From positions 1-64,000 of the forward strand of contig NZ_LMDK01000021.1 of assembly GCF_001425055.1 (NCBI RefSeq): a DNA stretch of 64,000 nucleotides, written 5' to 3'. The position numbers and the translations under genes were made by a program. The notes beneath the pieces were generated by a model, which did no database searches, had not been told where the DNA came from, and saw nothing but the letters and a program-made list of their open reading frames with translations. How positions within the stretch are numbered: the first letter of the stretch is position 1; each line of letters begins with the position of its first letter. Positions 1 to 64,000 of the stretch are shown here, one piece after another. This DNA comes from Pelomonas sp. Root1237 (lineage in GTDB: Bacteria > Pseudomonadota > Gammaproteobacteria > Burkholderiales > Burkholderiaceae_C).

Positions 1-42
1 CTCTTCTCCGTCCAGACCATGGGCTTCTTCCGGGGCTTCTAA
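1..42 (+). CDS. 3' end of an unidentified CDS (cut by window edge)
   Basis: An open frame enters from the left edge and stops at TAA (40-42), giving 13 residues that end in GFFRGF. Too little is present to name the protein. The two near-identical 14-mers just downstream resemble the repeated motifs I associate with ends of IS481-like elements, so a transposase tail is possible but not shown. Confidence 0.3.
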   Translation, partial: LFSVQTMGFFRGF

Positions 43-52
43 ACCCCGAAAG

Positions 53-89
53 CGTTACCCATGTCCTGGCACACCCGTTACCTATGTCC
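53..89. repeat. short direct repeat pair
   Basis: The 14-mer CGTTACCCATGTCC (53-66) recurs as CGTTACCTATGTCC (76-89), 13 of 14 bases identical. Such tandem copies may mark a degenerate insertion-sequence end; no transposase is visible in the window to confirm it. Confidence 0.4.
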
Positions 90-106
90 CCGGTCTATAC
101 ACGGGG

Positions 107-572
107 CCAGAAGAAAGTCACCAAAGAAGAGGCCCTGAACCGCACGCCATCGCGTCACCGCCCTCAGCGGCGCGCGAAAACGTCCTCCGGCTTTGCGGGA
201 CGAAGCGACCCGCTGCGCTCTCGCTGCTGTCCCTATCACCTTCACCATCCATCGCACCACCTGCCCGCTTAACGCCGGCTGCACGCCGTTCTCACCAGGA
301 AGACCGATGCAGCGTCGCTCGGGCGACGCGACTTGCCGCGCTCACCTGCCCGACACGTCGCCCGAGCGACGCCGCCTTCATTGATAAGCCCGGCGTGCAG
401 CCGGCGTTAAGCGGCGTGAAGTGGCGATGCGTGGCGCTCGTCACAGGGACAGCAGCGAGAGCGCAGCGGGTCGCGTCTGCCCAAATCGGAAGTGAGAGTT
501 TTCGCGCGCCACACTTGGCGGTGTGGTGCTCGTGTGCGGTTCAGCGCCTCTTCTTTGGTGACTTTCTTCTGG
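107..572. repeat. large imperfect inverted repeat, ~182-bp arms
   Basis: The left arm (107-288) is an inverted copy of the right arm (391-572). Conserved blocks are the inner 24 bases (265-288 / 391-414), 30 bases at 205-234 / 445-474, and the outer ~38 bases, which contain the CTTTGGTGACTTTCTTCTGG motif. Between the blocks the arms have diverged. The centre (289-390) carries its own perfect 17-bp inverted repeat (312-328 / 356-372). I see no credible gene in 43-675. The remainder (573-675) has only a tandem pair of TCCCGGCAATG at 610-631. The outer motif looks like a dispersed repeat, but only this pair is in the window. Confidence 0.75.
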
Positions 573-675
573 CGCCGCAGAAGAAAGTTACCCGGCCGCC
601 GGGACGGACTCCCGGCAATGTCCCGGCAATGCACCGAGCAATAGCGCTCTTCGCAAAAGCTCCCCAAGAACCACC

Positions 676-1932
676 TCATCCCAAGATCAACTGCAACGAC
701 CCCTGCAACGCCTGAATCAACGCCTCCAGCGCCTGCAGCAGTCTCTCGCTGCCTTGGTGCATGCGCTGCACCGCGTCGCCCTGCTCGACGCGCAGGCCAC
801 GCAGCAGCAGCAGCCAGGCCTCGTCCACGTCCTTGAAGGCCGGCTGCAGGGTCGGGCCTGCGAGTGGCGCGGCGCGCACGCTGTCATAGGCCTTGATGAA
901 TTCATCAAGCCCCGCGGCGAGGCCGCTGGCGTCGTGGCCAGGCATGACCTGGGCGAGCAGGCCTTCCTTGGCCAGGCGCTGGCTCAGCAAGCGCAGCCGC
1001 GTGACCTGAGCCAACAGGCCGACCGGGCGCTGGCCGGCGCGTTCGGACAGGCGGGCGACCAGCGTCTCGCTGCTTTCCAGCAGGCGCTGGGCTGCCCGGT
1101 CGCTGCGGCCGAGGTCGGGCTGGCGGTTGGCCAGCGCGGCGTCCAGCTGAGCCCAGGCGGCCGATACGGCAGACAACTCCTCGGCCAGATCGTGGCGCAG
1201 CAGCTCGGCCAGCCGGGCGAGATTGGCCGCCACGCGTTCGGCCGACGCGTCCAGCAGGGCCTGGGCCTCGCGGCGCTCGGGCGGCGTGAGGCGCGGCCAC
1301 TGGCGCAGGGCCTGCAGCTTGACGAGGCGCTGGCTCAGCATGCGCTGGGCGCCGGCGCGCTCCAGCGCTTCGGCCAGCTCGCTCGTGTGCACGACACCAC
1401 GCGCCACCTCGGGCAACTTGGACTGGGTCTGCATCGCGGTATTGCGCAACAGCGCGAAGGCGGCCGCCTCGTCGATGCCGCGGGCCTGCATCAACAGGCC
1501 CTTGGCACGTTCTGTCCACTTGCGCTCGTCCAGCTTGGCCTGGGCGGCGAGCTCGCGGGCCTGCTGCTGGGCAGTCAGATCACGCGCCCACAGCAAGGCC
1601 TCGCCCAGCACGCTGGCATCCACATCGGCCGGCAGCCATTGCACGGCACCGCGGGCCAGCGCAGCCTGCCGCTCGGGCCCCTGAGGCGGCGGCGACAGCA
1701 GCACCACGGGCAAGCCGAAAGCCCGCTCCGAGTGCAGAAGCTGCGCCAAGGCGGTGCGGTCCGGGCACCAGAGCAGCCCGACGGCCGGACCGTCGGCGGG
1801 CGGCGCAAGCTCCGAAACGGTGCACACAGACCAGCCCAGGGCCTGCAAAGCGGCCACCTGGGGCGGCGGTTCAGGGCTGCAGATCAGCGAGGGCAGCAGG
1901 GGCAGCGAGGTAGGAGCGGCGGTATCAGGCAT
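676..1932 (-). CDS. ANTAR-domain antiterminator with C-terminal PilJ-type sensor domain (NasT/NasR-like)
   Basis: A 418-residue protein, predicted to be the cytoplasmic regulator of nitrate assimilation. Residues 1-120 look like a degenerate receiver domain. About 125-185 matches an ANTAR RNA-binding domain (ERAKGLLMQARGIDEAAAF region). The rest is helical and PilJ-like: AGAQRMLSQR at 193-202 and a weaker LRLLSQR at 313-319. That AGxxRMxSxR pattern resembles the nitrate-binding P-box of NarX-type sensors. NasR of Klebsiella joins a NIT nitrate sensor to ANTAR; here a PilJ-type domain is on the other side. The start at MPDTAAPTS is chosen because upstream codons run into the divergent transporter promoter. 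It is transcribed divergently from the nitrate transporter, whose leader holds a hairpin that could be its target. Confidence 0.8.
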   Translation of the reverse strand: MPDTAAPTSLPLLPSLICSPEPPPQVAALQALGWSVCTVSELAPPADGPAVGLLWCPDRTALAQLLHSERAFGLPVVLLSPPPQGPERQAALARGAVQWLPADVDASVLGEALLWARDLTAQQQARELAAQAKLDERKWTERAKGLLMQARGIDEAAAFALLRNTAMQTQSKLPEVARGVVHTSELAEALERAGAQRMLSQRLVKLQALRQWPRLTPPERREAQALLDASAERVAANLARLAELLRHDLAEELSAVSAAWAQLDAALANRQPDLGRSDRAAQRLLESSETLVARLSERAGQRPVGLLAQVTRLRLLSQRLAKEGLLAQVMPGHDASGLAAGLDEFIKAYDSVRAAPLAGPTLQPAFKDVDEAWLLLLRGLRVEQGDAVQRMHQGSERLLQALEALIQALQGSLQLILG

Positions 1933-2021
1933 GGCTTCAGGCTTCACGCCCCAAAACGGCGCAAGAAACAGGCCAGCGACGTTGCCGGCGGGTGGGCATG
2001 AGGCTTGCAAGTATCGGCCGT

Positions 2022-2108
2022 GGTTCCCGCAATGGTGCGGAAACCCTCCCGCTGCACGTCCTTGCCGCCCTGGCACGCGACCGGTGGGTTGGCGTGGGCG
2101 CGTGCAGC
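2022..2108 (+). promoter_or_regulatory. candidate ANTAR-responsive leader of the nitrate transporter
   Basis: On the transporter strand, 2022-2030 pairs with 2037-2045 (one mismatch) around the hexaloop AATGGT (2031-2036). The loop has A at position 1 and G at position 4, as described for ANTAR target loops. Downstream are two mutually exclusive stems: GCTGCACG (2051-2058) with CGTGCAGC (2101-2108), and GCACGCG (2073-2079) with CGCGTGC (2099-2105). I found no clear second hexaloop hairpin and no U-run, so control by antitermination is an inference. Confidence 0.35.
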
Positions 2109-2127
2109 CAGCACGATAGAGCCCAAG

Positions 2128-3387
2128 ATGTCCGCATTCCAGAACTTCAAACGAGCCGGCCACAGCCCCACGCTGTTCGCCGCCTTCCTTTACTTCGCGT
2201 TCTCCTGCTGCATCTGGGTGCTCAATGGCGCGCTGGCGCCCTTCATCAGCGAGACCTATCACCTGACACCGGCCCAGAAGGGGCTGATGCTGTCGATCCC
2301 GATCATGGCCGGCGCGCTGATGCGCTTCCCGCTCGGTCTGCTGTCGCAATACATCGGCCGCAAGAACGCGACGCTGGTCGAGATGGGCATGATCGCCGTG
2401 GCCATGCTGTATGGCTTCTTCATGGTGAAGAGCTATGACGACCTGCTGGCCATGGGCGTGCTGCTGGGCATTGCCGGCGCCAGCTTCGGCGTGGCGCTGA
2501 GCCTGGGCTCGGGCTGGTTCCCGCCGCAGTACAAGGGCCTGGCCATGGGCCTGGTGGGCGCGGGCAATGTCGGCACGGCGGTGTCGGTGCTCGTCGCGCC
2601 GCCGCTGGCCCAGGCCTATGGCTGGCAGACGGTCTATGCCTTCGCGGCGGCCGCCATCCTGGTGCCAATGCTGGTCATGATCGTCTTCGCCAAGGAGCCG
2701 CCCGATGTCGACGCGCATGCCTCGCTGCGCGAGCACGTCGCCTGCCTGTTCGAGAAGGATGGCTGGGCCTTCAGCCTGATCTACGGCGTGACCTTCGGCG
2801 GCTTCATCGGCCTCACCACCTTCCTGCCCACCTACTACTACGACCAGTTCGGCGTCTCCAAGGTGCAGGCCGGCCAGCTGACCATGCTGGCGGCCTTCAT
2901 GGGCGCGGCGGTGCGCGTGGTGGGCGGCTGGCTGTCGGACCGCTGGGGCGGCGTCAACATGCTGACCTTCGTGCTGGTCGTCGTCGCGATCACGCTGGCC
3001 CTGATCGGCATGAGCAGCGGGTCCCTCGTGCTGACGACGCTGCTGCTCATCGTCTGCTTCGCGGCCCTGGGCGCGGGCAATGGCGCCCTCTTCCAGTTGG
3101 TGCCGCTGCGCTGGCCCGCGGCCACGGCCGTGGCCGGCTCGATGATCGGCGAGATCGGCGCCCTGGGCGGCGGCCTGGTGCCCAATCTGATGGGCATGTC
3201 CAAGCAGCATGCGGGCACTTATATGTGGGGTTTTGTCGTCTTCGCGGTGTTGGCTGTTTTGATGCTGGGCGTCATGCGTGTCATGCAGATCCGCTGGACG
3301 CGCACCTGGGCCGAGAAAGGTGGCCGCGCACGCCAAGCCGCCACGGCCGGCCAGGACGCCGATCCGGTGCATTACCAACGCATCTGA
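2128..3387 (+). CDS. MFS nitrate/nitrite transporter (NarK/NasA/Nrt family)
   Basis: A 419-residue multi-spanning inner-membrane protein with both signatures of the nitrate/nitrite porter family: GAGNVGTA (about 143-150) and GAGNGALFQLVP (about 315-326). It would import nitrate for the reductases downstream. The start at MSAFQNFKRAG is preferred because the frame upstream gives an unlikely extension. It is divergent from the ANTAR regulator and separated from it by 195 bp of leader and promoter. The next gene on the same strand begins 60 bp after its stop. Confidence 0.92.
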   Translation: MSAFQNFKRAGHSPTLFAAFLYFAFSCCIWVLNGALAPFISETYHLTPAQKGLMLSIPIMAGALMRFPLGLLSQYIGRKNATLVEMGMIAVAMLYGFFMVKSYDDLLAMGVLLGIAGASFGVALSLGSGWFPPQYKGLAMGLVGAGNVGTAVSVLVAPPLAQAYGWQTVYAFAAAAILVPMLVMIVFAKEPPDVDAHASLREHVACLFEKDGWAFSLIYGVTFGGFIGLTTFLPTYYYDQFGVSKVQAGQLTMLAAFMGAAVRVVGGWLSDRWGGVNMLTFVLVVVAITLALIGMSSGSLVLTTLLLIVCFAALGAGNGALFQLVPLRWPAATAVAGSMIGEIGALGGGLVPNLMGMSKQHAGTYMWGFVVFAVLAVLMLGVMRVMQIRWTRTWAEKGGRARQAATAGQDADPVHYQRI

Positions 3388-3447
3388 GTCGCGGCTGCCC
3401 CTCGCGCGAGGGACAGCCCGACGCGCAACGCTCGGCACACTGGGCGC

Positions 3448-3912
3448 ATGAAGACCCTCATCGCCCTCACCCTCGTCGGTCTGGCCGCCGGCGCCCAGGC
3501 CGCCACCAGCTGCAAGATTGCCGGCGCCGACATCCGCGTCTCCGACAGCTACGCCGACTTCAACTACTCGCCCAGCGGCAAGGCGGGCGCGACGGGCAGG
3601 CTGTCGCGCTTTCGGCTGATGACGCTGGACGGCGGCGAAGCCCCGACCAGCAACGTCGAGCTGAAGACCGTCGACATCACGGGCCCAGGCGACTACACGC
3701 TGTCCATGGAGTCGCTGTGGCGCTCGGTCATCCGCGTGCAAGGCAAGAGCCAGCGCGTGACGGCTGGCAAATTCCACTTCACGCGCTTCGAGATGAAAGA
3801 CACGGTCGGCCATGCGGCAGGCACTGTCGAGTTCACGACCGACCAGGCCAGCGGCTCCTGCACGTTTGATGTCGAGGTCAAGGGCATCAACCGCGACCGC
3901 CTTGGGCTCTGA
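3448..3912 (+). CDS. secreted protein of unknown function
   Basis: A 154-residue protein beginning with a clear signal peptide (MKTLIALTLVGLAAGAQA), with cleavage expected near A18. The mature part has one Cys near each end (about 22 and 141), which could form a disulfide, and beta-rich composition. I do not recognise the family. It follows the nitrate transporter and may be in its transcript, but nothing in the sequence ties it to nitrate. Its stop lies two bases before the large inverted repeat at 3914. Confidence 0.7.
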   Translation: MKTLIALTLVGLAAGAQAATSCKIAGADIRVSDSYADFNYSPSGKAGATGRLSRFRLMTLDGGEAPTSNVELKTVDITGPGDYTLSMESLWRSVIRVQGKSQRVTAGKFHFTRFEMKDTVGHAAGTVEFTTDQASGSCTFDVEVKGINRDRLGL

Positions 3913-3913
3913 A

Positions 3914-4182
3914 TAGGGCCTGGTAACGCTACGGCAAGGGGTCGCGAAGGCCCGCCGCCAGGGGCCAATCAAGGCGCGGCACGCCGCCCGCACTCGCGTG
4001 CGGGCCAGTGGCGCAACGCCGAGTGGCCCCTGACGGCGGGCCTTCCCTTCGGGTTGTGGCCGGAAAAGCCGCGCGCGGCGTTGCAAATGCTCGCCGGGTG
4101 TCCAACCCGGCTCCGCTTTTCGCCTTGCTCGCGGCTTTTCTGGCCACAACGCGACCCGTTGCCGTAGCGTTAACAGGCCCTA
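3914..4182. repeat. nested inverted-repeat element between convergent genes
   Basis: The outer arms 3914-3945 and 4151-4182 are 32 bp each with two mismatches. Inside are two further stems: 3947-3967 with 4024-4044 (20 of 21 pair) and 4054-4073 with 4130-4149 (19 of 20). Each holds a GC-rich hairpin: GCCCGCAC/GTGCGGGC with a TCGC loop (3986-4005), and GCCGGGT/ACCCGGC (4093-4111). The whole can fold as a long stem opening into two capped arms. The right arm contains the stop codon of the kinase/phosphatase gene. No coding capacity is evident. It could be a bidirectional terminator or a non-autonomous mobile element. Confidence 0.85.
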
Positions 4183-5928
4183 GCGCGGCAGGAAGGCCAG
4201 CCAGGCAATCAGCAGCAGGTTGAGCAGCACGGACAGGCCCAGGCCGACCTGCCAGACGCTCACCGCCTCGCGCGCGGCCTTGGGCGGGCGCGCGGAGGCG
4301 GGCTGGTCGCGGGCGGCCAGCCGTTCGAGCGCCAGCAGCAACTCGTCGGCCGTCTCGAAACGCGCCTTGGCCTCGCGAGCGACGGCGCGCATGACGAGAC
4401 GGTCCAGCGGCATGGGCACGCTGGGCTGCAGCCGGCTGACGCTGGCCGGCTCGCGGCGGTAGCGCGCCAGTTGATAGGGTTCGATCTCGCCATAGGGCAG
4501 GCGGCCCGTCAGCGCCTGGTAGAGGGTCACGCCCAGCGCAAACAAGTCAGAACCCGCGTCGGCCGGGGTAGGCGGATCCTGCCATTGCTCGGGGTTGATA
4601 TAGCTGGGCGTGCCGGCATGCAGCTCGTGCGAGGCCGCGGGCGCGCGTGGGCTCAGGGCGACGCCCAGGTCCAGCACGCGCCACTGGCCATCTTCACCCA
4701 GATGCAGATTGGCCGGCTTGATGTCGCGGTGCACGACGCCGGCGGCATGCAGCAGGCTCAATGAGCGCGCGACGGCGCTGGCCAGGCCCAGAGCCTGGAC
4801 CGTATCCAGCGGGCCTTTGGCGAGCAGTTGCTCCAGCGTGTGGCCGCCATGCCAGTCGAACACGGCGTAGAAGTGGGTGGCGCCATCGGCCGGCGCATGA
4901 ACGCGCACAAAACCGCTCTCACCCCCACGCCGACGGTGCCGGGGTGCCTCGGCCAGGCGCAGGCCCAGCCAGATCTCGTGGGCCAGCATGGCGCGCTCTT
5001 CAGGATCGTCGGCGCGGCCGGGGCGCAGCATCTTCAGGGCCACGAGGCGCCCGGTGGCAAGCTCGCGCGCCTGCAAAAGGCGGTGCACGCCGTTGTCGGC
5101 GACGACGGCGGTGACCTGGTAGCCGTCCAGCGTCGCGCCGACACCGAGCGGCCCGGGGCTGGGCAAGGTTCGGCCCAATGCCGCGAGGTCGTTCAGGCCC
5201 GGGTCGGCCAGGTCCTTGACGTCGAGGACGAGGGCGGTCGCGTTGTCGTGGCTGCCAGCCGCCAGTGCCGCAGCGGTCAGCGCATCGGCCGCCGCCTGCG
5301 CGCCTGGCGTGGTGCGCAACAGGTCGGCGATCTGGCGGCTGCGCAGGGAGCCGTGCACGCCATCGCTGGTCAGCAACAGGCGGTCCCCCACCTTGAGCTC
5401 GCCGGCGCTGTGGTCCAGGCGCAGCGCATCGTCCAGGCCCAGGGCGCGCGTGAGGCCGGCGAAGTCGCGGCGCTCCATGCGGTGGTCCTGGGTCAGCAGC
5501 AGGCATTGGCCGTCGCGCAGCAGCCAGGCGCGGCTGTCACCCACATGGGCCAACGCGTAGCGGCGGCCGCGCAGTGCGATGGCCGTCAGCGTCGTCAGCG
5601 CCTCGCGCGGCTGACCGTCCGGCCCGGGGCGGCGGTTGTGCGAGGCGAGCCATGCGTTCTGGTGCCCGAGCAGGCGGTCCAGCGCCACGCTGGTGTCCCA
5701 GTCGGCGGGCACGCCGTGGAAGTCGCGCAGCAGGCTCATGACCGAAGTCTGGGCAGCCATCAGGCCATCGCCGTTGGAATGCTCACCACCGCTGACGCCA
5801 TCAGCCAGGGCGGCGACCCAGCCGCGCTCGGCCTCGTGCGCAGCCGGCGCCTGCACGCCGGCGAAGTCCTCGTTGCGAGGACGCTTGCCCTGCAGGCTGG
5901 ACAGGCCGGTATCGAGTTCGAAGCGCAT
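4180..5928 (-). CDS. bifunctional PP2C phosphatase / Ser-Thr protein kinase, membrane-anchored
   Basis: A 582-residue fusion. Residues 1-240 form a PP2C-type phosphatase with its acidic metal-binding motifs (RNEDF 18-22, ALADGVSGG 40-48, HVGDSRAW 128-135, DGVHG 190-194, HDNA 227-230). Residues about 268-535 are a eukaryotic-like kinase with Lys299 (VALKM), the catalytic loop VHRDIKPAN (399-407) and DLG (420-422) replacing DFG. A hydrophobic helix at about 558-580 anchors the C-terminus, leaving both domains in the cytoplasm. It sits inside the nitrate assimilation locus, divergent from nirB. Its substrate cannot be read from the sequence; control of the transporter or reductases is a guess from context. 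Confidence 0.9.
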   Translation of the reverse strand: MRFELDTGLSSLQGKRPRNEDFAGVQAPAAHEAERGWVAALADGVSGGEHSNGDGLMAAQTSVMSLLRDFHGVPADWDTSVALDRLLGHQNAWLASHNRRPGPDGQPREALTTLTAIALRGRRYALAHVGDSRAWLLRDGQCLLLTQDHRMERRDFAGLTRALGLDDALRLDHSAGELKVGDRLLLTSDGVHGSLRSRQIADLLRTTPGAQAAADALTAAALAAGSHDNATALVLDVKDLADPGLNDLAALGRTLPSPGPLGVGATLDGYQVTAVVADNGVHRLLQARELATGRLVALKMLRPGRADDPEERAMLAHEIWLGLRLAEAPRHRRRGGESGFVRVHAPADGATHFYAVFDWHGGHTLEQLLAKGPLDTVQALGLASAVARSLSLLHAAGVVHRDIKPANLHLGEDGQWRVLDLGVALSPRAPAASHELHAGTPSYINPEQWQDPPTPADAGSDLFALGVTLYQALTGRLPYGEIEPYQLARYRREPASVSRLQPSVPMPLDRLVMRAVAREAKARFETADELLLALERLAARDQPASARPPKAAREAVSVWQVGLGLSVLLNLLLIAWLAFLPR

Positions 5929-5962
5929 GCGCGTGAGTCGTTGTCAGTGAGCGGTTGGTATT

Positions 5963-6087
5963 GCGGGCCGAGCGCCGGGCCGCTCCCAAGCCGGCCCGTC
6001 TGGCGATGTGCTTGCCGGTCGAGCCGGCAAGCATCGCCGTCCCCTCGGGGGACCGGCCAAGGCAAGGCCTTGGACGAGGGGCTTCAT
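5963..6087 (-). repeat. structured intergenic repeat, copy 1 (short form)
   Basis: The core hairpin pairs 6002-6018 with 6024-6038 (stem end CTTGCCGG/CCGGCAAG, two-base TG bulge). It is flanked by the GGGCCGCTCCCAAGCCGGCCC half and the CCCCTCGGGGG box shared with copies at 9495, 41277, 51262 and 59447. Unlike those, it lies between two divergent starts (kinase/phosphatase and nirB). The remaining leader to nirB (6088-6266) holds a GGTGCA/TGCACC stem near 6093-6117 but no motif I can name. Confidence 0.8.
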
Positions 6088-6266
6088 CTTGGTGCAGTTT
6101 CAGGGATGAGTGCACCCGCACCGGGCTAGCAAACGCTTCGGCGTGGGGCGTCGCTGGGCGTTTGAGGTTGATTTCTCACGCTGCGGCAGGTCTGAAGGCC
6201 AGCTTCATCGCTGGCACATGCCTTGCAAAGCAAAGGGCAGACCAGCTTTGTTGTATGGAGTCCGGC

Positions 6267-8717
6267 ATGAAGAAGATGAAGCTCGTGATGGTGGGCAACG
6301 GCATGGCCGGCGTGCGCACGCTGGAGGAGCTGCTGAAGATCACGCCGGATCTCTACGACATCACCGTATTCGGTGCCGAGCCGCACCCCAACTACAACCG
6401 CATCCTGCTCAGCCCTGTGCTGGCCGGCGAGCAGACGATCGAAGAGATCATCCTGAACCCGCTCTCCTGGTATGAGGAGAACGGCATCACGCTGCACCTG
6501 GGCAAGACGGTCACCGAGATCGATCGCGTGCGCCGCCGCGTCATCGCGGCCGACGGCACGACGGCGGAATACGACCGCCTGCTGATCGCCACCGGCTCGA
6601 ATCCCTTCGTGCTGCCGGTGCCTGGCAAGGATCTGGATGGCGTCATCGCCTACCGCGATATTGCCGACACCAACGCCATGATCGACGCGGCGACGAAATA
6701 CAAGCACGCCGTCGTCATCGGCGGTGGCCTGCTCGGCCTGGAAGCCGCCAACGGGCTGATGCTGCGCGGCATGCAGGTCACGGTCGTGCACCTGGTCGAC
6801 ACGCTGATGGAGCGCCAGCTCGACGGCGTCGCCGGCGACCTGCTGCGCAAGTCGCTGGTCGACCGCGGCCTGACCTTCATGCTGGGCGCGCAGACGCAGG
6901 AACTGGTGGCCGGCCCCTCGGGCCGGGTCCAGGCCATCAAGCTCAAGGGCAAGGACGGTCAGGTCATCGACGTACCGGCCGACCTCGTCGTCATGGCCGC
7001 CGGCATTCGCCCCAACACCGCGTTGGCCGAGAAAGCAGGCTTGCATTGCAGCCGCGGCATCGTCGTCACCGACACGATGCAGACGGTGACCGACCCCCGC
7101 GTCTACTCGGTGGGCGAATGCGCCGCCCACCGCGGCATTGCCTATGGCCTGGTCGCGCCACTGTTCGAGCAGGGCAAAGTCTGCGCCACCCACCTGGCCC
7201 AGTTCGGCATCGGCCGCTACCTCGGCTCCTCGGTCAGCACCAAGCTCAAGGTCACCGGCATCGACCTCTTCAGTGCCGGCAACTTCACCGGCGGCGCGGG
7301 CACCGAAGAGATCGTCATGAGCGACCCCTTCGCCGGCGTCTACAAGAAGCTCGTCATCCAGAACGACCAGCTCGTCGGCGCCTGCCTGTATGGCGACACG
7401 GTGGACGGCGGCTGGTACTTCAAGCTGCTGCGCGAGGGCCGCAAGATCGGTGACATCCGCGACAAGCTGATGTTCGGCGAGGCGGGGGCCAACATCGGCG
7501 ACGTCGGCCACCAGGGCGTCAGCCGCGCGGCCGCGATGGCCGACACGGACGAGGTCTGTGGCTGCAACGGCGTCGCCAAGGGCACCATCTGCAAGGCCAT
7601 CCGCGACAAGGGCCTGTTCACGCTGGACGAGGTGCGCAAGCACACCAAGGCGAGCGCGAGCTGCGGCAGCTGCACCGGGCTGGTCGAACAGCTCATCATG
7701 TTCACCGCCGGCGGCGACTACTCGGCCACGCCGAAGAAAAAGGCCATCTGCGCCTGCACCGACGCCAGCCACCAGGACGCCCGCGACACGATTCGCCTGG
7801 CGCATCTGCTGACCTCGGCCGAGGTGTTCCGCGCGCTGGACTGGAAGACGCCCAATGGCTGCGCCACCTGCCGCCCGGCCGTCAACTACTACCTGATCTC
7901 GACCTGGCCCAAGGAGGCCATCGACGACCCGCAGAGCCGCTACATCAACGAGCGTTCGCACGCCAACATCCAGAAGGACGGCCGCTACTCGGTCATCCCG
8001 CGCATGTGGGGCGGCGAGACGACGAGCTCGGAGCTGCGCCGCATTGCCGACGCGGTGGACAAGTATCAGATCCCCACCGTCAAGGTCACCGGCGGCCAGC
8101 GCATCGACCTGCTGGGCGTGAAGAAGGAAGACCTCGTCAACGTCTGGAAGGACATCGGCATGCCCTCCGGCCATGCCTATGCCAAGGCGCTGCGCACGGT
8201 GAAGACCTGCGTGGGCAGCGAATGGTGCCGCTTCGGCACGCAGGACTCGACGCAGATGGGCAAGGACCTGGAGCGGGCGCTGTGGCGCATGTACGCGCCG
8301 CACAAGGTCAAGATCGCCGTGTCGGGCTGCCCGCGCAACTGCGCGGAGGCCGGCATCAAGGACGTCGGCGTCATCGGCGTCGACTCGGGCTGGGAGATCT
8401 ACGTTGCCGGCAACGGCGGCATCAAGACCGAGGTGGCCGAGTTCTTCTGCAAGCTGAAGACGCCGGAGGAGGTGCTGGAGTACAGCGGCGCCTTCCTGCA
8501 ACTCTACCGGCTGGAGGGCTGGTACCTGGAGCGCACGGTGCATTACGTCGCCCGGGTCGGCCTGGATCATGTGAAGAAGAAGATCCTCGAGGACGCCGAC
8601 AACCGCAAGGCGTTGTGGGCGCAGCTGCAGTTCAGCCTGGACGGTGAGCCCGACCCGTGGTTCGACTTCGACAAGGCCCACGTGGACCTGCGCCAGTTCG
8701 ACAAGGTGGCCGTCTGA
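6267..8717 (+). CDS. nirB: nitrite reductase [NAD(P)H], large subunit
   Basis: An 816-residue cytoplasmic assimilatory nitrite reductase that reduces nitrite to ammonium. The N-terminal half is an FAD/NAD(P) pyridine-nucleotide oxidoreductase domain. BFD-like [2Fe-2S] Cys motifs follow, beginning at C431/C433 (CGCNG). Then comes the sulfite/nitrite reductase domain with the [4Fe-4S]/siroheme ligands C648, C654, C688 and C692 (CVGSEWC ... CPRNC). The ATG at 6267 is chosen over the ATG four codons upstream because GGAG lies seven bases before it. The gene heads a run of genes nirB, pilJ-domain, nirD, nitrate reductase and SUMT, all on the same strand. Confidence 0.96.
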   Translation: MKKMKLVMVGNGMAGVRTLEELLKITPDLYDITVFGAEPHPNYNRILLSPVLAGEQTIEEIILNPLSWYEENGITLHLGKTVTEIDRVRRRVIAADGTTAEYDRLLIATGSNPFVLPVPGKDLDGVIAYRDIADTNAMIDAATKYKHAVVIGGGLLGLEAANGLMLRGMQVTVVHLVDTLMERQLDGVAGDLLRKSLVDRGLTFMLGAQTQELVAGPSGRVQAIKLKGKDGQVIDVPADLVVMAAGIRPNTALAEKAGLHCSRGIVVTDTMQTVTDPRVYSVGECAAHRGIAYGLVAPLFEQGKVCATHLAQFGIGRYLGSSVSTKLKVTGIDLFSAGNFTGGAGTEEIVMSDPFAGVYKKLVIQNDQLVGACLYGDTVDGGWYFKLLREGRKIGDIRDKLMFGEAGANIGDVGHQGVSRAAAMADTDEVCGCNGVAKGTICKAIRDKGLFTLDEVRKHTKASASCGSCTGLVEQLIMFTAGGDYSATPKKKAICACTDASHQDARDTIRLAHLLTSAEVFRALDWKTPNGCATCRPAVNYYLISTWPKEAIDDPQSRYINERSHANIQKDGRYSVIPRMWGGETTSSELRRIADAVDKYQIPTVKVTGGQRIDLLGVKKEDLVNVWKDIGMPSGHAYAKALRTVKTCVGSEWCRFGTQDSTQMGKDLERALWRMYAPHKVKIAVSGCPRNCAEAGIKDVGVIGVDSGWEIYVAGNGGIKTEVAEFFCKLKTPEEVLEYSGAFLQLYRLEGWYLERTVHYVARVGLDHVKKKILEDADNRKALWAQLQFSLDGEPDPWFDFDKAHVDLRQFDKVAV

Positions 8718-9490
8718 TGCTGAACCGCCGCGTCATTCTTCTCGCGAGCCTGGCCTCCGGGCCCGCCCTGGCTCAGAGCCGCATCAGCCAGCTCGGCGAA
8801 GCCATCGACAAGGCCGGCGCCCAGCGCATGCTCAGCCAGCGCATGGGCAAGGCCTGGCTGGGCCAGCTGCGCCCCGAGCTGGCGCCGCGTGCGCGCCAGG
8901 TGCTGGAGGCCAGCGAGGCCCGCTTCGAGCGCCAGTTGAGCGAACTGCTCGCCTTTGCGCCCACGCCCGAGATCGCCGGCAGCTACAAGGCCATGCAGCA
9001 CCGCTTTGGCGACTACCGCGCCTTGCTGCAGAGCAAGCCCAGCCGCGAGCGCGTCGACGAACTGCTGCAAACATCCGGCGAAATGCTCAGCCTGGCCCAC
9101 GTCGCCACCGGCCAACTGCAGCAGCGCTCCACCACGGCGACCGCGATGCTGGTCAACATGTCGGGCCGGCAGCGCATGCTGTCGCAGCGACTGGCCCTGT
9201 TCTTCATGGCCGGCCAGCAGGGCGCTCGATCCGACGTCGTGAGCAAGGAAACGGTCAAGGCCCGCGCCGAGTTCGAGACCGCCATGCGCGTGCTGGCTTC
9301 GGCCCCTGAAGGAACGCCCGCCATCCGCGACAACCTGGATCTTGCACGCAACCAATGGGTCTTCTTGCAGTCGGCACTGGCCGGCGAGAGCCAGGGGCCG
9401 GAAACGGCCAGCAACGTCTTCGTGGCGAGCGAGAACCTGCTCGCCGTGATGGAAACCGTGACGGGGCAGTTTGCCCGCCAACTGGCATGA
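8717..9490 (+). CDS. periplasmic PilJ-type (nitrate-sensor-like) domain protein
   Basis: A 257-residue protein whose start codon overlaps the nirB stop (TGATG), so the two are translationally coupled. A signal peptide (MLNRRVILLASLASGPALA) sends it to the periplasm. The mature protein is helical and has two copies of the PilJ/P-box-like motif, AGAQRMLSQR (33-42) and SGRQRMLSQR (149-158). The same motif occurs in the cytoplasmic ANTAR regulator at 676-1932, so the locus encodes the module on both sides of the membrane. It has no membrane helix or output domain; binding nitrate or nitrite in the periplasm is inferred. Confidence 0.8.
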   Translation: MLNRRVILLASLASGPALAQSRISQLGEAIDKAGAQRMLSQRMGKAWLGQLRPELAPRARQVLEASEARFERQLSELLAFAPTPEIAGSYKAMQHRFGDYRALLQSKPSRERVDELLQTSGEMLSLAHVATGQLQQRSTTATAMLVNMSGRQRMLSQRLALFFMAGQQGARSDVVSKETVKARAEFETAMRVLASAPEGTPAIRDNLDLARNQWVFLQSALAGESQGPETASNVFVASENLLAVMETVTGQFARQLA

Positions 9491-9494
9491 ATCT

Positions 9495-9713
9495 GCCCCT
9501 CGCCCAGCCTCGCGTCGCTGAACGCGAGCGAGTCCAGTCGGTCTTGCAGACCGCGCTGCGGCTCGCGCCGCAGCCCTTCGGCAGGCACAAGCCGCCCACT
9601 GGGCGCCTTGTGTCCGGCCTCAGCCCCCGCGGGGACGGCGATGCTTGCCGGATCGACCGGCAAGCACATCGCCAGCGCGGGCCGGCTAGGGAGCGGCCCG
9701 TCGCTCGGCCCGT
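9495..9713 (+). repeat. structured intergenic repeat, copy 2 (long form)
   Basis: Begins four bases after the stop of the PilJ-domain gene with GCCCCTCG. It carries an extra hairpin GCTGCGGC/GCCGCAGC and the core hairpin 9637-9651 / 9657-9673 with loop ATCGA, and ends at CTCGGCCCG. The gap from here to nirD (9714-9745) is short. Confidence 0.8.
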
Positions 9714-9745
9714 CAGGTTCGGATTGGACAACTGAGGTAGACGCT

Positions 9746-10129
9746 ATGGACGACTGGACCCGCATCTGCGCCCTGCAGGACATCCCCGTGCTGGGCTCGC
9801 GCCGTGTGCAGCGCACCGCCGGCATCGACGTGGCGCTGTTCCGCAACGCCGACGACGAGGTCTTCGCGCTGCTGGACCGCTGCCCCCACAAGGGCGGCCC
9901 CTTGAGCCAGGGCATCGTCTTCGGCAAGAGCGTGGCCTGCCCGCTGCACAACTGGACGATCGGCCTGAACGACGGCACGGCCCGCGAACCCGATGAGGGC
10001 TGCACGCCGAGCTTCCGCGTGAAGCTGGAGGGCGGTGAAGTCTTCCTGCTGCAGACGGAACTGGCCACGCTGGCCTTGGACCTTCCTGCCCCTGTCGCAG
10101 GCCCGAAGATTTCGATTGCGGTGGCTTGA
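9746..10129 (+). CDS. nirD: nitrite reductase small subunit, Rieske type
   Basis: A 127-residue NirD. It has an intact Rieske [2Fe-2S] ligand set, C46-x-H48 and C65-x2-H68 (CPHKGG ... CPLHNW). E. coli NirD, from memory, lacks these ligands, so this subunit probably carries a cluster and takes part in electron transfer to NirB. The start ATG at 9746 follows GAGGTAG by a few bases. It is separated from nirB by the PilJ-domain gene and a structured repeat, an unusual spacing for nirBD. Confidence 0.94.
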   Translation: MDDWTRICALQDIPVLGSRRVQRTAGIDVALFRNADDEVFALLDRCPHKGGPLSQGIVFGKSVACPLHNWTIGLNDGTAREPDEGCTPSFRVKLEGGEVFLLQTELATLALDLPAPVAGPKISIAVA

Positions 10130-10158
10130 GCGGCGAAGACCTGCCTGGCTAGAAGAAC

Positions 10159-10302
10159 ATGAGCGAGACAAAGTCCACCTGCCCCTACTGTGGCGTCGGC
10201 TGCGGATACGCGCGGAAGCGCGATCCGCATTGCAGTGACATGGCGCACTCCCCTCTCATCCCCTCGCCAAGCGAGGGGCTCCACAGCCGAGGGCGGGTAT
10301 GA
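10159..10302 (+). CDS. 47-codon frame duplicating the nitrate reductase N-terminus
   Basis: Starts at ATG 10159, 29 bases after nirD, and ends at TGA 10300-10302, overlapping the next start (ATGA). Its first 16 codons encode MSETKSTCPYCGVGCG, against MRETKSTCPYCGVGCG at 10305. Nine of the 16 codons differ, eight of them synonymously. After codon 16 it reads into unrelated sequence with a perfect hairpin CCCCTCGC-CAA-GCGAGGGG (about 10260-10278). It could be a leader peptide holding the first three Cys of the reductase cluster, or the remnant start of an older allele left by a partial duplication or gene replacement. No product is proven. Confidence 0.45.
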   Translation: MSETKSTCPYCGVGCGYARKRDPHCSDMAHSPLIPSPSEGLHSRGRV

Positions 10303-13046
10303 CCATGCGCGAAACCAAATCCACGTGCCCTTACTGCGGCGTCGGCTGTGGTGTTGTGATCGAGCATGACGACACCCAAATCATCGGCGTGCGCGGTGAC
10401 CCCGACCACCCGGCCAACTTCGGCCGGCTGTGCACCAAGGGCACCAACCTGCACCTGACGGCCACGCCGGTCGTCATCCAGCACCAGCGCTTGCGCGAGC
10501 CCGCCCGTCGCGCCGAGCGTGGGGCCCAGCCCGCGATCATCAGCTGGGATCAGGCCAACCGCGAGATTGCCGACAAGCTGCTGGCCATCCGCGCCGAGCA
10601 TGGTCCGGAGTCCATCGGCGTCTACATCTCCGGCCAGCTGCTGACCGAGGACTATCACGCCTTCAACAAGCTGGCCCGCGCCGTCATTGGCACGCCGCAC
10701 ATCGACTCCAACTCGCGGCTGTGCATGAGTTCGGCCGTGGTCGGCTACAAGCAGGCCCTGGGCGCCGATGCGCCGCCCTGCAGCTACGAGGACATCGAGC
10801 TGGCCGACTGCGTGCTGATCAGCGGCGCCAACCCGGCCTGGGCCCACCCCATCCTGTTCCGCCGCCTCGAAGCAGCGCGCGCCAACAAGCCCGCACACAA
10901 GCTGATCGTCATCGACCCGCGCCGCACCGAGACGGCCGAGCTCGCCGACCTGCACCTGCAGATCCGCCCCGGCACCGACGTGGCGCTGTGCCACGGCCTG
11001 CTGCATGCCGTCATCTGGCAGGGCTGGACGGCGGGTGACTTCATCGCCCAATCCACCGAAGGCTTCGACGCGCTGAAGGAACTGGTGCGCGACTGGGCGC
11101 CTTCCCGCGCGGCCCAGGTCTGCGGCGTCAAGGAGGCCGACATCTGGCAAGCCGCTGAATGGTTCGCCACCTCACCGAGTTCGCTCAGCCTCTACTGCCA
11201 GGGCCTCAATCAGAGCAGCAGCGGCACCGCCAAGAACACGGCCCTGATCAACCTGCACCTGGCCACCGGCCAGATCGGCAAGCCCGGCGCCGGCCCTTTC
11301 TCGCTGACCGGCCAACCCAACGCCATGGGCGGCCGCGAGAGCGGTGGCATGGCCACGCTGCTGCCGGGCCACCGCGACCCGGGCAAGGCCGAGGACTGGG
11401 CCGAGATCGCCTCGCTGTGGGGTGTGCCTGACCTGCCCGGCAAGCGCGGCCACACGGCCGTGGAAATGTTCGAGGCCGCAGCCCGCGGCGAGATCAAGGC
11501 GCTGTGGATTGCCTGCACCAACCCCGCCCAGTCAATGCCCGACCAGGCCACCGTGCGCCAGGCACTGGAGCGCTGCGAGCTGGTCATCCTGCAGGAAGCC
11601 TTCGCCCACACGGCCACGGCGCGCTACGCCGACTATCTGTTGCCGGCCTCCACCTGGGGAGAGAAGGAAGGCACGGTCACCAACAGCGAGCGCCGCATCA
11701 GCCGCGTGCGCCCGGCCGTGCCGGCGGCCGGCGAGTCCCGTGCCGACTGGCGCATCGTGAGCGACATCGCCGCGCTGATCGACGCCGGCCTGGGCCGACA
11801 GCCTCGCCTGACGGCCACGACGCCGGAAGACCTCTGGCTGGAACACCGCGAAGCCACGCGCGGCCGCGACCTCGATATCACCGGCCTGTCCTGGGTCACG
11901 CTGGACACCGAAGGCCCGCAGCAGTGGCCCTTCGTCACCGGCCCGACGGCACGGCTCTACACCGATGGCCGCTTCGCCACCGCCGACGGCCGCGCCCGCT
12001 TCATCACCAAGCCGTATCAAGCCACTGCCGAAACCGCCAGCCCCAAGCACCCCTTCGCGCTGACGACCGGCCGCATGCGCGACCAGTGGCACGGCATGAG
12101 CCGCAGCGGCAGCGTGCCGCGCCTGTTTGCCCACGAAGGCAAACCGCTGGTGCGCATCCACCCCAGCGACGCCGCGCGCCGCAAGCTGGCCGACGGCGAA
12201 CTCGTGCACGTGCGCTCGCGCCGCGGCGAAGTCGTGCTGCAACTCAAGCTCGATGAGAACGTGCCCCTGGCCGGCGCCGACGTCGCCATGCACTGGGGCG
12301 ACGAGTTCATCGGCGCCCAGCTCGGCGTCAACGCCGTGACGCAGGGCGCCTTCTGCCCCGACTCCAAGCAGCCCGAGCTGAAGTTCAGTGCCGTCGCCAT
12401 CGAGCCGGCCGACCTGCCCTGGCGCCTCAGCGCCTGCGCCTGGGTCGCACCCGCAGACGGCCCTCGCCTGCGCGAGCAGCTACGCGCGTTGATGCCGCGC
12501 TTCGGCTACGCGCATTGCCTGCCCGAACCGGCGAAGGGCGAACAAGTGGGCTGGGCCTTCGAAGCCGCCTGCGCCGAAGCGCCCGCGCCCGAGCTGGTCG
12601 ATGAACTCGCCGCCGTGCTGGGCCTGAACAGCCCCGCCGTGCTGCGCTATGCCGATGCCCAGCGCGGCCGCCTGCGCCTGCTGAACCTGGACGGCGACGA
12701 TCTGCAGGCCGCGCCGTTGCAGGCCCTGCTGCGTGTTGGCCAGCACGACGAAGGCGCCTGGCTGGTCGACCTCTGGCGCGAGCGCACTGCGGCATCGACG
12801 GTTGGCCGCTGGCTGCTGTCGCCCGGCACGCCGCCCACCAACACCGTGGCCGCCAGCCCGCAGGTCTGCAACTGCTTTGACGTGCGCGAGGACGTCATCC
12901 GCCTGACCCTGACCCGCTGCAGCGGCAGCCCGGCCGAGCGCCTGTCGCAGCTGCAGGGCGAAAAGCGCTGCGGCACTCAGTGCGGCTCCTGCCTGCCGGC
13001 GCTGCGCCGCCTCGTCAACACAACGCCTGAGGAAGTTCCGGCATGA
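10299..13046 (+). CDS. nasA: assimilatory nitrate reductase, catalytic subunit
   Basis: A 915-residue molybdopterin oxidoreductase that reduces nitrate to nitrite in the cytoplasm. The N-terminal [4Fe-4S] ligands are C10, C13, C17 and C45 (CPYCGVGC ... RLCTKG). The middle is the bis-MGD catalytic core and a molydopterin-binding domain. The C-terminus has a BFD-like [2Fe-2S] segment (CNCFD ... CGTQCGSC). The ATG at 10299 is coupled to the preceding short frame (ATGA); ATG 10305 two codons on matches the duplicated copy and is an equal candidate. The symbol follows Klebsiella usage; nasC or narB are also used for this family. Confidence 0.94.
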   Translation: MTMRETKSTCPYCGVGCGVVIEHDDTQIIGVRGDPDHPANFGRLCTKGTNLHLTATPVVIQHQRLREPARRAERGAQPAIISWDQANREIADKLLAIRAEHGPESIGVYISGQLLTEDYHAFNKLARAVIGTPHIDSNSRLCMSSAVVGYKQALGADAPPCSYEDIELADCVLISGANPAWAHPILFRRLEAARANKPAHKLIVIDPRRTETAELADLHLQIRPGTDVALCHGLLHAVIWQGWTAGDFIAQSTEGFDALKELVRDWAPSRAAQVCGVKEADIWQAAEWFATSPSSLSLYCQGLNQSSSGTAKNTALINLHLATGQIGKPGAGPFSLTGQPNAMGGRESGGMATLLPGHRDPGKAEDWAEIASLWGVPDLPGKRGHTAVEMFEAAARGEIKALWIACTNPAQSMPDQATVRQALERCELVILQEAFAHTATARYADYLLPASTWGEKEGTVTNSERRISRVRPAVPAAGESRADWRIVSDIAALIDAGLGRQPRLTATTPEDLWLEHREATRGRDLDITGLSWVTLDTEGPQQWPFVTGPTARLYTDGRFATADGRARFITKPYQATAETASPKHPFALTTGRMRDQWHGMSRSGSVPRLFAHEGKPLVRIHPSDAARRKLADGELVHVRSRRGEVVLQLKLDENVPLAGADVAMHWGDEFIGAQLGVNAVTQGAFCPDSKQPELKFSAVAIEPADLPWRLSACAWVAPADGPRLREQLRALMPRFGYAHCLPEPAKGEQVGWAFEAACAEAPAPELVDELAAVLGLNSPAVLRYADAQRGRLRLLNLDGDDLQAAPLQALLRVGQHDEGAWLVDLWRERTAASTVGRWLLSPGTPPTNTVAASPQVCNCFDVREDVIRLTLTRCSGSPAERLSQLQGEKRCGTQCGSCLPALRRLVNTTPEEVPA

Positions 13047-13792
13047 ACCACACCGTCTCCCTTGTCGGCGCCGGCCCTGGCGACCCGGAACTGCTGACCG
13101 TCCGCGCCTTGAAGCGTATCGAGGCGGCCGATGTCGTCCTCGCCGACGACCTCATCGACCCACGCGTGCTGGCCCTTGTGAAGGGCCGACTGCTGCGCGT
13201 CGGCAAGCGCGGCGGCTGCATCAGTACCGACCAGCACTTCATCCACGCGCTGATGATTCGCGAGGCCCGCGCCGGCCACCGCGTCGTGCGCCTCAAGGGC
13301 GGTGACCCCTTCGTCTTCGGTCGTGGCGGTGAGGAGGTCGACGCGCTGCGCGAGGCCGGCCTCGACGTCGAAGTGGTCAGCGGCCTGACCAGCGGTATCG
13401 CCGGCCCCGCCGCCGTCGGCATCCCGGTGACGGACCGTCGCGCCTCGCCCGGCGTCGTCCTCGTCACCGGCCACCCTGGCGAAGGACGTGCCGAGCCCGA
13501 CTGGGCAGCCCTGGCCCGCACGGGCCTGACCCTGGTCATCTATATGGGTGTGGCCCGCGCGGCCGACATCACGGCCAAGTTGCTGGGTGCCGGTCTGCGC
13601 CCGGATCTGCCGGCCGCCATCGTCAGCGCGGCGCACACGGCACAGCAGCGCCACGCGGTGACGACGCTGGCCGAGCTGCCCGACTGCATCGAGCGCGAGG
13701 GGTTGAAGAGCCCGGCTTTGCTGGTGATCGGCGAGGTGGCTGCGCATGCGGCGCTCGATGCGGTGCAGCATGGCCAACGCAAGGTCGGCTGA
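13043..13792 (+). CDS. cobA: uroporphyrinogen-III C-methyltransferase (SUMT)
   Basis: A 249-residue SAM-dependent methyltransferase that makes precorrin-2, the precursor of the siroheme needed by NirB. Family motifs are VGAGPGDPELLT near the N-terminus, VRLKGGDPFVFGRGGEE and the GIPVTDR region. Its start overlaps the nitrate reductase stop (ATGA), so it is coupled to the locus that consumes its product. It lacks the CysG oxidase/ferrochelatase part, which must be encoded elsewhere. Confidence 0.93.
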   Translation: MNHTVSLVGAGPGDPELLTVRALKRIEAADVVLADDLIDPRVLALVKGRLLRVGKRGGCISTDQHFIHALMIREARAGHRVVRLKGGDPFVFGRGGEEVDALREAGLDVEVVSGLTSGIAGPAAVGIPVTDRRASPGVVLVTGHPGEGRAEPDWAALARTGLTLVIYMGVARAADITAKLLGAGLRPDLPAAIVSAAHTAQQRHAVTTLAELPDCIEREGLKSPALLVIGEVAAHAALDAVQHGQRKVG

Positions 13793-14292
13793 GGAGCCCG
13801 CTCGGCACTGATCCCGACCGCGGCGAGAGCAGCTCCAGGCTGAACGCTGCCACCCAGATTTCGCGACCTGATGGCCGCTGTCGGCGGCAACTGTCATTGA
13901 ACGGGGTGCCGACTGAGCGACTGCTGGACCACCGGGACCGGCCATTCACCGACGCTCGCGCTTGAGACGACCGTGACCCGGGGCGCCGGGCGGGTCAACG
14001 ACAGCTATCGTGGCCAACGAGCTGGCGGAACCGACCCGAATCGGAGTCCGCACCAGGCCTGTTGAGCGGCCGCAAAGCTGACATTCAACGTTCGCGGTTA
14101 GCGGGCGGCGCAGCCGTCCAAGACGTGGATGTGACACTGCGGCCGCAAGCGTGCTTAGGCATCGCGCGCCGACTGGCGGGTTGCAATACTCTGCCCCGCG
14201 CGGGTGAGCCCCCTTTCCCGCCAGTGCCTGCCGCCATGCGCCGCCATGCGTTAGGGTGCGCGCCCAGACTGAACCGCCTACGAAGGAGACCC
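13793..14292. other. 500-bp intergenic region without a recognisable gene
   Basis: Between the SUMT gene and the GH3 gene. Open frames here lack ribosome-binding sites and protein-like composition. I see no strong terminator. A tandem CGCCATGCG pair lies near 14233-14251, and GAAGGAGA at 14282-14289 is the ribosome-binding site of the next gene. The rest may be decayed coding DNA, but I cannot identify a source. Confidence 0.5.
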
Positions 14293-16683
14293 ATGAGTAC
14301 TGCCGGTGTGACGCGTCGCAATTTTGTCCAAGGTGTCGGTGCCGTCGGGCTTGCCACGGCAGGCCATGCGGTGGCGGCTCAGTCCGATCAGCCGCTCTAC
14401 AAGCAGGCGTCCGCAGGCGTGGCGGTGCGCGTCAAGGACCTGCTTTCCCGCATGACGCTGGAGGAGAAGGTGGCCCAGACCATGTGCATCTGGATCGGCA
14501 AGAACCGCGTGCAGAACGAACGCGGCGACTTCGACGCGGCGCAGGCCGCGCAGGCGCTGCCGCACGGCTTGGGCATGCTTGCCCGGCCGAGTGACCGCAA
14601 GGGCGTGGACAACACCAACGCCGGCGCAGATGCCAATATGGCCAACCGCACGGCGGCCGAGACGGCAGCCTATGTCAATGCCGCCCAGGCCTGGGCGGTG
14701 CAGCGCACGCGGCTGGGCATTCCGCTGTTCATGCACGAGGAAAGTCTGCATGGCTACGCGGCGCGCGACGCGACCTGCTTCCCGCAGGCGATCGGCCTGG
14801 CGTCCTCCTTCGACCCAGCGCTGATCGAGCGGATCTATTCGGTCTGCGCGCGGGAGATGCGGGCGCGGGGTGCCAACCTCGCCTTGGCGCCGGTCGTCGA
14901 TGTCTGCCGCGATCCGCGTTGGGGCCGCGTGGAGGAGACCCTCGGCGAAGACCCCTACCTGACGAGCGTGCTGGGCAAGGCGGCGGTCATTGGCTTCTCC
15001 GGCACCGAGCGCAAGCTGGCGCCGGCCAAGGTGCTGGCGACGCTCAAGCACATGACCGGCCATGGTCAGCCCGAGCGCGGCATCAACACCGCGCCGGCGC
15101 AGATCTCCGAGCGGGTGCTGCGCGAAGTCTTCTTCCCGCCGTTCGAGAAGATCATCCGCGAGACGCCGATTGCGGCCGTCATGCCGTCGTACAACGAGAT
15201 CGACGGCATCCCTTCACATGCCAACCCGTGGCTGCTGAAAACCATCCTGCGCGGCGAATGGGGCTTCAAGGGCCTGACGGTCTCGGACTACTTCGCGATC
15301 GGGGATCTGGTGTCGCGCCACCGGCTGGTGCCTGACATGAAGGAGGCGGCTTATCGCGCCTTCACCGCCGGGGTCGACATCGAAACGCCTGACACCGGCG
15401 GCTTCCCCGAGCTCGTCAACCTGGTGAAGGCCGGCCGCATCAAGGAGGCCGAGCTCGACGTGGTCGTGCGCCGCATCCTGGAGCTGAAGTTCCTCGCCGG
15501 ATTGTTTGAAGACCCGTATGTCGACGCCAGCAAGGCGGACGGCCTGACCGCCACACCGGACGCGGTGGCCCTGGCGCGTGAAGCGGCGGTGCGATCCGTC
15601 GTGCTGTTGAAGAACGACGGGGTACTGCCACTCGACGGCAAAAAGGTCGGCAAGCTGCTGCTGCTCGGCACGCATGCCAAGGACACGCCCATCGGCGGCT
15701 ACTCCGACATTCCCCGCCATGTGGTGTCCATCCACGACGCACTGGCCAGCGAAGCGAAGTCGCAGGGCTTCGCCTTCGAGTACCGGGAAGCCGTGCGCTT
15801 GACCGAGAAGCGCGAGTGGACGGAAGACGAAGTGCGTTTCATCGCCCCGGCGGTCAATGCCCGCCTCATCGCGGAGGCCGTCGAGGCGGCCAAGGCGGCA
15901 GACACGATCGTGATGGTGCTGGGCGACAACGAACAGACCACCCGCGAGGCGTGGTCGGACACCCATCTGGGCGACCGCGACTCGCTGGAACTGATCGGCC
16001 AGCAGAACGACCTGGCGGCCGCCATCTTCGCGTTGAACAAGCCGACGGTCGTCTTCCTGCTGAACGGCAAACCGCTGGCGATCAACCTGCTGAAGGCCAA
16101 GGCCGGCGCCATCATCGAAGGCTGGTACCTCGGGCAGGAAACCGGCCATGCGGCCGCCGACATCCTGTTCGGCCGCGCCAACCCGGGCGGCAAGCTGCCC
16201 ATCAGCTTCCCCCGCAACGTGGGGCAACTGCCCGTGTACTACAACGCCAAGCCAACGGCCAGCCGCGGCTACCTCGGCAGCGACAACACACCGCTCTATC
16301 CCTTCGGTTTCGGCCTGAGCTACACGACGTTTGCGCTGTCAGCGCCGCGCCTGTCCAAGGCAACCATCGGGCCGGCGGACAGCGTGACGGTCTCGGTGGA
16401 CGTCACCAATACCGGCAAGCGCCAGGGCGACGAGGTGGTGCAGCTCTACATCCGCGATGACATTTCGTCGGTGACCCGACCCGTCAAGGAACTCAAGGGC
16501 TTCGCCCGCGTGACGCTGGCACCCGGCGAAAAGCGGACCGTCACCCTCACGATCACGCCAGCAGAACTCCAGTTCTACGGCATGGACATGAAGCGCGTCG
16601 TCGAGCCCGGCAGCTTCACCATCATGGCCGGCCCCAACAGCGTCGATCTGAAGACCACCACTTTGACGGTTGCTGCGGCCTGA
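14293..16683 (+). CDS. GH3 beta-glycosidase (beta-glucosidase/xylosidase type), Tat-exported
   Basis: A 796-residue glycoside hydrolase family 3 enzyme. The start follows an excellent GAAGGAGA site. The N-terminus has a twin-arginine signal (TRRNFVQGVGAVGLATAG ... AVAA), predicting folded export. The (beta/alpha)8 domain includes KHMTGHG and the catalytic nucleophile Asp332 in LTVSDYFAIG. It is followed by the alpha/beta sandwich domain and a C-terminal FnIII-like domain (from about residue 695). The adjacent GH31 gene starts five bases after its stop, so the two likely act on one glycan. Beta-glucosidase versus beta-xylosidase cannot be decided from sequence alone. Confidence 0.9.
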   Translation: MSTAGVTRRNFVQGVGAVGLATAGHAVAAQSDQPLYKQASAGVAVRVKDLLSRMTLEEKVAQTMCIWIGKNRVQNERGDFDAAQAAQALPHGLGMLARPSDRKGVDNTNAGADANMANRTAAETAAYVNAAQAWAVQRTRLGIPLFMHEESLHGYAARDATCFPQAIGLASSFDPALIERIYSVCAREMRARGANLALAPVVDVCRDPRWGRVEETLGEDPYLTSVLGKAAVIGFSGTERKLAPAKVLATLKHMTGHGQPERGINTAPAQISERVLREVFFPPFEKIIRETPIAAVMPSYNEIDGIPSHANPWLLKTILRGEWGFKGLTVSDYFAIGDLVSRHRLVPDMKEAAYRAFTAGVDIETPDTGGFPELVNLVKAGRIKEAELDVVVRRILELKFLAGLFEDPYVDASKADGLTATPDAVALAREAAVRSVVLLKNDGVLPLDGKKVGKLLLLGTHAKDTPIGGYSDIPRHVVSIHDALASEAKSQGFAFEYREAVRLTEKREWTEDEVRFIAPAVNARLIAEAVEAAKAADTIVMVLGDNEQTTREAWSDTHLGDRDSLELIGQQNDLAAAIFALNKPTVVFLLNGKPLAINLLKAKAGAIIEGWYLGQETGHAAADILFGRANPGGKLPISFPRNVGQLPVYYNAKPTASRGYLGSDNTPLYPFGFGLSYTTFALSAPRLSKATIGPADSVTVSVDVTNTGKRQGDEVVQLYIRDDISSVTRPVKELKGFARVTLAPGEKRTVTLTITPAELQFYGMDMKRVVEPGSFTIMAGPNSVDLKTTTLTVAAA

Positions 16684-16688
16684 ACGAC

Positions 16689-19565
16689 ATGACGCCATCA
16701 CTCTCGCTTTCCGTGCTCGCCACGACGTTGCTGGCGACGGCGGCTTCCTTCGCCGGCACCTACCAGCAAACGCCCACGGGCGTGTTGGTGAGGCCCGATA
16801 CGGGCAGCGTGAAGGAGCTGCGCCTGAATGCCATCACGGAGTCGATCATCCAGGTCGTCGGCGTCGACGATCCGGCGCGTGCGCAGATCGAGTCGCTGAT
16901 GGCCGTCGCCAAGCCAAGCGGACGCTTCACCGTGAAGGCCGGCCCCGACGCCGTGACGCTCGATGCAGGCAAGGCGTCGGCCCAGGTGTCGCTGAAGGAT
17001 GGCCGGGTCACCTTCCTTGACGCCAAGGGTGTCGCCGTGCTGACGACTGAGCGGGCCGACCTCCAGCCGGTCATGGTCGAGGGCCGGCCCTACGTCGCTC
17101 CCTCCGCCCAGTTCAACCGGGGCACGACCGAGGCGTTCTACGGCCTGGGGCAGCACCAGAACGCGCAGATGGACTTGAACGGCGAAGACGTCGAGCTGCG
17201 CCAGCACAACATGGACATCGCCATCCCGTTCGTCGTGTCCGACAGGAACTACGGCGTGCTCTGGGACAACGCCTCCGTCACGCGCTTCGGCAACCCGCAG
17301 CGCTTCGGGCTGGCCAGCCGTGACTTGAAGCTCACCGCGCTGGACGGCGCCAGCGGCCTGACGGCGAAGTACTACGTCGACGATCAATTGATCCTGACCC
17401 GCGTGGAGCCTGACATCCGCTATCAGTTCCTCAGCGATGTCCGCAACTACTGGCCCACCGACGCCGCGCTGAGCAAGGCCGCCACCCGCGGCAGGAAGGT
17501 CAGGGTCGTCTGGGAGGGCACGGCCACTTCCGACAAGCCGGGGCTGCACAAGATGCGCCTGTTCGCTTCGGACTACGTGACGCTGAAGGTCGACGGCAAG
17601 ACCCTCTTCGACCATGGCATCTGGCGCGCGAATTGGAACGGCTGGTACAACAATTTCGAGCAGCCGTTCAGCCCAGGCAAGCCGGTCAGCCTGCATGTCG
17701 AATGGCGGCCGACGAGCGGTCTCATCTCGCTGCACCACTCCGACCCCGAGCCGGCCGCCGACAGGCATTCGCTGCGCTTTGCGTCCGAAGCCGGCACCGG
17801 CCTGAGCTACTACTTCATCGGCGCCGATTCCATCCAGGGCGTCATCCGCGGCTACCACCAGGTCACCGGCATCCCGCCGATGATGCCGAAATGGGCCTAC
17901 GGCTTCTGGCAGTCCCGGCAGCGCTACCGCACCCAGGCCGAGTTGCTCGGCGTGCTCAAGACCTACCGCGCCAACCGCTGGCCCATCGACAACATCGTGC
18001 AGGACTGGTTCTACTGGCCGGAGGACCAGTGGGGCAGCCATGCCTTCGATGCAGCACGCTTCCCCGATCCCAAGGGCATGGTCGATGAAGTGCATCGCCA
18101 GCATGCCCGGATCATGATTTCGATCTGGGGCAAGTTCTATCCCAACACCGCCAACTACAAGGAGCTGGACGCCAAGGGCTATATGTGGCGCCGCAATGTC
18201 GAACTCGGCATGAAGGATTGGGTGGGGGCAGGCCATCTCAACAGCCACTTCTCGCCCTACAACCAGGAAGCGCGGGACGTCTTCTACCGCCAGATGAAGA
18301 GGCCCCTGGTCGACCTCGGCTTCGACGCCTGGTGGATGGACAACACCGAACCCGACGTGCGCTCCAACGCCAGCCCCGAGGAACTCGCCGAACTGATCAC
18401 GCCGACGCAGATGGGGCCGGGTGCGCTGGTGACCAACGCCTACTCCACCATGAGCACCCAGGCCGTTCACGACGGCCTGCAGCGGGACCGCCCGGACGTG
18501 CGCCATTTCATCCTGACCCGCTCCGGCTTCGCGGGCGTGCAGCGAAACGCGGCGGCCGTGTGGTCGGGGGATGTCGTCGGCACCTGGGACAACCTGTACA
18601 AGCAGATCTCGGCAGGAGTGCAGACCGGGTTTTCAGGCGTGCCCAACTGGACGCACGACATCGGCGGCTATTCCCAGGAAGCCCGGTTTCAGGACAAGTC
18701 GGTTGCGGGGCTTCAGGAGAACCGCGTGGCAGGCGGCGTGCGTACCGCCGAAGACCTGAAGGAGTGGCAGGAGCTGAATCAGCGCTGGTGGCAGTTCGGC
18801 ACCTTGTCACCCTTGATGCGCAGCCACGGCGAAGGCGTGAAGCGCGAGATCCACGAAATCTCGCCCGAAGGGTCCGCCATGCGGGCCAACATGGTGTGGT
18901 TCCTGGAGCTGCGCTACCGGCTGATGCCCTATATCTACACGGCTGCCGCGGACAGCCACTACGAAGGCGCACCCATCATGCGCGGCCTGGCACTCGACTT
19001 CCCGGCAGACGCCACGGCCAAGAAGATCGCCGACCAATACCTGTTCGGCAAATCGATGCTGGCGGCGCCGGTGACGCGGTATGGCGCAACGTCCCGCCCG
19101 GTCTACTTCCCGGGCACATCGACCTGGTTCAACGTCTGGACGGGTGAGACGGTCAAAGGCGGCCAGACGCGAACCGTGGCCGCCCCGCTGGACCAGATAC
19201 CCCTTTACGTCAAAGCGGGCGCCATCGTGCCCATGGGGCCCGTCACGCAATATGTGGACGAGAAGCCCGACGCGCCGTTGACCATCCACGTCTATACCGG
19301 TGCCGATGGAAGCTACAGCCTCTACGAAGACGACGGCATCTCAAACTCGTACAAGGCCGGCCAGTACACGCGCATCCCGTTTGTCTATGACGACAAGCGC
19401 GCCGAAGTCACCATCGGGCCGCGCTCCGGGGGCTATGCGGGCATGGTGACGAAGAGAACCTTCAACATCCGCTTCCTCAAACCCGGCGACCGCACCGTCG
19501 ACTTCGATGCGCCTGCTATTCCCGTGACCTATTCAGGAGACCGTATCGTCGTCAAGGCGCTGTAA
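16689..19565 (+). CDS. GH31 alpha-glycosidase with PA14-like insert (probable alpha-xylosidase)
   Basis: A 958-residue family 31 glycosidase with a Sec-type signal peptide (MTPSLSLSVLATTLLATAA). After the N-terminal beta domain there is a PA14-like insert at about 275-360 (HKMRLFASDYVTLKVDGKT region), then the catalytic barrel. The nucleophile is Asp551 (WWMDNTEPD) and the acid/base is Asp628 (WSGD). A DUF5110-type C-terminal domain follows. GH31 with a PA14 insert is the architecture of Cellvibrio alpha-xylosidase acting on xyloglucan oligosaccharides. Pairing with GH3 fits stepwise removal of xylose and glucose. The substrate is an inference. Confidence 0.88.
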   Translation: MTPSLSLSVLATTLLATAASFAGTYQQTPTGVLVRPDTGSVKELRLNAITESIIQVVGVDDPARAQIESLMAVAKPSGRFTVKAGPDAVTLDAGKASAQVSLKDGRVTFLDAKGVAVLTTERADLQPVMVEGRPYVAPSAQFNRGTTEAFYGLGQHQNAQMDLNGEDVELRQHNMDIAIPFVVSDRNYGVLWDNASVTRFGNPQRFGLASRDLKLTALDGASGLTAKYYVDDQLILTRVEPDIRYQFLSDVRNYWPTDAALSKAATRGRKVRVVWEGTATSDKPGLHKMRLFASDYVTLKVDGKTLFDHGIWRANWNGWYNNFEQPFSPGKPVSLHVEWRPTSGLISLHHSDPEPAADRHSLRFASEAGTGLSYYFIGADSIQGVIRGYHQVTGIPPMMPKWAYGFWQSRQRYRTQAELLGVLKTYRANRWPIDNIVQDWFYWPEDQWGSHAFDAARFPDPKGMVDEVHRQHARIMISIWGKFYPNTANYKELDAKGYMWRRNVELGMKDWVGAGHLNSHFSPYNQEARDVFYRQMKRPLVDLGFDAWWMDNTEPDVRSNASPEELAELITPTQMGPGALVTNAYSTMSTQAVHDGLQRDRPDVRHFILTRSGFAGVQRNAAAVWSGDVVGTWDNLYKQISAGVQTGFSGVPNWTHDIGGYSQEARFQDKSVAGLQENRVAGGVRTAEDLKEWQELNQRWWQFGTLSPLMRSHGEGVKREIHEISPEGSAMRANMVWFLELRYRLMPYIYTAAADSHYEGAPIMRGLALDFPADATAKKIADQYLFGKSMLAAPVTRYGATSRPVYFPGTSTWFNVWTGETVKGGQTRTVAAPLDQIPLYVKAGAIVPMGPVTQYVDEKPDAPLTIHVYTGADGSYSLYEDDGISNSYKAGQYTRIPFVYDDKRAEVTIGPRSGGYAGMVTKRTFNIRFLKPGDRTVDFDAPAIPVTYSGDRIVVKAL

Positions 19566-19693
19566 GGGCACCGTCGGCGAATGGGACCACGGCAGAAGGC
19601 GCCGCGTCACGGCTTGAACAGATCGACGCGATTTGTGATGAGGCCAACGATGCCGAGCGGCGACCGATCGCTTGATCGACGGCCAAGCAAGCG

Positions 19694-20383
19694 TTAGAGC
19701 GACGGAAAGCGAATCGCACCTTCCGCGGGTAACTTGTACATGCACGCAACGAATAGCGGGCTGACGAGCCAGCCGTTCAGCCAGGAACATACCGATGGCA
19801 GGTTCAGCGTTGCAAACCATCCCGGCTCCACCGAGGCGAACTGGCGGACGAAGGGCAACACTGCCAAGTCGGTGGCGCATGGCGTGGCGCCGCCCAAGCA
19901 GGGCGCGCTTTGCAGCCGTGCCTCTAGCGGTCGCAGAAGCACATCCAGCGCCCTGTCGCGGTGTGCGTCTGGCGTGAGGGTCTCACTCGCGTAGCGCTGG
20001 GAGTACTTCCAGCGGTCCAGGTGATGCTTGAAGTCGCCGTCGTTTCGCTGTACCAGGTCAAGGTTCGCAGGCGACTGCGCCCGCGCCCACCAGCCCTGCG
20101 CATCGGGCGCGGCCAGTGCCCAGCGCATGATGTCCCAACTCTCCTCGATCACGCTGCCATCGGGCAACTGCAGCACTGGTACCGTAGCCTTGGGCGATAG
20201 GGCCAGCAAGCTTGCTGGCTTGTCGCGCAAGCTGACCTCCACCGCCTCGAAGGCCCGCCCGGCCTGCAGCAGCGCCATCCGTGCTCTCATGGCGTAGGGG
20301 CAGCGGCGAAAGGTGTAGAGCCGCGGCAACTGTGGCCCTGGGGTGGTGAGTGGTGCGTGCGGTGTCAGGGTCGATGCGTGCAT
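19694..20383 (-). CDS. glutathione S-transferase family protein
   Basis: A 229-residue protein. The N-terminal thioredoxin-fold GST domain carries a glutaredoxin-like CPYA motif (LYTFRRCPYAMRAR) and the cis-Pro/SNAIL-type segment ATVPVLQLPDGSVIEES. An all-alpha C-terminal domain follows. The Cys motif suggests an omega- or glutaredoxin-like GST acting on glutathione mixed disulfides. The start at MHASTLTPHAP is chosen because the frame upstream is not protein-like. The gene converges on GH31. Confidence 0.8.
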   Translation of the reverse strand: MHASTLTPHAPLTTPGPQLPRLYTFRRCPYAMRARMALLQAGRAFEAVEVSLRDKPASLLALSPKATVPVLQLPDGSVIEESWDIMRWALAAPDAQGWWARAQSPANLDLVQRNDGDFKHHLDRWKYSQRYASETLTPDAHRDRALDVLLRPLEARLQSAPCLGGATPCATDLAVLPFVRQFASVEPGWFATLNLPSVCSWLNGWLVSPLFVACMYKLPAEGAIRFPSL

Positions 20384-20606
20384 GGGTGAGGTCTGTGCAG
20401 CTACGCACGTCGATCTGGATCGCAGCCCCAGGTCACTGGAGGCTGGGTGGCCAATGGTCGCACCGCGGGGCCTCGCCAGAGGCCCGTGACAAGCGTTATT
20501 CGACCAAGGCCGAAGTGTGGCTGCAGTCAACAGAAGCCTCGAAAGCTGGTGGAGCCCTTCACAATCACGATCCGCGCCCGCTTGTTCGAGATGTCTACCT
20601 TTCATC

Positions 20607-21089
20607 ATGGATAAATTCTTGCTGCAGCAGCAGGTGTTGGAACGGCTCGCCGAAGACCTGCTGCAAGCCGAACAGGCAGCGCGGGCGGCCCATGAAACGG
20701 CAACTCACGAAGAAAATATCGCCGAGAACAAATACGACACGTTGGGTCTGGAAGCGGCCTACCTGGCCACCGGCCAAGCTCGTCGCGCCCAAGCCATCCG
20801 CCAGGCGATGGCCAATTGGCGCCAATTCCGCCCGCGCCCCTACGACGCCGGCAAAGGCATACAGCTCGGCGCGCTGGTCTGCCTGGTCGATGCCGACGAC
20901 AAGCAGCAACAGCTCTTTCTCGGCCCGGCTGGGGGCAGCATGAAGTTGGTCAGCGGCGCTCAGACCATTCAGGTCATCAGCAGCGAATCCCCGTTGGGCA
21001 AGGCCATGCTGGGCAAATGTGAGGGTGACGAGGTGTCGATACAGGCGGCTCTGATCCGACAGCGGTTTGAGGTGCTGCGGGTTCATTGA
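20607..21089 (+). CDS. GreA/GreB-like transcription factor
   Basis: A 160-residue protein starting MDKFLLQQQVLERL. The N-terminal third is a charged helical segment (probable coiled coil). The C-terminal half resembles the FKBP-like domain of Gre factors, including SPLGKAMLGKCEGDEVSI near residues 128-145. Gre factors bind in the RNA polymerase secondary channel. The N-terminal coiled coil is shorter and different from GreA, so cleavage stimulation is not assured. No neighbour suggests an operon. Confidence 0.7.
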   Translation: MDKFLLQQQVLERLAEDLLQAEQAARAAHETATHEENIAENKYDTLGLEAAYLATGQARRAQAIRQAMANWRQFRPRPYDAGKGIQLGALVCLVDADDKQQQLFLGPAGGSMKLVSGAQTIQVISSESPLGKAMLGKCEGDEVSIQAALIRQRFEVLRVH

Positions 21090-21311
21090 GCCGCAAGCAA
21101 GGTCACGGCGACTTGATCAGAAATCAATCGCCCCAACCCCTTCAGGAAGCTCCGCACAACTCCTGGCGAGCTATGCGGAGTTCGTTCGGGCTCTCGGCCT
21201 CGCGCACATCAATTCACTTCGGTCGCACTGACTGCAAGGCTTGTAGAGGTTGCCGTCATCGGCTCACCCGTCGACGCGGCAGCAGCGACGCCCGCTTGCC
21301 GGCAGTCCCGG
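21090..21311. other. intergenic region between convergent genes
   Basis: 222 bp between the Gre-like gene and the chemoreceptor. It contains a CTCCGCA/TGCGGAG inverted repeat spanning about 21151-21181 with no following T-run. I see nothing else. Confidence 0.4.
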
Positions 21312-22862
21312 TCAGCTCAGCTTGAAGCTGCTCACCAGCCCCGCCAGCCGCACGGCCTGTTCCTTCAGCGACTGAGCCGCTGCGGCGGACTCTTCCACCA
21401 GCGCTGCGTTCTGCTGCGTCATCTGGTCCAGCTCTGTCACGGTGCCGTTGACCTGACGCAGCCCCTGGCTCTGCTCGACGGCGGCGGCGCTGATCTCGCC
21501 AATGATGTCGGTCACACGTTGCACGGAGCCGACGATGTCGGTCATGGTCGTGCCGGCGTCGTTGACGAGATGCGTGCCGGCCTCGACGCGCTCGACGCTG
21601 GCGCCGATCAGCGCCTTGATCTCGCGGGCCGCTTCCGCAGAGCGCTGGGCCAGCGAGCGCACTTCGCCGGCCACGACTGCGAAGCCGCGGCCCTGCTCGC
21701 CCGCGCGGGCCGCTTCCACCGCGGCGTTCAGCGCCAGGATATTGGTCTGGAAGGCGATGCCGTCGATGGTGCCGATGATGTCGGCGATCTTGCGGCTGGC
21801 GTTGTTGATCTCACCCATGGTGCTGACGACGCGCGACACGACCTCGCCACCGCGGCCGGCCGTCTCGGCGGCAGCGCCGGCCAGCTGCTTGGCCGTCATG
21901 GCCGAGTCAGCGCTCTGACTGACGGTACCGGTCAACTGCGTCATCGAGCTGGAGGCCTGCTGCAGGTTGGACGCCGTCTGCTCGGTGCGCTGCGACAGGT
22001 CCATGTTGCCGCTGGCCACCTCGCTGGAGGCGACCTGGATGCTCTCGGCCGACTCGCGCACCTGGCCGACGATCTCGGACAGCGACTTCTGCATGGCGGC
22101 CAGGGCCTGCATCATCTCGGCGGACTCGTCCGTGCCGCTGGCCTCGGGGGCACGCGACAGGTCACCGCCGGCCATGCGTTCGGCAAAGCGCTTGGCTGCC
22201 ACCAGCGGGCCGATGATGGAGCGCGAGATCAGCACGGCCAGCGCGCCGCCCACGATGACGCAGACGACGAAGGCGACGATGAAGCCGACGAAGACGTTGC
22301 CCACCAGCTTGTCCACCGTCGCAAAGATGTCATCGCCGCGCTTCTTCAGGTCGGCCTCGATGTTGTTGAGCATGGACAGCGCCGGCTCATAGGCGACGTC
22401 CGCAGCCTTCATCTCCTCGAAGGCCGATTGGGCGTCGGCGAAACCATCTGCGCTGATCTTGTCGGCCACCGGCTTGACGGCCTTGCGGTAGTCGGCCATC
22501 AGCACACGGAACTTCGCCAGCGCCTCGCGACCCTTGTCTTCGGTCGTCATCTTGCCGAAGTCGTCCATCGCCTTGTCCAGGCCCGCCTGGGCGCCGTCCC
22601 ACTCCTTGCGGGCCCGTGCCATGCCTTCCTTGTTGAAGATGGAGGCCACCAGCGTCGATGTGGCCGTCTTGCTCTGCAACAGGTGGCTGCGGGCCGCAAC
22701 AGTGATGTTGGACGTCGGGATGAGCTTCTGCGTGATGCCCTGGATGGCCTTCTGCGACACGTTCAGGCCAAAGCCACCGACGGCAACCAGCAGCGCCGTC
22801 ATCGCCAGGATGATGCCGAAGGCCAGCCAGAGGCGGGCTTGGATACGCAGGCGTCGCAGCAT
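21312..22862 (-). CDS. methyl-accepting chemotaxis protein
   Basis: A 516-residue transmembrane chemoreceptor: membrane helix at about 12-32, four-helix-bundle ligand domain (about 33-190), second membrane helix (about 191-213), HAMP, then the cytoplasmic signalling hairpin with the conserved tip [19 protein letters not shown]. It ends at SSFKLS soon after the methylation helices, without a CheR-tethering pentapeptide. The ATG at 22862 is preferred because GAGGAG lies just before it. No che genes are in the window. Confidence 0.92.
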
Positions 22863-22980
22863 GGCGGTTCTCCTCGTGGGAAAGGGCAATCAGAAATAGC
22901 CGCTGATTGAAGCAGAAACCCGCACGGGCAGATACAAATGCGCTGGTAGGCTCGCGGCATCGTTCACGGCACAGCCCACC

Positions 22981-23745
22981 ATGAGCTTTTTGGCCATCGA
23001 CATCGGCAACACCCGGCTCAAGTGGGCCGTCTATGAAGACGGCGCCGAACCTGGCAGCCCGCCGACGCAGCACGGTGCCGTTTTCCTGGAGAACATCGAC
23101 CGCCTCGCCGACGAGGCTTGGCAAGCCCTGGCCCCGCCGTCACGCATTCTGGGCAGCAACGTGGCCGGCGACGCGGTGCGCCGCCGTGTCGAGGAGCAGA
23201 TGGAGCACTGGGACCTGGTGCCCCGCTGGGTCGTGCCCGCCGCCGAGGCGGCCGGCGTGAGAAACGGCTACGACCACCCGACGCGCCTGGGCGCCGACCG
23301 CTGGGTGGCCGTCATCGGCGCCCATGCGCACGCCAAGAAGCGCGGCTTCGAAGGCCCGGTGCTGGTGGTCATGGTGGGTACGGCGGTGACGGTGGACGCG
23401 CTGTCCACCGACGGCGAGTTCCTGGGCGGCCTCATCCTGCCCGGCCACGGCATCATGCTGCGCGCGCTGGAAGGCGGCACCGCCGGCCTGCGTGTGCCGA
23501 CGGGCGAGGTGCGCGACTTCCCGACCAACACCAGCGACGCGTTGACGACGGGCGGCACCTTCGCCATCACCGGCGCCATCGAACGCATGTTCCGCCTGCT
23601 GGCCAAGCGCGAGGGCCGCGAGCCCCTGCTGCTGATGACGGGCGGTGCAGGTTGGAAGGTGGCGCCGGCGCTGGATGCGCCTCATGAACTCATCGAAGGG
23701 TTGATCTTCGATGGGCTGCTGGCGATCAACGCGGCGCGGACTTGA
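22981..23745 (+). CDS. coaX: type III pantothenate kinase
   Basis: A 254-residue ASKHA-fold kinase catalysing the first step of coenzyme A synthesis. Family motifs are [10 protein letters not shown] (6-15), the RLGADRWVA segment, [13 protein letters not shown] with the catalytic Asp, and GGLILPG. It is transcribed divergently from the chemoreceptor with 118 bp between starts. Confidence 0.94.
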
Positions 23746-23792
23746 CCCACACGTACGACGCCGCCGGCCGCACAACCCGACGGCTGCCGCGA

Positions 23793-24512
23793 TCAGAGAA
23801 GATCAGTCCTCGCACCGGGCCAGTCTGCAGCGGCCGCGATGGCGGCGGCCTTGAAGTTCGCCGCCTGCAGCAACAGATCGACCACCTGCCCAGCCAGTAG
23901 CTTTCCTGCTAGCGAATCGCTCGGGTAGTGCAGGCCGGCCACCTCACGGTTTAGGGCGATATCGGCAGCGGCGGCCAGCAACTTGTCCGTCAATTGCGGA
24001 AAGAGGCGCGCATAGAAGTAGGCCAGCGCGTGCGCCTGCGTCGAATGTCCGCTGGGATAGGCAGGGTGGGCAGGATAGAACGGCGCGCCCTTGGGGTACA
24101 TCGGTTCAACGTCCTCGCAGCACATGAACGGGCGCCCCCGGCTGAACACCCGCTTGAAGTAGTAGATCGGGCGGTCGAGGTTGTCGTACAGCAACCTCAG
24201 CGCGGTCCACGTGGCGGGCTTGGTTCCGAACACCAGCGGCCCGACGATGGCCTGGATCGTTTCAGTTGCCGAATACACGGTGCCTTCTGCCTGCTGGCAG
24301 ATCGCAGTCTTCCTGGCCGGCCTCTCGACCTTCAGCTCAACCAGGTATCGGCATTCGTAGGCCTGTCTCCGCTGCGGCGGTACGGCCAACGTGATCAGGC
24401 TGCGCCAGTTCAGGGGCAGGTCTGGCGGATTGCGCCCGGCATCCGTCAATAGATCGGGTTTCCATTCGCCATCCGCAAACAGACAGTCATCTGCGCAAGG
24501 ACATTCGCTCAT
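23793..24512 (-). CDS. PAP2-superfamily phosphatase
   Basis: A 239-residue protein with the three-part PAP2/vanadium-haloperoxidase motif: KRVFSRGRPF, PSGHSTQAHALAYF and NREVAGLHYPSDSLAG, giving the catalytic His residues. It lacks obvious membrane helices, so it looks like a soluble class A acid phosphatase-type enzyme. The N-terminus (MSECPCADDC) is Cys-rich and carries no signal peptide. A 97-residue gene of unknown function lies 51 bp upstream on the same strand and may share its transcript. Confidence 0.8.
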   Translation of the reverse strand: MSECPCADDCLFADGEWKPDLLTDAGRNPPDLPLNWRSLITLAVPPQRRQAYECRYLVELKVERPARKTAICQQAEGTVYSATETIQAIVGPLVFGTKPATWTALRLLYDNLDRPIYYFKRVFSRGRPFMCCEDVEPMYPKGAPFYPAHPAYPSGHSTQAHALAYFYARLFPQLTDKLLAAAADIALNREVAGLHYPSDSLAGKLLAGQVVDLLLQAANFKAAAIAAAADWPGARTDLL

Positions 24513-24563
24513 ATTCGCCTCCCTGGCGCCAGAGTGCTGCCTCTGGCTTGAACCGTTGTGAAA

Positions 24564-24857
24564 TCAGCTTTTATCGATCTTCACCAGATGCACCGACAAC
24601 GCATCCTTGAACCAGCCCGGGTGTGCGTCGCGCCATTCATGAGCAGCCTGCTCCGTGCCCAAAGCCATTGAGGGAAAACACTGGAGCTCGGTGGCTGCCG
24701 CGCCCTTTGCATACGATGCGACTTCGGCAATGAACGGCGGCCGGTCGTCAGCCTTGGGCCAGGTGACGGGTTCATTTGGGGTGCCCTTGGGAACGACCCT
24801 CAGCCAGACGTGGCACGGAAGCAAGACCGTCTTCTGCTCCCATTCGATTTCTCTCAT
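24564..24857 (-). CDS. small protein of unknown function
   Basis: A 97-residue, Trp- and Pro-rich soluble protein starting MREIEWEQKTVLL. The start is preceded by a purine-rich stretch (rc of CATTCCTCCG, i.e. CGGAGG) that fits a ribosome-binding site. I do not recognise the family. It probably forms a two-gene unit with the PAP2 phosphatase. Confidence 0.6.
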   Translation of the reverse strand: MREIEWEQKTVLLPCHVWLRVVPKGTPNEPVTWPKADDRPPFIAEVASYAKGAAATELQCFPSMALGTEQAAHEWRDAHPGWFKDALSVHLVKIDKS

Positions 24858-24923
24858 TACATTCCTCCGTTGGTGTGTTCTGACACGGCGTCAGCGTCGC
24901 AAGGGTAGTGGCAGTAAACCGGC

Positions 24924-25913
24924 ATGCAAATAGGTCAGTTGCTCAGACCGTTGGGAACCACCTCAATAGTGATGGGCTTGGCCATGCTGATGAGCGCCGA
25001 CAGTTGCCAAACGCCAGCCAGTCCATCGATTGCCTACATCGGATCGTGGCCCGAAGCTTCTGACCCGGTCTACAAGCGCTTCACGGCTGCGCTGTCCAGA
25101 CGGCACCCGGAGTTGTCCGTCAAAGCCTCGATCCGGCATCATCAAGCGGATGCGGGCAACATCGTGGCGATCGACAAGGCGCTGAAGGCTGCGCTGGAGG
25201 GCCGGCCCACTGTGGTGGTCACCCCGACAGGGCAATCTGCAATGCGGGCGGCAAAGCTGCCAAGCCCGACACCCTTCGTCTTTTCCGGCTACACAGACCC
25301 AGTAGCGGCCGGCATCCGGGACTCGCTCCAGTTCAGCGCTTCCGCTAACACCGGCGTATCGCTGCTCGACGTTGTCGACGGCAAGCGGCTGGAGATCCTG
25401 AAGGACGCCTTTCCACACATCCGCAGGGTCGCTGTCCTGGCCGATCGGTCCTGGGCCGAGAAAAACGGCGGCTCAGCCAGGCTGACCCAACCTGCCCATC
25501 TTTTGGGCCTCGAGGTCACCGTTTTCCTTGCCGAAAGCAAGGTCGAGCTTGATCAACAATTGGCCGCGCCGGTAGCCACAGGCTACGACGCCTGGTACAT
25601 CCCTCCCAGCTACATCGCCTATGTCGCCGAGCCGGAGATCATTGACCATCTCCGGCGGCTGAAGGTGCCTGCCATGCATTCGACTGCGAGAGAGGTCAGA
25701 GCCGGCGCCCTGATGGCCTACGAGCAGGACACTTCATTCGTGATGGACGCGCTTGCCGATCTGGTGGCCCGCGTCTGTGACGGGGAGCGCCCCGGCGGCA
25801 TACCCGTCGAGAGGCCGCATCGCTTCACCTTGATCCTTCGTGCCAATGGCGACTCTGGCTCCCCGCGCCCCGATGCGGCGGTCATTCGCCGAGCGGACAT
25901 CGTCATTCGATGA
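24924..25913 (+). CDS. ABC-type substrate-binding protein (COG2984-like), sensor partner
   Basis: A 329-residue protein of the periplasmic-binding-protein fold (AYIGSWPEASDPVYKRF ... TVVVTPTGQSAMRAAK ... FVFSGYTDPV). The N-terminus is hydrophobic (SIVMGLAMLMSADSC) and may be a signal or lipoprotein peptide, though the lipobox is poor. No ABC permease or ATPase is nearby. Instead its stop overlaps the start of a Cache-domain hybrid kinase (ATGA), so it probably presents a ligand to that kinase. Confidence 0.72.
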   Translation: MQIGQLLRPLGTTSIVMGLAMLMSADSCQTPASPSIAYIGSWPEASDPVYKRFTAALSRRHPELSVKASIRHHQADAGNIVAIDKALKAALEGRPTVVVTPTGQSAMRAAKLPSPTPFVFSGYTDPVAAGIRDSLQFSASANTGVSLLDVVDGKRLEILKDAFPHIRRVAVLADRSWAEKNGGSARLTQPAHLLGLEVTVFLAESKVELDQQLAAPVATGYDAWYIPPSYIAYVAEPEIIDHLRRLKVPAMHSTAREVRAGALMAYEQDTSFVMDALADLVARVCDGERPGGIPVERPHRFTLILRANGDSGSPRPDAAVIRRADIVIR

Positions 25914-28222
25914 ATTCAGCATCGCCGGAACGGCCGACCCACAGCCCCCTGTCCAGACGCTACGCGGTTTGGTTTTGCGGACTGACGCTCCTCGTGCTGC
26001 TCGTATCCGGAGCGTCCGAGACCTACTTCGGGTATCAGGAATCTTCAGAGCACATTCAGTCGGTTCAGGCCGCCCAGGCAGAAGGCGCCGCGCGCGAGAT
26101 CGCCAATTACCTCGCCGTCATTGATGCCGGCCTGCGCGATGTCGCCAAGATGCCCTGGGAAGGCCCAGGCTTCGGCCTTCAGCAGCGACGCGAGGAGTTC
26201 TATCGGCTGATGCGGCTGGTTCCCGCGATCACAGACCTGCAAGTAGTCGATCGTCAAGCCAGGGAGCTTCTGCATGTATCGAAACAGGCCATGGACCGAT
26301 CATGGCTTGGCACGGCATTGGATGAGCCCGAGCTGGCTCGATTCGATGACCGAGATGGCGTGCGCATGGGCAAGACCTTCTTTCGGGATGACCATCTGCC
26401 CACCGTTCGCATGTCTGCTTTCGACGGTGTCGGCGCCATCGTCGCCACCATTGATCTGCGACTGCTGGGTGACGTGGTCGCGCGGCTGAAGGCTGGCGAG
26501 GGTGGCGTGGCCTTCATCGTAGACGGCCATGGCACGCTGATCGCACATCCCCGCGCGACGGACATCCTGAGCCGGATCGACCTTTCGGCATCGCAAGCGG
26601 TCCTTCAGGCGCGTGCTCATGCCGCGTCGGAGCCCATCCTGGTCCGAGGTCTGCGAACCCTGGATCTCCAGCATCAACCGGTCATCGCGACGGGAGCCGG
26701 CATACCGGGTACAGACTGGATCCTGTTCATGGAACAGCGGCGCAGCGAGGCGCTGCGCCCTGTCTGGGCCACCATCAGCCGAACGCTGCTCCTGATGGCA
26801 CTGGGTGGCATGGCTGCCTTGCTGGTCGGTATCGCTTTCGCTCGCCGCATGGCGGCCCCCATCCTGACCCTGCGCCGCGCCACAGCCCAATTCGCCGTTG
26901 GCAATCTGGGCAAGACCATCCAGCTGGGACGGCAAGACGAGATCGAAGACCTCGCCCAGGACTTCAACCAGATGTCCTCCCGCCTGCACGACCTCTACAC
27001 CAGTCTTGAAGCCAAGGTTGCCGAACGCACGGCCCAGCTTTCCGATGCCCGCGACGGCCTTGCCGCCCGTGCAGAGGAACTCTCCCGCCTCAAGGACGAA
27101 GCCGAACGCGCCAACGCCGCCAAGACGCGCTTCCTCGCCGCCGCCAGCCACGATTTGCGCCAACCCATGCACTCGATCAGCCTGCTGCTGGGCGTGCTGC
27201 AGGCACGCCTGTCCAGCTCCGAGCACCTGGCCCTGGCCGACAAGATCCAGTCTTCCGTCGCAACGATGGAGAATCTGTTCGGCAATCTGCTGGACATCTC
27301 CAAACTCGATGCCGGCACGGTGCAGGCCCACATCGAGGATGTGAACCTGGCTTGGCTGTTGCGTGGGCTGGAACAGATCTGGGCCCCGCAGGCGGCTGAG
27401 AAAGGCCTGAAGCTGCGCGTGCGACCCTGTGACGTCGTCGTGAAGGGCGACGCCGCGCTGCTGGCGCGCATCGCCGGCAATCTGGTGGCCAACGCCATCC
27501 GCTATACGCGAGAAGGCGGCGTGCTGGTAGCCTGTCGGCGTCGCGGCGCCAGGGTGGAACTGGAGGTCTGGGACAGCGGGCCCGGCATCGAGCCCCGCTA
27601 CCAGGAAGCCATCTTCGAAGAGTTCTTCCGCATCGAGGCGCCCGGCACGGGCCAGGAGAAGGGCCTGGGGCTGGGTCTGTCCATCGTGCAGCGCAGCGCC
27701 CACATCCTGGGCTACCGGCTCAGCGTGGACAGCCGTGTAGGCAAAGGCTCGGTGTTCCGCGTCGAAATGCCGCTGGCCGGACCCGCCACGCGGTCAGCGA
27801 AGGTCTCGTCAAGGCTTGCGGCCAGCCAACAAGCGCTTGAGGGTCGTTTCATCATCGTCGTCGACGACGATGAGACGAATGCCCAGGCCCTGGTCGACGC
27901 GCTGCTCGCGCTGCGCTGCCACGTCGTTGCAGCGGCCTCCTGCGACGACATGCTGGCCCAGTTGCAGCAGCATCTGCGTGTGCCGGATCTCATCGTCACC
28001 GACTACCAGCTCGGCGCTGGGCGCAATGGTTTCGAGGTCATCGCGCGGCTTCGCCAGCACTATGACGAAGACATTGGCGCCGTCATCGTGACGGCCAACA
28101 CGGAAGCCGCCCTGCAGCCGCAAGCCCAAGCCTGCCGCGCCCGGCTGCTGCACAAACCGATCGGGCTTCAGCGGTTGCTGGAAGCCATGAGGGAATCATT
28201 GGCATCAACGGCAGAGCCTTGA
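25910..28222 (+). CDS. hybrid sensor histidine kinase with Cache domain
   Basis: A 770-residue inner-membrane kinase: membrane helix at about 22-42, periplasmic dCache-like domain (about 43-285), second helix (about 290-312), HAMP, coiled coil, HisKA with His414 (AAASHDLRQP), HATPase, and a C-terminal receiver with Asp698 (VTDYQL). It is coupled by ATGA overlap to the binding protein upstream. Its last 55 bp overlap, tail to tail, the response regulator gene on the other strand, which is a likely partner. Confidence 0.9.
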   Translation: MNSASPERPTHSPLSRRYAVWFCGLTLLVLLVSGASETYFGYQESSEHIQSVQAAQAEGAAREIANYLAVIDAGLRDVAKMPWEGPGFGLQQRREEFYRLMRLVPAITDLQVVDRQARELLHVSKQAMDRSWLGTALDEPELARFDDRDGVRMGKTFFRDDHLPTVRMSAFDGVGAIVATIDLRLLGDVVARLKAGEGGVAFIVDGHGTLIAHPRATDILSRIDLSASQAVLQARAHAASEPILVRGLRTLDLQHQPVIATGAGIPGTDWILFMEQRRSEALRPVWATISRTLLLMALGGMAALLVGIAFARRMAAPILTLRRATAQFAVGNLGKTIQLGRQDEIEDLAQDFNQMSSRLHDLYTSLEAKVAERTAQLSDARDGLAARAEELSRLKDEAERANAAKTRFLAAASHDLRQPMHSISLLLGVLQARLSSSEHLALADKIQSSVATMENLFGNLLDISKLDAGTVQAHIEDVNLAWLLRGLEQIWAPQAAEKGLKLRVRPCDVVVKGDAALLARIAGNLVANAIRYTREGGVLVACRRRGARVELEVWDSGPGIEPRYQEAIFEEFFRIEAPGTGQEKGLGLGLSIVQRSAHILGYRLSVDSRVGKGSVFRVEMPLAGPATRSAKVSSRLAASQQALEGRFIIVVDDDETNAQALVDALLALRCHVVAAASCDDMLAQLQQHLRVPDLIVTDYQLGAGRNGFEVIARLRQHYDEDIGAVIVTANTEAALQPQAQACRARLLHKPIGLQRLLEAMRESLASTAEP

Positions 28223-28896
28223 GCCGGCACCGGCTCTTCGAAGCACAGTCCCATGCGACTCGCAGCCAGTACGGCCTGGGTGCGCGTCGTCACGTTCAAT
28301 GCCCGCAGCACGCACGAGGTGTGCGCCTTGACGGTACTGAGCGACAGGTTCAGCTGCCGACCGATCAGTTTGGCCGGTTTGCCCTGCAGCAGCAGATGCA
28401 GCACGTCGGCCTGGCGCGGTGTCAGGCCCAGCTCGACGGGGCGCCGCCCCTGCGCAGGCGGTGCCAGCGGTGCCGGCATGGCGGGAGTCAGCGCACGGCC
28501 GCCGAGGAACACCGACGACGGCAGGTAGATGCCCTTGGCAAGGATGAGGCGCAGCGCACCCAGCATGACCTGCGACGTCGAGCTCTTGGGAATGAAGCCC
28601 ATCGCACCCGCATCTAGCACGGCAAGCACCGTGTCCTTGTCATCGGCCGAGGACATCACGACGACCGGCACCTCAGGATGATCACGCCGCAGCCGGCCCA
28701 GACCCTCGAGACCAGACAGCCCTGGCAGGCCGAGGTCGATCATGACCAGATCGGCGTCGCCGCGCTCGGCAAGCACCGCAAAGGCCTCCTCGCAACTGCC
28801 CGCCTCCCAGGTTTCAAGTGCTTCCACCAGTGGTTTCAGCAGCAGTGCCACGCCTTCTCGGAACAGGGGGTGATCATCAATCAACAGAACTTTCAT
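28168..28896 (-). CDS. NarL/FixJ-type response regulator
   Basis: A 242-residue regulator with a receiver domain (MKVLLIDDHP, phospho-acceptor Asp54 in VMIDLGLPG) and a C-terminal LuxR-type HTH (LTPRQADVLHLLLQGKPAKL). The start is MKVLLIDDH because a GGGAGA site lies just before it. It is convergent with the Cache hybrid kinase and overlaps its 3' end by 55 bp, so antisense contact between the transcripts is possible. Confidence 0.88.
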   Translation of the reverse strand: MKVLLIDDHPLFREGVALLLKPLVEALETWEAGSCEEAFAVLAERGDADLVMIDLGLPGLSGLEGLGRLRRDHPEVPVVVMSSADDKDTVLAVLDAGAMGFIPKSSTSQVMLGALRLILAKGIYLPSSVFLGGRALTPAMPAPLAPPAQGRRPVELGLTPRQADVLHLLLQGKPAKLIGRQLNLSLSTVKAHTSCVLRALNVTTRTQAVLAASRMGLCFEEPVPAQGSAVDANDSLMASSNR

Positions 28897-29102
28897 CGGC
28901 AGTCTCCCGCTGGGCTGCATGGTATCGGCGCAGGAACGCGCCATCGTGGATTGCGGGTAAGCCTTTTGGCCAGGCCTTTTGGTCTATGCGCGGTGGCATG
29001 GGTTGGTGTGCTTCTAGGCAATGGCGATGCCGGCTTGCAATCACCAAACTTGATGACATCAACGAGGGCGCCTTTGCGCCACACAGGCTCAGGGAGATCC
29101 AA

Positions 29103-29735
29103 ATGCTGCAAGCTGTTCCCGTCGCATACACCGAACGCCGAGTCGGCCACGAAGCCCAGCCACGCCAGGTGCTGGGCGCCCTGCCCCAACCGCTGATGGT
29201 GCTGCTGCCCGATCGGCGCCTTCTGTTCGTCAACACGAGTGCGGAGCACTTGCTGGCAGAGGGACTCTGGCAGTCGCGGTCCGAACACCTGATGGGCCTG
29301 GGGCAGCTGGACGCACAGCGCCTGGGCGAGGTGCTGGCGCTGGCGGCCGCGGGCTCGTCCTCGCGCACCGGGCTGTGGTTCACGCCCAGCTTTGCGACCG
29401 GCTGGCTGCACGCGGCGCCGCTTGCGCCGGCCATCAGCAGTGCCTCGGGCTGGCCTGACGGCTGCCTGCTGCTCGTCATCCATCTGGACCAGCCGGTGCT
29501 GACCCAGGCCGCACGCATCGACGCGCTGACCCGCCAGTGCCGCCTCAGCCAGGCCGAACGCCACGTGCTGATGCTGCTGGCCGACGGTGAGCCGGTGGAG
29601 GCCGCCTCCCGTCACCTCGGTCTGTGCGTCAGCACCGTGCGCAGCCATGTGCGCAACCTGCTGGGCAAGACGCAGGCACCGTCGCTGATGCAATTGCTGC
29701 GCTGGACGGGCAGCGCGCAGATGCTGCCGCACTGA
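29103..29735 (+). CDS. LuxR-type HTH regulator with N-terminal PAS-like region
   Basis: A 210-residue protein. The N-terminal ~130 residues resemble a degenerate PAS fold (PQPLMVLLPDRRLLFVNTSA), and the C-terminus is a LuxR-type HTH (LSQAERHVLMLLADGEP ... STVRSHVRNLLGK). There is no receiver domain. The ATG at 29103 follows GGGAGA. It sits between two hybrid kinases and may serve either. Confidence 0.8.
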   Translation: MLQAVPVAYTERRVGHEAQPRQVLGALPQPLMVLLPDRRLLFVNTSAEHLLAEGLWQSRSEHLMGLGQLDAQRLGEVLALAAAGSSSRTGLWFTPSFATGWLHAAPLAPAISSASGWPDGCLLLVIHLDQPVLTQAARIDALTRQCRLSQAERHVLMLLADGEPVEAASRHLGLCVSTVRSHVRNLLGKTQAPSLMQLLRWTGSAQMLPH

Positions 29736-29853
29736 TAAGGGGCACGGCATCTAGCGCGAAGTCAGGGCTTGCGAGCCTTGACCTAGCCCGAGCCAGCTCC
29801 CATCATCCGCGGCGCCCAAGGGAAGGGCCAACAAAGCGCGGGAGCTCGAAGAC

Positions 29854-31758
29854 GTGCGATCAGAAACTCGAACCGACGACGAGCGGCAGGATGAGCTGAT
29901 CCAATCCTTCATCTATGGGCGCTTCGAGGACATCTTCCTCAGCCAGAGCCTGCGTGCGCAGGTCGGCATGCTGCTCGCGGCGAGCTTGATCGCCTTCATC
30001 TGGTTGAACCGTACGCAAGCATGGCCGCCTGTCGCCTGGGAGGCTGCCGTGATCGCGGTCACCGGATGGCGCATGCGCTACACGACCAAGTTCGTACGCG
30101 CCGCTACCGAGGGCACCGGCTCCATGCGCCGCATCGCCTGGCTGCTGGCCATCAATGGCGTGCTGATGGCCGTGCCCCTGGTGGCTTTCGGCGGTTTCGA
30201 CGCCACCGAGCGTGCGGCCATCTCCATCATCCTGCTGTCGTCGGCAACCGCCTCGACCGTCACCACCTCAGGCCACCGCTCCCTGTTCCTGGCGTTTGCC
30301 GCGCCCATGCTCATCCCCCTGGCCGGGACCTGGATGTTTCTCGGCGGCCTGCAGAACCCAAGCCCGGGGGAGTGGTGGCTCGCGGGGTTGATCATCGTGT
30401 TCCTGCTCTTCCTGGTCGGCCTGGGCAAGCAGGTCAACAAGGTGTTCGAGGAATCAAGCAAATATCGCTACGGCGAACAGCAGCTCAATGCCAAGCTGAC
30501 GAGGGCACTGCAGCAGGCTGAAGAGCACCGTCTGGTTGAACAGCAACTCAATGCAGAGCTGACGCAGGCACTGCAACGCGCTGACGAGCACCACCAGGTT
30601 GAACAGCAGCTCAACGCCAAGCTGACGCTGGCATTGCAACGCGCCGATGAGTCCAACCGGGCCAAGACCAAGTTTCTTGCAGCCGCCAGCCACGACCTGC
30701 GCCAGCCGCTGCACGTGATGACCGTATGGCTCGGCGTGCTGCGGCAATCCAAGATCGACGAGGACACGCGCGGCATCGTGAACAAGCTGGAGTCGATGAA
30801 CCAGGCCTTGTCCAAGCAACTCGAAGGCCTGCTGGACATTTCCAAGCTCGACGCCGACATCGTCACGCCCAGACTCGCGCCCTGCAGCCTCGATGCGCTG
30901 CTGACCGGGCACCAGCAGGCCATGGAACCCGTGGCACACCTCAAGGGCATCCACCTGGAACTGCAGTGTGACGAGAGCCTCGCGGTAGCGACCGACGAGA
31001 CACTCTTCTCCCGCATCCTGCGAAACCTCACGGACAACGCGCTCAAGTTCACGCGCCGTGGAGGCAGCGTCCGCCTATCCCTGCAACGAGACGGCGATGA
31101 CGCAGTGCTGAGCGTGGCCGATTCAGGCGTGGGCATTGCAGAGAAGGAACTCGAATATGTCTTCCAGGAGTTCTATCAAGTGGCAAGCACGGAGCGGGAC
31201 CGCTCCGAAGGCCTGGGGCTGGGCTTGTCCATCGTTCGTCGCCTGTGTGCCCTCCTCGGCGTGCAGTTGGCCCTGGAATCCAAGTTCGGCGTCGGCACCA
31301 CGTTCAAGCTGAGGCTTCCCCTTTCCAGCCTCGAAGAAGAACCCGTCATTGAAATCGCGGCGCCCGAGGTGGTGGGCTTGTCGGTGCTGGTCATCGACGA
31401 CGAACTGGACGTCCGCGAGAGCACCCAGGCCCTGCTGCGCGGCTGCAATGTGCATCTGGCCGCATCTGGCGCAGAGGCGCTCAAGATCGCTCAGGCCGTC
31501 TTCATCGACGTGATCCTGTCTGACCTGCGCCTGCGAGACGGCGAGAGCGGCATTGACGTCATCCAGCAGCTGCACTTGGTGCGCCCAGAGGCACACGCCG
31601 TCATCATCACCGGAGACACCGCACCGCAACGGTTGCGCACGGTCATATCGGCCGGCATCCCGCTGATGATCAAGCCCGTTGATCCCCAAAAGGTCGTCCG
31701 CGATTTCAATATTTCCAGCCGACCAAGCCAGCAAGAAGCCAGCTCACCAGGGAGGTGA
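29854..31758 (+). CDS. hybrid sensor histidine kinase with integral-membrane sensor
   Basis: A 634-residue kinase starting at GTG 29854 (GGGAG about 10 bases before). The N-terminal ~200 residues contain about six hydrophobic helices and no large periplasmic loop. Three identical-length 21-residue repeats (208-270) form a coiled coil, then HisKA with His280 (AAASHDLRQP), HATPase, and a receiver with Asp557 (LSDLRLRDG). Its stop codon lies inside the strong ribosome-binding site of the large fusion gene that follows, so the two are translationally coupled. Confidence 0.9.
   Translation: MRSETRTDDERQDELIQSFIYGRFEDIFLSQSLRAQVGMLLAASLIAFIWLNRTQAWPPVAWEAAVIAVTGWRMRYTTKFVRAATEGTGSMRRIAWLLAINGVLMAVPLVAFGGFDATERAAISIILLSSATASTVTTSGHRSLFLAFAAPMLIPLAGTWMFLGGLQNPSPGEWWLAGLIIVFLLFLVGLGKQVNKVFEESSKYRYGEQQLNAKLTRALQQAEEHRLVEQQLNAELTQALQRADEHHQVEQQLNAKLTLALQRADESNRAKTKFLAAASHDLRQPLHVMTVWLGVLRQSKIDEDTRGIVNKLESMNQALSKQLEGLLDISKLDADIVTPRLAPCSLDALLTGHQQAMEPVAHLKGIHLELQCDESLAVATDETLFSRILRNLTDNALKFTRRGGSVRLSLQRDGDDAVLSVADSGVGIAEKELEYVFQEFYQVASTERDRSEGLGLGLSIVRRLCALLGVQLALESKFGVGTTFKLRLPLSSLEEEPVIEIAAPEVVGLSVLVIDDELDVRESTQALLRGCNVHLAASGAEALKIAQAVFIDVILSDLRLRDGESGIDVIQQLHLVRPEAHAVIITGDTAPQRLRTVISAGIPLMIKPVDPQKVVRDFNISSRPSQQEASSPGR
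30475..30663 (+). repeat. three in-frame 63-bp repeats (coiled coil)
   Basis: Units at 30475-30537, 30538-30600 and 30601-30663 each encode a 21-residue unit of the form EQQLNAKLTxALQxA. That is exactly three heptads, so copy number can change without breaking the register of the signalling helix. Confidence 0.85.
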
Positions 31759-31764
31759 TCGGAC

Positions 31765-34700
31765 ATGAACAGCGGCAGCACCACGGCGGCTCCGGCCGCA
31801 GGACAACGCCTGTCCCAAGGGCTCGGCGAGCTCTGGACCTCTGACGTCGACAAGCGTCGCTTCGACGTGCTGATCGTCGGCAGCGGCTACGGCGGCAGCA
31901 TGGCCGCCGCCGAGCTGGCGGGAAGGAGCTCGGGCACCACCGGCAAGCCGTTGCGGATCGGCCTGCTGGAACGGGGCAAGGAATACCTGCCGGGCGAGTT
32001 CCCGTCGCACTTCAGCGAGCTGCCGGGACACATGCGCATGGGGCAGCAGCAGACGGGGCGCGTGGGCGGCAAGCACGAAGGCTTGTTCGACCTGCGCCTG
32101 GGGGAAGACGTGAACGCTCTCGTCGCGAATGGGCTGGGCGGCGGCTCGCTGATCAATGCGGGCGTGCTGCTGAAGCCAAAGCTGACAGACCTTCCCCCCG
32201 GCGATTTGCACGAGCTGGTCTACGAACTGGAGCAGGCCGGGCTGTTCAAGGAGGCCAAGTACCTGTTGGGTGGCTTTGCGATACGCAACAAACGGCAGGT
32301 GCGCAACAGAATCACCCTCCACCCGGGCGCCAGCAACAAAAGCGGATTGCCCAAGACCGAGGCACTGAGCAAGCTCTCCAGCCGCGCAGCTGATATGCCG
32401 CCCTTGTCGGTAGCCATGGCCAACGAAGCCAATTCGGCGCAGGTCAAGCTCAACCAATGCACGCTCTGCGGCGATTGCATGACAGGCTGCAACATTGGCG
32501 CCAAGAACAGCCTGGATGCCAACCTGCTGGAGCTGGCCAAGTGGCGCGAGGCGGAAATCTATACCGGCGCCACGGTGCTGTCCCTGCGACGCAGCGACAA
32601 GGACGATCCACACTGGCGAGGCAGGCCCGATTGGGTCGTACGCGTCGTGCATACATCGCCTGCGCTGCAGCAGCGAGAGCCGAAAGAGCTCCACCTGTAT
32701 GCAGACACGGTCATCCTCGCGGCAGGCACGCTGGGCAGCAGCGAGATCCTGCTGCGCTCCCGCACCGACAAGCTGGTGTTTTCGTCCCGGCTCGGCGAGC
32801 GCTTCTCATGCAATGGCGACAACATCGCCGCCGTGGCCCAGATGCCCGAGGCAACAAAGGGCTGCGCGGATGAACAAGTCGGGTTGAAGGATCGAGGGGT
32901 CGGCCCGACCATCACCGGCTCCATCACGGTGCCCGTTTCGGCAAAAGTGAAGCGGCCTTTCCGCATCCAGGAGTTCTCGGTACCCGGCCCGCTGAAGCCG
33001 TTGTTCGAGCAACTCGTCACCACGGCCAGCCTGATCCACCGCATGCCGGAAGGCGACTCCACAAGGCATGGCGCGGAAGGCGCCGGCACCGATCCCCTGG
33101 CCGTGGACTCGACGGCCATGGGCAAGACGCTGCTGGTCGGCGTCATCGGCCACGACGATGCCGCGGGCTCGTTGCACTTGCCGCGGCCGTTGCGCCCGCG
33201 CGACCGGCCCGCCGAGCCGGGCACGTTGAGCATTCACTGGCCCGAGGCCCGCAAGGCCCGCGACCTCACCCAGGCGCATGAGGAGCTGGAACGGCGCGCG
33301 CTGGATGTGAAGCCGGCCGCCCGGCTCATCGCCAACCCGATGTGGCGGTTGCTGCCGCCCAAGCTGGAGCAACTCGTCACCCAGCCACGCGGCCCCGTGC
33401 TGACGGTGCATCCACTCGGTGGCTGCCCCATGGCCAAGACGGCGGCCGATGGCGTGGTTGACCGCTTCGGCCGCGTCTTTGACGCAGGCCGGGAGCGACT
33501 GCCCAATGATGAGCCCATCCATGACGGCCTGCTGGTACTGGACGGCTCCATCATCCCGGGGTCGTTGGGAGCCAACCCGGCGCTGACCATCGCCGCGACA
33601 GCCTTGCGCGCGGTGCGCCGGCACTGGGAAAGTTTTCCTCCCGCCAGTTCGCTTCCGCCACTGCGCAATCGCCGCATGGCACAGCCGGACGACACCCGCC
33701 CCAACGCGCCTTTGCGGCCGACGGAGATCGAGATCGTCGAGCGCCTTGTCGGCACGGTTCCCCTGCAGTTCAACACGACGCTACCCCAACCGCATGTGGT
33801 GGAGCTGACGCTGGCCTACGAACGTTTCCATCCCGAGGATCTGCGCACGCCGATGAACCGCAAGGTGGAAGTCAGGCCGGGCCACAGCTCGGTCATCCGC
33901 ATCTTTGAACAAAGCACCTGGGACGAAAAACACTTGCGCGTGGCCAGTGATGCTCAGCGCGAGCAGCACATCAAATTCAAGGCGGAACTGCGCGGCGATC
34001 TGCGCTTCCTGCACCGTGAGCGCTCTTCGTCGCTGAAGCGCCGGTTGCGCACCCTTGTCCCATGGGCGTTGAACCGGGGCCTGCGGGACATCGTCCAGAA
34101 GATCAAGGAGCCGAACAAGACCAGCGCCGGCCTGCAGGACTGGCTCGAGTACGCGGGTGACCTGTGGCGCATGGCCTCGCGCGCAGGCGAGGTTCGCCGC
34201 TTTGACTACGAGCTCTACGTGGGCAAGGTGCTCATGCCCTGGGAAGACGCAGAGGGCCCTCGCGAAGGCCAGGGCATCTCCGGCGTCAAGCGCCTGACCT
34301 ACGACCGCCGTGCCAACCCCTGGCACCAGCTCACCCGACTCTCCCTTACGCGCATGCCGGGCATGCCGAACAGCCAGCGGCCCCTCCTTGAACTCGACAT
34401 GCGCTTTCTCGCCAGCCAGGGCTTCCCGCTGCTGCGCATCACGGGTCAGCAGGACCACGCCCGCGCGCTGCTGGACCTCGCCTGCTTCGGCCTGCTGTGG
34501 CTGCGTGTGCTGATCAGCATCCATCTGTGGACCTTCCGCAAGCCCGACACGCCGTCGCTGAAAGAACCCGACCGCTTGCCGCGGCCCATTGCGGGCCTGC
34601 CCTCACCCGAGATCACCGAACTGTGGGTGGACCGCATGCCCGGGCCCTACGAGGAAGCCATCCAGGATCCGCGCCCCGCTGCAGGTCGATGCCGGCCCTC

Positions 34701-37527
34701 GCTCATCGACTTCTGCAAGAACAGCGGCGATGTGCCCGTCAAGATCCGGCTGACCCGCTACCTGCCACCGCCCACCGTGGAGCGCCGCGGTCGGCCGCTG
34801 GTCATGCTGCACGGCTACAGCGTGAGCGGCAACACCTTCACACACGAATCATTGGCGCCCAACAGCGCGGCGGAGTTCTTCTGCCGCCAGGGCCGCGAGG
34901 TGTGGGTGGTTGACCTGCGCACCAGCACCGCGCTCGCCACCGCCACCTACCCCTGGCCGATGGAGCAGGCCGCGCTGGTCGACATCCCCGCGGCGCTGCT
35001 GCACATCCGCAATGCCACCGGCAAGGAAGTCGACGTGCTCGCGCACTGCATCGGCTGCGTGATGCTGAGCATGGCCTTGCTCACCGACCCGCGCAAGGTG
35101 CGCTCAGGCGTGACGCAACTCAGCGTCGACTCCTGGCTGACCACGGAGCACCTCGCCACGCTCACCGCTTTCAACGGTGCCGAGCCGCCGGCAAAAGGCG
35201 CCAGCCACCCTTGCGTGCACCGCGTCATCCTGAGCCAGAAGGGCCCGCTGCTGCGCTACACCGACAGCAACATCTTCCGCGCCTTCGTGCTGCAGTCGGC
35301 CCGGCGGCTGCTGATGAAGGACGACTATCAGTTCCGCCCGCCTCGCGAGCCCAAGGTTGCCGATCAGCTGCTGGACCGCCTGCTGGCGAGCCTCCCCTAC
35401 CCCGACGCAGACTACGACGTCGAGAACCCGCTGTGGCCCTTCAAGACCACACCCTGGGTCGCCTCGCGCCACCGCATGGACGCGCTCTACGGACGCGACT
35501 TCGATGCCGCCAATCTCAGCGATGAGACGCTCGAGGCCATCGACGACCTGTTCGGCCCCATCAACCTGGAGACCGTGGCCCAGACCATCCACTTCACGCG
35601 CTTCCAGGTCATCACCAACCAGCGCGGCCGTGGCGAGTTCGTGACACGTCGACAGCTGCGCGAGCGCTGGAGTCCAATCCCGACCATGATCATCCATGGT
35701 CAGCACAACGGGCTGGTCGACGTGAACACGCAGGACCTACTGGGAAGCCACCTAGCCGGTGCCGGTGTGCGCCTGGACCATCCCAAACCCGATGAGGGGC
35801 CGTATGCGAACCTGGGCCATCAGGACGTGCTCATCGGCAGGGATTCGCTTCCTGTCTTCGAAGACCTTGAGCGCTTCCTGAGCTTGAAGGACGACGAGCT
35901 TCCTGACCCGCTCGAGCCCGAAGAGGCGAGGCATGTCTTCCTTTCGCCATGGATCGGGCCCCGCATCGCGTTGTCCGACAAGGCGACGAGCGTCGTCCGG
36001 CTGGCCTGCATGTCCCACCCCGTTCAGGGTCGGGCGACGCTTTGCCTGTTCCCGGTGTCTCAAGCCGGTGGTCAATTCAAGCTGGGGCAAAACCCGGCCG
36101 GCGTGGTCGTCGGCGACGACGACAACAGTGAGCGATGGCTGTTCGCCCAGCCCGCCGTTCCTTCGGACGGCAGCACCGGGTCAGACTATCTCGCCTTGCT
36201 GGCGTATGCCCGTGACGAGGTGGTCGACTGCGAGGAAGCATGGCCATTCATCCCGCAGCCGACGTCGGCCAACCCTCCTTCGGGCCTGCGCGCGCTGCTG
36301 GTCGCGCAGCCCTTGGAAACCGCCAAGCTCCTTCAGCAAGCCCAGGAGTGGGTGAAGCTCCAGCCCACCGCGGTGCTGCAGAACGCCTTCGTCAAGGCCG
36401 GGGCCTTGGCGGCGGCCTTGAGCCAGCACACCGCCACCTCACCGCAATATGGCACCCGTTTCGCGCTGGCCAGCTGCCAGTACCCCGCCGGCCTCATGGA
36501 TGGCCCGGTAGCACAGGCCAACCTGCAGCAGCTGGCTGACACCACGCTCGAGGGCCCGCAGGTGGGTTTCGCGCTGCTGGTCGGCGATCAGATCTACGCC
36601 GACGCCACTGCCGGCCTCATGGACCCGATGCGCCGCGACGAACGCTACGACCAGCCTCACCAGAAGGCCCTGCGCGCCAGCGGCATGCGCAGCCTGCTGC
36701 GCAGCATGCCGGTGCAGATGCTGCTGGACGACCATGAGATCGTAGACAACTGGGAACCCACGCCGGAGAAGGTCGAACAGGCGCGCCCCATTGATGCATT
36801 GCGCAACCGCCTGCTGCGGCGCCACGGCTTCAGCGCCTTCCGCCGATACCAACGCATGGCCCATGGGCGTTTCAGTCATTCCGCGACCGCCGACATGCAT
36901 TTCCTGCATGCCGGCTTCCCCTTCTATCTGGCTGACACGCGCACCGGGCGCACGGCACGCGGTTCCACCGTGCCGCAAGCGCAGCAGTCCATCCTGAGCC
37001 ATCGCCAGGAACAACGCCTGCAGGCCTGGCTCAAGCGCCACCGCGAGGCCGTGAAGTTCGTGGCCACACCCTCCCTGCTGCTGCCCCGCCGCCTGCAGAC
37101 CAAGCAAGACCCCGCAGGCGGCGCGCGCCACAGCGATGCCTGGGACGGCTTCCCAGCCTCGCTGGAAAGGCTGCTGACCTTCATCGCCGAGAACGGGATC
37201 ACCAACACGGTGTTCCTGTCGGGCGATGAGCATCACAGCCTGGTCGCGGAGATCGAGATCACCGCGTCGAGCGGCAGGGCGGCGAAGGTCCTCTCCGTCC
37301 ACAGCTCGGGCCTCTACGCGCCCTTCCCGTTCGCCAACGGCCGTCCGAGCGATCTGGTGCTGAACGAGACCTTCCCGCAAGGCGAGCTGACGGTGAAGGT
37401 CACCTCACACCTCGCCCAGACGGGTGATGGTTATGCAATCCTCCACACCAATGGCATCGACCTCGACGTGGAGTTCAGCCGCCCGGGCGGCGCCCCGCCG
37501 AAAACCATCAGCAAGCGGCTGGTTTGA
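31765..37527 (+). CDS. GMC oxidoreductase / alpha-beta hydrolase / PhoD-like phosphatase triple fusion
   Basis: A single 1920-residue protein. Residues 1-620 form an FAD-dependent GMC oxidoreductase of the cholesterol-oxidase type (GSGYGG 39-44; HPLGGCPMA near 549; GSLGANPALTIAA near 600), with an inserted C232-x2-C235-x2-C238-x3-C242 cluster. About 640-1000 is of unknown fold with a hydrophobic helix near 902-925. About 1005-1390 is an alpha/beta hydrolase: LHGYSVSG near 1015, nucleophile elbow AHCIG with Cys1095, acid Asp1319, His1352 (GHQD). About 1560-1900 is PhoD-like (GDQIYAD with Asp1608; LDDHEIVDNW; SGDEHH with Asp1821). There is no signal peptide. GGAGGTGA sits six bases before the ATG and overlaps the upstream kinase stop. 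The substrate is unknown; an oxidised, esterified and phosphorylated lipid or polymer is a guess. Confidence 0.85.
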   Translation: MNSGSTTAAPAAGQRLSQGLGELWTSDVDKRRFDVLIVGSGYGGSMAAAELAGRSSGTTGKPLRIGLLERGKEYLPGEFPSHFSELPGHMRMGQQQTGRVGGKHEGLFDLRLGEDVNALVANGLGGGSLINAGVLLKPKLTDLPPGDLHELVYELEQAGLFKEAKYLLGGFAIRNKRQVRNRITLHPGASNKSGLPKTEALSKLSSRAADMPPLSVAMANEANSAQVKLNQCTLCGDCMTGCNIGAKNSLDANLLELAKWREAEIYTGATVLSLRRSDKDDPHWRGRPDWVVRVVHTSPALQQREPKELHLYADTVILAAGTLGSSEILLRSRTDKLVFSSRLGERFSCNGDNIAAVAQMPEATKGCADEQVGLKDRGVGPTITGSITVPVSAKVKRPFRIQEFSVPGPLKPLFEQLVTTASLIHRMPEGDSTRHGAEGAGTDPLAVDSTAMGKTLLVGVIGHDDAAGSLHLPRPLRPRDRPAEPGTLSIHWPEARKARDLTQAHEELERRALDVKPAARLIANPMWRLLPPKLEQLVTQPRGPVLTVHPLGGCPMAKTAADGVVDRFGRVFDAGRERLPNDEPIHDGLLVLDGSIIPGSLGANPALTIAATALRAVRRHWESFPPASSLPPLRNRRMAQPDDTRPNAPLRPTEIEIVERLVGTVPLQFNTTLPQPHVVELTLAYERFHPEDLRTPMNRKVEVRPGHSSVIRIFEQSTWDEKHLRVASDAQREQHIKFKAELRGDLRFLHRERSSSLKRRLRTLVPWALNRGLRDIVQKIKEPNKTSAGLQDWLEYAGDLWRMASRAGEVRRFDYELYVGKVLMPWEDAEGPREGQGISGVKRLTYDRRANPWHQLTRLSLTRMPGMPNSQRPLLELDMRFLASQGFPLLRITGQQDHARALLDLACFGLLWLRVLISIHLWTFRKPDTPSLKEPDRLPRPIAGLPSPEITELWVDRMPGPYEEAIQDPRPAAGRCRPSLIDFCKNSGDVPVKIRLTRYLPPPTVERRGRPLVMLHGYSVSGNTFTHESLAPNSAAEFFCRQGREVWVVDLRTSTALATATYPWPMEQAALVDIPAALLHIRNATGKEVDVLAHCIGCVMLSMALLTDPRKVRSGVTQLSVDSWLTTEHLATLTAFNGAEPPAKGASHPCVHRVILSQKGPLLRYTDSNIFRAFVLQSARRLLMKDDYQFRPPREPKVADQLLDRLLASLPYPDADYDVENPLWPFKTTPWVASRHRMDALYGRDFDAANLSDETLEAIDDLFGPINLETVAQTIHFTRFQVITNQRGRGEFVTRRQLRERWSPIPTMIIHGQHNGLVDVNTQDLLGSHLAGAGVRLDHPKPDEGPYANLGHQDVLIGRDSLPVFEDLERFLSLKDDELPDPLEPEEARHVFLSPWIGPRIALSDKATSVVRLACMSHPVQGRATLCLFPVSQAGGQFKLGQNPAGVVVGDDDNSERWLFAQPAVPSDGSTGSDYLALLAYARDEVVDCEEAWPFIPQPTSANPPSGLRALLVAQPLETAKLLQQAQEWVKLQPTAVLQNAFVKAGALAAALSQHTATSPQYGTRFALASCQYPAGLMDGPVAQANLQQLADTTLEGPQVGFALLVGDQIYADATAGLMDPMRRDERYDQPHQKALRASGMRSLLRSMPVQMLLDDHEIVDNWEPTPEKVEQARPIDALRNRLLRRHGFSAFRRYQRMAHGRFSHSATADMHFLHAGFPFYLADTRTGRTARGSTVPQAQQSILSHRQEQRLQAWLKRHREAVKFVATPSLLLPRRLQTKQDPAGGARHSDAWDGFPASLERLLTFIAENGITNTVFLSGDEHHSLVAEIEITASSGRAAKVLSVHSSGLYAPFPFANGRPSDLVLNETFPQGELTVKVTSHLAQTGDGYAILHTNGIDLDVEFSRPGGAPPKTISKRLV

Positions 37528-37530
37528 ACC

Positions 37531-38852
37531 TCAGAGGATGAACCGACTCAAATCCTCATTTGCCGCCAACGCGCCCAGCTTCGCATCCACCGCGGCCGCA
37601 TCGATGACCACGGTCTGACCCGAGTTGCGCGGCGCGTCGAAGCTGATCTCGTCGAGCAGCCTTTCCATCACCGTCGCCAGCCGCCGCGCGCCGATGTTCT
37701 CGGTGCGCTCGTTCACCTCGAAGGCGATCTCGGCCAGGCGGCGAATGGCCGCGGGCTGCAGGTCCAGCGTGACGCCTTCGGTGGCCAGCAGGGCCTGGTA
37801 CTGCTTGACGAGGCTGGCGTGGGTGCTGGTCAGGATGGCTTCGAAATCAGCGACCGACAACGAATCCAGCTCGACGCGAATGGGCAGGCGGCCCTGCAGC
37901 TCGGGGATGAGGTCGCTGGGCTTGGCCAGGTGGAAGGCGCCACTGGCGATGAAGAGGATGTGGTCGGTCCTGACGAGGCCGTACTTGGTCGACACCGTCG
38001 TGCCTTCGACCAACGGCAGCAGGTCGCGCTGCACGCCCTGGCGCGAGACCTCGGCGCCACCGTGTTCGTTGCGCGATGCCACCTTGTCGATCTCGTCGAT
38101 GAAGACGATGCCCATCTCCTGGGCATTGGCCAGCGCCGCGGCGCGGATCTCCTCCTCGTTGACGAGCTTGGCCGCTTCCTCTTCGATGAGCAACCTCATC
38201 GCTTCGGCGACCTTGAGCTTGCGCGTCTTCTTCTGAGTGCCGCCGAACTGGCTGAACATGCCCTTCAGTTGTTCGGCCATGTCCTCCATGCCTGGCTGGT
38301 TGCCGAAGGGGCCGAGCACTTCCATCGTGGGCCTGGGGGCGAGCAGGTCGAGCTCGATGTCCTTGTCGTCGAGCTGGCCCTCGCGCAGGCGCTTGCGCAG
38401 GGTCTGGCGCGTCGCGTTGTCTCCGTCCTGCGAGCTCGGGCTGCCCGGCAACAGTATCTGCAGGATGCGCTCCTCGGCGGCGTCCTCGGCGCGCGTCTGG
38501 CAGCGGCGCATGGCCCCCTCGCGCTCCTGCTTGACGGCGACCTCGATCAGGTCACGGATGATGGAGTCCACATCCTTGCCGACATAGCCGACCTCGGTGA
38601 ACTTGGTCGCCTCGACCTTGATGAAGGGCGCGCCGGCCAGCTTGGCCAGGCGGCGGGCGATCTCGGTCTTGCCAACGCCGGTCGGGCCGATCATCAGGAT
38701 GTTCTTGGGCGTGATCTCGCCGCGCAGCTTCTCATCGACCTGCTGGCGGCGCCAGCGGTTGCGCATCGCGATGGCGACGGCGCGCTTGGCGGCCTGCTGG
38801 CCGACGATGTGGCGGTCCAGCTCGGAGACGATTTCCTGTGGGGTCATCGAAC

Positions 38853-38856
<4 letters not shown>
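37531..38856 (-). CDS. hslU: ATP-dependent protease ATPase subunit HslU
   Basis: A 441-residue AAA+ unfoldase of the HslUV protease, with Walker A GPTGVGKT (57-64), the I-domain, Walker B ([11 protein letters not shown]) and the C-terminal [15 protein letters not shown] that docks into HslV. Its start overlaps the hslV stop. It converges on the triple-fusion gene with three bases between the stops. Confidence 0.97.
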
Positions 38857-39416
<560 letters not shown>

Positions 39417-39473
39417 AGGCCGTCCCAGTTGAGGTTCAGCCGCGGTTTCGCAAGGTCGGCCGCGGCCGCGGGA

Positions 39474-41231
39474 TCAGTTGATCCGCACCTTGACCTTGGC
39501 ATGCTCGTTGATGCCCATCGCGCCGAAAAACAGCGCGACCAGCCGGTGGGCGTCGGTGAAGACGACCATGCGGTTCTCGGTCCGGCGCTGCAGCACCCAG
39601 TTCAACAGGTCGCCGGCGGCCATGAAGTCCAGCCGGATCAGCTTGGTGCAGGAGATGTTGATGATGCTCGCGTCGCCGACCTCGGTGGACAGCGTGCGCA
39701 GGCTGTCGGAGATATCGCCGCTCATCTGGCCCATCAATTCGAGCTGGGCCAGGCTGGCCTCGGCAACGCTCGTGTCGAGGAAGGTCGACTGCGCCTCGCT
39801 CTGCATCGAGCTCGTGGCCGGGCTGTTGGTCGACGAGCCTTCGCCGCCGATGCGCACGCGGCACTTGGCGCGCTCCCAGGACGGCGGCGAGACCTCGTAG
39901 GTCACGCAGTAGTCGATGGCGGCCTCGTCGAACTGATCGGGTCGGTTGGCCAGGCGCAACGCTTCCAGCCGCAGCATCCAGAGCACCGGGTCGGTGTCGC
40001 GTTCGCCCACTGGCGCCAGCTCCTTGAGCTGGTTCAGGAAGCGGTCGCCGCCCACCCATCGCTGGTCGACCTGCTGCTGGGCCCAGACCCGAAACAGCTG
40101 GCGCATCTGGATGGCGGCCTCGATCTCGATCTCTTCCAGCGGGCCCCAGTCGAAGACCCAAGGCATGGGCAGGGTCTCGCTGCGCTTTTGCAGCAGCGTC
40201 ACATCCTCGGCTCTCACGGTGGAGGGCGCCGTCCAGCTGACCTGGCTGGCCTTGGCCATGGGCGAGCGGTTGGACTGGCGTGTCGATTCGGCCACCAGCT
40301 TGGGCATGGAGAACCACTGCGGTGCCGACAGGCCGAACTGCTGGGCGTACTCGACGGCCAGCGCCTCGAACTTGCCCTGGGCGCCGGTGGCGCGGTAGTG
40401 GTCGAACAGCACCAGCCAGGTCTCGCCGTGCAGATTGCGGCTGCCGCCCGGGCGCACGAGCTCGGTCAGGGCACGCTCGCTGTTCTCGTAGTCGGCGTTC
40501 GCAAAGGCGATGACTGCCTCGTCGAGCTCGGGGTCGTGCACGACCTCCTGCACCTCGACATCGGGCGTGGATTCGGCCAGCGTGAAGGACAGCGGCATGT
40601 CCAGCGGCGGCAGGTCGGGCAGGCGGCTGGGCGGCGAGTCGGACAGCGGCGGGATGGCCGCGCCCATGGTCACGGCAGCCGGCGGCGTCGGCGCCTGCAG
40701 GCGCTGCACCTCACGCGGCGTCGAGAACTCGCTGACCCGGCCGCCGTTGGCCTCGGCAGGCGACGGCGCCGCGACGGAGGACGAGAAGGCCACCGGCCGC
40801 GTGCTGGTGTCGAAGAACCCGGGCTGCTGCTTGGGCACAGCCTGCGTCGTCGCAAAGCTCTCGCCCACCATCTGCTGCTCGATCTCGTCGATCTTGGCTT
40901 TCACGCCCAGATCGATCTTGGAATTGGGCTCGCTGATGCGCTCGTCGTCGCCCATCCGGGACGGCGACGAGGCCAGGGCCGCGAGCTGCTCAGGTGTCAG
41001 GCCCTCGCGGCGGATGCGGCGCAGCATGTCGAGCTCGCGCTTGCGCACGAAATCGTTGCGGCGCTTGCGCTCCACCATCGCACGCAGTTCGGCCTTGGCA
41101 AGGTCGCCCTCGGGGTCGTCCTGGCGCGAATTGATCTCGGCCCAGTCCGTCGTGGGGTTGGCCACGAAGCGCGCCACCTTGCGGAAGAAGCTGTCGCCTT
41201 CCTTCGGGTCTGCGGGCTTGGATTCGGACAT
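39474..41231 (-). CDS. STAS-domain protein
   Basis: A 585-residue cytoplasmic protein. The N-terminus (SFFRKVARFVANPTTDWAEI) is conserved among Burkholderiales as I recall. The middle has low-complexity Pro/Ser stretches and helical repeats. The C-terminal ~100 residues resemble an anti-sigma-antagonist STAS domain (IINISCTKLIRLDFMAAGDL). The role is unknown to me. It lies between dksA and hslV on the same strand, separated from dksA by structured repeat copy 3. Confidence 0.75.
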   Translation of the reverse strand: MSESKPADPKEGDSFFRKVARFVANPTTDWAEINSRQDDPEGDLAKAELRAMVERKRRNDFVRKRELDMLRRIRREGLTPEQLAALASSPSRMGDDERISEPNSKIDLGVKAKIDEIEQQMVGESFATTQAVPKQQPGFFDTSTRPVAFSSSVAAPSPAEANGGRVSEFSTPREVQRLQAPTPPAAVTMGAAIPPLSDSPPSRLPDLPPLDMPLSFTLAESTPDVEVQEVVHDPELDEAVIAFANADYENSERALTELVRPGGSRNLHGETWLVLFDHYRATGAQGKFEALAVEYAQQFGLSAPQWFSMPKLVAESTRQSNRSPMAKASQVSWTAPSTVRAEDVTLLQKRSETLPMPWVFDWGPLEEIEIEAAIQMRQLFRVWAQQQVDQRWVGGDRFLNQLKELAPVGERDTDPVLWMLRLEALRLANRPDQFDEAAIDYCVTYEVSPPSWERAKCRVRIGGEGSSTNSPATSSMQSEAQSTFLDTSVAEASLAQLELMGQMSGDISDSLRTLSTEVGDASIINISCTKLIRLDFMAAGDLLNWVLQRRTENRMVVFTDAHRLVALFFGAMGINEHAKVKVRIN

Positions 41232-41276
41232 GTCTGGACTATGCCTCGTGGAAACGAACGGGTGTCAGCGACCCAC

Positions 41277-41480
41277 GGGCCGAGCGCCGGGCCGCTCCCA
41301 AGCCGGCCCGCCCAGGTGATGTGCTTGCGGCTCAACGCCGCAAGCATCGCCGTCCCCTCGGGGGCTGAGCCCGGACACGGTGCGCCCTGTGGGCGCGCCG
41401 TGCCTGGCGAAGGGCTGCGGCTCATGCCGCAGCGCGGCCTGCAAGGCCGGCCAAGGTTCACCTTGGACGAGGGGCTCCAT
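41277..41480 (-). repeat. structured intergenic repeat, copy 3 (long form)
   Basis: Read on the minus strand it begins immediately after the dksA stop with ATGGAGCCCCTCG. It has the long-form hairpin GCTGCGGC/GCCGCAGC and the core hairpin with stem end CTTGCGGC/GCCGCAAG and loop GTTGA. Relative to copies 1 and 2, both sides of the stem have changed together. Confidence 0.8.
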
Positions 41481-42116
41481 TCAGTCCCCGAACATTTTTT
41501 GCTTGAGCTCGCGGCGCTGCTGCGCTTCGAGCGACAGCGTGGCCGTCGGGCGGGCGATGAGGCGGCCCAGGCCAATGGGCTCGCCGGTCTCGTCGCAGTA
41601 GCCGTACTCGCCGGTGTCCAGTCGCGCGATGGATTGCACGATCTTCTTCAGCAGCTTGCGCTCGCGGTCACGGGTGCGCAGCTCCAGGGCGTGTTCTTCC
41701 TCGATCGTGGCGCGGTCGGCCGGATCGGGGACGATGGTCGTGTCCTCGCGCAGATGCTCGGTCGTCTCGCCCGCATTGGACAGCACGCCGTCCTTCAGCT
41801 CGGTCAGCTTGGCGCGAAAGAACTCGATCTGCTTCGCGTTCATGTACTCCGAGTCCGGCATGGCCAGCACCTCGGCGTCCGTCAGCTCGGCGCCCGATTT
41901 GGTCTTCCAGGCGTTGACCAGCTTGGGGTCGCCTTTGGCGGCCACGCGCGGCGTCTCGTCGACATGGCCAGCGCCACGCACGGGGGGCTTGGGCGGAGCG
42001 AACCGGTCGGCGAACCGGTTGGCTGGCGCGGGCGCCTCGAGCATCGCGACGTCGGCGCCGGGGTCAGTCTTCTTGGCGCCCTTGGGGGCGGTTTTGGGGG
42101 CCGGGGTCTTGCTCAC
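41481..42116 (-). CDS. dksA: RNA polymerase-binding transcription factor DksA, Cys-poor form
   Basis: A 211-residue DksA with a Lys/Pro-rich N-terminal extension. The coiled-coil tip and the zinc-finger region align with E. coli DksA, but only the first of four zinc ligands is Cys (EYGYCDETGEP ... ARPTATLSLEAQ), so it should not bind zinc in the usual way. GTG 42116 is chosen because GAGGAGA lies just before it; ATG 42143 is an alternative. DksA mediates the stringent response with ppGpp. Confidence 0.88.
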   Translation of the reverse strand: MSKTPAPKTAPKGAKKTDPGADVAMLEAPAPANRFADRFAPPKPPVRGAGHVDETPRVAAKGDPKLVNAWKTKSGAELTDAEVLAMPDSEYMNAKQIEFFRAKLTELKDGVLSNAGETTEHLREDTTIVPDPADRATIEEEHALELRTRDRERKLLKKIVQSIARLDTGEYGYCDETGEPIGLGRLIARPTATLSLEAQQRRELKQKMFGD

Positions 42117-42273
42117 TGTCTTCTCCTCGCTCAGGGCTTGCATCGGCGCGGTGTCAGACCTTGATCCCACTGCTTTTCAGCCGGCTGCCCAATTTTGAGC
42201 GCGGCGGATTGTAGCCACAGGGAATCTTCAGCCTTCACCCCCCGGGAAACGGTGCTCCCGGGGCAAAAAAACA
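42117..42273. other. leader/intergenic between COG0523 gene and dksA
   Basis: 157 bp. It contains a perfect 8-bp hairpin (CCCCGGGA 42240-42247 / TCCCGGGG 42256-42263) with a poly-A stretch on its right. Neither strand shows a hairpin followed by a T-run, so it is not a standard terminator for either gene. Confidence 0.45.
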
Positions 42274-43326
42274 TCACGCCAAGCAGCCTTCCAAGCCTTG
42301 CATCAGTACCTCTTTTGGCAGGTCGATACCAATGAACACCATCTTGCTCTGCTTTTTCTCTCCCGGCATCCACTTCGGGCCGAGATCGGAGCCCATCATC
42401 TGATGCACGCCCTGGAAGATGACCTTCTTGTCCGTGCCTTTCATGTGTAGGACACCCTTGTATCTGAGCATCTTGGGACCGTAGACCTGCACGATGGCGC
42501 CCAGAAAGTCCTCCAGCTTGGCCGGGTTGAAAGGCTTGTCGGCACGAAAGACGAAGCTTTTCACGTCGTCATCATGGGCATGGTGGTGGGGATGGTCGCA
42601 ATGCTCGCCATGTTCATGATCGTGATCATGGTGATGATGGCCGTGGTCGTGAGCGTCCGCTTTGAGGAAATCCGGGTCGATCTCCAGCTTGGCGTTCAGA
42701 TTGAAACCGCGCAGGTCGAACACCTTGGCCAGGGCCACCTCGCCGAAATGGGCGGTCTGGATGGGTGCCCGCGGGTTCATGTGCTTGATGCGGTGCACCA
42801 AGGCCTCGACGGCCGCCGGCTCGACCAGATCGGCCTTGCTGATGAAGATCTGGTCGGCAAAACCCACCTGCATGCGCGCTTCCTGGCGACTGTTGAGCTG
42901 CTCCTCGGCGTGCTTGGCGTCCACCAGCGTCAGCACCGAGTCCAGCAGATAGCTCTCGGCGATCTCGTCGTCCATGAAAAAGGTCTGGGCGACGGGGCCG
43001 GGGTCGGCCAGGCCGGTGGTCTCGATGACGACGCGCTCGAAGTCCAGTTCGCCCTTGCGGCGCTTGGCGGCCAGGTCGGACAGGGTCGTGCGCAGATCCT
43101 CGCGGATGGTGCAGCAGACGCAGCCGTTGTTCATCTGGATGATCTGCTCGTTGGTGTCGGACACCAGGATGTCGTTGTCGATGTTCTCTTCGCCGAACTC
43201 GTTCTCGATGACGGCGATCTTCTGGCCATGGGCCTCGGTCAGCACCCGCTTGAGCAGCGTGGTTTTGCCGGCACCGAGGAAGCCGGTCAGGATGGTGGCG
43301 GGAATGAGGCCTTGGGGCTTGGACAT
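42274..43326 (-). CDS. COG0523/CobW-family GTPase metallochaperone
   Basis: A 350-residue G3E GTPase with P-loop GFLGAGKT (15-22), the metal-binding C69-V-C71-C72 motif, and a His/Asp-rich stretch at about 222-256 between the GTPase and CobW C-terminal domains. Such proteins deliver metals, commonly zinc. The start MSKPQGLIP is chosen for family fit. I looked for a Zur-type operator upstream and saw none. Confidence 0.9.
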   Translation of the reverse strand: MSKPQGLIPATILTGFLGAGKTTLLKRVLTEAHGQKIAVIENEFGEENIDNDILVSDTNEQIIQMNNGCVCCTIREDLRTTLSDLAAKRRKGELDFERVVIETTGLADPGPVAQTFFMDDEIAESYLLDSVLTLVDAKHAEEQLNSRQEARMQVGFADQIFISKADLVEPAAVEALVHRIKHMNPRAPIQTAHFGEVALAKVFDLRGFNLNAKLEIDPDFLKADAHDHGHHHHDHDHEHGEHCDHPHHHAHDDDVKSFVFRADKPFNPAKLEDFLGAIVQVYGPKMLRYKGVLHMKGTDKKVIFQGVHQMMGSDLGPKWMPGEKKQSKMVFIGIDLPKEVLMQGLEGCLA

Positions 43327-43440
43327 GATGGGAACCGTTTTCGTCGAAGGCGGCAGATATGGGGGCTGGGAGGCCCAGCACAAGGTTTTGTCAAATCAAT
43401 CGGCTATTCTGTCCCTTCCGCAATACCTTGACAGCTCCCC

Positions 43441-44322
43441 TTGAGCGAACCGCATTCAGGCAGGCCCCCAGTTCGCGGGGCCGCCAAACACCCGCCCGAG
43501 GCCCGTGGCCTGCTGGAGCGCATGCTGGAGTTCCTGCACCCCGGCCCCGACTCCAAGAGCGAACTGATCGATACCCTGGCCGACGCCGAGCAGCGCGAGC
43601 TGATCGAGCCCGAGTCGCGCCAGATGCTGGAAGGCGTGCTGCGCATGGCCGAGCTGTCGGCCGGCGACGCCATGGTGGCCGCACCGCGCATGGACCTGCT
43701 GGACATCGACGCGCCCTATGACGAGCTGCTTGGTCTCGTCATCGACACCGGCCATTCGCGCTTCCCCGTCTTCGAGGGCAGCCGCGACAACATCATGGGC
43801 ATCCTGCTTGCCAAGGACCTGCTCAAGATGCAGCGCGCGCCTGAGCTGAACCTGCGCGCCCTGCTGCGCCCGACGGTCTTCGTGCCCGAGAGCAAGGGCC
43901 TGAACGAGCTGCTGCGCGACTTCCGCTCCAACCGCAACCACCTGGCCATCGTCATCGACGAGTTCGGCAACACCGCCGGCCTCATCACCATCGAAGACGT
44001 GCTCGAAGAAATCGTCGGCGAGATCGAGGACGAGTTCGACGACAAGGATGGCGAATCCGGCATCTACACCCTGGCCGACGGCAGCCAGCGCATCGCCGGC
44101 GACGCGACCATCGCGGCCGTCAACGGCAGCTTCAACCTGGCCTTGCCGGACAACGACTTCGACACCATCGGCGGCCTCATCGCCCATGAGCACGGCCGCG
44201 TGCCGCGCCGCGGCGAGACCGTGCAGGTGGGCGGCCTGAACTTCGCCGTCATGCTGACCCGCGGCGGCGCGGTGCGCTGGTTCAAGGTCACGCGCGCCCC
44301 CGAAGACGAGACCGAGGCGTGA
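43441..44322 (+). CDS. corC: CorC/YbeX-type CBS-domain protein
   Basis: A 293-residue cytoplasmic protein starting at TTG 43441. It has two CBS domains (about 75-200, APRMDLLDIDAP ... VIDEFGNTAGLITIEDVLE) and a CorC_HlyC C-terminal domain. It is associated with Mg/Co efflux. Its stop overlaps the GTG start of lnt, the conserved ybeX-lnt arrangement. Confidence 0.9.
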   Translation: MSEPHSGRPPVRGAAKHPPEARGLLERMLEFLHPGPDSKSELIDTLADAEQRELIEPESRQMLEGVLRMAELSAGDAMVAAPRMDLLDIDAPYDELLGLVIDTGHSRFPVFEGSRDNIMGILLAKDLLKMQRAPELNLRALLRPTVFVPESKGLNELLRDFRSNRNHLAIVIDEFGNTAGLITIEDVLEEIVGEIEDEFDDKDGESGIYTLADGSQRIAGDATIAAVNGSFNLALPDNDFDTIGGLIAHEHGRVPRRGETVQVGGLNFAVMLTRGGAVRWFKVTRAPEDETEA

Positions 44323-45761
44323 AGGGCGCGAGGGCTGCGGCTGTCGCACTGGCCGCAGGCCTGCTGCACACGGCCTCATTCGCGCCCACCGGCGCCTGGT
44401 ATCTGCAGCCCATCGCGCTGGCGCTGCTGTTCGCCACCATCGAGCAGGCCACCCCCAGGTTCGCGGCCCTCGTCGGCGCGCTGTTCGGCTTTGGCTGGCT
44501 GGCCTCGGGCCTGTGGTGGCTGCATATCAGCATGCACCAGTTCGGCGGTATCCCCTGGCTGCTGGCCGCGCTGGCGGTGGCATTGCTGGCGGCCTTTCTC
44601 AGCGGCTTCTACGCGCTGGCCCTGGGCCTGACCGCGCGCTGGATCGCGCCGGGCCGCTGGCGGCTGCTGGCTTTTGCGCCAGCCTGGCTGCTGGCCGAGC
44701 TGGCACGGGCGACCTGGCTCAGCGGCTTCCCGTGGATCGCGGCGGGTTATGCCCACACCGTCGGCCCGCTGGCGGGCTGGGCGCCCTGGGTGGGGGTCTA
44801 CGGCATCTCCGCGCTGGCAGCGCTGGCGGCCGCCGGCCTGGTATGGCTAAAGCGCGGCGCCGTTGCCTGGGCCGCGCCTGCGCTCCTGATCCCGCTGGCA
44901 GGCCTGCTGCTGCCGCAGGACTTCACGACCTCCACGGGCCGCCTGGCCCTGTCCCTGGTCCAGCCCAGCATCCCGCAGGACCAGAAGTTCGACCCGGCCC
45001 GCTTCGCCGCCAATCTGGAGTTGCTGGCCCGGCTCATCGAGTCGGCGCGCGGCCAGGTCGTCATCACACCCGAGTCCGTCGTGCCGCTGCCGCTGGCCGA
45101 ACTGGACCGCGCCACCCTCGTGCGCCTGGCCCGCCCCGAACGCCCCGCACTGCTCGGCGCCTTCCTCGGCAATGCCGACGAGGGCTTCGTCAATTCCGTC
45201 GTCGCCCTGGGCAGCGACTACCACTACGGCAAGCGCCATCTGCTGCCTTTCGGCGAGTTCATCCCGCCGGGCTTTGGCTGGTTCGTGCATGCCATGAACA
45301 TCCCGCTGGACGACCAGGCCCGCGGCGGCCACCAGCGCCCCTGGGCCGTCGCCGGCCAGAGGCTGCGGCCGCTGATCTGCTACGAGGATCTGTTCGGCGA
45401 GGACTTCGTGCAGAGCGCCGTCGGGCCCGACGCGGCGACCGCCTTCGTCAACGTCAGCAACCTGGCCTGGTTCGGCACCGTCATGATCCAGGACCAGCAT
45501 CTGCAGTTCTCGCAGATGCGCGCTCTCGAGTTCCAGCGCCCCGTCGCCCGCTCGACCAACACTGGCGCCACTGCCCTTGTTGACCATCACGGCCACATCA
45601 CCGCCCGGCTGCCCGCCCTGCAGCGCGGCGTGCTGGAGGTCGAAGTCGACGGCCGCAGCGGCTCCACGCCCTATGCCCGCTGGCTGGCCGCGCTGGGGCT
45701 TTGGCCGCTCTGGCTTTTGTCCCTGTTGGCCCTGGCGGGCGTGCGCAGGGCGGCCTCATAG
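44319..45761 (+). CDS. lnt: apolipoprotein N-acyltransferase
   Basis: A 480-residue inner-membrane enzyme that adds the third acyl chain to lipoproteins. It has about seven membrane helices and a nitrilase-like periplasmic domain with the catalytic triad: Glu in TPESVVPLP, Lys in [12 protein letters not shown] and Cys in ICYEDLFGE. It starts at GTG overlapping the corC stop (GTGA). Confidence 0.95.
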
Positions 45762-45790
45762 AATCGGCCACCCCCTCTCCCCCTCGCCTC

Positions 45791-46723
45791 ATGCTGACCT
45801 TCCAGCAAATCATCCTGACCTTGCAGGACTATTGGTCCAAGCAAGGCTGCGCCCTGCTCCAGCCCTACGACATGGAAGTTGGCGCCGGCACCAGCCACAC
45901 CGCCACCTTCCTGCGCGCCCTCGGCCCCGAGCCCTGGAAGGCCGGGTATGTGCAGCCCAGCCGCCGCCCCAAGGACGGCCGCTACGGCGACAACCCGAAT
46001 CGACTGCAGCACTACTACCAATATCAGGTGGTGCTCAAGCCCGCGCCGGCCAACATCCTGGAGCTCTATCTCGGCTCGCTGGAGGCGCTGGGCTTCGACC
46101 TGAAGAAGAACGACGTGCGCTTCGTCGAGGACGACTGGGAGAACCCGACGCTCGGTTGCTGGGGCCTGGGTTGGGAGGTGTGGCTGAACGGCATGGAGGT
46201 CACGCAGTTCACCTATTTCCAGCAGGTCGGCGGCATCGACTGCAAGCCCATCACCGGCGAGATCACCTACGGCCTGGAGCGCCTGGCGATGTACTTGCAG
46301 GGCAAGGAATCGGTCTATGACCTGGTCTACACCGACGGCCTGACTTATGGCGACGTGTTCCACCAGAACGAGGTCGAGCAGTCGACCTACAACTTCGAGC
46401 ACAGCGATGTGGACTTCCTGCTGTCGGCCTTTGCCGCGCATGAAAGGAAGAGCCAGGAGCTGATGGTCGAGAAGCTCGCCCTGCCCGCCTACGAGCAGCT
46501 GCTGAAGGCCGCCCACAGCTTCAATCTGCTGGATGCCCGCGGCGCCATCAGCGTGACCGAGCGCGCGGCCTACATCGGCCGCATCCGCAACCTGGCCCGC
46601 GCCGTTGCGCAGAGCTATCTGGACAGCCGCGCGCGCCTCGGCTTCCCGATGGCCCCCAAGGCCTGGGCGGATGAAGTCGTCGCGCAGATCGAACTGAAGA
46701 ACAGCAAGAAGGCGGCCGCTTGA
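45791..46723 (+). CDS. glyQ: glycyl-tRNA synthetase alpha subunit
   Basis: A 310-residue class II synthetase subunit starting [19 protein letters not shown], with the catalytic motifs ([29 protein letters not shown]). It forms an alpha2beta2 enzyme with GlyS, whose start overlaps its stop (TGATG). Confidence 0.97.
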
Positions 46724-48852
46724 TGAATCTGCTCGTTGAACTGTTTGTCGAAGAGCTGCCGCCCAAGGCGCTGAAGAAGCTGGGCGAGTCCTTCGCCAGC
46801 GTGTTGGCCGACAGCCTGAAGGCCCAGGGCCTCGCCGCTGCGGACGCCGCCGTCACGTCGTTCGCGTCGCCGCGCCGCCTCGGCGTGCATGTGGCCAACG
46901 TCGCCGCCAAGGCCGCCGACAAGGCCGTGCAGCAGAAGCTGATGCCGGTCGCCGTCGCCCTCACCGCTGATGGCCAGGCCACGCCCGCGCTGCTGAAGAA
47001 GCTGGCCTCCATCGGCGCCGGCCCCGAAGTCGTGCCGCAACTCAAGCGCTTGCCCGACGGCAAGGCCGAGGCGCTGTTCTGGGACAGCATGCAAGCCGGC
47101 GCCACGCTCGCGCAGGGCCTGCAGAAGGCGCTGGATGAAACCCTCGCCAAGCTGCCCATCCCCAAGGTCATGAGCTATCAGCTCGAAGACGGCTGGACCG
47201 ACGTGAAGTTCGTGCGCCCGGCCCATGGCCTCGTCGCGCTGCACGGCAGCGAGATCGTGCCCGTGCAGGCCCTGGGCCTGACTGCCGGCCGCACGACCTG
47301 CGGCCATCGCTTTGAAGCCGCCCAGCCCACGGTCAGCATTAAATCGGCCGACAGCTATGCCACTCAACTGCGTGACCAGGGCGCCGTCATCGCCGGTTTT
47401 GCCGAGCGGCGCGCCGAGATCGCGCGCCAACTCAAGGGTGCGGCCGATGCGCTGAGCCTCACGCCCATCGATGACGCGGCCCTGCTCGACGAAGTCACCG
47501 CCCTCGTCGAGCGCCCCAATGTGCTGACCTGTGCGTTCGAGGCCGAGTTCCTGGCCGTGCCGCAGGAGTGCCTCATCCTGACGATGAAGGCCAACCAGAA
47601 GTACTTCCCGCTGCTGGACTCTCAAGGCAAGTTGACCCGCCACTTCCTGGTCGTCAGCAACATCGCGCCCGCCGACGCCGGCGCCGTCGTGCAGGGCAAC
47701 GAGCGCGTCGTGCGCCCGCGCCTGGCCGACGCCAAGTTCTTCTTCGACCAGGACCGCAAGAAGAAGCTCGAAGACCGCCTGCCGGGCCTGGCCAAGGTCG
47801 TGTACCACGGCAAGCTGGGCAGCCAGGGCGAGCGCGCCGAGCGCGTCAGGTCGATCGCGCATGCCATCGTCAACCAGCTGAGCATGGCGACCCTGCCCTA
47901 CACGGTCGACGCCGACGACGAGTTCAAGGTGCTGGACAGCAAGGTCCAGCAGGCCAGCCAGCTCGCCAAGTGCGACCTGCTGACCGACATGGTCGGCGAG
48001 TTCCCCGAGTTGCAGGGCATCATGGGCGGCTACTACGCCCGCCACGAAGGCCTGCGCGACGGCGTCGCCATCGCCATCGAGGACCACTACAAACCGCGCT
48101 TCGCCGGCGACGCGCTGCCGCGCAACCACACCGGCACCGTCGTGGCGCTGGCAGACAAGCTGGAGACGCTGGTGGGCCTGTTCGGCATCGGCCAGCTGCC
48201 CACCGGCGACAAGGACCCGTTCGCACTGCGCCGCCATGCGCTGGGCGTCATCCGCATCCTCGTCGAGAAGAACCTGCCGCTGGACCTGCCCGCGCTGATC
48301 GACGCGGCCGTGCCGGCCTTCGGCGAGCTCATCGAGAACCCACGTGAACCGCTGCTGAGCTTCTTCGCTGATCGCCTGTCTGTGTCGCTGCGTGACCAGG
48401 GTTACAGCGCCCAGGAAGTCGACGCCGTGCTGGCGCTGAACCCCGCTCGCCTGGGTGACGTGCCGCGCCGTCTCGAAGCCGTGCGTGCCTTTGCCGCCCT
48501 GGCCGAAGCGGCGTCGCTCGCGGCTGCCAACAAGCGCGTCGGCAACATCCTGAAGAAGGTCGAAGGCGAACTGCCCCACGCCATCAACGATGCGCTGCTG
48601 AAGGAAGCCGCCGAGCAGGCCTTGGCCGCCGCGATTGCCGAAGTCCAACCCACTGCCGACCTGCTGTTCGAGCAGCATGACTACACCGGTTCGTTGAAGG
48701 CCCTGGCCGCGCTCAAGGGCCCGGTAGACGCCTTCTTCGACGACGTGATGGTCAACGCCGAGGATCCGCTGCTCCGCGCCAACCGGCTGGCCCTGCTGGG
48801 CCGCCTGCACGCCGCCATGAACCGGGTCGCCGACCTGTCGCGCCTTGCCTAA
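46723..48852 (+). CDS. glyS: glycyl-tRNA synthetase beta subunit
   Basis: A 709-residue subunit required for tRNA binding, starting [18 protein letters not shown]. It contains the conserved HD-like segment and C-terminal anticodon-binding region (FFDDVMVNAEDPLLRANRLALL). Coupled to glyQ. Confidence 0.97.
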   Translation: MNLLVELFVEELPPKALKKLGESFASVLADSLKAQGLAAADAAVTSFASPRRLGVHVANVAAKAADKAVQQKLMPVAVALTADGQATPALLKKLASIGAGPEVVPQLKRLPDGKAEALFWDSMQAGATLAQGLQKALDETLAKLPIPKVMSYQLEDGWTDVKFVRPAHGLVALHGSEIVPVQALGLTAGRTTCGHRFEAAQPTVSIKSADSYATQLRDQGAVIAGFAERRAEIARQLKGAADALSLTPIDDAALLDEVTALVERPNVLTCAFEAEFLAVPQECLILTMKANQKYFPLLDSQGKLTRHFLVVSNIAPADAGAVVQGNERVVRPRLADAKFFFDQDRKKKLEDRLPGLAKVVYHGKLGSQGERAERVRSIAHAIVNQLSMATLPYTVDADDEFKVLDSKVQQASQLAKCDLLTDMVGEFPELQGIMGGYYARHEGLRDGVAIAIEDHYKPRFAGDALPRNHTGTVVALADKLETLVGLFGIGQLPTGDKDPFALRRHALGVIRILVEKNLPLDLPALIDAAVPAFGELIENPREPLLSFFADRLSVSLRDQGYSAQEVDAVLALNPARLGDVPRRLEAVRAFAALAEAASLAAANKRVGNILKKVEGELPHAINDALLKEAAEQALAAAIAEVQPTADLLFEQHDYTGSLKALAALKGPVDAFFDDVMVNAEDPLLRANRLALLGRLHAAMNRVADLSRLA

Positions 48853-48883
48853 AGCCTCAATGCGCGCCGACCACGCCCACGGC

Positions 48884-49504
48884 ATGAAGCTCGTCATCCT
48901 CGGGCGGGACGGCACGATCAACCGCTACCGCGACGACCACGTCAAGGCGCCGGAGGAACTCGACCCGCTGCCGGGGGCGCTGGAGGCCGTCGCGCGCCTC
49001 AATCACGCCGGCTGGCACACGGTGCTGGCGACCAACCAGGCCGGCATTGGCCGCGGCCTGCTGGACATGGCTTCGCTGAATGCCGTGCACATCCGCCTGA
49101 ACCAGTTGCTGGCCGAAAAGGGCGGGCGCCTGGACGCGGCGTTCTTCTGCCCGCACACGCCCGAAGAAGGCTGCGACTGCCGCAAGCCCCTGCCCGGCCT
49201 CATCCAGCAGATCGGCGAGCGCTTCGACGTCGCGCTCGCCACCATCCACATGGTCGGCGCGTCGCTGACCGACCTGCTGACGGCGCAGAACGCCGGCTGC
49301 ATGCCCCACCTCGTGCTGACCGGCCCCTTCGGCAGCCTCGGCACCAACGAGCTCGCCAACCTGCTCGTGCAGGTGCCCACGGCCCGCGTGCACGACGACC
49401 TGATGAGCTTTGCCGAAGCCATCATCCAGGAGGAGCGCCGCCGCGTTGCCGTGCAGCGCGGCCAGGTTCTGACCCCCGACACCCAGGCCGGAGACCTGAA
49501 CTGA
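48884..49504 (+). CDS. gmhB: GmhB-like HAD phosphatase with altered nucleophile motif
   Basis: A 206-residue HAD-family protein matching D-glycero-D-manno-heptose 1,7-bisphosphate 7-phosphatase (LPS core heptose synthesis), including ATNQAGIGRG and the zinc-binding CPHTPEEGCDCRKP segment. The usual DxDGT starts with the nucleophile Asp; here it reads GRDGTIN, with Gly in that place. Start MKLVILG is chosen for family fit; an in-frame ATG at 48860 is possible. It lies between glyS and plsC on the same strand. Confidence 0.8.
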   Translation: MKLVILGRDGTINRYRDDHVKAPEELDPLPGALEAVARLNHAGWHTVLATNQAGIGRGLLDMASLNAVHIRLNQLLAEKGGRLDAAFFCPHTPEEGCDCRKPLPGLIQQIGERFDVALATIHMVGASLTDLLTAQNAGCMPHLVLTGPFGSLGTNELANLLVQVPTARVHDDLMSFAEAIIQEERRRVAVQRGQVLTPDTQAGDLN

Positions 49505-49516
49505 AGTGATGAGCCC

Positions 49517-49600
49517 ACCCCCTACCGGCTTCGCCGGCCCCCTCAAGGGGGCGATGCCAGCAGCCCGGCAAAGCCGGTTCTGCGGCATCCGCTTGGCCAT
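49517..49600. repeat. hairpin-rich intergenic repeat
   Basis: Three short perfect stems in a row: CCGGC/GCCGG (49525-49537), GCCCCC/GGGGGC (49537-49552) and CCGGC/GCCGG (49565-49577). Its composition suggests a dispersed intergenic repeat different from the five-copy family. Only one copy is in the window. Confidence 0.5.
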
Positions 49601-49645
49601 GCACTCTGGCGCCACCGTTGCGCACCTATTGATTCGGAAGTCCTG

Positions 49646-50446
49646 ATGGCAACGCTATTGAGCGCTATCCGCTCGCTGATCTTTGTCCTGGTTCTCGTCG
49701 TCACCGTCATCCCCTGGGCGACCGGTGTCGTCATCCTGTCCATCTTCCGCCGCGGCGACCCGGTCTACTGGGCTTGTGCCGGCTGGCTCAAGGTCGCCAT
49801 CTGGAGCGCGCGCCTCATCTGTGGCATCCGCTGGCGCATCCAGGGCATGGAGAACCTGCCGTCGGCTTCGGACCGCCGCGCCGGCGTCGTGCTGCTGTCC
49901 AAGCACCAGAGCACGTGGGAGACCTTTGCCTACCCGGCCCTGCTCAGCCATCCGCTGGCCTATGTCTTCAAGCGCGAACTGCTCTACGTGCCCTTCTTCG
50001 GCTGGGCGATGGCGCGCATGGACATGATCCACATCGACCGTGGCCGCCGCACGGAGGCCTGGAACAAGGTGCTCAGCCAGGGCAAACGCCTCGGTGGCCA
50101 GGGCAACTGGGTCATCATGTTCCCCGAAGGCACGCGCATCCCGCGCGGCCAGGTCGGCGACTACAAGACCGGCGGCACCCGCCTGGCCATCGAGGCCGGT
50201 CTGCCCGTCGTGCCCATCGCCGCGACGGCGGCGCGCTGCTGGCCACGCAAGAGCTTCCTGCTGCGTCCGGGCGTGGTGGACATCTCCATCGGCCGGCAGA
50301 TCCGGCCCGAGGGTCGCTCGCCAGCCGAGCTGATGAACGAGGTCAAGGACTGGATCGAATCCGAGATGCGCCGCCTCGACCCCGAGGCCTATGCCAACCC
50401 TCCGTCCGCCGGCGTCGCCGGCGACCCGGCGGCGAACCAACGCTGA
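49646..50446 (+). CDS. plsC: 1-acyl-sn-glycerol-3-phosphate acyltransferase
   Basis: A 266-residue membrane-associated enzyme making phosphatidic acid. One N-terminal membrane helix (about 5-30) precedes the acyltransferase motifs KHQSTWE (H-x4-E instead of H-x4-D) and FPEGTRIPRG. The Glu variant is, as I recall, common in this branch of the family. Confidence 0.93.
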   Translation: MATLLSAIRSLIFVLVLVVTVIPWATGVVILSIFRRGDPVYWACAGWLKVAIWSARLICGIRWRIQGMENLPSASDRRAGVVLLSKHQSTWETFAYPALLSHPLAYVFKRELLYVPFFGWAMARMDMIHIDRGRRTEAWNKVLSQGKRLGGQGNWVIMFPEGTRIPRGQVGDYKTGGTRLAIEAGLPVVPIAATAARCWPRKSFLLRPGVVDISIGRQIRPEGRSPAELMNEVKDWIESEMRRLDPEAYANPPSAGVAGDPAANQR

Positions 50447-50451
50447 TCACC

Positions 50452-51261
50452 ATGCCCGCCAAGCGCCCGGCCCCACTCCTGCAGGACAGCCAGCTGTCAC
50501 TGTTCGACGTGGAGCCGGAGATCACGCCAGCCGAGCCCGGCGCGCCGCGCGCGCGGCGTGAGCTGCTGCTGGGCCAGCATCGCATCGGCTATGAACTCAA
50601 GCGGGCGCGCCGGCGCTCGATCGGCTTCGTCGTCGGGCCGCAGGGCCTGCGCGTCAGCGCACCGCGCTGGGTGCCCATCAACGAGATCGAACGCGCCCTG
50701 CATCACAAGGGCGATTGGATCCTGCGCAAGCTCGTCGAGCAGCGCGAACGCCAGCAGCGCATCCAGGCGTCGCGCATCGAGTGGCTGGACGGCGGCCGCC
50801 TGCCCTATCTCGGCGAAGCGTTGACGCTGGTGCTGGCACCTGCCGAGCGCGAGGTGGTGTGGGATGCCGCCACGCGCCAGTTGCGCCTGCCACTGCCCCA
50901 GGGCGCCTCGGCCGAGCAGATCCGAGACCTGGCCCAGTCCTGGCTGCAGGCCCGCGCGCGCGAGGACTTCCTGCCGCGCTGCCGCCAGTTCGCCGACCAG
51001 CTCGGCGTGGCCATGAAGTCGCTGCGCCTGTCCTCGGCGCAGACGCGCTGGGGCAGCGCCAGCGCCGACGGCTCCATCCGCCTGAACTGGCGCCTCATCC
51101 ATTTCGCGCCGGCCATCATCGACTACGTCGTTGCTCACGAACTGGCCCATCTGCGCGAGATGAACCACAGCCCGGCGTTCTGGGACACGGTGCGCTCCGT
51201 GCTGCCCGATTTCGAGCGCTCGCGCGATGCGCTGCGTGAGGAATCCATCGTGGTTCAGTAG
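50452..51261 (+). CDS. YgjP/SprT-like zinc metallopeptidase
   Basis: A 269-residue protein of the M48-like YgjP family. The zinc site is HELAHLREMNH near the C-terminus. Conserved SSAQTRWGSASADGSIRLNW precedes it. It starts at ATG 50452, five bases after the plsC stop, and is followed directly by structured repeat copy 4. Confidence 0.88.
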   Translation: MPAKRPAPLLQDSQLSLFDVEPEITPAEPGAPRARRELLLGQHRIGYELKRARRRSIGFVVGPQGLRVSAPRWVPINEIERALHHKGDWILRKLVEQRERQQRIQASRIEWLDGGRLPYLGEALTLVLAPAEREVVWDAATRQLRLPLPQGASAEQIRDLAQSWLQARAREDFLPRCRQFADQLGVAMKSLRLSSAQTRWGSASADGSIRLNWRLIHFAPAIIDYVVAHELAHLREMNHSPAFWDTVRSVLPDFERSRDALREESIVVQ

Positions 51262-51397
51262 GCCCCTCGTCCAGTCTGGCCCGGCTGAACGCCGGCCAAC
51301 CTGGCCGGTCCCCCTGGGGGACGGCGATGCTTGCAGCATTGAGCTGCAAGCACATCGCCAAGGCGGGCCGGCTTGGGGCGGCCCGGCACTCGGCCCG
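51262..51397 (+). repeat. structured intergenic repeat, copy 4 (short form)
   Basis: Starts immediately after the TAG of the metallopeptidase gene with GCCCCTCG. The core hairpin has stem end CTTGCAGC/GCTGCAAG around loop ATTGA, and ends at CTCGGCCCG. The stem again differs from other copies by paired changes. Confidence 0.8.
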
Positions 51398-51547
51398 AAA
51401 GACGCCGCAATGGCTTGCATGTGAATACTACCGAGCCACGGTCACCCTGCCGCCTTCACAAAGCGCAACACTTCGTCTGACGCTGTCACACAGGTACCCG
51501 CAGCCGGCCCAGCCGGAGGGAGTGAAGGTACCGCGCTAAGCCGGACC

Positions 51548-51586
51548 GCCGCCGCACGATCTTGATCGTCGGCGGCGTTTCTCTTT
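51548..51586 (+). terminator. rho-independent terminator
   Basis: Stem CGCCGCCGCACGAT (51548-51561) with ATCGTCGGCGGCG (51565-51577; one bulged base), followed by TTTCTCTTT. It lies 287 bp after the metallopeptidase stop, with no gene between apart from repeat copy 4 and about 150 bp that I cannot assign. Confidence 0.7.
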
Positions 51587-51596
51587 GGCGCCGGCG

Positions 51597-52655
51597 TCAG
51601 CCGGGCAGGAAGCGGTAGACGCCGTCGGCGCCCAGTTCGCGCCTGAGTTCGCCCTTGAGCCACAGCGCGTGCAGGTGGGCAATGGCCTCGCCCATCGCGA
51701 ACGTCGTCTGGTGCAGGTCGAGCTTGCGTTTGAACAGCACGGGCAGCAGGCCGGCCGCATGCGTCGGTTCGGCGCGGCAGGCGGCGATGACCTCGGCGAG
51801 GCGCTCGACATGGTGCTCCTGCAACTGGTCGATGCGCGCATGCAGGCCGGTGAAAGGCTTGCCGTGCGAGGGCAGCACCAGCGTGTCGGCCGGCAGCTCC
51901 AGGTAGCGCTTGAGTGAGTCCAGATAGAGCGTCAGCGGGTCGGCCTCGGGCTCGACGTCGACGACGGAAACATTCGTCGAAATGCGCGGCAGCACCATGT
52001 CGCCGCTGATCAGCAGCTTGGCTTCTTCGCAGAACAGGCTGATGTGCTCGGGCGCGTGGCCGTAGCCGGCGATGCAGCGCCAGGTGCGCCCGCCGATGTC
52101 GATCTCGCTGCCATCCATCAGCCGCCGGTAGCTGGCCGGCACGACCGGCACCATCTTGGGGTAGTAGTCGGCACGGGCGCGGATCTTCTCCAGCGACTCC
52201 GGGTCGGTCAGGCCATGGCTGCCAAAGAAGGCCGCTGCCGAAGCGCCGCCCATGCCCACCGTCGAGCCGCTGGCCAGGCGGGCGAGGTTGTAGTCGGTCG
52301 CGCTCATCCACAACCGGCAGTTCCATTTCTCGGTCAGCCAGTGCCCGAGCCCGAGGTGGTCAGGGTGGAAGTGCGTCGCAATGACACGCAGCACGGGCAA
52401 ACCGTCCAGGTGCGCGGCAAACACCTGCTCCCAGTTGGCGCGTGTGTCGTCGCTGGCGATGCCGCAGTCGACGATGGTCCAGCCCTCGCGACCATCGAGA
52501 CGGTCACGCAGCAGCCACAGGTTGATGTGGTCCAGCGCAAAGGGCAGGCCCATGCGCACCCAGCGCACGCCGGGTGCCAGGTCCAACGCCTCGCCGGGTT
52601 GGGGCAGGGTATCGCCCAGGGGGTAATGCAGTTCGGATTCGCGTGGATTGGCCAT
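51597..52655 (-). CDS. MBL-fold metallo-hydrolase
   Basis: A 352-residue metallo-beta-lactamase-fold hydrolase with the metal site THFHPDHLG, a downstream GYGHAPEH and further His ligands, and a C-terminal winged segment. The specific substrate is not evident. It is divergent from a MerR regulator with a palindromic operator between them, a layout seen for LiuR-type control of acyl-CoA or branched-chain amino acid catabolism. Confidence 0.87.
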   Translation of the reverse strand: MANPRESELHYPLGDTLPQPGEALDLAPGVRWVRMGLPFALDHINLWLLRDRLDGREGWTIVDCGIASDDTRANWEQVFAAHLDGLPVLRVIATHFHPDHLGLGHWLTEKWNCRLWMSATDYNLARLASGSTVGMGGASAAAFFGSHGLTDPESLEKIRARADYYPKMVPVVPASYRRLMDGSEIDIGGRTWRCIAGYGHAPEHISLFCEEAKLLISGDMVLPRISTNVSVVDVEPEADPLTLYLDSLKRYLELPADTLVLPSHGKPFTGLHARIDQLQEHHVERLAEVIAACRAEPTHAAGLLPVLFKRKLDLHQTTFAMGEAIAHLHALWLKGELRRELGADGVYRFLPG

Positions 52656-52668
52656 GACCGCTCTAGAC

Positions 52669-52682
52669 TGACGTTTACGTCA
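52669..52682. promoter_or_regulatory. palindromic operator TGACGTTTACGTCA
   Basis: Perfect 6+6 inverted repeat around TT in the short space between the divergent MBL and MerR starts. It resembles motifs reported for LiuR-like MerR regulators, and is probably bound by the adjacent MerR protein. Confidence 0.6.
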
Positions 52683-52695
52683 ATTGAGTGTAGCC

Positions 52696-53097
52696 ATGCC
52701 CTCCCGCCGACCTGTCCCCGCCGCGACCGAAACGACCTACACGATCACTGAACTCGCCGCCGAGTTCGACATCACGCCGCGTGCGATCCGCTTTTACGAG
52801 GACATGGGCCTGCTGGAGCCTGGCCGCAAGGGCCGCAACCGCGTCTACACGCCGCGCGACCGCACTCGGCTGAAGCTGACGCTGCGCGGCAAACGCCTGG
52901 GCCTGGCCCTGCAGGAGATCAAGCAGCTCGTCGACATGTATGACAGCCAGGCCAGCGCTGCGCCCCAGTTGCGGGCCTTCCTCACCATCCTGGCGCAGCA
53001 CCGCCAGCAGCTCGAACAGCAGCGTCACGACATCGAAGTCACGCTGGCCGAGATCCAGCAGCACGAGAAGCGTTGCCGCGCCTTGCTGGGGTCTTGA
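52696..53097 (+). CDS. MerR-family regulator (LiuR-like)
   Basis: A 133-residue regulator with an N-terminal MerR HTH (YTITELAAEFDITPRAIRFYEDMGLL) and a C-terminal dimerisation coiled coil. It has no metal-binding Cys. ATG 52696 is chosen; an in-frame TTG at 52684 is possible. It probably autoregulates and controls the divergent MBL gene. Confidence 0.86.
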   Translation: MPSRRPVPAATETTYTITELAAEFDITPRAIRFYEDMGLLEPGRKGRNRVYTPRDRTRLKLTLRGKRLGLALQEIKQLVDMYDSQASAAPQLRAFLTILAQHRQQLEQQRHDIEVTLAEIQQHEKRCRALLGS

Positions 53098-53251
53098 ACC
53101 ATCGGCCAAGCGTGACGCTTTGCCGGGAGCGGCCTCAAATTGCGTCGCATGCGGGACAAACCCCGCTGACGCCATCCCACAGTCTGACTAGAGTCCGCCC
53201 CTCGACCGAGGTGGCATTTGCCACCGGCCGAAATGTCTTTGTGGAGCTGTC

Positions 53252-54013
53252 ATGACACTCGGACCGCGCCGTACCCTGGCGCTTGCCCTGCCCGCCATCG
53301 CGGGCGCCCTGCTGATGCTGGCCCAAGCGGCCAGCGCCCAACAAGAAGCACCCAAGGCCGAGAGCCTCGAGCGTGCGCAGAAGGCCGCCGACGCCGTCTT
53401 CCACTGGATCAAGCTCAACGCCGACAAGGGCGCCAACCGTCAGGCGCCCGCACCGGCGCCGGCGCCAGCCGCCGCGCCGCGCAAGCCGGCTCCGGCTCCC
53501 GTGGCGGCCGCGCCCCGGCCCGCGCCTGCCCCAACGCCCGGCACGGCACCCGCACCGACCGCTGCCGCAGCTGTTGCGCCCCCGACCACCGTTGCTACCG
53601 CGCCGCAGGCGGCGCCCGAGCCTGAACCTGAAGTTGAGCGCACGCCCGTGCTGCTCGCCTCTGCGGCGCCGACGCCCGCCCCCGCTGCCCCGATGGCCGC
53701 CGCGGCACGGGCCGCGGAGCCGCCGCCCAAGCCGGCCGAGGAAGAGGCCGAGGAGCCGCTGAAACTGCTGGCCAAGGTCGAACCGGCCATCCCGCGCCAG
53801 ATGCAGCAGCAGAGCACCTTCCGCAACGGTTTTGCCCAGGTGCAGTTCACGGTCGGGCCTGACGGCGCGGTCCAGCAGGCCTCGGTCATCAAGGCCAGCC
53901 ATTCGCGGTTGGGCACGGCGGCCGTCGAGGCCGTCAAGCAATGGCGCTTCGCTCCCATCCGCAAGGCCCGCGAGGCCGCTGTCGAAGTCGCCTTCAAGAG
54001 CGACACCGACTGA
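53252..54013 (+). CDS. TonB-like C-terminal domain protein
   Basis: A 253-residue exported protein: signal peptide (ending AASAQ), a Pro/Ala-rich extended middle (about 65-165), and a TonB-type C-terminal domain (about 170-250, GAVQQASVIKASHSRLGTAA). A cleavable signal instead of a TonB anchor helix would make it soluble in the periplasm, unlike classical TonB. No exbBD is nearby. Confidence 0.75.
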   Translation: MTLGPRRTLALALPAIAGALLMLAQAASAQQEAPKAESLERAQKAADAVFHWIKLNADKGANRQAPAPAPAPAAAPRKPAPAPVAAAPRPAPAPTPGTAPAPTAAAAVAPPTTVATAPQAAPEPEPEVERTPVLLASAAPTPAPAAPMAAAARAAEPPPKPAEEEAEEPLKLLAKVEPAIPRQMQQQSTFRNGFAQVQFTVGPDGAVQQASVIKASHSRLGTAAVEAVKQWRFAPIRKAREAAVEVAFKSDTD

Positions 54014-54112
54014 TTTCAGTCTCGGGCGTCCCCGGGTTGACGCTGAGCCAACGGGCGGAGATGCTGTTGTCGAGCCGTTAGAAGTCCTGCGGCCACAAAT
54101 CAGGGAGTTTCC

Positions 54113-55138
54113 ATGTCCATCCGTCTGCTCGCCCGCATGCTCGCGGGCATTGGTCTTTGTGCTGCCGCCTTCGCAGCCTCGGCCACCGGCCCGTATTCCG
54201 GACTCGTCGTTTTCGGCGACAGCCTGTCCGACAGCGGCAACAACGCTTTGCTGCTGTCTCAGGGCCCCGGTGGGCTGCCGCCCGTCAACATTCCGGGCGA
54301 CGGCTACTACAGCAAGATCCCGTCGACGGCGGGCACGTATTCCAATGGCTGGGTCTGGACGCAGTACTTCGCGCAATCGCTCGGCGTGGCGCTATCGCCC
54401 TCACTGGCCGGCGGCAATAACTTCGCCTTCGGTGGTGCACAGACCAGTCTGAACGGTGGCGAGATTCCGCAGTTGCCGGGCTTCCCGTACAGCATGCAAA
54501 CCCAGCTTGGCATGTATCTGGGCGCCACCGGCAACCTCGCCGATCCGAACGCTCTTTACGTGGTGGCCGGCGGCGGCAACAACATCCGTGTCGCATTGGA
54601 AGCGATCGCCATGGGTGCCGACGCTGACGCCACGGCTGCCGCGACAGTGGCCAGCTACGCCGCCGACATGGCCGGCATCGTTGGCAGCCTCAAGCTCGCC
54701 GGCGCCCAGCATGTGCTGGTGCTGAACACGCCGAACTTCGGCCTCACGCCGCTGGCCAACGCGATGGGCGCCAGCGGCCAGGCCTCGGCGCTGAGCTTCG
54801 CCATGGACACCGCCCTCACCGGCGCGCTGGCTGGCAGCGGCGCACAGGTCTTCGACATGTACGGCTTCATGACGAGCGCCGTGGACAATGCCTCGCAGCT
54901 GGGCTTCAGCAACTGGACCAATGCCTGCGCAGCAACCACCAGCAGCTGCGATCTCAGCACCGCGCTGTTCTGGGACGGCATCCACCCCACGACCCTGGCG
55001 CACCAGCAGCTCGCTGCAGCCGTGTTCGCGGTGGCCGTGCCTGAGCCCGACATGGCCGCGCTGCTGGCCGTTGGCCTCGTCGTCGTGGCGCTGGCGGGCT
55101 CAAGGGCCCGGCGCCGGGCAGTTGTCCAGCAGGGCTGA
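54113..55138 (+). CDS. GDSL/SGNH lipase or esterase with PEP-CTERM signal
   Basis: A 341-residue exported esterase: signal peptide (to about 25), GDSLSDSG with nucleophile Ser37, oxyanion and block III Asn residues, and DGIHPTTLAH with the catalytic Asp/His. The C-terminus is VPEP followed by a hydrophobic helix and RARRR, the PEP-CTERM sorting signal, implying an exosortase elsewhere in the genome. Its last 39 bp overlap the convergent LysR gene. Confidence 0.88.
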   Translation: MSIRLLARMLAGIGLCAAAFAASATGPYSGLVVFGDSLSDSGNNALLLSQGPGGLPPVNIPGDGYYSKIPSTAGTYSNGWVWTQYFAQSLGVALSPSLAGGNNFAFGGAQTSLNGGEIPQLPGFPYSMQTQLGMYLGATGNLADPNALYVVAGGGNNIRVALEAIAMGADADATAAATVASYAADMAGIVGSLKLAGAQHVLVLNTPNFGLTPLANAMGASGQASALSFAMDTALTGALAGSGAQVFDMYGFMTSAVDNASQLGFSNWTNACAATTSSCDLSTALFWDGIHPTTLAHQQLAAAVFAVAVPEPDMAALLAVGLVVVALAGSRARRRAVVQQG

Positions 55139-56026
55139 CATCGCCTCCAGAAACACCCGGGTGCGCAACGGCATCAGCCGGCGCTCCGGGAACACCGCCC
55201 AGCAGCTCGAGCCCGGCAGGTGCCAGTCCGGCAGCAGGCGCTGCAGCCGGCCCAGCGCCAGCGCATCCCTGACGATGAGGCGGTCAATGCCGGCGATGCC
55301 GACGCCGCTTTGCGCCAGCTGAGCCAGCAGGCTGGGCGCATTGGCCAACGTGCGCTGCGCCGGCCGGGCAAGGTGGGGCTCGGCCCCCTCGCGCTGCAGC
55401 CGCCAGGGCACGGGCTCGCCGTGGCGGGTCAGCAGCATCAGCCCGTGCATGGTGTCCAAGGCCTGCGGCAACAACGGCTCGCCGACCCGCTCCAGATAGC
55501 CCGGTGACGCGTACAGGCCCCAATGCGTCGTCGCCAGCTTGCGCGCGGCGAGCTGGCTGTCCTCGTCCATCGATCCCATGCGGATGGCAAGGTCGAAGCC
55601 CTCGCCGATCAGGTCCACGCGCCGCGGCGTCAGGTCCAGCTCCAGCTGCACCTCCGGGTAGGCCAGCGCGAATTCGGCCAGCATGCCGGCCGCCACCTCC
55701 TGGGCGAAGTCCGCCGGCATGCTGACGCGCAACCGGCCGCTGGGTTTTTGCTGGCGGTGCAGGGCCAGCGCCAGCGCGCCATCCACCTCTGAAGCGACTG
55801 CCCGCGCGTGCTCCAGCACGCCGGCGCCGAAGTCAGTCAGTGTCAACTTGCGCGTCGTGCGCTGCAGCAGCTTCTCGCCCAGCCGGGTCTCCAGCGCGCC
55901 GATGCGCCGCGACACCGTGCTCTTGGGCCAGTGCACCCGCTCGGCGGCGCGGCTGAAGCTGCCGGCCTCCATGACGCGGGCAAACAGCAGCAGGTCGTCG
56001 GCGTCTGATTCCATCATTGGCCCCAT
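55100..56026 (-). CDS. LysR-family regulator
   Basis: A 308-residue LTTR with an N-terminal HTH (LLLFARVMEAGSFSRAAER) and a substrate-binding domain. The Met at 56017 is an alternative start. It is divergent from the azoreductase-pirin pair and likely regulates it. The 3' end overlaps the GDSL gene by 39 bp. Confidence 0.87.
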   Translation of the reverse strand: MGPMMESDADDLLLFARVMEAGSFSRAAERVHWPKSTVSRRIGALETRLGEKLLQRTTRKLTLTDFGAGVLEHARAVASEVDGALALALHRQQKPSGRLRVSMPADFAQEVAAGMLAEFALAYPEVQLELDLTPRRVDLIGEGFDLAIRMGSMDEDSQLAARKLATTHWGLYASPGYLERVGEPLLPQALDTMHGLMLLTRHGEPVPWRLQREGAEPHLARPAQRTLANAPSLLAQLAQSGVGIAGIDRLIVRDALALGRLQRLLPDWHLPGSSCWAVFPERRLMPLRTRVFLEAMSALLDNCPAPGP

Positions 56027-56062
56027 TGATCCATTGGCGGAACAATCATATGCAAATCACCG

Positions 56063-56073
56063 ACTTCTGAAGT
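56063..56073. promoter_or_regulatory. palindrome ACTTC-T-GAAGT in the LysR/azoR divergent promoter
   Basis: Perfect 5+5 inverted repeat centred between the two starts. It could be a LysR half-site pair, though it lacks the exact T-N11-A form. Confidence 0.3.
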
Positions 56074-56128
56074 TGATTGGACAGTCCTAGAGTTCATTCC
56101 ATCGCAACCGCCAACCTGGAGCACCCGA

Positions 56129-56734
56129 ATGAACATCCTGCAAATCAACGCCAGCGCCCGTCGTGCCACCGATGACCAAGGTTCGGTTTCCACCCGCCTG
56201 GCCAGCGAACTGACCGCCGGCCTGCGCGCCGCCAACCCTGGCGCCACGACCACCGTGCGCGATCTGACGCTGACACCCCAACCTGTGCTCGACGAAGCCG
56301 CGCTGGGCGCCCTGTTCACGCCAGCCGACCAGCGCACGCCCGAGCAGGCCGCCCGCGTCGCGCTGGACGACGCGCTGATCGCCGAACTGCAGGCCGCCGA
56401 CACCGTCGTCATCGGCGTGCCGATGTACAACTTCAACATCACCGCCCAGCTCAAGAACTGGATCGACGCCGTCGCCCGCGCCGGCGTCACCTTCAAGTAC
56501 GGTGAGAAGGGCCCTGTCGGCCTGGTGACCGGCAAGAAGGTCTACATCGTCACCAGCCGCGGCGGCATCCATCGCGACCAGCCCAGCGACCAGATGACGC
56601 CCTATCTGCGCGCCGTGCTGGCCTTCCTGGGCATGACCGATGTCGAGTTCGTCTACGCTGAGGGCATGGCCTTCGCCGCAGAGCAAGGCCTCGCCAACGC
56701 CCGCGCCCAGATCTCCGAATTTCTGATCGCCTGA
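56129..56734 (+). CDS. azoR: FMN-dependent NADH-azoreductase
   Basis: A 201-residue flavodoxin-fold oxidoreductase of the AzoR family: [12 protein letters not shown] start, [18 protein letters not shown] (FMN-binding) and the SRGG loop. It reduces quinones and azo compounds with NADH. The pirin gene starts nine bases downstream. Confidence 0.9.
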
Positions 56735-56743
56735 AAGAACGCC

Positions 56744-57613
56744 ATGAACACCGTCGCCACTTCCCTGTTGAACCAACCGCGCGAGGTCGAGCGCCTCGTC
56801 GCTGGTCAGCCGACCAGCGACGGTGCCGGCGTCAAGCTCAACCGCGTGCTGACGCAGAACCTGCAGCGCCGGCTGGACCCCTTCCTGATGCTCGACGCCT
56901 TCGGCACGGACAACCCCGACGACTACATCGCCGGCTTCCCTGACCACCCGCACCGCGGCTTCGAGACCATCACCTACATGCTCAATGGCCGCATGCGCCA
57001 CCGCGACTCGGCCGGCAACGAAGGCCTGATCAGCGACGGCGGCGTGCAATGGATGACCGCCGGCCGCGGCGTCATCCACAGCGAGACGCCGGAGCAGAAC
57101 GCGGGCCGCATGGCCGGCTTCCAGCTCTGGCTCAACCTGCCCGCCAAGGACAAGCTGCGCGCGCCCTGGTACCGCGATGTGGCCAGCCACGAGGTGCCGG
57201 AGTTCGAGCGCGACGGCGTCAAGGCGCGCGTCATTGCCGGCGCGAGCCATGGTGTCGAGGGTGCCGTGCAGCGCGACAGCACCGAGCCGCTATACCTCGA
57301 CCTGCACTTCGCGCCCGGCGCCCGCTTCGAGCAATTGCTGCCGCCCGAGTTCAATGCATTCGTCTATGTCTACGAAGGCGGGCTGAAGTTCGAGACCGGC
57401 TGCCAGGTGCCCTCGGGCCGCATGGCCATCCTCGCCAACACGCCCGGCAGCGACGGCGTACGCCTGCAAGCTGGCGACCAGCCGACCCGCGCGCTGCTGA
57501 TTGCCGGCAAGCCGCTGGGCGAGCCCATTGCGCAGTACGGCCCCTTTGTCATGAACACCGAGGCGGAGCTCGTGCAGGCCGTGCGCGACTTCCAGGCCGG
57601 CAGACTCGCCTGA
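56744..57613 (+). CDS. pirin-family protein
   Basis: A 289-residue bicupin. The metal ligands are visible as HPHRGFETI and the downstream GRGVIHSETPE (His, Glu). Bacterial pirins include quercetinases. Pairing with azoR and a LysR regulator suggests a role in aromatic or quinone stress. Confidence 0.9.
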   Translation: MNTVATSLLNQPREVERLVAGQPTSDGAGVKLNRVLTQNLQRRLDPFLMLDAFGTDNPDDYIAGFPDHPHRGFETITYMLNGRMRHRDSAGNEGLISDGGVQWMTAGRGVIHSETPEQNAGRMAGFQLWLNLPAKDKLRAPWYRDVASHEVPEFERDGVKARVIAGASHGVEGAVQRDSTEPLYLDLHFAPGARFEQLLPPEFNAFVYVYEGGLKFETGCQVPSGRMAILANTPGSDGVRLQAGDQPTRALLIAGKPLGEPIAQYGPFVMNTEAELVQAVRDFQAGRLA

Positions 57614-57617
57614 ACGC

Positions 57618-58517
57618 ATGGACCGCTTGCAGGCCATGGAAGTCTTCGTCGCCGTTGTCGACAGCGGCGGCTTCGCGAGCGCGGCGCGCAAGCTGGACCT
57701 GTCGGCCCCAGTCGTCACGCGCGCTGTGGCCGAACTGGAAGAGCGCCTGGGCGTGCGCCTGCTGACGCGCACCACCCGCGCCGTGCGCGTCACCGAGGCC
57801 GGCGCCCGCTATGCCGAGGACTGCCGGCGCATCCTCGCCGACGTGGGCGACTCCGAGGCCGCCACCAGCGGCAGCCGCAGCCAGCTCAAGGGCCTGCTCA
57901 GCGTCACGGCGCCGGTGCTGTTCGGCAACTTGCACGTCACGCCCATCGTCACCGACTATCTGCAGCGCTACCCGGACGTCGACGCGCAATGCGTCTTCGT
58001 CGACCGCGTCGTCAACCTCGTCGACGAGGGCCTGGACGTGGCCGTGCGCATCGGCGAGCTGCCGGACTCCTCCCTGCGCGCTATCGGCGTTGGCCAGGTG
58101 CGGCGCATGCTGCTGGCGTCGCCCGGCTATCTGGCCACGCATGGCCGGCCGCAGCGCCCCGATGGGCTGTCGGGACACACGCTGATCCAGCCCACCCAGG
58201 TAGCGCCCTACCCTGAATGGCGCTTTGCCGAAGCGGGTCGACCGCTGGTGCAGCGCATCCGCCCCCGCTTGCGCACGACAACCAATGATGCCGCCCGCTC
58301 CTTCGCGCTGGCCGGCCTGGGCATCGTGCGCCTGCTCAGCTACCAGGCCGCCGACGCGCTGGCCCGGGGCGAGTTGCTGCCCTTGCTCGAGGATTTCGAG
58401 CCGCCGACCATCCCCGTCCACATCGTGCATCACGAGGGCCGGCACATGACACAGAAAGTGCGTGCCTTTGTCGACCTGGCGGTGGACAGCCTGCGCGCGA
58501 ATCCCGCCCTGCGCTAA
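57618..58517 (+). CDS. LysR-family regulator
   Basis: A 299-residue LTTR (HTH: MDRLQAMEVFVAVVDSGGF; RLLTRTTRAVRVTEAG). It starts four bases after the pirin stop, so it is likely in the same transcript, which then has a LysR gene at each side. Its stop overlaps the convergent PNPOx gene by four bases. Confidence 0.88.
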   Translation: MDRLQAMEVFVAVVDSGGFASAARKLDLSAPVVTRAVAELEERLGVRLLTRTTRAVRVTEAGARYAEDCRRILADVGDSEAATSGSRSQLKGLLSVTAPVLFGNLHVTPIVTDYLQRYPDVDAQCVFVDRVVNLVDEGLDVAVRIGELPDSSLRAIGVGQVRRMLLASPGYLATHGRPQRPDGLSGHTLIQPTQVAPYPEWRFAEAGRPLVQRIRPRLRTTTNDAARSFALAGLGIVRLLSYQAADALARGELLPLLEDFEPPTIPVHIVHHEGRHMTQKVRAFVDLAVDSLRANPALR

Positions 58518-59425
58518 ACGTTCTGCGGTGCCCAGTCGCGGAACCGCCAGCGCAGCGGCAGCGCATCACGCAGCCACCAGCCCTCATCCAGGTGGAAGCG
58601 CCAGGCGCGCTCGGCCTTGTCGTCGAGCGCGGCCCGTTCCGGCCCGTCCCAGACGATCTCGGCGCGACCCGTCAGGCTCAACAGATCGCCGCGCTCGAAG
58701 TCAATGAAGAGCAGGCCCGCGCGTCCGTCGAGTTGCAGATTGCCCAGCGTCATGAACATGCGGTTGCCGGAGTAGTCCGGCACCAGCAACGTGCGTGCGT
58801 CCTCTTGCGTGACGAAGCCGGCGGGACCGCCGCGGTGCGACACATCCGCCCCTGCAGCGCCCGCATGCGTGGCGACGAACAAGGTATCGGCGGCGGCGAT
58901 CAGCCAGGCCGCGTCGCCGTCCAGTTGCGACACGCGCTCGATGACGCGCGGCCGCGTGTCCGCCGCATCGCGCACCCATTCAACCTCGCGGCCCTGGATG
59001 TACTGCGGGCAGTTGCCTACCGTCTGCTCCACCTGCAGCCGCAACCCTGAGGGCTCGACCGCCAGCAGCCTGCCGTTGACGCGGTTGCGCCGCCGCGTGT
59101 GCAGCTCGATGCCCAGCAAGCCGAGCCGCGCGCCCGGTGTCATGCCGGCCGCGGCCGGATCACCCGGGATGGGCGTGGCCGCGAAGGTCAGATGCCAGGC
59201 ATCCGGCGCCTGCACGAAACCCGGCGGCCCCACCAGCACCGTGGCCCAGGGCCGACCGGTCGGGTCCACACTGCCGGCCAGCATCAGCGGCAGCTGCTCG
59301 TAGAAGCGCTGGTGCTGCTCGGGCATGTGGTCGCGCACGACGCGGCGACCGACCTCGGCCATGCGCTCGGCGACGCCGACGCGAGACTGCACGGCGACCT
59401 CGCCGGCGTGGAAGGGTTGATCCAT
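58514..59425 (-). CDS. pyridoxamine 5'-phosphate oxidase-family protein
   Basis: A 303-residue FMN-binding split-barrel protein (ADTLFVATHAG region; TQEDARTLLVPDYSGNRMF). It is longer than PdxH and probably binds FMN in an unassigned redox role. Repeat copy 5 lies upstream of it. Confidence 0.78.
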   Translation of the reverse strand: MDQPFHAGEVAVQSRVGVAERMAEVGRRVVRDHMPEQHQRFYEQLPLMLAGSVDPTGRPWATVLVGPPGFVQAPDAWHLTFAATPIPGDPAAAGMTPGARLGLLGIELHTRRRNRVNGRLLAVEPSGLRLQVEQTVGNCPQYIQGREVEWVRDAADTRPRVIERVSQLDGDAAWLIAAADTLFVATHAGAAGADVSHRGGPAGFVTQEDARTLLVPDYSGNRMFMTLGNLQLDGRAGLLFIDFERGDLLSLTGRAEIVWDGPERAALDDKAERAWRFHLDEGWWLRDALPLRWRFRDWAPQNV

Positions 59426-59446
59426 TTTCAGTGGCCTTTCGTATTT

Positions 59447-59590
59447 GCGGGCCGAGCGCCGGGCCGCTCCCTAGCCGGCCCGCCCTGGCGATGTGCTCGC
59501 GGCTCGATGCCGGGAGCATCGCCGTCCCCTCGGGGGACCGGCCGGGCACAGCCGCGTTCAGCGGGATGGGACCGGGCGAGGGGCTTCATT
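59447..59590 (-). repeat. structured intergenic repeat, copy 5 (short form)
   Basis: On the minus strand it follows the GST stop at once (AATGAAGCCCCTCG). The core hairpin has stem end CTCCCGGC/GCCGCGAG (one mismatch) around ATCGA. The flanking GGGCCGCTCCCTAGCCGGCCC half is shared with the other copies. Confidence 0.78.
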
Positions 59591-60214
59591 TCAGGCGGCC
59601 CGCAGGCCGGCCGGCGTGGTCTTGAACGGCACAAAGCCCGGCAACGCCTCGATGCGCGCGAGCCAGGCACGCAGCGCCGGATAAGGCGCCAGGTCCACAT
59701 TGCCCTCGGGCGCGTTGACGATATAGCTGTAGCCGGCGATGTCGGCCAGCGTGGCGTGGCCGCCGACGAGGAAGGAGCGACGAGCCAGCTCGCCTTCCAT
59801 GACCTTGAACAAGGTGTGAGCCCGGTTGATCACCTCGTCAGCATCGAAGCGTGCGCCGAACACGGTGACGAGGCGGGCCGCCGCGGGGCCGAAGGCGATC
59901 AGGCCCGAGGCCACCGACAGCCAGGCCTGCACCGCCGCGCGACCGGCGGCGTCGGCCGGCAGCCAGCGGCCCGCCGGGTCGTACTTGCTGGCCAGGTAGA
60001 CCAGGATGGCCGTGCTGTCCCAGACGCAATGGCCGTCGTCATCCAGCAGCGGCAACTGGCCGAAGGGATGGCGGGCGAGGAACTCGGGCGTCTTGTGTGC
60101 GCGGGTGGCGAAGTCAATGTCGACGAGTTCATGCGGCAGGCCCAGCAGGGACAGTGCGAGCTCGGCGCGGTGGGCGTGGCCAGACAGCGCGTGGCGGTAC
60201 AGCTTGAGGGTCAT
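59591..60214 (-). CDS. glutathione S-transferase
   Basis: A 207-residue GST: thioredoxin-fold N-terminal domain ([42 protein letters not shown]) and helical C-terminal domain. A Ser (SGHAH) is the likely catalytic residue. The start codon is preceded by GAAGGC. Confidence 0.9.
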
Positions 60215-60315
60215 GGAAGGCTCCGTTGAAGACGGGACCACTGTGCCCAGCGCCGCGCCCTGGCGAAACGGCGCGCGCCGCAAGTCATTCTTTCCGCGGC
60301 CGATGGGAGTCGCCG

Positions 60316-60828
60316 TCAGCTCAGCCGTCGCCCCACCAGCACCAGGTCCTTCTCCACGCCCTCCAGCCGCGCCACCCGCGGCATGAAGCCCCAGCGCTCG
60401 AAGCCATGCTTCTCGAACAGGCGCAGGCTGCCAACGTTGGACGCAAAGATCGTCGCCGTCAGCGTCTCGATGCCCAGCGCGGGCGAACTGGCAATGGCCT
60501 GTGCCAACAGATAGCTGCCCAGGCCCCTGGCCTGGTAGGTGGGGTGCAGGTAGATGGCCAGGTCGGCCGTGATGAAGTAGCCCGGCCTCTCGTTCATAAA
60601 GTGGAAGAAGCCGAGATAGCCGATGGCGCCCCGGCCGGGCCTGTCGCTGTCCTCGGCCACCCACAGCGGCCGGTGGTCGGGCGTGTGCTGGTCGAAAGAC
60701 GGGCGGCGTTTGGCCACGGTCGTCGGTTCGAGGTCGCAACTGCAGGTGCGCGTCGCGACGGCGAAGTTGTAGATGTCGACGATGCGCGGCAGGTCGTCGG
60801 CGATGGCATCGCGGTGCAGATAGGCCAT
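60316..60828 (-). CDS. GNAT-family N-acetyltransferase
   Basis: A 170-residue acetyltransferase with the acetyl-CoA loop [14 protein letters not shown] and C-terminal [16 protein letters not shown], resembling phosphinothricin/methionine sulfoximine-type acetyltransferases (IVDIYNFAV start region). It is divergent from the methyltransferase gene. An in-frame ATG at 60852 is an alternative start. Confidence 0.85.
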
Positions 60829-60866
60829 GAGGGGCGAGGTTAGCGGCGGCAAGGCAAGATGCCGCC

Positions 60867-61502
60867 ATGGACAACCCTCGCCGCCACAGCCCCGCCGCCG
60901 AACGCAACGGCCCGCCCATCCTCGCGGCCCTGCAGCGCCTGTTGCCGCATCGACCGTCAGGAGGCCTGCTGCTGGAAATCGCCAGCGGCACGGGCCAGCA
61001 TGCGGCTTTTCTCAGCGAAGGGTTGCCGGGTTGGCAATGGCAGCCCAGCGACTTCGATGCGGCCTCGCTGCCATCGATTGCCGCCTGGTGCGAAGGCCTG
61101 GCCCGCGTGCGCCCGCCCATCACGCTGAACGTGCTCGACGCCGACTGGGCGGGCGTGCCGGCGCAGGTCGACGCGATCTACTGCGCCAACATGATCCACA
61201 TCGCGCCCTGGGCCAGCACGGCCGGGCTGATGCAGGGCGCCGCGCGGCATCTCGCGCCCGACGGGTTGCTGATCACCTACGGCCCCTACCTCGTCGACGG
61301 CGAGGCCACGGCGCCGAGCAATCTCGCCTTCGATGCCGACCTGCGCGAGCGCAATCCAGCATGGGGCATCCGCCGGTTGAACGATGTCGCGGAGCAAGCC
61401 GCGGCCGCGGGTCTGCAACTGCGCGAACGGCTGGACATGCCGGCCAACAACCTGCTGCTCGCCTGGCAGCGCATCTCTCAGGCCAGCCCGGCCGCCAGGT
61501 GA
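60867..61502 (+). CDS. DUF938 SAM-dependent methyltransferase-like protein
   Basis: A 211-residue Rossmann methyltransferase of the DUF938 group ([13 protein letters not shown] as the SAM loop; ANMIHIAPW). The substrate is unknown. Its last 25 bp overlap the convergent LysR gene. Confidence 0.85.
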
Positions 61503-62383
61503 TCGCCAAAAGCCCTGACCTTGGCTGAGTTGCGCCGCTGCGGCGGGCTGACGAGCTGAATGGGAATATCGCGGCCTGGCCAATGCGGCAATGCAGGCTC
61601 CACCTCGCCGCTGGCCAGCTCGGCCTCGAACAGCCAGGTCGGCCCGAGGGCCAGGCCCATGCCGCTCAGCACCGCCTCGCGAATGACCTCGCCATTGTTG
61701 GTTTGCAGATTGCCGCCCACCTGCACCGTGACAAGGCTGCCCGGCGCGGCGCTGGCGCCCGGGCCGGCCGCCAGCGTCCAGGCGTCACGCGAGCGCAGTT
61801 CGCTGTAGACCAGGCAGTTGTGAGCCAACAGATCCGCCGGCTCGCGCGGCGGATCACCCCGCCCCTCGAAGTAGCCGCGCCGCGCGACGACCAAGCGCCG
61901 CGTCGTGCCGATGCGGCGCGCGACAAGGCTGGAGTCCGGCTGCTCGCCGATGCGCACCGACACGTCGATGCCCTGCTCGATGAGGTCGACAAAGCCGTCG
62001 CTGACGCGCAGGTCGATCCTCACGCCAGGGTGTGCAGCCAGGAAGCTGCGCACCAGCGGCAGCAGCTTGAGCCGGCCGAAGCTGACCGACGTCGCGACGC
62101 GCAGCCAACCCTGCAACCGGTGCTCGCCCGCGCGCAACTCGCTCTCGGCCTCGGCGATCTCGGCCACCAGCCGCCGCGCCTGCTCCACATAGCGCTCACC
62201 CGCCTCGGTGAGCTTCAGCGCCCGCGTGCTGCGGGCCAGCAGCTGCGCGCCCAGTGCCTTCTCCAGCGCCGCCACCTGCTTGCTGACGGCGCTCTGCGTG
62301 CTGCCCAGTTCGCGTGCCGCCGCCGAGAAGCTGCCCAGCTCGACGACCCGCACCAGGGTCTGCATTGACTGCAATCGGTCCAT
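61478..62383 (-). CDS. LysR-family regulator
   Basis: A 301-residue LTTR (MDRLQSMQTLVRVVELGSF; LLARSTRALKLTEAG), divergent from the SDR gene it probably controls. Confidence 0.88.
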   Translation of the reverse strand: MDRLQSMQTLVRVVELGSFSAAARELGSTQSAVSKQVAALEKALGAQLLARSTRALKLTEAGERYVEQARRLVAEIAEAESELRAGEHRLQGWLRVATSVSFGRLKLLPLVRSFLAAHPGVRIDLRVSDGFVDLIEQGIDVSVRIGEQPDSSLVARRIGTTRRLVVARRGYFEGRGDPPREPADLLAHNCLVYSELRSRDAWTLAAGPGASAAPGSLVTVQVGGNLQTNNGEVIREAVLSGMGLALGPTWLFEAELASGEVEPALPHWPGRDIPIQLVSPPQRRNSAKVRAFGDHLAAGLA

Positions 62384-62462
62384 GCCTGCTTGTTTCAGTC
62401 TTGATTGGAATAAATCTTAGGCAAACCGGCCGGCTTCTGCATTGAGGAGGCAGCAATCACAG

Positions 62463-62474
62463 TGAGTTCACTCA
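62463..62474. promoter_or_regulatory. palindrome TGAGT-TC-ACTCA upstream of SDR
   Basis: Perfect 5+5 inverted repeat 18 bases before the SDR start, in the divergent LysR/SDR region. A possible operator. Confidence 0.3.
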
Positions 62475-62492
62475 ACCACTGGAGTCATTTCC

Positions 62493-63248
62493 ATGACCTC
62501 GTCTCGCATCGTCCTCATCACCGGCGCCCTGACCGGCATTGGCCGCGCCACCGCCCTCGCCTTTGCCAAGGAAGGCTCAGTCGTCGTCGTCAGCGGTCGC
62601 CGCGAACCCGAAGGCCAGGCTCTGGCCGCCGAACTGAAAACGCAAGGCGCCGCAGACGCCACCTTCATCCGCGCCGACGTGCGCCACGAGGCCGAGGTGC
62701 GCTCGCTCGTCGAGCAGACGGTCGAGCGCTTCGGCCGCCTGGACGTGGCCGTCAACAACGCCGGCACCGAGGGCAGCAACGGCCCGATCGCCGAGCAGAG
62801 CACCGAGAACTACGACGCCATCTTCGACACCAATGTGCGCGGCATGCTGTTCTCGCTGAAGCACGAGATGCGCGCCATGCTGGCCCAGGGCAGCGGCGCC
62901 ATCGTCAACCTGTCGTCGGTGGCCGGGCTGATCGGCTTTGCGGGCGCGTCGGTCTATGTGGCCAGCAAGCATGCGGTCGAAGGCCTGACCAAGAGCGCCG
63001 CGCTCGAAGGCGCCGCCGCCGGCGTGCGCGTCAACGCCGTCGCGCCGGGACCTGTCCAGACCGACATGATGGAACGCTTCCTCGGCCGCAGCGAAGACGC
63101 CAAGGCCGGCCTGCTCGCCGCCATCCCGGCCAAGCGCGCCGGCACGGTGGACGAGATCGCGCAGACCATCGTCTTCCTGGCAAGCGACAAGGCGCGCTAT
63201 CTGACGGGGCAGTCGCTGGCGGTGGATGGGGGGTTCACGGCGCAGTAG
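62493..63248 (+). CDS. short-chain dehydrogenase/reductase
   Basis: A 251-residue classical SDR: cofactor loop TGALTGIG, NNAG, catalytic Ser in NLSSVAG and YVASK. The SGRR after beta-2 favours NADP. Substrate unknown. Confidence 0.93.
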   Translation: MTSSRIVLITGALTGIGRATALAFAKEGSVVVVSGRREPEGQALAAELKTQGAADATFIRADVRHEAEVRSLVEQTVERFGRLDVAVNNAGTEGSNGPIAEQSTENYDAIFDTNVRGMLFSLKHEMRAMLAQGSGAIVNLSSVAGLIGFAGASVYVASKHAVEGLTKSAALEGAAAGVRVNAVAPGPVQTDMMERFLGRSEDAKAGLLAAIPAKRAGTVDEIAQTIVFLASDKARYLTGQSLAVDGGFTAQ

Positions 63249-63297
63249 GCGCCGCGACCGTGCGGCGCGGGTGTTAGCCTGTGCCGCACGGTGTGTC

Positions 63298-63462
63298 TCA
63301 GGCGCAACGGCAGACGGGTTGGCACGCGCAGTTCGGTCCGCAGGCGCAGCCGGCAGTGGCTGCCGCGGCGGCCAGTTGGGTCGCAAGCGACTGGCAACCG
63401 CAGGTGCAGGAGGCGCCGGGGCAGTTGGCGCAATTGCAGGCGGGGGTGGTGGTGTTTTGCAT
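63298..63462 (-). CDS. metallothionein-like Cys-rich small protein
   Basis: A 54-residue protein, easily missed because it is so short. Twelve Cys lie at 9, 11, 14, 19, 21, 23 and 39, 41, 45, 47, 51, 53, almost all in CxC pairs: two six-Cys domains separated by the Ala-rich spacer QSLATQLAAAAATAG. There is no His and no signal peptide. CACGGAG precedes the ATG at a suitable distance. A cytoplasmic metal (Zn/Cu/Cd) sequestration role follows from the Cys arrangement; I cannot place it in a named metallothionein family. The divergent AraC-type gene may regulate it. Confidence 0.75.
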   Translation of the reverse strand: MQNTTTPACNCANCPGASCTCGCQSLATQLAAAAATAGCACGPNCACQPVCRCA

Positions 63463-63584
63463 GGATAGCTCCGTGAAGTGACAAAGATGCGGACCGGTTT
63501 GTCCGTGAAAAGAATTCTGTTCATTGCGGGCCCTGCCGGCTTGAACAAAACGGCTGATCTGCGCTGGCGCAGCGGGAGGCGTTG

Positions 63585-64000
63585 ATGCCGTCGGCCAAGC
63601 CCATCGTCGGCATCGGCCGTGTGCTGCTGTGGAGCGGCGGCAGCCTGTGGATAGGCCGTGCCACGGGCCACGCGCAGGCCCATGCCCATCACGCCATCCA
63701 GGTCTCGATGGCGCTCACGGGGCGGCTGCGCCTGTGCGGCGCCGAAACGCCGTGGCGGGACCACGCCGTCGCCATGGTTCACCCCCACCAGCGCCACCAG
63801 TTCGATGGCGGCGGCGAGACGGTGGCACAGATCTTTGTGGAACCAGAGACCACGCAAGGCCGCGCCCTGCTGCAGCTGCACGACGCAGCGCCCATCGTCG
63901 ACCTGCCCAGCGAGACGATTCAGCCCCTGCTCGCTGCCTTGCGCGACGGCTTCGCCAGCGAAGCGCCGGACGAGGCCCTCATCGCCATCAGCCACCGCCT
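63585..64000 (+). CDS. AraC-type regulator, N-terminal part (runs off window)
   Basis: An open frame with a strong GGGAGG site before ATG 63585 continues past the right edge, giving at least 138 residues. The cupin-like N-terminal domain (HAHHAIQVSMALTGRLRL; MVHPHQRHQFDGG) is typical of AraC-family regulators, whose HTH would lie beyond the window. Divergent from the Cys-rich gene, 122 bp between starts. Confidence 0.7.
   Translation, partial: MPSAKPIVGIGRVLLWSGGSLWIGRATGHAQAHAHHAIQVSMALTGRLRLCGAETPWRDHAVAMVHPHQRHQFDGGGETVAQIFVEPETTQGRALLQLHDAAPIVDLPSETIQPLLAALRDGFASEAPDEALIAISHR

Follow-up and report, generated by a model that had tools for sequence, protein, structure and literature searches.

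What brings a GMC oxidoreductase, an alpha/beta hydrolase, and a PhoD-like phosphatase together in one bacterial protein, and what might that protein do? We addressed this question in the 64,000-nucleotide stretch of Pelomonas sp. Root1237 DNA analyzed here (the window), in which a single frame without internal stop encodes 1,920 residues (Table 1).

Architecture of the triple enzyme

The first-pass annotation described three modules in one frame with their active-site residues kept, and the reading frame, Pfam matches, and motif conservation bear this out. Pfam recovered GMC_N (31.5 bits; cut-off 23), GMC_C (41.5; 24.6), and PhoD (87.4; 27) above their cut-offs, leaving Abhydrolase_1 just below its own. 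The whole protein used as query found one copy only in its own genome. As a simple hydropathy scan found no N-terminal hydrophobic or export segment, the enzyme is probably cytoplasmic.

Table 1. Features of the triple-enzyme locus and of a neighbor in two relatives (positions in the window unless a locus is named)
Feature	Position	Strand	Basis or details
NarL/LuxR-type response regulator, 258 aa	28168..28944	-	
Hybrid sensor histidine kinase, 634 aa	29854..31758	+	Unnamed multi-TM N-terminal domain, HisKA 270-334, HATPase 381-491, receiver 511-615
63-bp repeat, 2.8 copies, 21-aa heptad unit (three heptads), kinase coiled-coil linker	30475..30651	+	
Triple-enzyme ORF, 1920 aa, GMC - barrel - Cys alpha/beta hydrolase - PhoD	31765..37527	+	ORF list, Pfam
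GMC oxidoreductase module, ~residues 30-627, cholesterol-oxidase-like	31852..33645	+	Pfam; invariant H549, N604
Cysteine motif C232-x2-C235-x2-C238-x3-C242, probable Fe-S site	32458..32490	+	Conservation, BcGDH-like spacing
Beta-barrel domain, no Pfam name, ~residues 642-974	33688..34686	+	AlphaFold, homology to interdomain
Alpha/beta hydrolase module, ~residues 1003-1381, acid-lipase fold	34771..35907	+	Fold match, motif conservation
Hydrolase nucleophile Cys1095	35047-35049	+	Motif
Hydrolase Asn1315, usual acid position	35707-35709	+	Motif; place after strand
Hydrolase His1352	35818-35820	+	Motif
PhoD-like metallophosphatase module, ~residues 1545-1915	36397..37509	+	Pfam; ASCQY 1569, GDQIY 1607, DDHE 1655, GDEHH 1820
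Divergent gene with AAA_16 and Guanylate_cyc domains	L114:3603-7613; L037:3544-7662	-	Pfam domains

By sequence, the nearest solved relative of the GMC module is cholesterol oxidase, from which we take H549 and N604, kept in 28/28 sequences compared, to be the active-site His/Asn pair. The same 28 sequences all carry C232, C238, and C242, and 27 of them C235. The spacing of the three invariant cysteines, 6 and 4, matches that of the 3Fe-4S ligands (C-x5-C-x3-C) which PMC6719666 gives for a GMC enzyme, the FAD glucose dehydrogenase of Burkholderia cepacia (BcGDH), and the motif is a probable Fe-S site. The beta-barrel domain between the GMC and hydrolase modules (AlphaFold pLDDT 82.9) has weak fold matches to small barrels, and its second half is homologous to the interdomain of GMC-hydrolases that lack PhoD (hhalign 96.9%); it may possibly carry a hydrophobic ligand.

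By fold, the nearest solved relative of the hydrolase module is lysosomal acid lipase. Acid and gastric lipases use a Ser nucleophile and an Asp acid. Here, all 28 sequences have Cys1095 as nucleophile and Asn1315 where the acid would be expected, a position assigned from its motif and its location after a strand rather than by residue mapping. The set is then Cys/His/Asn, not the ordinary Ser/His/Asp. With this set, acyl transfer would be as likely as hydrolysis. The module gave no PhaC sequence-family match, PHA synthase being a Cys acyltransferase. Six open frames of 350-390 aa (L069, L070, L072, L076, L080, and L083) are related to the hydrolase module alone, and all except L076 keep the Cys nucleophile.

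Metal-site motif residues of the PhoD module are kept in 26/26 rows, and the genome encodes two further PhoD-family proteins beside the triple enzyme. Since the family exemplars, B. subtilis PhoD and S. chromofuscus phospholipase D, are phosphodiesterases (PMC4223295), head-group removal would be as likely for this module as dephosphorylation.

Repeated fusion and fission of the PhoD module

A pattern scan of a collection of species genomes returned 48 matches, of which 44 were confirmed, and profile models built from the confirmed matches' own alignment were used to type modules in these 44. GMC, barrel, and hydrolase are all present in 31 loci; in the remaining 13, some of them cut by a contig end, PhoD is the one module seen. 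PhoD is fused to the enzyme in 16 of the 31 and is the next same-strand gene downstream in 15, which answers the earlier question of whether homologs occur as separate neighbors. Roseateles depolymerans is among the species with the split form. Twelve of these 15 split pairs show a 4-nt overlap between the enzyme stop and the earliest possible start of PhoD; ~0.6 kb separates the two in L022, and a 165-aa ORF lies between them in L040.

The existence of split forms could point to a sequencing or assembly error that joined separate genes in the window, the case that the first-pass annotation named against itself. GC3 is even over the whole length of the ORF, and because 16 of 31 loci in other genomes, from other assemblies, are fused likewise, we regard this explanation as refuted and give it next to no probability. 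Independently of the window, the PhoD module of L127 (3-6762) is split over two overlapping frames, probably by a draft-genome frameshift.

To follow the fusion across relatives, we placed 67 rows (61 different) on a tree from a quick IQ-TREE search with SH-aLRT support only and many long branches flagged. Thirty rows were labeled fused, 35 split, and two unassigned (L005 and L098, where the sequence end hides PhoD); L002 and L008 were labeled fused from their open frames, and where a place appeared twice one copy was kept. This tree requires a minimum of four fusion/fission changes, and well-supported branches force four. PhoD and the enzyme have thus been joined or separated repeatedly, which is good evidence that PhoD belongs functionally with the GMC-barrel-hydrolase part. 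The earlier suggestion that the modules are coupled gains support here, PhoD being fused or next downstream in 31/31 loci.

Alignment searches with the barrel and hydrolase (E<=1e-15) matched 47/399 genomes of the same family, 11/369 of the class, and 9/398 of the phylum, with some matches reaching only a PhoD-less double fusion or separate hydrolases. On these counts, the family of this enzyme type is recurrent but patchy. Among 72,556 plasmid records, seven reach 80% coverage or more of the triple-enzyme query, each of them from Ensifer; one copy is annotated "alpha/beta fold hydrolase," and plasmid matches resembling the double fusion bear that name or "GMC oxidoreductase." PhoD-less GMC-hydrolase fusions of 1147-1334 aa occur at 10 loci. 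Kinase and regulator genes lie beside the enzyme in two of these (L121 and L122, kinase on the other strand), and L124 has a weaker, divergent kinase. A PhoD-like gene adjoins the double fusion only in L116, as a weak match (43 bits) directly downstream (8006-9556, +), possibly a separate origin of the link. By the first-pass annotation's own criterion, a widespread three-domain protein of known role would have told against it: the protein does recur in many species, and no known role was found. The named domains are known families; their combination and its link to a kinase were not described in the literature searched.

A sensor kinase gene adjoins the enzyme

Six nucleotides before the ATG of the triple enzyme ends the gene for a hybrid histidine kinase whose HisKA, HATPase_c, and receiver domains all score above cut-off. 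The first-pass annotation had missed this linked kinase. Our loci were found by the enzyme alone, without using the kinase in the search. A profile search placed a same-strand kinase with the same N-terminal membrane domain directly upstream in 36 of 39 loci, window included, which, because several are close relatives, do not amount to 36 independent cases. The 39 loci with upstream sequence comprise L001-L009 together with the 31 loci showing the enzyme, except L025, which has nothing upstream. The exceptions are L008, where the kinase is divergent, and L022 and L037, which lack it, although the last part of a hybrid kinase is present at the contig end of L022. Twenty-two further stretches supplied 11 barrel-profile loci with upstream sequence, eight of them with the kinase (L134 being the place of L009 again) and three without (L113, L114, and L128).

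Some match to the kinase N-terminal domain occurs in 42 of 100 related genomes, and in its own genome the window's kinase is the sole match to that domain's profile. Nine of the 11 strongest matches in the 100 genomes (E<1e-30) adjoin the enzyme; of the other two, G032 has no enzyme near, and the downstream side of G028 is hidden by a contig end. A close homologue of the kinase at L137:9293-11299 (-) also has no enzyme adjoining. Relatives L013 and L014 carry about one unit of the 63-bp linker repeat.

Sixteen of the 31 loci have a LuxR-type regulator clearly similar to that of the window, and five others have weaker matches. In two Rhizobiales (Ensifer and Paramesorhizobium), the gene neighboring the enzyme is divergent and of the class III nucleotide-cyclase/AAA type. 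Between regulator and kinase in the window lies an ORF (28818-29735, +) whose C-terminal domain is of the LuxR type (GerE); its true start is probably later, as the present one overlaps the regulator ORF. A PAP2-family phosphatase gene (23796-24512, -) lies ~7 kb upstream of the enzyme; on the other side, a convergent gene resembling hslU (37531-38856, -) ends 3 nt from the enzyme stop. Ten Roseateles-type loci share a gene downstream of PhoD (e.g., L018:13847-15493, +), which may be plain synteny; the two that were typed, in L018 and L033, encode CYTH and CHAD domains, families linked with polyphosphate.

In L132 (genome G850), kinase and enzyme form one 2443-aa ORF, in which HisKA, HATPase_c, receiver, GMC_N, GMC_C, and PhoD pass their Pfam cut-offs; Abhydrolase_1 does not (16.8 bits; cut-off 25.8), and the hydrolase profile made here scores 242. 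G850, the sole genome of its genus in the collection, is one contig, on which the kinase-enzyme unit occurs three times (L132, L148, and L149), two of the copies lying near the contig's two ends. These two are 99.9% identical over 9.2 kb, with three gap openings and broken frames, and probably represent a single place that was assembled in duplicate and contains indel errors. For this reason the L132 fusion, which has a run of six G at the kinase-enzyme junction, is doubtful and counts little.

Possible roles and relation to known systems

The usual position of the enzyme gene, directly behind a sensor-kinase gene in relatives, suggests a sensor-linked machine for processing lipids. We put at roughly 45% the probability that the ORF encodes such a multienzyme, probably cytoplasmic and an output of the upstream hybrid kinase. 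The membrane-bound kinase would work with the enzyme, most simply by setting its synthesis and perhaps its activity; we infer that the kinase acts on the enzyme and does not sense what the enzyme makes. Substrates would be hydrophobic, lipid-type molecules. The flavin GMC dehydrogenase, with its probable Fe-S relay, would oxidize an alcohol, the barrel may hold or pass the ligand, the acid-lipase-fold module would cleave or transfer an acyl group through its Cys-His-Asn set, and PhoD would cleave a phosphodiester or phosphomonoester. Such a protein would tie to a sensor kinase three enzyme families that we found nowhere treated together, and it raises the questions of whether the kinase sets lipid chemistry or reads its product, what a Cys-His-Asn acid-lipase fold does, and whether this PhoD module works in the cytoplasm.

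A closer coupling, with the kinase acting directly on, or from, the three-activity enzyme, is possible if somewhat unlikely: the receiver could switch the enzyme at the membrane, or the enzyme could make the kinase's lipid ligand. The former would be a two-component system with lipid chemistry, and not only transcription, as its output, and the L132 ORF, were it free of assembly error, would be the most condensed form of direct coupling. We consider it unlikely that the pair is a synthase and receptor, the enzyme making or destroying a lipid-type signal that the kinase senses. RpfF/RpfC and CqsA/CqsS are kinase-synthase pairs of similar layout, and the adjoining multi-TM kinase, the LuxR-type regulators, the additional signaling neighbor in Rhizobiales, and the patchy distribution within the family all fit; against this, both PhoD and the lipase-like module resemble degradative enzymes, and we know of no signal or exporter for the pair. 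If the product were a signal, it would define a new lipid-signal system across Beta-, Gamma-, and Alphaproteobacteria.

The first-pass annotation had envisaged oxidation, hydrolysis, and dephosphorylation of one substrate in sequence. Of this, functional coupling is supported; the strict order is possible, but has against it the PhoD-less family, the Cys/His/Asn set, and the phosphodiesterase exemplars. A sequential catabolic enzyme of that kind, with the kinase only a transcriptional controller, strikes us as improbable: the kept active-site motifs and constant linkage of the four domains speak for it, whereas its order is conjectural, PhoD-less relatives exist, and the Cys/Asn set is unlike a plain esterase. 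Degradation of sterols or cholesteryl esters, brought to mind by the nearest solved relatives of the GMC and hydrolase modules, is very unlikely. It leaves PhoD without a role, the NCBIfam cholesterol oxidase equivalog gives the protein 121 bits against a cut-off of 850, and steroid genes were not found among typed neighbors; the genome also had no match to KshA_C, a weak test with one marker whose cut-off 0/14 control genomes passed.

The sensor-linked multienzyme that we favor can be set beside several known systems. Like BcGDH, as described in PMC6719666, it has C-x5-C-x3-C spacing in a GMC enzyme, with Cys235 as an addition of its own. It shares the Pfam match and metal-site motifs of the PhoD family (PMC4223295), its PhoD differing in being the C-terminal part of a fusion in which a hydropathy scan saw no export signal. 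With cholesterol oxidase-like enzymes it shares the GMC fold and the invariant His549/Asn604, but it has three domains more and an Fe-S-type cysteine motif. The fold of the hydrolase module is that of lysosomal acid and gastric lipases, which have neither its Cys nucleophile, nor its Asn at the presumed acid position, nor its fused partners. The GMC-hydrolase double fusions have the same order, a homologous interdomain, and the same Cys nucleophile and Asn, but no PhoD module and, in 7/10, no kinase nearby. As in RpfC/RpfF and CqsS/CqsA, a multi-TM hybrid kinase stands beside a small-molecule enzyme, although the enzyme here is unrelated to theirs.
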